DNA from: an uncultured Oenococcus sp.
Lineage (GTDB): Bacteria > Bacillota > Bacilli > Lactobacillales > Lactobacillaceae
Reading direction: 5' to 3'
Assembly: GCA_934229385.1 (NCBI GenBank)
Contig: CAKQDH010000009.1
Location: forward strand, 1-17,857
DNA length: 17,857 bases
The notes below the pieces were generated by a model. It saw only the letters and a program-made list of their open reading frames with translations. It ran no database searches and was not told the origin of the DNA. This document shows positions 1 to 17,857 of this stretch, piece by piece. Every line of letters starts with the position of its first letter. Position 1 is the first letter of the stretch. A program made the translations under genes and the position numbers.

Positions 1-666
1 AAAGCTTCTACAGTAACTAAGCCTAAAGCAACTACTAAGGCAGTAACGCCTAAAGTAACTACTAATACAGTAACTAAACCTAAAACAACTGTTAAAGCAG
101 CAACGCCTAAAGCTTCTACAACAACTAAACCTAAAGTAACTGCTACTACTAATACAGCAACTAAGCCTAAAACAACCACTAATACGACAAAACCTCAATT
201 ACCCAATACAGCAGTAGAGAAACCTGATGTTACACCCAATACAGGTACTAAAACAAATACAAGCACTCCTACTACAACTAATACTTCCAATACAGGTACT
301 AAAACAAATACAAATACTTCCAATACAAACTCAAGTTCTGCAAATACATACCCATATGGACAATGTACTTATTATGTAAAAAACAAATTAAATTGGGTAC
401 CAAATAATTTAGGTAATGCTAATCAATGGTCTGCTAATGCTACTGCAGAGGGCTATACAGTAAATAATACGCCTTCAGCTGGATCAGCAGTAGTGTTCCA
501 AGCTGGCCAAGCAGGAGCAAGTTCTTATGGACATGTTGCCGTTGTAGATTCTTACAATACTTCAAGTAATGCAATAAATATTAGTGAAGGTAACTATGCA
601 GGACTAGCAACTCATAGCCGTTCAGTAAATAATGCTACTAGTTATCAATATATTCATGAGAGCTAA
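1..666 (+). CDS. Secreted CHAP-domain peptidoglycan hydrolase, C-terminal part (5' end outside window)
   Basis: The frame is open from the first base of the window and stops with TAA at 664-666, so 221 residues are visible and the N-terminus, including any signal peptide, lies upstream. Visible residues 1-115 are a low-complexity Thr/Lys/Pro/Asn linker with recurring TKPK and TPK motifs, then Thr/Asn-Ser-rich spacers. From about residue 117 a CHAP domain begins: YPYGQCTYYV carries the nucleophile Cys122, YGHVAVV carries His178, and ISEGNYAG supplies the third polar residue (Glu196 or Asn198). CHAP enzymes are amidases or endopeptidases that cut peptidoglycan peptides; in lactobacilli such domains sit at the C-terminus of secreted wall hydrolases, often behind LysM or coiled-coil regions. 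The catalytic residues are intact, so activity is expected. The linker probably spans the wall. The binding module and bond specificity cannot be seen. Confidence 0.85.
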   Translation, partial: KASTVTKPKATTKAVTPKVTTNTVTKPKTTVKAATPKASTTTKPKVTATTNTATKPKTTTNTTKPQLPNTAVEKPDVTPNTGTKTNTSTPTTTNTSNTGTKTNTNTSNTNSSSANTYPYGQCTYYVKNKLNWVPNNLGNANQWSANATAEGYTVNNTPSAGSAVVFQAGQAGASSYGHVAVVDSYNTSSNAINISEGNYAGLATHSRSVNNATSYQYIHES

Positions 667-718
667 TTTTAACTTTTTAATTAGGGATATTCAAAAAATT
701 TAAAAGAATAGTTTAAAA

Positions 719-742
719 ATAAGTCCTTTGGGCTTATTTTTT
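719..742 (+). terminator. Rho-independent terminator of the CHAP gene
   Basis: A stem AATAAGTCC / GGGCTTATT with a TTT loop (one G-U pair) is followed directly by a run of T residues, about 50 bp after the CHAP stop codon. This is a standard intrinsic terminator and isolates the hydrolase from the next gene. Confidence 0.8.
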
Positions 743-767
743 GTGTTATTAAAAAATAAAGTAAAGC

Positions 768-2018
768 ATGCAATATAGAAATTATTTTACAAATAAAAAT
801 GAATGGACATTTTCTCCTAATACGTCAATTGGAGAGGTGAGCCAATATTTTATTAATATGAAAACTTTTCAATTTAAAGGAAACTTTATTACCAATAAAT
901 TTATAAAAGAATTAAAAAAAGCAGAATCAATATCAAGCACTTTAGAAGAAAAGTTTGATGCAATTTCATCTATCTTTATTAAAAATATGCTCCCAGTTAA
1001 TAAATGGATATATAGCAAAAATAAAAATTACGAAAATAAAGCTGTTTTTGCTATTAACGTTGGGATTATACCTTTTAAGAACTCTAAAGGTGTTAAAGGA
1101 AAAAATTTAAGTTATACTTTCCAAATTTTCCGTAATCAATCAATAGTAGATCTCGTAAAACATGGCCATTGGCTAACAAATGAAACAAGCGGTTTTGAAG
1201 AATTTAATTATTTGGTTTCTAAAACTAAGGATTTATTATTATTTCGAGATTTACAGAGCGGTTTAGCTAAAAAAATTTCTGATATATTTGTAGACATTAG
1301 GCCGTTTATTATAGAATTAAACAACGAAGAAAAAATTTTAAGGAAAATAGAAAAAGAAAAGGCACCTATTTTTTTGGCTATTAATTTACCTATAGAATAT
1401 AGTAATTGGCTAAAATCAGGTGCAGCTCAACTAGATAGGACAAATAATTTTAATATTATACCTTATATTAATGAAGATTTCCCGAGAATTTCTAAAAGTA
1501 AACTTATTAATTTAAAAAAACATGCTGATTTAGTTAAAAACACGTTTATTAAAAGGGGAGAGAACAAAAAAAATAATATTAACTACGATATTATTTTCAA
1601 TGGGAGAAAAAAAGAAAATAGAACAAATGTTTCCTTAAAATACAAAATTATTTCGCCTCAAAAAGTAATTACTAATGCCTTTAATTTAATTGGTTACCCC
1701 TTTTTATGGAATGGAAATAATAAAAAAGGCTTTGGTATAGCTGGTTTTATTTTGTATTTAAGATACATTTCTGGCTTAACTAATATCGGAAATAAAACAT
1801 ATATTCAAGCTAACCAATTAAGGAAAAAAAATAGATTAATCAAGCCTTTTACAAAAGCAATACCCAGTGATTTACTATTTTGGGGGCCAAAAGGAGCTGA
1901 ATTTCAAGTAGGGGTTTATGTAGGCGGTGGCCAATATATCGGCATAAAGGGGCCCAAAACAAAAGTTAGTTTATGGCCTCTTAAAGAGCAACCCGATGTT
2001 TATGATGCCCTATTCTAA
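768..2018 (+). CDS. NlpC/P60-fold protein with all catalytic residues replaced (putative pseudoenzyme)
   Basis: This 416-residue protein has a C-terminal third (about residues 295-416) that follows the NlpC/P60 pattern: an N-terminal helix ending in IGYPFLWNG, the helix that normally starts with [D]CSG, a PSDLLFW segment and the strand pair VGVYVGGGQYIGI. The active site is absent. The DCSG motif reads GIAG, so the nucleophile position is Ile324. The His that normally precedes VGIY is Gln380, and the third polar position after GQYI is Gly. I find no cysteine in the whole protein. The first 290 residues are Lys/Asn-rich and not recognised; in related peptidases this part holds SH3b modules, which I cannot confirm here. 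There is no signal peptide or membrane segment. The start has no Shine-Dalgarno sequence; a weak extended -10 (TGTTATTAA, 744-752) lies just upstream. It could be a non-catalytic binding protein or a gene in decay, although the frame is intact over 1.25 kb. Confidence 0.6.
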   Translation: MQYRNYFTNKNEWTFSPNTSIGEVSQYFINMKTFQFKGNFITNKFIKELKKAESISSTLEEKFDAISSIFIKNMLPVNKWIYSKNKNYENKAVFAINVGIIPFKNSKGVKGKNLSYTFQIFRNQSIVDLVKHGHWLTNETSGFEEFNYLVSKTKDLLLFRDLQSGLAKKISDIFVDIRPFIIELNNEEKILRKIEKEKAPIFLAINLPIEYSNWLKSGAAQLDRTNNFNIIPYINEDFPRISKSKLINLKKHADLVKNTFIKRGENKKNNINYDIIFNGRKKENRTNVSLKYKIISPQKVITNAFNLIGYPFLWNGNNKKGFGIAGFILYLRYISGLTNIGNKTYIQANQLRKKNRLIKPFTKAIPSDLLFWGPKGAEFQVGVYVGGGQYIGIKGPKTKVSLWPLKEQPDVYDALF

Positions 2019-2050
2019 AATAGATTAAGCCTAATTTTTTATTTTATATT

Positions 2051-3046
2051 ATGAAAGAGAATTTTTGGAAAAAAATAGAGAAAAAAGCAAAAAAAGAAAA
2101 ACGGCCCTTTTTTAGCCTTGCCCCTATGGAAGCGGTAACTGATAGTATTTTTCGTAGAGTTGTTGCACAAGCTTATCCTCCTGATGTTTTTTTTACAGAA
2201 TTTACTAATTCTTTAAGCATTATTCACCCCCAAGCAAAATTTTCTGCAAAAAATCGACTTTATATTTCTAAATCCGAAAAAGTTCCAGTTGTTGCCCAAT
2301 TATGGGGCGATAATGAAAGAATCTTTTATAAGGCCGGAGAAAAAGCGAAAAATTTAGGCTATAAAGCTATAGATATAAATATGGGATGTCCTACATCAAA
2401 AATAATAAAAAATGGTGGAGGAGCAGATTTAATTCGGCATCCAAAAAAGGCAGCTAAAATTATTAGTTCTTTAAAAAAAACAGGTTTACCAATTAGTGTA
2501 AAAACGAGACTTGGTTTTTCTAATTTATCTGAAATGAATAAATGGATTCCTTGGATATTAAAACAGCGCGTTAGCTTAATCACAATTCATTTACGAACAA
2601 GAAAAGAAATGAGCAAAACTTTTGCTCATTATGAGTTTATAAACCGTTTAATAAAATTTCGTAATAAAATCTCACCCAATACTTTGTTACAAATTAATGG
2701 AGATATTAAAGATTATCAACAAGGAATAAGAATATATAATCAACACCCAGGCGTTGATGGTATTATGATCGGGCGAGGAATTTTTCAAAATCCATATTGT
2801 TTTGAAAAAAAGCCTATTTCTCATAATTTAAACAATCTTTTAAGTTTATTTAAGATGCAACTTAACTTATATGAAAGTTATATACAAACTATCGGAGAAA
2901 AACGTTTTGAAACTTTAAGAAGGTTTTTTAAAATTTATATTCGCAATTTACATAATGCTAAATATTTTAGAGAAAAATTAATGAGCACTCACTCACCAGA
3001 AGAAGCTAAAAAAATAATCAAAGAAATAGAAAAAAATTATAATTAG
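2051..3046 (+). CDS. dus: tRNA-dihydrouridine synthase (Dus family)
   Basis: The product reduces specific uridines to dihydrouridine in tRNA D-arms, using FMN and NAD(P)H. The 331-residue protein opens with FFSLAPMEAVTDSIFRR, the FMN-binding beginning of the TIM barrel. It continues with VAQLWGD, AIDINMGCP with the catalytic proton donor Cys113, the KNGGGADLI loop, PISVKTRLG, and the C-terminal FMN phosphate site INGDI ... GIMIGRGIFQNP, then the small helical RNA-binding domain. Length is normal. It is closest in style to the second Firmicutes Dus paralogue, which begins with APMEAVTD and FFTEFTNS, rather than to the DusB that sits next to lysS. The ATG is 32 bp after the previous stop and has no Shine-Dalgarno sequence; only A+T-rich DNA (TTATATT) precedes it. 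Which uridine it modifies cannot be told from the sequence. Confidence 0.93.
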   Translation: MKENFWKKIEKKAKKEKRPFFSLAPMEAVTDSIFRRVVAQAYPPDVFFTEFTNSLSIIHPQAKFSAKNRLYISKSEKVPVVAQLWGDNERIFYKAGEKAKNLGYKAIDINMGCPTSKIIKNGGGADLIRHPKKAAKIISSLKKTGLPISVKTRLGFSNLSEMNKWIPWILKQRVSLITIHLRTRKEMSKTFAHYEFINRLIKFRNKISPNTLLQINGDIKDYQQGIRIYNQHPGVDGIMIGRGIFQNPYCFEKKPISHNLNNLLSLFKMQLNLYESYIQTIGEKRFETLRRFFKIYIRNLHNAKYFREKLMSTHSPEEAKKIIKEIEKNYN

Positions 3047-3113
3047 ATATGATTTTTAAAATTTATATTTAAATTATTTTTTACAAATTTTATAAAAAAA
3101 AATTAGAGGAACA

Positions 3114-4370
3114 ATGCAATATATGAAGTTTAAAAAACTAGGTTTAAATGAATTTAATGATTTTGAACAAAAAAACTCGCAAGGAACTTTTTATCAATCT
3201 ATTGGTCAAAAAAAACATTTTGACCATGGAAGTAGAAAAACTGATCTTATTGGCATCAAAAGTGAAAATGGAAAGATTCTTCTCGCTTCTTTAATAACCT
3301 CAATTCATAGTAGAACAGGAATAGTTTTTGAAATAATGATGGGCCCTCTAATAGAAGATAAAGCATCAAACAAATTAGAAATTTTAAACTTTTTTTTAAT
3401 AAAGATAAAAAAATACTTGAAAGATCGGCATGCCTATTATCTTCGTATTAAACCCAACTTAAAAATTAGAAAAATTACAAATAGTGGTAAAGAAAAAAAA
3501 TTTGAGGCTAAAAAATATATAGAAACTTTTAAAAAGCAAGGGTTTTATTATAAAGATATTCAAAAACAGAGAGGTATGTCTACAATCACTATTCATTTTG
3601 AATATTTAAAAGATTTAACTAAATTTAAAAATAAACAAGAATTATTTAATTCTTTTAGTAAAAAAAATCAGTATTCAATTAAAAAAACCCGTGAATTCGG
3701 AATTTCTGTAAGATCAATAAAATACAACGAATTACCAACTTTTAAAAAATATACTCAAAAAACAGCAAACCGCTTAGGATTTTCAGACAAAACGCTTAAA
3801 TATTACCAAAGTGTTTATAAAGCCTTTGGCAATAATATAAAATTTATGGTTGCAGAAATTGATCTCAATAGATATGTAAAACATTTTTATGATGAAATAA
3901 ATAAATTAAATAAAAAAATCCAAAAAGATCAACAATTAGATAAAAATCGTATTAAGAAAAAAAGGTCCAATCAAATTAGAGAATTAAAAAGCCAAGTTAA
4001 ACAACATCAAAAAAGAATTAAACAAGCAAAAAATTTGAGTAAAAAATATGGAAAAAATATAAACTTATCAGGTGGGATGTTTTTTATTCAACCTCAAGAA
4101 ATAGCCTATGTATTTAGCTATACAAATATTGAATTTAAAAATTTTTATGGGCCATTTAAGATACAAGAAGAAATGATGAATCAGGCCTTAGAAAGAAATA
4201 TACCTACTTATAATTTTTATGGAATTTCCGGGGATATTTCAAGAAAAGATGGAGTTTTTGAATTTAAAAAGGGGTTTAATGGATACATTAGTGAAAATAT
4301 AGGTTCATTTATTTTGCCTGTAAAGAAGTTAAGATATAAAATACTTCAATCTATTAAAAAAATTATATAG
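3114..4370 (+). CDS. FemX/FemAB-family aminoacyltransferase (peptidoglycan interpeptide bridge)
   Basis: FemABX enzymes move amino acids from aminoacyl-tRNA onto the lysine of lipid II at the inner face of the membrane, building the interpeptide bridge. The 418-residue protein has two GNAT-like halves. The first has FYQSIGQ and a GIVFEIMMGPLIED strand. The second starts near residue 165 and ends in the family signature YNFYGISGDI ... DGVFEFKKGFNG (from residue 366). A strongly charged Lys/Gln/Glu helical insertion at about residues 250-312 corresponds to the coiled-coil arm seen in FemA/FemX, where it is thought to contact tRNA. The ATG at 3114 has AGAGGA at 3103-3108 ahead of it and is preferred over the in-frame ATG at 3123, which would be too far from that site. 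The amino acid transferred cannot be predicted. It converges with the glnQ-like gene, with 33 bp between them. Confidence 0.88.
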   Translation: MQYMKFKKLGLNEFNDFEQKNSQGTFYQSIGQKKHFDHGSRKTDLIGIKSENGKILLASLITSIHSRTGIVFEIMMGPLIEDKASNKLEILNFFLIKIKKYLKDRHAYYLRIKPNLKIRKITNSGKEKKFEAKKYIETFKKQGFYYKDIQKQRGMSTITIHFEYLKDLTKFKNKQELFNSFSKKNQYSIKKTREFGISVRSIKYNELPTFKKYTQKTANRLGFSDKTLKYYQSVYKAFGNNIKFMVAEIDLNRYVKHFYDEINKLNKKIQKDQQLDKNRIKKKRSNQIRELKSQVKQHQKRIKQAKNLSKKYGKNINLSGGMFFIQPQEIAYVFSYTNIEFKNFYGPFKIQEEMMNQALERNIPTYNFYGISGDISRKDGVFEFKKGFNGYISENIGSFILPVKKLRYKILQSIKKII

Positions 4371-4403
4371 TAAAGTTTGAATAGTTTTTATATTTTAAAA
4401 AAC

Positions 4404-5153
4404 CTACATTTTAAGTAACTTATTAATAAAAATTCTTGCACGGGGATTATGTGGCTTTCTAAAAAAAATTTCTGGTTTTGTATCTTCAACAATTTTACCT
4501 CCACTAAGAAACCATACTCTATTAGCCACTTTTTTCGCAAAGCCCATTTCATGAGTAACAACAATCATAGTCATTCCTTCTTCAGCTAATTTTTGCATAA
4601 CTTTTAGAACTTCACCAACCATTTCAGGATCTAAAGCAGATGTAGGTTCATCAAACAACATCACATCTGGGTTCATGGCTAAAGCCCTTGCAATAGCTAC
4701 GCGTTGTGCTTGTCCTCCAGAAAGGGATTTAGGATAAGAAAATATCTTTTTTTCCAATCCAACTTTCTTTAAAAGATCAAAAGCTTTTTTATGACTTTCT
4801 TTTTTATTCATATAGCCTAATTTAATAGGAGCTAATGTGATATTATTTTCTACATTTAAATGTGGGAAGAGGTTAAAAGATTGAAAAACCATCCCAATTT
4901 TAGCTCTTATTAAATCCAAATCTTTATCTCTTAGTTTAGTTAAATCTTTTCCTTCAAAAAAAACTGAGCCTGAAGTAGGACGATCAAGCATATTAATTTC
5001 TCTAATTAACGTCGATTTTCCTGTACCTGAGGGACCAATGAGCGTGATAACTTCTGATTTTTTTATTTTAGCACTAATATTATTCAAAATAAGATTATTG
5101 CCAAATTTTTTTGTTACCTTTTTTAATTCAACAATGACATTTTTATCTGGCAT
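4404..5153 (-). CDS. glnQ: Amino-acid ABC transporter ATP-binding protein (GlnQ/polar amino acid uptake type)
   Basis: This 249-residue ATPase is complete. It has Walker [10 protein letters not shown] (residues 40-48), Q-loop Gln91 in [15 protein letters not shown], signature LSGGQ (144-148), Walker B VMLFDEP with catalytic Glu169, the D-loop SALDP and switch His201. The FNLFPHLNV and [16 protein letters not shown] segments are typical of the polar amino acid (Gln/Glu/Asp/His) uptake family. It would energise import by a membrane permease and binding-protein partner at the inner membrane face. No permease or binding protein lies next to it, although such genes are usually adjacent or fused (glnHP). 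The next gene upstream on its strand is absent for about 400 bp. The start has AAGGGG about 10 nt ahead on the minus strand. It is the only minus-strand gene in the window. The substrate is not known from sequence. Confidence 0.88.
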
Positions 5154-5239
5154 TATCTATTTTCCCCTTAATTTTAAAAATTTACCATTATTTTGAGTAT
5201 TTCACTGATCCAACTAACGATACAAACGACAATCGATAA

Positions 5240-5269
5240 ATAATAGCACTTGCTGTTAGCTAAAATCAA
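5240..5269 (-). promoter_or_regulatory. Candidate promoter of the glnQ-like gene
   Basis: Read on the minus strand, TTGATT (5264-5269) and TATTAT (5240-5245) are separated by 18 bp. They lie about 85 bp upstream of the start codon, so the transcript would have a leader of about 80 nt. The match is good but A+T-rich DNA gives many chance matches. Confidence 0.45.
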
Positions 5270-5546
5270 TTTCAATATGTTTTTTTGGTAACCATCACTA
5301 TACCCTTTTAGAGATCATTTCCATTTTAAACTAGAAGTTATCAACACTTTTAAATTAAAAATAAAAAATTCTATTTCTCTTTTAACCAAAAAACACAAAG
5401 GCAATTTAAAAATTTTTATGGTAAAAATATTAATCAATTATTCCATGATTATATATAACCAATTTAATTGGCCTTGTATAACTATCATCTATCCAAATTT
5501 TAAAAATTTTTAAAAATCAACTTTCTAAAAAAAATAAATTAAGCAT

Positions 5547-5552
5547 TATAAT
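5547..5552 (+). promoter_or_regulatory. -10 box of mrnC, placing the transcription start at or next to the ATG
   Basis: A perfect TATAAT ends 8 bp before the mrnC ATG. The usual start site about 6-8 bp downstream of the hexamer would fall at 5558-5560, giving a leader of 0-3 nt. The -35 region is poor (TCTAAA at 17 bp spacing). No ribosome-binding site is present, which fits a leaderless transcript. Confidence 0.5.
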
Positions 5553-5560
5553 ATAACATT

Positions 5561-5965
5561 ATGAAAATAAATATTAATAGTTTAAATGGACTTTCTTTAG
5601 CTTTCTTGGGTGATGCTGTGGATGAATTAAAAATTAGAAGATATCTTATCCTAAAGGGTACAACAAATGTTAATTTGCTCCAAAATAAATCTAAAGAATT
5701 TTTGTCTGCTAAAGCACACGCAAAATTTTTTAAATTAATGCAAAAAGAAAATGTCTTAAATAATTCAGAACTAAATATTTATAAAAAGGGGCGTAATTCT
5801 CATCCACATACTAAAGCCAAAAATACTAACGTTATTAGTTACCAAATTTCTACAGGTTTAGAAGCATTACTAGGATATTTATATTTAAGCAAAAAAGAAA
5901 AAAGGCTAAACGAAATTGTAAAATGGATGATAAAAAAGGTAGAAGATGGGGAAACACGACAATAA
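5561..5965 (+). CDS. mrnC: Mini-ribonuclease III
   Basis: Mini-III is an RNase III catalytic domain without the double-stranded-RNA-binding domain; in Bacillus it matures the ends of 23S rRNA with help from L3. The 134-residue length is the family norm. The first catalytic motif reads LAFLGDAVDELKIRRY with Asp18, the middle has the conserved KKGRNSHPHTKAKN loop, and the second acidic motif is STGLEALLGYLYL with Glu101. The gene sits immediately before rlmB, its usual neighbour, with a 20-bp overlap, so the two are probably translationally coupled. The start codon lacks a Shine-Dalgarno sequence and follows a TATAAT box closely, suggesting leaderless translation. Everything needed for catalysis appears present. 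Confidence 0.93.
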   Translation: MKININSLNGLSLAFLGDAVDELKIRRYLILKGTTNVNLLQNKSKEFLSAKAHAKFFKLMQKENVLNNSELNIYKKGRNSHPHTKAKNTNVISYQISTGLEALLGYLYLSKKEKRLNEIVKWMIKKVEDGETRQ

Positions 5966-6695
5966 AAATTTAATATATGGATTCCATCCAGCAATAGAAA
6001 CAATAAAATTCAATAAAAATATAAAAGAAATTTTATTAAGTAAAAATTTATCACACAAAAAACAAAAAATTATAAAAAAATTTACTTTAAAAAATCAAAA
6101 AATTACTAAATGGGTTGATAATAAAACTCTTGATAGTTTAACAAACAATGCCAATCATCAAGGCATAGCTATTATTATTGGTTCTTTTCATTACACTTCT
6201 CTTAAAGAAATTTTTAAGAAAGCAAAAAAAAATCAACATAGTCCATTTATAATTATTCTTGATAAAATAGAAGATCCTCATAATTTAGGCTCTATATTAA
6301 GAACTGCTGATGCAGTAAAAGCAGATGGCATAATAATTCCTAAAAGAAGAGCTGTACAATTAACTCAGACGGTAGCTAAAGTTTCAACAGGAGCAATTGA
6401 ACATATACCAGTATGCAAAGTAACAAATATTAATGATACAATTAACACATTAAAAAAAGAAGGATTATGGATATTCGGATCCGACATGTCTGGAATAGAT
6501 TACACTACCTGGAAACCATTTGGGCCAATTGGTCTTGTAATAGGTAATGAAGGGAAAGGAATATCATTTAGAACAAAACAAAATGTTGATCAAATGATAA
6601 CTATTCCAATGTCTGGGGATATAGATTCGCTTAATGCTAGTGTTGCAGCTGCTATATTAATGTATCATGTGTATAATTTTCGACGCAAAAATTAA
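5946..6695 (+). CDS. rlmB: 23S rRNA 2'-O-methyltransferase RlmB (TrmH/SpoU family)
   Basis: This SPOUT-class enzyme methylates the ribose of a guanosine in the 23S rRNA peptidyl-transferase region (Gm2251 in E. coli) using S-adenosylmethionine. The N-terminal L30e-like substrate-binding domain (residues 7-80, starting LIYGFHPAIE) is followed by the knotted SPOUT domain. Motif 1 is NLGSILRTADA (N113, R119), motif 2 is IGNEGKGIS (200-207) and motif 3 is PMSGDIDSLNASVAAAI (221-237). Length is normal at 249 residues. The ATG lies inside the end of mrnC; AAGG at 5936-5939 may serve as a ribosome-binding site. The genes that usually follow in lactobacilli (yacP, sigH, rpmG) are missing, and secE comes next. 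Confidence 0.94.
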   Translation: MGKHDNKNLIYGFHPAIETIKFNKNIKEILLSKNLSHKKQKIIKKFTLKNQKITKWVDNKTLDSLTNNANHQGIAIIIGSFHYTSLKEIFKKAKKNQHSPFIIILDKIEDPHNLGSILRTADAVKADGIIIPKRRAVQLTQTVAKVSTGAIEHIPVCKVTNINDTINTLKKEGLWIFGSDMSGIDYTTWKPFGPIGLVIGNEGKGISFRTKQNVDQMITIPMSGDIDSLNASVAAAILMYHVYNFRRKN

Positions 6696-6721
6696 TTTAA
6701 ATTTCAATTTTTTCAATTTCA

Positions 6722-6750
6722 TTAATAAAATTTAAATATTTTGTTATAGT
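6722..6750 (+). promoter_or_regulatory. Candidate extended -10 promoter of secE
   Basis: TTAATA (6722-6727) and TATAGT (6745-6750) are 17 bp apart, and TGT directly before the -10 makes it an extended -10 element. Transcription would start near 6757, leaving a leader of about 40 nt before secE. It lies just after the rlmB stop. Confidence 0.5.
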
Positions 6751-6795
6751 TTATATGGTTTTTAAAAAATTCAGAATTTAAAAATAAAATTAATA

Positions 6796-6969
6796 ATGCT
6801 TAACTATTTTAAAGAAACAATTAAAGAAATGAAAAAAGTTAATTGGCCTAATGGTGACCAAACTAATAAAGATACTATATCAGTTATTTTCTTATCCCTT
6901 TTCTTTTCTGCCTTTTTATCTTTTATAGGATATTTATTTTCTATTTTTATTAAATTATTGATTAAATAA
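6796..6969 (+). CDS. secE: Preprotein translocase subunit SecE
   Basis: This short gene encodes 57 residues. The first half is the amphipathic helix with the SecE signature (FKETIKEMKKVNWP), followed by a polar turn, and the second half is one transmembrane helix (about residues 30-55, rich in Phe, Leu, Ile) ending in LLIK. That is the minimal single-helix SecE of Gram-positive bacteria, which clamps SecY in the translocon. The position right before nusG is the near-universal bacterial order and supports the call. The start ATG at 6796 has no Shine-Dalgarno sequence. rpmG, which often precedes secE, is not found. Confidence 0.93.
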   Translation: MLNYFKETIKEMKKVNWPNGDQTNKDTISVIFLSLFFSAFLSFIGYLFSIFIKLLIK

Positions 6970-6993
6970 ATTTTTTGTTTAAAATAAAAAAGG

Positions 6994-7018
6994 AACCCAA
7001 GTTTCTTGAGGTTTTTTT
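6994..7018 (+). terminator. Terminator or attenuator hairpin between secE and nusG
   Basis: AACC-CAAG, loop TTT, CTTG-A-GGTT form an 8-bp stem with one bulged A, followed by five more T residues. It looks like an intrinsic terminator 25 bp after secE. Only about 30 bp separate it from the nusG start and I see no clear promoter there, so it may act as a partial terminator or attenuator. Confidence 0.7.
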
Positions 7019-7049
7019 ATTTGTGTTTTAAAGTTTTAAAGAGGTGAAT

Positions 7050-7613
7050 ATGTCTTCTACAAAACAAGAAGGTCAAAAAGATTGGTACGTTGTACATACG
7101 TATTCTGGTTATGAACATCGTGTCAAACAAAATTTAGAACAACGCCGAGAATCAATGGGCATGACCAATTATATTTTTAAAGTCATTGTACCTGAAAATG
7201 AAAAAGTAAAAACCGGTCCTAATGGTGAAGCAAAAAAAGTTGTAGAAAACGATTTTCCAGGTTATGTACTAGTTCAAATGGTTATGACTGACGAATCTTG
7301 GTTTGTGGTTCGTAATACTCCCGGTGTAACAGGTTTCCTAGGCTCACATGGACATGGATCAAAACCAAATCCAGTAACAAAAGAAGAAATTGATAGGATA
7401 ATGCATAGAATGGGCCTTATTAAAAGAGATACTAATAATTTGAACGTTAAAATAGGTGAAGTTGTTTCTATTATAGGAGGAGCAATGAATGGCATGGAAG
7501 GAAAAATTACTTCCATTGATAAAGAGAAAAAAGTTGTTAGTGTTCTAGTTGACATGTTCGGGCGGAAGACTGAAACAGAAATATCTTTTAATGATATTGA
7601 TAAGGTTTATTAA
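7050..7613 (+). CDS. nusG: Transcription termination/antitermination factor NusG
   Basis: NusG binds RNA polymerase through its NGN domain and links it to the ribosome, Rho or RNA through its KOW domain. The 187-residue protein shows WYVVHTYSGYEHRVKQNL at the start of the NGN domain, FPGYVLVQM, VRNTPGVTGFLG, and the KOW part GEVVSIIGGAMNGMEGKI ... KVVSVLVDMFGRKTETEIS. Length is typical. I prefer ATG 7050 because GAGG at 7041-7044 stands 5 nt ahead; the in-frame GTG at 7044 would overlap that site. It follows secE, as in most bacteria, and precedes the rplKA operon, which has its own promoter. Confidence 0.95.
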   Translation: MSSTKQEGQKDWYVVHTYSGYEHRVKQNLEQRRESMGMTNYIFKVIVPENEKVKTGPNGEAKKVVENDFPGYVLVQMVMTDESWFVVRNTPGVTGFLGSHGHGSKPNPVTKEEIDRIMHRMGLIKRDTNNLNVKIGEVVSIIGGAMNGMEGKITSIDKEKKVVSVLVDMFGRKTETEISFNDIDKVY

Positions 7614-7671
7614 AAATCAACAAATTAATAATTATTAAATCTATTATTTTTTATTAAACCTATAATTTTTA

Positions 7672-7700
7672 TTGAATTAAACAAGTAAAAAATGTATGAT
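7672..7700 (+). promoter_or_regulatory. Promoter of the rplK-rplA operon
   Basis: TTGAAT (7672-7677) and TATGAT (7695-7700) have an ideal 17-bp spacer. A start near 7707 would give a leader of about 80 nt before the rplK GTG. The 14-bp palindrome TTAATAATTATTAA at 7625-7638, between nusG and this promoter, may help end the nusG transcript. Confidence 0.6.
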
Positions 7701-7706
7701 TAACTT

Positions 7707-7785
7707 TGCATGTTAAAAATCATGTGCGGAAGCAGTGTCACGGCTGCACTTTCTACCGCTAGATTAATTGAGAGGAGACATTATC
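7707..7785 (+). promoter_or_regulatory. Candidate autoregulatory leader of rplK-rplA
   Basis: The segment is much richer in G+C than its surroundings and folds into a two-level hairpin: GCGG (7726-7729) with CCGC (7756-7759) enclosing GCAG (7732-7735) with CTGC (7744-7747). The ribosome-binding site GAGAGGAG (7770-7777) follows just outside. Bacterial L11 operons are commonly repressed by L1 binding a 23S-like hairpin in this leader; the position fits, but the L1 recognition sequence itself was not proven by inspection. Confidence 0.45.
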
Positions 7786-8301
7786 GTGGCTAAAAATGTC
7801 GTTAACGTAGTAAAATTACAAATACCTGCTGCTAAAGCTACTCCAGCTCCACCTGTAGGCCCAGCTTTAGGACAAGCCGGGATTAATATTGGACAATTTA
7901 CTAAAGATTTTAATGCAAAAACAAAAGATCAAGCTGGATCTGTAATTCCAGTTGTTATTTCGGTTTATCAAGATCGTTCTTTTTCATTCATAACAAAAAC
8001 ACCTCCAGCATCAGATCTATTAAAAAAAGCAGCTAATACCAAAAAGGCTTCTGGACAGCCCAACAAGATAAAAGCTGCTAATGTAACAACTGACCAAGTA
8101 AAAGAAATCGCAAAAACTAAACTTCCAGATTTAAATGCTTCTGATTTGTCAGCCGCTACTAAAATTGTTTTGGGAACAGCTCGCTCAATGGGCTTTCTAG
8201 TAGATGGTAAATCTCTTGATAAAGGACCATCTAAAGTAAGTTCAAATGAAAATGATGCAACTAATAAACAAAGTGATGCTTCAGAAGGAGGCGCTAAATA
8301 A
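7786..8301 (+). CDS. rplK: 50S ribosomal protein L11 with C-terminal extension
   Basis: L11 forms the GTPase-associated centre with 23S rRNA helices 43-44 and L10-L12. The N-terminal domain reads [31 protein letters not shown], followed by the RNA-binding domain with [11 protein letters not shown] and the GTARSMGF end. The family normally stops near residue 141; here about 29 more residues follow, rich in Ser, Asn, Asp, Glu and Lys and ending EGGAK. I take GTG 7786 as start because GAGAGGAG lies 8 nt ahead and the protein then begins MAKNVVNVV; the in-frame TTG at 7768 would place the ribosome-binding site inside the gene. The stop overlaps the rplA start as TAATG. Confidence 0.95.
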
Positions 8302-8993
8302 TGACTAAACAACATAGCAAAAAATATTTAGCTGCTGCTAAAAAAGTTGATTCTGCAAAACAATATTCTCTTTCGGATGCTGTAACTTTATTAAAAGAAA
8401 TTTCTTTTACGAAATTTAATTCCAATGTTGAAATTGTCTTTAATTTAAATGTAGACACTACTAAGGCTGATCAACAACTTCGAGGAGCTATGGTTTTGCC
8501 TAATGGGTCTGGAAATGCTAAAACGGTTACAGTTTTTGCTGATGGTGATAAAGCTAGCGATGCAAAAAAAGCTGGAGCTGATTTTGTTGGGAGTGACGAT
8601 CTCATTAAAAAAGTACAAACGGGGTGGTCAAAATTTGATATTGCTATCGCTACTCCAAACCAAATGCCTAAAGTTGGAAGAGTAGGAAGAGTTTTGGGGC
8701 CTCGCGGTCTTATGCCCAATCCAAAAGAGGGAACAGTTACATTAGATATTTCAAAAGCTGTCAAAGATGCCAAAAGTGGTCAAGTGACTTATCGTACTGA
8801 TAGAAATGGCAATATTGCTATTCCGGTAGGTAAAGTTTCTTTCGATAAGGAAAAACTTACTCAAAACATCAAAAGTGTGGCTTCCACAATTTTAAATGCT
8901 CGACCAAGTACTGTTAAAGGTAAATATATCTTAAGCGCTCATATTTCATCTACCATGAGCCCAGCGATCTCTCTGAATGTATCTACATTGTAA
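8301..8993 (+). CDS. rplA: 50S ribosomal protein L1
   Basis: L1 builds the mobile L1 stalk at the ribosomal E site and in many bacteria represses its own operon. The 230-residue protein has the full family pattern: KYLAAAKKVDSAKQYSL at the start, VEIVFNLNVD, LPNGSGNAKTVTVFADG, the inserted domain with GVRG-like GRVGRVLGPRGLMPNPKEGTV, and the C-terminal YRTDRNGNIAIPVGKVSF and ISSTMSPAISLNV. AAGGAGG (8285-8291) lies 9 nt before the ATG, inside the end of rplK, so the two are translationally coupled. The protein is typical in length and sequence. Confidence 0.96.
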   Translation: MTKQHSKKYLAAAKKVDSAKQYSLSDAVTLLKEISFTKFNSNVEIVFNLNVDTTKADQQLRGAMVLPNGSGNAKTVTVFADGDKASDAKKAGADFVGSDDLIKKVQTGWSKFDIAIATPNQMPKVGRVGRVLGPRGLMPNPKEGTVTLDISKAVKDAKSGQVTYRTDRNGNIAIPVGKVSFDKEKLTQNIKSVASTILNARPSTVKGKYILSAHISSTMSPAISLNVSTL

Positions 8994-9206
8994 AAACGCT
9001 CATGTCGTATCGATGATGACAAGAGTATGCCTAATAACTAATATATTATAAAAGTTTCTAAAGTTTATTTTTAGAATAAACGTTAAACAACATAAAAAAG
9101 TAATAATCTTAATAAGATATTATTCTTATAGCTTATAAATAAGAGAATAATAAAATTTTAATTTTATAAAAATACATTTAAAAATAAAGTTTTAATTTTT
9201 TGCTTA
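8994..9206. other. Noncoding spacer rplA-rplJ with several inverted repeats
   Basis: No gene is seen. The spacer holds a loose hairpin just after rplA (CTC-A-TGTC / GACA-A-GAG, about 8999-9024). It also has GTTTATT-TTTAG-AATAAAC (9063-9081), ATCTT-AAT-AAGAT (9106-9118), and TTATTCTTAT (9120-9129) against ATAAG-AG-AATAA (9139-9150). A 15-bp arm (9181-9195) pairs with 9214-9228 across the next promoter. None has a classical GC stem plus T-run, so termination of rplKA is not clearly assigned. Confidence 0.5.
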
Positions 9207-9235
9207 TTGCTTATTTAAACTTTATTTTGTATATT
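9207..9235 (+). promoter_or_regulatory. Promoter of rplJ-rplL
   Basis: TTGCTT (9207-9212) and TATATT (9230-9235) are 17 bp apart, just upstream of the L10 leader. Transcription would start near 9242. The elements are embedded in the inverted repeat 9181-9195 / 9214-9228, with the -35 in its loop. Confidence 0.55.
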
Positions 9236-9255
9236 ATCTATGTAAATATATATTT

Positions 9256-9350
9256 TACCTAAGACGTCGGTTGCTAAAAAGCGTAATTCCTGCCGAGGAA
9301 GATTTGTTTAAACCGCGCCTAGTGTCTATTGACATTCGCGGTTTTCCTTT
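9256..9350 (+). promoter_or_regulatory. Ribosomal protein L10 leader with terminator-like hairpin
   Basis: The segment with AGACGTCGG, the AAAGCGTAATTCC loop and TGCCGAGGA is the conserved core of the L10 leader found ahead of rplJ in Firmicutes; it mimics the 23S site bound by L10(L12)4. It is followed by a strong hairpin, AAACCGCG (9310-9317) with CGCGGTTT (9337-9344), containing an inner GTGTC-TATT-GACAT stem, then TCCTTT. Excess L10-L12 complex is expected to bind the leader and lower rplJL expression, by attenuation or translation control. Confidence 0.8.
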
Positions 9351-9387
9351 ACTTAAGTGAAAAAACTATTTACAGAAAGGAGATCCT

Positions 9388-9915
9388 ATGAGTGAGAAAA
9401 CAATTGCTGTAAAAGCTAAGCAAGTAGATAAAGTTGCTAAACTTTTTCAAGATTCAGTTGCTTCAATTATTGCTAATTCACGTGGTTTAACTGTCGGCCA
9501 ATCTAACGATCTTCGCTCTCAACTTAAAAAAGAAGATGTGAATTTAAAAGTAATTAAAAATACAATTCTTATAAGAGCTGCAAAAAAAGTTGGATATGAT
9601 AATCTTGATAAAGTTTTTAAGGGCCCTTCCGCAGTAGCTTTTTCAAAAAAAGATATTATTGCTCCAGAGCGTATTATTAAAAAGTTTAGTAAAACTGCCG
9701 AAGATTTAAAACTAAAAGGCGGAATAATTGATGGAAAAGTTACTGAATTAGATACCATCAATCGTTACGCAGATATTCCATCTAAAGAAACGTTATTACA
9801 ACAGTTAATAGCAGAATTACAATCACCACTTCGTAGCTTTATGTATGGAGTAAATGCGATTGCAAAAAAAGAAAAAAATGAACAAGCTGAAAAAGCTGAT
9901 TCATCGAAAAAATAA
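9388..9915 (+). CDS. rplJ: 50S ribosomal protein L10
   Basis: L10 anchors the L12 dimers to the GTPase-associated centre. The 175-residue protein shows the N-terminal rRNA-binding domain: VDKVAKLFQDSVASIIANSRGLTVGQSNDLRSQL, VNLKVIKNTILIRAA, and FKGPSAVAFSKKDIIAPERI. It then has KLKGGIIDGK and the C-terminal helix (about residues 130-160, LLQQLIAELQSPLRSFMYGVNAI) that binds L12. The length is slightly above the usual 165 owing to a charged Lys/Glu tail. AAAGGAG lies 5 nt before the ATG. It is the first gene of the rplJL operon and follows the L10 leader, through which it should repress itself. Confidence 0.96.
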   Translation: MSEKTIAVKAKQVDKVAKLFQDSVASIIANSRGLTVGQSNDLRSQLKKEDVNLKVIKNTILIRAAKKVGYDNLDKVFKGPSAVAFSKKDIIAPERIIKKFSKTAEDLKLKGGIIDGKVTELDTINRYADIPSKETLLQQLIAELQSPLRSFMYGVNAIAKKEKNEQAEKADSSKK

Positions 9916-9939
9916 ATAAAAATTTTACGGAGGTATATT

Positions 9940-10302
9940 ATGGCATTTGATAAAGACGCAATTATTAATTCTCTTAAAGACGCCTCAATTCTAGATTTAG
10001 CTGATTTAGTAAAGGCTATCGAAAAACAATTCGGAGTTTCTGCAGCAGCCCCTGCAGCAGCTTCTAATAATGGAAATCAACAAGCAGAGAAAAGCACTTT
10101 TAATGTAGAATTAACAGAACAAGGACAGGCTAAAATAAAAGTAATTAAAGCTGTTCGTGATGCTACTGGCCTAGGCCTTAAAGAAAGTAAAGATTTGGTA
10201 GATAAAGCCCCTTCTGTGATTAAAAAAGATCAAAGCAAAGATGATGCTAACGATCTTAAATCAAAATTAGAGGCAGCTGGAGCTACAGTTACCCTTAAAT
10301 AA
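9940..10302 (+). CDS. rplL: 50S ribosomal protein L7/L12
   Basis: L12 dimers form the flexible stalk that recruits translation factor GTPases. The 120-residue protein has the N-terminal dimerisation and L10-binding helices (residues 1-33, [18 protein letters not shown]). An Ala-rich and polar hinge follows (about 34-52), and then the globular C-terminal domain with [38 protein letters not shown], the factor-binding face. Length is typical. GGAGG lies 7 nt ahead of the ATG, and the gap to rplJ is 24 bp. A clear terminator follows. Confidence 0.97.
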
Positions 10303-10329
10303 TAAAAAATAAAAATTTGCTTATTTAGA

Positions 10330-10357
10330 AAATATTCCATTTTTGGAATATTTTTTT
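10330..10357 (+). terminator. Rho-independent terminator of rplJ-rplL
   Basis: A perfect 9-bp stem AAATATTCC / GGAATATTT with a 6-nt loop is followed by T-rich sequence, 27 bp after the rplL stop. Confidence 0.85.
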
Positions 10358-10432
10358 ATTTTTTAAAAACCTACATTCAATCTTTATTTTTTATTTAAAA
10401 ATCTTTAAAAGTACAAATTAATTATTTATAAA

Positions 10433-11050
10433 ATGAAAAAAGAAAATCAACAATATTTTGAAAAAAATCCTTCTACAAAACATCACTTTTATAAGTTTGT
10501 TTTTAAATTTTTAAATAAAGAATATTTTTTTAAAACAGATTCCAATGTTTTTTCAAAAAAATATATTGATTATGGAACACAAGTTTTGTTAAAAACGATT
10601 TATAAAAATTATCAAATAATTCCACATGGAAATATTTTAGATTTAGGAACTGGATATGGCCCTATTGGAATTATATTTAAATCTTTATATCCTGACCGCT
10701 CTATCTATATGTGTGATATTAATTATCGTGCATTAAATCTTGCTAAAATAAATTTAAACATTAATCGTTTACAAGCAAAGGTATTTTATTCTGATGTTTA
10801 TGCTTCCGTCAAAAATAAATTTGCTTCAATTATAACTAATCCTCCCATTAGAGCTGGAAAAAAAATAGTAAATACCATACTAATTTATTCTCATGAATAC
10901 TTAGTTCCTGGTGGAACAATATTTGCAGTAATACAAAAAAAACAAGGTGCTCAATCTGCAAAAAAAATCCTAGAAAAAAGGTTCGGAAATTGTAAGATTA
11001 TGAATAGAGATAAAGGATATTATGTTTTACGATCAATCAAAAATTTTTAA
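10433..11050 (+). CDS. RsmC-like class I methyltransferase (probable 16S rRNA guanine-N2 methyltransferase)
   Basis: This 205-residue protein is a single Rossmann methyltransferase of the RsmC/YbxB group, which in E. coli makes m2G1207 of 16S rRNA; Firmicutes members are single-domain and often sit after rplL, as here. S-adenosylmethionine motif I is LDLGTGYGPIG (residues 69-79), motif II is the acidic MCDIN, and catalytic motif IV is NPPIRAGK with Asn136-Pro-Pro138. The start MKKENQQYFEKNPSTKHH resembles the usual QYFEENPxxxH opening. The ATG has no Shine-Dalgarno sequence; TATTTATAA lies directly in front. The tadA start overlaps its last 29 bp, so the two are probably coupled. The substrate is inferred from family and context. 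Confidence 0.85.
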   Translation: MKKENQQYFEKNPSTKHHFYKFVFKFLNKEYFFKTDSNVFSKKYIDYGTQVLLKTIYKNYQIIPHGNILDLGTGYGPIGIIFKSLYPDRSIYMCDINYRALNLAKINLNINRLQAKVFYSDVYASVKNKFASIITNPPIRAGKKIVNTILIYSHEYLVPGGTIFAVIQKKQGAQSAKKILEKRFGNCKIMNRDKGYYVLRSIKNF

Positions 11051-11501
11051 TTTTATGGAAATTGCCTTAAAACAAGCACAATTAGCTTTTAAGGAGCAAG
11101 AAGTACCAATTGGAGCTATTTTGGTTAAAGATGGTAATATAATTAGCCAAAATCACAATCGTAAAGAACAACTTAATCTAGCAACTGCACACGCTGAAAA
11201 ATTAGTTATTGAAGAAGGTAATTTAAAATTAAATAGCTGGCGTTTAACCGGATGCTCTTTATTCGTAACGGTAGAACCATGTGTTATGTGTTGTGGAGCT
11301 ATTTTACAAAGTCGAATACCCGAATTATATTACGGAACAAATAATACAAAATTTGGGGGAGTAAATTCTTTATACAACCTTTTAGATGACAGAAGAGAAA
11401 ACCATGAAGTAAAAATATATCCTCGAATACTAGAAAGAGCTTCCAACAATTTAATGAAAAAATTTTTTCTAAAAATAAGAAATAAAGAAGAAGAAAAATA
11501 A
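11022..11501 (+). CDS. tadA: tRNA-specific adenosine deaminase TadA
   Basis: TadA deaminates adenosine 34 of tRNA-Arg(ACG) to inosine and is normally essential. The 159-residue protein has the zinc/catalytic triad of the cytidine-deaminase fold: HAE with ligand His57 and proton shuttle Glu59, and PCVMC with ligands Cys87 and Cys90. GAILQSRIPELYYG follows, and VPIGAILVKDG appears earlier. The DRRENHEVKIYP segment replaces the usual NHxxxVxxG region but keeps NHEV. I take ATG 11022 because AAAGGA precedes it within the upstream gene; the alternative ATG 11055 has no such site and would shorten helix 1. It is the last gene before ffs, the usual lactobacillus order. Confidence 0.92.
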   Translation: MFYDQSKIFNFMEIALKQAQLAFKEQEVPIGAILVKDGNIISQNHNRKEQLNLATAHAEKLVIEEGNLKLNSWRLTGCSLFVTVEPCVMCCGAILQSRIPELYYGTNNTKFGGVNSLYNLLDDRRENHEVKIYPRILERASNNLMKKFFLKIRNKEEEK

Positions 11502-11510
11502 CCAATTTTT

Positions 11511-11540
11511 CTAAAGAAGGCTCTTACTAAGCTATTTTTT
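11511..11540 (+). terminator. Possible weak terminator after tadA
   Basis: GGCT and AGCT (one G-U pair) enclose a 7-nt loop, flanked by an A-rich 5' arm and the run ATTTTTT on the 3' side. The stem is short, so this is only a candidate end for the rsmC-like/tadA transcript. Confidence 0.35.
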
Positions 11541-11556
11541 AACGAAAAAATTAGAC

Positions 11557-11849
11557 ATAAATCCCGTGAATTTATTTGTGAGATGAATACAAACTAAAAT
11601 CAACTTAATTCCTTTGACACCCCAAGGACAATAAAGACTTTAGTAGCTATTGCTACTTCGGGGGTATAGAAATATATCTAGAAGCCAGCTTATCTAAGCA
11701 AATTGTGGCTGTCTAATACGTATTTTGATATTAGAATCTACAAGCTACGAGTTTTAACCCGTGGTAGTTGACTTCATTAGGACTTATTAAATAATAATAG
11801 GAAAAACTTAATAATTTATTATCCCTAATCTAGATCCAGTATTCGATCT
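11557..11849 (+). ncRNA. Candidate structured RNA of unknown family between tadA and ffs
   Basis: There is no open frame, yet much of the segment is richer in G+C than the spacers around it and packed with paired segments. TCAACT (11600-11605) pairs with AGTTGA (11766-11771), closing four hairpins: ACCCC/GGGGT (11619-11623, 11661-11665) enclosing AGTAGC-TATT-GCTACT; AGCCA/TGGCT (11683-11687, 11706-11710) enclosing GCTT-ATCT-AAGC; TCTAATA/TATTAGA (11712-11718, 11729-11735); and CTACG/CGTGG (11745-11749, 11760-11764). A second closed unit, ATTAGG/CCTAAT (11776-11829), and AGATC/GATCT (11832-11849) follow, and ATAAAT/ATTTAT (11557-11575) precedes. Size would suit 6S, RNase P or tmRNA, but I cannot find RNase P conserved cores or a tmRNA tag or tRNA-like end. 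Strand and limits are unproven; no convincing promoter was found. The strand is given as that of the neighbouring genes. Confidence 0.45.
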
Positions 11850-11953
11850 TCACGTGATAAAAACTATTAAGGTTCATTGATTATGTAACTAGAATTTCTT
11901 TTTAAAAATAAAAATATTTATTAATAAAAAAAGGAATTATTCTGAAATATTTT

Positions 11954-11983
11954 TTGACAGTTACTAAAAAAATAATATATAAT
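11954..11983 (+). promoter_or_regulatory. Consensus promoter of ffs
   Basis: Perfect TTGACA (11954-11959) and perfect TATAAT (11978-11983) are separated by 18 bp, and the SRP RNA begins 5-6 bp later. It is the best sigma-A type promoter in the window, as expected for a stable RNA. Confidence 0.85.
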
Positions 11984-11987
11984 AATA

Positions 11988-12072
11988 GGGCGAGCAAGGA
12001 CTACTAGTGAATTAGGTCAGGGCAGGAATGCAGCAGCCTTAAGCTAGTTTAAGGTTCTGTGCTCGTTTTTTT
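11988..12072 (+). ncRNA. ffs: Signal recognition particle RNA (small bacterial 4.5S-like type)
   Basis: The conserved domain IV is present: GGTCAGGGCAGGAATGCAGC, with the GGAA tetraloop and the asymmetric-loop bases bound by Ffh, then AGCC. The outer helix pairs CGAGCA with TGCTCG and AGGAC with GTTCT (one bulged G). The T-run at 12066-12072 ends the gene. At about 80 nt it is the short hairpin form of lactobacilli, without an Alu domain. Position upstream of dnaX is the standard order. Confidence 0.93.
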
Positions 12073-12092
12073 ACATAAATTTAAATCAAAAA

Positions 12093-12101
12093 TGTTAAAA
12101 T
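12093..12101 (+). promoter_or_regulatory. Candidate extended -10 promoter of the dnaX operon
   Basis: TGT followed by TAAAAT forms an extended -10 element; no -35 hexamer stands at the right distance, which extended -10 promoters can tolerate. Transcription would start about 15 nt before the dnaX ATG. Confidence 0.35.
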
Positions 12102-12123
12102 TTTGTTTCGGTAATTTTTAATA

Positions 12124-14001
12124 ATGTATAAAGCTTTATATAGACAATATAGGCCTAAAAAGTTTTCTGACGTAGTAGGCCAAGAAATAATAGTAAAAAC
12201 TTTAGAAAATTCGTTAGAACTTAATAAAGTAGGACACGCTTATCTTTTTGCGGGGCCGAAAGGTACTGGTAAAACGTCAGTAGCCAAAATTTTTTCTAAA
12301 AAAATTGAGGGTATTAATCTTTATCAATCCGATGATAATATCGCCGATATCGTTGAAATTGATGCAGCTTCAAATAATGGAGTCGATGAAATACGAAATT
12401 TACGCGATTCAACTAATTATGCACCACTACATTATCCTTATAAAATCTATATAATTGATGAAGTCCATATGCTATCTAAGGGCGCATTTAACGCTCTATT
12501 AAAAACACTTGAAGATCCTCCAGAACAAGTTAAATTTATCTTAGCTACTACAGAACCTCAAAAAGTACCTGCTACTATTTTAAGTAGAGTTCAAAGATTT
12601 AATTTCCGCAGATTAACAAAAAAACAGATTATATCCAGACTAAAATTTATCCTCAAAGATCAAAAAATTGATTTTGAAAATGAAGCTCTTTCAGTTATTG
12701 CTGATTCATCTGAAGGGGCAATGAGAGATTCATTATCTATATTGGACGAAGTGATAGCCTTATCTAAAGATAATAAAGTTTATGCCAAATATACTTACAA
12801 AATTACTGGCTCTACTAAATTTAGTCAACAATCAAATTTTATAAAATCTATCTTAAAAAAAGATATTTTTACAACCTTTAAAAATGTTCATAATTTATTT
12901 CTAGAAAGAAAAGACCCAATCAGATTTCAGGGAGATTTACTAGCCCTTTTAAAAAATATAATTTTAGCTAAAGCTGATCCAAAATTAGTTAATGAAAATA
13001 TAAGAAAAGAAATTATAAAAATATCTGCATTAGTTTCAAATTTTATTATAGAAAAAATTATTAATATTGCTACAGACACATTCATTAAAATGAAACAAAC
13101 TAATCGTCCTGAGCTTTACCTTGAAATTTTTTCTGTTGAAGCTATTAGCTTTATTAAAAAAAATGAAAAAATATCAGATAATTTAAAAGAAAAAAAATAT
13201 CCTAGTGTTACAAAACCAAATAACATTTTAAATGGGACTGCAACTAATAATGACAAGTTATCTATTTCTGATGATAAAAAAAATGTCCAAAAAAATATAA
13301 AACCTACCTTTAATACAAATAAAACTAATACAAATAAAACACAAAGAGACAAAATCAATTCTAAAGCCAAACAAAAGCAGCATGATATTAACAAGGGCCA
13401 TTTTGACAAAAAATCAAATCTATTTATTAAAAAAGAAAAAGATATAAATACTGAAACTAGTAAAGAAAAAGCCTGGACTGTTATGAATATTGCTAGAAAA
13501 TCTGAACTTAAAAAAGTTACTCAGGCATGGTTAAGATTTTCTGGCGACAATCAACCGTCTTTTTCAACACTTATAAACAATTGTAAACCTGTTGTAGCTA
13601 GCAAAAATAATTTAATTTTTTCTTTTTCCCACAAAGAATTAGCTGACGCAGCTATTTCTACGCCAAATTTCGTTTCCTGGTTATCAAAAAATTTCTTTAT
13701 CTCTTTAAAAACAAAATATAATTTTATTTTTATAAGTGATGGTCTTTGGTATCAATTAAAAAAGAAATATATTAACCAATTAAAAACAAAAACTAAAAAA
13801 GATAAAGAAACTAATTCTTTTTATAACAAAACTAATAAAGATTTAAAAAAAAATAACATTAAAAACCAAATAAACACATATAAGGAGAATTCGAAAAAAC
13901 CAAAAAATAGTACAAATAAAAACGAAAAGAATAAAGACGTTATTGACAAGGCCCAAAAGCTCTTTGGCGATATCGTTAAAGTGAAAGGTAAAGATTATTA
14001 A
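12124..14001 (+). CDS. dnaX: DNA polymerase III subunit gamma/tau, lacking the zinc-binding module
   Basis: DnaX is the ATPase motor of the clamp loader that places the beta clamp on DNA. The AAA+ core is clear: YRPKKFSDVVGQ, Walker A GPKGTGKTS (44-52), EIDAASNNGVDEIR (78-91), Walker B IIDEVHML (from 110), sensor 1 FILATTEP, the arginine-finger SRVQRF, and domain II with EGAMRDSLSILDE. The part between Walker A and EIDAASNNG is only about 25 residues and has no cysteine; the family normally has a four-cysteine zinc insertion here. The only Cys I find is much later (FSTLINNCKP). Residues about 350-440 and 555-610 are Lys/Asn-rich and disordered; a folded piece between them (about 450-550) matches the tau domain region. 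The ATG lacks a Shine-Dalgarno sequence. It overlaps recR as TAATG; ybaB, the usual gene in between, is absent. Confidence 0.93.
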   Translation: MYKALYRQYRPKKFSDVVGQEIIVKTLENSLELNKVGHAYLFAGPKGTGKTSVAKIFSKKIEGINLYQSDDNIADIVEIDAASNNGVDEIRNLRDSTNYAPLHYPYKIYIIDEVHMLSKGAFNALLKTLEDPPEQVKFILATTEPQKVPATILSRVQRFNFRRLTKKQIISRLKFILKDQKIDFENEALSVIADSSEGAMRDSLSILDEVIALSKDNKVYAKYTYKITGSTKFSQQSNFIKSILKKDIFTTFKNVHNLFLERKDPIRFQGDLLALLKNIILAKADPKLVNENIRKEIIKISALVSNFIIEKIINIATDTFIKMKQTNRPELYLEIFSVEAISFIKKNEKISDNLKEKKYPSVTKPNNILNGTATNNDKLSISDDKKNVQKNIKPTFNTNKTNTNKTQRDKINSKAKQKQHDINKGHFDKKSNLFIKKEKDINTETSKEKAWTVMNIARKSELKKVTQAWLRFSGDNQPSFSTLINNCKPVVASKNNLIFSFSHKELADAAISTPNFVSWLSKNFFISLKTKYNFIFISDGLWYQLKKKYINQLKTKTKKDKETNSFYNKTNKDLKKNNIKNQINTYKENSKKPKNSTNKNEKNKDVIDKAQKLFGDIVKVKGKDY

Positions 14002-14606
14002 TGGAATATCCAATAGCAATTACTAAACTTATTGATTCATTTAACAAACTCCCTGGAGTAGGGAAAAAAACTGCAACTCGGCTGGCCTTTTACACTATCC
14101 AAATGAATAAAGAAGATATAAATGACTTTGCCCAAAATTTATTAAATTCTCGTAGAAATCTCACTTTTTGTAGGATTTGTGGTTTCATTACCGATAAAAA
14201 CCAGAATCCTTGTGAAATATGTACTGATAAAAGTCGAGATAAAAGTAAAATTTTTGTTATACAAAATAGTAAAGACCTAATGGCGATTGAGAAAACAAAT
14301 AATTATCACGGCTTATATCATGTATTAAATGGAGTTTTATCTCCAACTGAAGGAAAAGGCCCTGAAGATATTAATATTAAAAACTTAATTACTAGATTAT
14401 CTGAGCATCCAGAAGTTAAAGAAATTATTATTGGACTTGATACCTCTACTGATGGAGAAGCTACTGCCCTTTATCTTGGAAAATTAATTAAGCCTTCAGG
14501 GATTAAAGTTACTCGACTAGCCAGAGGACTATCAGTTGGCACAGATTTGGATTATGCAGATCAACTAACATTAACTCAAGCTTTTAATGGAAGAACAAAA
14601 TTATGA
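14001..14606 (+). CDS. recR: Recombination mediator RecR
   Basis: RecR works with RecO (and RecF) to load RecA on gapped DNA. The 201-residue protein has the helix-hairpin-helix LIDSFNKLPGVGKKTATRLAF, a complete C4 zinc finger (Cys57, Cys60, Cys71, Cys74), and a Toprim domain with VIQNSKDLMAIEKT and IIIGLDTSTDGEATALYL. It ends with the Walker-B-like VTRLARGLSVGTDLDYAD. Length and motifs are normal, so the zinc site has been kept here even though it was lost in DnaX and HolB. The start overlaps the dnaX stop by one base and the stop overlaps yaaL as ATGA, so translation is coupled along the operon. Confidence 0.96.
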   Translation: MEYPIAITKLIDSFNKLPGVGKKTATRLAFYTIQMNKEDINDFAQNLLNSRRNLTFCRICGFITDKNQNPCEICTDKSRDKSKIFVIQNSKDLMAIEKTNNYHGLYHVLNGVLSPTEGKGPEDINIKNLITRLSEHPEVKEIIIGLDTSTDGEATALYLGKLIKPSGIKVTRLARGLSVGTDLDYADQLTLTQAFNGRTKL

Positions 14607-14830
14607 AGTTTAAAAAAAGATTCTTACGCCGTAACTATTTTCATCAAAAAATGCTAAAAACTGTAAGCAATTTAAAAGATAACTACAATTCAGCTATACA
14701 AACTGAAAAAAATTTACAAACAATAAATGTGAATCAACGTTTAATCCATTCAGAAACCATACTTGCAAAAAAGAAATACATATATTTAATGAGGCAAGCA
14801 CGCTTACGTAATATCGGGGTTAGAAAATGA
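14603..14830 (+). CDS. yaaL: YaaL family protein (DUF2508), unknown function
   Basis: This small basic protein of 75 residues is the usual gene after recR in Firmicutes. It has the family's shape: a charged N-terminus (KFKKRFLRRNYF), a central helix with an alternating polar pattern, and the end ILAKKKYIYLMRQARLRNIGVRK, which matches the typical conserved C-terminus. No membrane segment, metal site or catalytic motif is seen. Both ends overlap neighbours by four bases (ATGA), so it is surely translated with recR and tmk. The function is not established; the steady link with recR and tmk suggests a housekeeping role. Confidence 0.85.
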   Translation: MKFKKRFLRRNYFHQKMLKTVSNLKDNYNSAIQTEKNLQTINVNQRLIHSETILAKKKYIYLMRQARLRNIGVRK

Positions 14831-15468
14831 AGGGACCTTATTTTATAAGTATTGAAGGCCCTGAAGGTGCTGGCAAAACTACCTTAATAAAAAAAATAAG
14901 TCCTTTTTTAAAAAACAAACTAGATAATAATTTTTTAATTACTAGAGAGCCAGGGGGAGTTAAAATTTCTGAAGAAATTCGAAATTTGGTTCTAAATAAA
15001 AAATACCCGGAAATTAATGCGAGAACCGAAGCGTTGTTATTTGCAGCTTCTAGAGCTCAACATTTAGCAGAAAAAATTATTCCAGCTTTAAAAGCAAAAA
15101 AAGTGGTTATTTGTGATCGTTTTATTGACTCTTCAACAGCTTATCAAGGGTATGGGCGAGGTTTAGGCTACCAACCGGTTTATAACATTAATTACTTTGC
15201 TACGAGAGGTTTAATGCCAAATCTAACCCTTCTTTTAGACTTGCCAAGCAAAATTGGGCTGCAAAGGATTAATAAATACAGGAGTAACCAAATCAATCGT
15301 ATTGATACAGATGCATTAAATTTTCACAAAAAAGTACGCCAAGGGTATTTAAAACTTGCTTCAAAAAATCCCAAAAGGATTAAAATTATTGATGCAACAC
15401 AAAGTAGTAAAAAAATAGGCCTTGATGCTTTACAATTAATTAAGAAAGGTTTAAACGGTGATTTATGA
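14827..15468 (+). CDS. tmk: Thymidylate kinase
   Basis: Tmk phosphorylates dTMP to dTDP with ATP, a required step for dTTP. The 213-residue protein has the P-loop GPEGAGKT (11-18) and the substrate loop TREPGGVKISEEIR. LLFAASRAQHL follows, then the DRF motif (Asp97-Arg98-Phe99) in CDRFIDSSTAYQGYGRGLG, and LTLLLDLP. The LID region (about 148-165) lacks the usual DR-RxE run but has INRIDTDALNFHKKVRQGY, whose last part is the conserved helix. Length is normal. It lies in the replication operon between yaaL and yaaQ, with four-base overlaps on both sides. Confidence 0.96.
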   Translation: MKGPYFISIEGPEGAGKTTLIKKISPFLKNKLDNNFLITREPGGVKISEEIRNLVLNKKYPEINARTEALLFAASRAQHLAEKIIPALKAKKVVICDRFIDSSTAYQGYGRGLGYQPVYNINYFATRGLMPNLTLLLDLPSKIGLQRINKYRSNQINRIDTDALNFHKKVRQGYLKLASKNPKRIKIIDATQSSKKIGLDALQLIKKGLNGDL

Positions 15469-15791
15469 AACTTATTACAGCTATCGTCCAAGATAAAGAT
15501 GCTTCTGCAGTTGCGAATGCATTAGTTGAAAACAATATTAGAGCTACACGTTTAGCTTCTGCAGGTGGATTCTTACGTTCAGGAAATTCTACTTTTTTAA
15601 TTGCAGTTAAAGACGAACAAGTAAAAAAAACAATAAGCATTATTAAAGAACATTCAAAAACCCGAAAGCAATTCGTCACTCCTCCAATTGGTCTTGATAT
15701 GAGCCTAAATGATGTAGGTGAGCCGGTGGAAGTTGATATAGGGGGAGCAACTGTTATCGTACAAAAAATTGAGAATTTCATTCACTTCTGA
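15465..15791 (+). CDS. darA: PII-like cyclic-di-AMP receptor (YaaQ/DarA/PstA)
   Basis: The 108-residue protein is the DarA/PstA family, trimeric PII-like proteins that bind c-di-AMP at subunit interfaces. The signature TRLASAGGFLRSGN (28-41), which forms much of the nucleotide pocket, is nearly unchanged, and VEVDIGGATVIVQKIENFIHF ends the protein as in the family. The opening MKLITAIVQDKDA is also typical. Its downstream targets are not settled in any organism I know of. Presence here implies that the host makes c-di-AMP. It overlaps tmk by four bases and precedes holB, the normal order. Confidence 0.93.
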   Translation: MKLITAIVQDKDASAVANALVENNIRATRLASAGGFLRSGNSTFLIAVKDEQVKKTISIIKEHSKTRKQFVTPPIGLDMSLNDVGEPVEVDIGGATVIVQKIENFIHF

Positions 15792-15815
15792 CAAATTAGA
15801 TATTTATTATTTATT

Positions 15816-16721
15816 ATGATAGAAAAACTCAATAAAAAAAATTTTCTTACGAAAACACTATTTTCAAATTTAATTAAGGAAAATAAACTTAGTCATGCTT
15901 ATCTTTTTATAGGAGGAAATGATGATATTTTTTCCCTACTAACTTTTATTTGTTCAAATATTTTAAACAAAAAAGTTAATATAAAAGAAAATCCTAACAT
16001 CATTAACATTGAACCTCTTCCTAAAAAAACCACAATTACTATCTCTCAAATGCGTGAATTAAAAGACGCTTTTTCTATAAAATCTAATTTACCTAGAATT
16101 GCAATAATCAAGAATGCTGATTCGATGACGGAACCAGCCGCTAATTCTATACTTAAATTTATAGAAGAACCGTTTAAAAACCAATATATATTTCTAGCTT
16201 CCAAAAAAGAAAAACCAATTCTGCCTACTATTCTATCCAGAGTTCAAAAAGTTATTCTTCCCAAAAAAACACAACAAGAAATAAAAACTTATTTATTAAA
16301 TAGAGGAACAAAAGAAAATATTTCTGTTTTCTTATCTTCTATCTGTACTTCTTTAAACGAGGCAGAAAATATTTTAAAAAACAATTACGCTGTCCACCTT
16401 AAACAAAATACACAGAATTGGTTAGAAAAAATTTTATCCTTAGACACTAGTGCTTTCCCTTATATACAAATAAAGTTAATGCCTTTAGCCTATGACAAAC
16501 AACATACACTTTTTTTATTCAAAGCAATTTCTAATTTATTACAAAGATCTCTTGAAAAAACTCCTAATTTATTTATTGCCAAAATGCTTGACCAATGGTT
16601 AATAAATTCTGCAAAGAAAAAATATAATTTAAATACTCAAATTATTTTAGAAACATTTGTAATTCAAGCTTTACAAATTTTAAAAGAAAAAAATGGAACA
16701 AAAAAGTTTTCAAACCAATAA
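15816..16721 (+). CDS. holB: DNA polymerase III subunit delta' (HolB), without P-loop and zinc module
   Basis: Delta' is the rigid wrench of the clamp loader. The 301-residue protein has NKLSHAYLFIGG (24-34), then a shortened segment where the degenerate P-loop and four-cysteine zinc module normally stand (GGNDD at 33-37 and no CxxC). After that come ITISQMRELKDAF, RIAIIKNADSMTEPAANSILKFIEEP, YIFLASKKEKPILPTILSRVQKV with the arginine-finger motif SRV (SRC in many homologues), and a helical C-terminal domain. Delta' need not hydrolyse ATP, so loss of the P-loop is tolerable. There is no Shine-Dalgarno sequence; A+T-only DNA precedes the ATG, 24 bp after darA. The last 29 bp overlap rsmI. ricT and yabA, usually next, are absent. 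Confidence 0.9.
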   Translation: MIEKLNKKNFLTKTLFSNLIKENKLSHAYLFIGGNDDIFSLLTFICSNILNKKVNIKENPNIINIEPLPKKTTITISQMRELKDAFSIKSNLPRIAIIKNADSMTEPAANSILKFIEEPFKNQYIFLASKKEKPILPTILSRVQKVILPKKTQQEIKTYLLNRGTKENISVFLSSICTSLNEAENILKNNYAVHLKQNTQNWLEKILSLDTSAFPYIQIKLMPLAYDKQHTLFLFKAISNLLQRSLEKTPNLFIAKMLDQWLINSAKKKYNLNTQIILETFVIQALQILKEKNGTKKFSNQ

Positions 16722-17547
16722 AACTGGTAAATTATTTTTGGTTGCTACTCCGATTGGCAATTTAGATGACATAACTTTTCGAGCTGTCAAAATCTTAAAA
16801 AAAGTTGATTTAATTGCAGCCGAAGATACACGCCATAGTAAAATACTATTTTCTAAATTTGGAATCACATCACCAACAATTAGTTTTCATCAACATAATT
16901 ATAAGCAAAGAATACCTAATATAATTTCCAAACTAAAAACGGGAATTAATATTGCCCAGATTTCAGATGCTGGAACCCCTTCAATTTCCGATCCTGGTTA
17001 TAAACTAGTTCTTTCTGCTATTAAAAACAAGTTAACAGTGATCTCCGTACCTGGCCCTTCTGCTGGAATTACAGCTTTAATTGCTAGTGGATTACCAGAC
17101 CACAATTTTACTTTCATCGGATTTCTACCAAAAAAAGAAGAAAAACAAATTAACTTTTTAAAAAAATTACTTAAATATAAAACAACTCTAATATTATATG
17201 AATCACCATTTAGAATTTTAAGTACTTTAAAAAATATCGAATCTGTCTTTGGCAAAAAAACTAAATTAGTAATCGCACGAGAATTAACAAAAAAATTTGA
17301 AACATATTATCGGGGTAATCTTGCAACGATAATTAATTTTTTTTATAAAAAAACTCCTAAGGGTGAATATGTTATTTTGGTTAAGAAAGAAAACAAAGAA
17401 AAAATTTTTTCAAACGAACAACTTTATAAAATGGTCAAAAATTTAGTCAACCAAGGGTTGAAACCCACAGAAGCAATTAAAAAAATAACAAAATATACTC
17501 ACTATTCCCGTTCAAAGATTTATAATATTTATAATAAATTGATTTAA
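16693..17547 (+). CDS. rsmI: 16S rRNA 2'-O-ribose C1402 methyltransferase RsmI
   Basis: RsmI methylates the ribose of C1402 in the decoding centre of 16S rRNA, together with RsmH. The 284-residue protein has the tetrapyrrole-methylase fold: LFLVATPIGNLDDITFRA (15-31), AAEDTRHSKILF (42-53), ISFHQHN, the glycine-rich SDAGTPSISDPG (91-102), VPGPSAGITALIASGLP, FIGFLPKK, LYESPFRI, and VIARELTKKFE. A C-terminal helical domain (KPTEAIKKITKYTHYSRSKIYNIY) of the usual kind follows. The ATG overlaps the end of holB by 29 bp and has only an A-rich stretch (AAAAGAAAA) ahead. It is the last gene of the operon; only weak A+T hairpins follow, so the terminator is unclear. Confidence 0.95.
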   Translation: MEQKSFQTNKTGKLFLVATPIGNLDDITFRAVKILKKVDLIAAEDTRHSKILFSKFGITSPTISFHQHNYKQRIPNIISKLKTGINIAQISDAGTPSISDPGYKLVLSAIKNKLTVISVPGPSAGITALIASGLPDHNFTFIGFLPKKEEKQINFLKKLLKYKTTLILYESPFRILSTLKNIESVFGKKTKLVIARELTKKFETYYRGNLATIINFFYKKTPKGEYVILVKKENKEKIFSNEQLYKMVKNLVNQGLKPTEAIKKITKYTHYSRSKIYNIYNKLI

Positions 17548-17857
17548 ATTATTCATCATAAATTTAAAATAAAAATTCTTAAAACAGTTTTATATATTTT
17601 ATTAGTTAATTAATTAATTTTCACTACTATAAGTCTTTTAAAAAGTAATAAATTAAGTAATAAATTTAAGAATTTTATAATTTAGCTTAACAGTGTCTCC
17701 TAAATAATAAACGTATTACTTTCAATTTTGCTTTTTATAATTGTAGTATAGCTCTATAATTTCAATGAAAGTTTCAATAAAATGTATAAAAACAATTACT
17801 AATGTAACTTATAGAATCTAGCAATTACAAATACAGTGATAACATTAATATTGAGAT
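17548..17857. other. A+T-rich noncoding end of window
   Basis: No gene, RNA or firm terminator is seen. The stretch holds an AAAAC-A-GTTTT palindrome soon after rsmI, TTAATTAATTAATTAA-like sequence near 17606-17622, a short tandem repeat, two TATAAT boxes (17736-17741 and 17755-17760) without matching -35 elements, and TTTCA-A-TGAAA near 17760. A promoter for a gene beyond the window is possible. Confidence 0.4.
17643..17666. repeat. 12-bp tandem direct repeat
   Basis: AAGTAATAAATT occurs twice in a row without a gap in the spacer after rsmI. Only two copies are present; in such A+T-rich DNA it may be simple slippage. Confidence 0.6.

Follow-up and report, generated by a model that had tools for sequence, protein, structure and literature searches.

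What lies between tadA and ffs in a relative of Oenococcus, where a noncoding stretch appears to fold into many hairpins? In the window, by which we mean the whole 17,857-nucleotide stretch of DNA analysed here, tadA has its stop at 11501 and ffs occupies 11986-12073 (RF00169, 60.6 bits), with 484 bases between them. The source of the window is a relative of Oenococcus; its TadA shares 63-64% identity with TadA of Oenococcus oeni, O. sicerae, and Oenococcus sp. UCMA 16435. An earlier note had read 11557-11849 as a noncoding RNA, either a highly diverged 6S-like RNA or something new. That the interval is noncoding and holds a multi-hairpin RNA is borne out, the list of open reading frames of at least 60 codons being empty in 11506-11985, and the reading as a noncoding structured RNA is supported. 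Comparison with other genomes makes it highly probable that the locus is a 230-bp non-autonomous, PATE-like element of the IS200/IS605 family, consisting of a left-end (LE) hairpin, an omegaRNA scaffold, and a right end (RE), without tnpA or tnpB.

Setting, folding energy, and known RNA families

The tadA-ffs interval is a variable site. The expectation that the two genes usually lie close together without an insert holds for two of seven genomes of the genus (G008, G009), in which next to nothing separates them, but not for the other five, in which the separation is 5.3-5.9 kb; it fails in Leuconostoc, where coding sequence lies between both genes in the three loci read (L002, L003, L010). 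The interval of L101 (G001) holds open reading frames that by eye encode a cation-ATPase and a dipeptidyl-peptidase (916 and 796 codons), and that of Leuconostoc L002 a 172-codon frame (HD-like by eye), with similar sequence in L003 and L010. Elsewhere in the window, a perfect sigma-70 consensus promoter, TTGACA-18-TATAAT, stands at 11954-11983, directly 5' of ffs, and a ribosomal protein L10 leader lies at 9240-9356 (RF00557, 46 bits). A promoter for the RNA of the element was sought and none was found above chance; the TTGACA that had been pointed out at 11614-11619 is present and sits within omegaRNA hairpin 1.

The case for a structured RNA is one of homology and covariation, not of folding energy. 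In the comparison with shuffled sequence that the earlier note had proposed, the energies fall mildly below those of the shuffles, and energy alone is weak evidence here: z = -1.45 for 11557-11849, where 15 of 200 shuffles fold equally well, and z = -1.85 for 11600-11790 (9 of 200 as good), while the reverse strand of 11557-11849 scores better (z = -2.42, 1 of 200). Energies within the shuffle range at about the 5-8% level speak for chance folding of an A+T-rich spacer, a reading that is refuted, and left with virtually no probability, by the match of the window to a covariance model built without it (R1, E = 5.6e-17). Of the two closed units drawn earlier, the four-hairpin unit at 11600-11771 nearly coincides with the omegaRNA at 11607-11772, although its energy alone is unremarkable, and the second, at 11776-11829, turned out to be flanking DNA outside the element (11773-11849, z = -0.21, 79 of 200 shuffles as good).

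A multi-branched fold adjoining ffs also invites the reading as a diverged 6S-like RNA or another host noncoding RNA unrelated to transposons. However, Rfam gave nothing credible in the tadA-ffs interval (11490-12000, 511 bases), either at gathering level or at E <= 10, and 6S RNA and other known Rfam families were rejected on that ground; 6S is absent among the Rfam matches up to E = 10, whereas another RNA family matches at E = 5.6e-17. The full-length match to a transposon omegaRNA model, together with the alignment to a matching transposon left end, refutes a host RNA of this kind, whose probability we consider negligible. The family to which 11607-11772 belongs went unmatched in Rfam 15 both in the window and in five tnpB loci of the family, none of which gave an omegaRNA match at E <= 0.1. 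The alternative of something new stood insofar as no Rfam match was found where tested, but the kind of RNA is already known, namely, a TnpB omegaRNA, here in an ends-only PATE-like element.

Homology to TnpB transposons

The starting search was a blastn comparison of 11520-11860 with 397 Lactobacillaceae genomes, 166 of which have some match at E <= 0.1, most of these being short and scattered as by chance. The three best matches, along with others lower in the list, cover 11738-11774 of the window, and the contig with the best match (G320:C9) also matches 11538-11588, about 2 kb upstream and in the same orientation. Three of the first four loci opened have a TnpB-like gene whose end lies a short way ahead of the match, the distance being about 140 nt in L108 and L109, and the fourth (L113) is cut by a contig end. 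Among the 18 regions then fetched, six have a TnpB of this family directly before the match (L128-L130, L134, L135, L139), one has a more distant TnpB (L136, 34% identity), and two have other open reading frames (L133, L137); four are cut by contig ends (L131, L132, L140, L141), one is largely masked (L138), and those without TnpB (L142-L145) are probably chance matches. The neighboring protein of the relatives carries OrfB_IS605 and Cas12f1-like_TNB domains, the nearest relatives of TnpB among solved structures include TnpB 8h1j and 8bf8, and the tnpB genes of L128 and L139 have a divergent tnpA upstream (Y1_Tnp, E = 8e-40 and 4e-41). Because the homology at its ends is to relatives that bear tnpA and tnpB, the locus can be read as the two ends of an IS200/IS605-family element from which the genes between are missing.

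Some of these loci deserve a remark of their own. Nearly the 34-37-nt right-end hairpin of the window recurs, at 81-83% identity, in L133 (2590-2625), L136 (2570-2606), and L137 (2522-2555), that is, behind a distant TnpB and behind open reading frames to which this TnpB has no match, which suggests shared or exchanged right ends. In L139, tnpB is interrupted, with 151 and 255 codons left open, and the 169-nt omegaRNA of this locus is identical to that of another copy. A blastn search of 11540-11800 gave two weak matches of 32-33 nt among plasmids (E = 0.2 and 0.8) and none among phages.

The covariance model R1 was built from 30 omegaRNAs that lie behind tnpB genes of other Lactobacillaceae, drawn from 35 loci of which L130, L151, L168, and L175 lacked the motif pair and L139 was a duplicate. 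Its consensus has 39 pairs, 24 of them with changes on both sides; 94.9% of the cells in the alignment are paired (78.9% in shuffles), there are 178 double-change cells (48.8 in shuffles), and when partners were slid by one to three columns as a control, at most 44.0% were paired. Since the window had been left out of R1, the test of the window is free of circularity. The model matches 11607-11772 on the forward strand from end to end (positions 1-161 of 161) with 65.1 bits and E = 5.6e-17, or E = 2.4e-16 in a 74,646-base search, these E-values being rough because the calibration was short; the second-best match in the window has 4.5 bits and E = 3. Judged by this homology, 11607-11772 is the omegaRNA, or reRNA, scaffold of an IS200/IS605-family TnpB nuclease.

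Parts of the element and their distribution

The element and its flanks can be divided as follows.

11543-11772, forward strand: whole non-autonomous IS200/IS605-family (PATE-like) element in the reading that we hold highly probable, 230 bp, without tnpA or tnpB; both ends align with TnpB-bearing and TnpB-less copies
11538-11542, forward strand: TTTAA, left-flank motif of the insertion site and likely the TAM, from the left ends of relatives
11543-11590, forward strand: left end with hairpin, preceded by TTTAA
11561-11584, forward strand: left-end (LE) hairpin, ATCCCGTGAA-TTTA-TTTGTGAGAT, aligned with ATCCCGTGAC-TTTA-GTCATGGGAT of relatives
11607-11772, forward strand: omegaRNA (reRNA) scaffold, as judged by the match to R1
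11610-11628, forward strand: omegaRNA hairpin 1, TCCTT (11610-11614) with AAGGA (11624-11628), by eye and in agreement with the fold
11638-11698, forward strand: omegaRNA long-range stem, CTTTAGTA (11638-11645) with TATCTAAG (11691-11698), consensus helix 2, enclosing a variable region
11703-11743, forward strand: omegaRNA stem-loop TTGTGG/CTACAA with inner stem TCTAATA/TATTAGA, consensus helices 4 and 5, aligned and folded
11744-11765, forward strand: right-end (RE) hairpin GCTACG...CGTGGT, consensus helix 6, 97.9% of cells paired
11764-11772, forward strand: right tip GTAGTTGAC, end of conservation in the alignments
11773-11788, forward strand: predicted guide, about 16 nt of flanking DNA, by analogy with ISDra2; copies diverge from 11773

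The LE and RE subterminal hairpins stand in the right order and orientation. By eye, nine of the 10 pairs of the LE hairpin are kept if G-T is counted, with weak folding by energy alone (z = 0.38); in a database of the 18 loci, blastn matched the left end to L130 (E = 8e-7) and L128 (E = 3e-5), the window reading AAATCCCGTGAATTTATTTGTGAGATGAATA where L128 has AAATCCCGTGACTTTAGTCATGGGATGAATG. The RE hairpin is 94.6% identical to that of L128 over 37 nt. TTTAAT precedes the left end in all five tnpB-bearing elements examined and in 10 of the 11 TnpB-less relatives with an LE hairpin, the eleventh having TTTGAT (either motif was sought in the 40 bases before the hairpin, and its constant position was seen in the alignment). 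In the window the left flank reads TTTAAC at 11538-11543, and its TTTAA matches 15 of the 16 related left ends examined; with TTTAA taken as the site, the element is 11543-11772, or 230 bp, and the guide starts at 11773.

Within the scaffold, most rows share the first hairpin, TTGGTAATTAG, TATCTA..CAAATTGTGG, ACAAGC, and a final hairpin with GTAGTTGAC or GTGGTTGAC, beyond which the copies diverge. Hairpin 1 of the window is off by one in register relative to the relatives. Helix 2 is paired in 98.8% of cells in 30 relatives; in the window, two pairs of this helix are A-C, and the minimum-energy fold of the window itself favors other pairs in this region. In the alignments the scaffold terminates at the right end of the transposon and the flank begins at once, and a scaffold up to the right end followed by a guide from the flank, the latter inferred by analogy, is the layout expected of an omegaRNA. 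Homology to transposon ends accounts for 11543-11772, and for this reason decayed remnants of the genes that occupy the interval in relatives (as in Leuconostoc L002 and in L101) were set aside as an explanation. Unlike the usual setting of the family, the scaffold of the window is not encoded with or behind tnpB. Remnants of the genes were sought by tblastn with two TnpB and two TnpA proteins in 11491-12000, where the best matches have E = 0.82 and E = 0.31, respectively, on which grounds a decayed tnpB or tnpA in the interval was rejected; in the whole window, TnpB and TnpA gave no tblastn match at E <= 0.01. Compared with the TnpA/TnpB elements L128 and L139, the element has the same left end, omegaRNA family, right tip, and TTTAA, but those elements measure about 2.0 kb and carry tnpA (Y1_Tnp) as well as tnpB, which is open in L128 and interrupted in L139.

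In seven genomes of the genus, whose completeness is not stated, no omegaRNA was found at E <= 0.1 (150 candidates scored per genome), no TnpB of this family at E <= 1e-20, and no Cas12f1-like_TNB domain, the last being detected in six of 14 control genomes. Since none of the seven matches, the insert is confined to the lineage of the window among the genomes examined. Across the Lactobacillaceae, R1 matches at least 94 of 397 genomes at E <= 1e-4, and in an order-wide sample that shares genomes with the 397 it matches at least 19 of 345, both counts being lower bounds because filters were stricter and at most seven or eight candidates were scored per genome. TnpB of this family at E <= 1e-60 was found in at least 67 of the 397 genomes (at most four candidates scored per genome).

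TnpB-less copies and the use of the guide

Copies without TnpB are not rare in other Lactobacillaceae, and some genomes carry several. Twenty places with an omegaRNA were fetched, 18 of which had been picked for the absence of a listed TnpB beside them, so that the counts are no rate: five have a TnpB match at E <= 1e-3 (full in L224, broken in L225, and C-terminal pieces in L212, L220, and L222), and 15 have none, among them L219, where the upstream sequence is limited to 31 nt, as well as L221 and L223, in which short stretches resemble the end of TnpB by eye. In 11 of the 18 places examined for it (all but L224 and L225), an LE hairpin lies 58-147 nt before the omegaRNA. These are TnpB-less elements of 245-331 bp with LE, spacer, complete omegaRNA, and RE (L206-L211 in G135; L213 and L215-L217, G067; and L218 in G216), inserted at TTTAAT sites (one TTTGAT) and with guides that differ. 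The six copies fetched from G135, a genome that also encodes TnpB, are closely similar inside and different in flanks and guides.

For the element of the window, the following course can be proposed. A TnpA encoded elsewhere, recognizing the end hairpins, would have moved it as a single strand into the tadA-ffs interval, beside a TTTAA site. Since its strand is that of tadA and ffs, transcription could run on into it from tadA. If transcribed, the RNA of the element, extended by about 16 nt of flank starting at 11773, would program a TnpB supplied from elsewhere; the programmed TnpB would cut an empty site in which TTTAA is joined to the guide sequence, and repair would copy the element back. 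By analogy with known systems, the element would work like a putative guide RNA that needs TnpB in trans.

Whether the element still works in this way can be judged in part from the state of its RNA. With only 54% of its bases identical to the closest training omegaRNA, the scaffold retains 33 of 39 pairs in the model alignment (training range 32-39) and 33 of the 37 bases that never vary among the training sequences, which argues for a working guide-only element that, with TnpB and TnpA elsewhere in the genome, programs TnpB in trans and defends its own site. Against decay as the cause of the lost pairs, the value of 33 of 39 is shared by L224, where the tnpB match is full-length, as well as by L221 and L225. 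On the other side, four of the 37 invariant columns are changed, where leave-one-out among the 30 training sequences gave at most two deviations (of 39 invariant columns), so the scaffold may be decaying; of the six lost pairs, five are A-C, the outcome expected of drift to A+T; the loop that is GGCAAC in all 30 training rows reads GACACC; and a TnpB domain match was found in none of the seven genus genomes. Kept pairs together with lost invariant bases fit divergence while the RNA was still functional, with possible decay now.

The TnpB-less copies bear on the same question. In a comparison of nine of the eleven, from which L216 and L217 were omitted (both among the more diverged), standard pairs fill 332 of 351 cells, where the shuffle mean is 326.6 and 332 was reached in two of 2000 shuffles, with changes on both sides relative to the commonest pair in four pairs; pairing has been kept while the copies diverged. 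This is a hint, since the rows had been aligned to the model and the shuffles took no account of kinship, either of guides used in trans, for which the TnpB encoded by G135 alongside its six copies also speaks, or of sequence exchange with autonomous elements. The omegaRNA has fewer gaps than the spacer (24 gapped cells against 362, the spacer count being inflated by a few deletions counted repeatedly), and exchange with autonomous copies could explain this as well as the kept pairing. A lower substitution rate in the omegaRNA, as a mark of selection, was not seen in the nine copies (9.2% of compared bases against 9.6% in the spacer), which weighs against working guides. On balance we regard a working guide-only element in the window as possible, though rather unlikely; of a decaying passenger and a working guide, the former seems to us somewhat the better account of this genome.

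A domesticated host RNA, in which the omegaRNA and a TnpB-derived protein would regulate a host gene through the guide, has in its favor that the element shares one strand with tadA and ffs and that most of its structure is kept, and TnpB-derived repressors using such guides exist. However, the sole other match of the guide in the window, at 12210-12227 inside dnaX, has three mismatches and no TTTAA before it, and was rejected as a target; nor is the omegaRNA matched in any of the seven genus genomes. We hold domestication to be very unlikely, and return to the PATE-like element.

The TnpB omegaRNA and PATE-like elements are known, and what is new is the member in the window, not a class of RNA. 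The nearest description is of a PATE-like IS605 "ends-only" element in Halanaerobium hydrogeniformans, given in section 3.8 of its source as about 271 nt with an LE hairpin, 28 nt of left end, 58 nt of tnpB, a complete 160-nt right end, and no tnpA, and such elements are said there to be often moved by a transposase in trans (PMC7290912). Both elements combine an LE hairpin with a right end and lack tnpA; they differ in that the H. hydrogeniformans element keeps the last 58 nt of tnpB, whereas the window has no detectable trace of it, and the likeness is one of layout as described, in a section that leaves omegaRNA unmentioned (PMC7290912). In ISDra2, as described in the passages concerned, the reRNA is derived from the tnpB 3' terminus plus the right end, its last ~16 nt being flanking DNA; with the left-flank motif acting as the TAM, the site that TnpB cuts is the empty donor site (PMC8612924). 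The RNA in the window likewise derives from the right end of an IS200/IS605 element, with a flank-derived end and a left-flank TAM predicted, but in ISDra2 the TAM is TTGAT and the RNA matches the tnpB 3' end as well, whereas in the window tnpB is missing and the motif is TTTAA (PMC8612924). Among the titles and abstract openings of the matches listed, no description of TnpB-less elements that keep an omegaRNA was seen, nor was a passage on them found in the portion of PMC12558985 consulted; absence from print is not claimed.

An apparently novel structured RNA is here explained as a transposon guide RNA of a family without an Rfam match where tested, for which R1 now gives a covariance model. 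Annotators are likely to find that orphan omegaRNAs resemble novel noncoding RNAs. Tentatively, and with less than even confidence, we suggest that Lactobacillaceae harbor guide-only mini-elements of about 230-330 bp that have shed both protein genes and kept the omegaRNA, the element of the window being a member that reached an Oenococcus relative, and that each copy, with its own site-specific guide, may borrow both proteins from autonomous relatives, TnpA as well as TnpB, the latter for RNA-guided re-homing of the copy into the empty site that belongs to it. Such mini-elements merit a census, and the TnpB-less copies make it testable whether omegaRNAs can serve TnpB in trans, which would amount to RNA-guided maintenance of non-autonomous elements.
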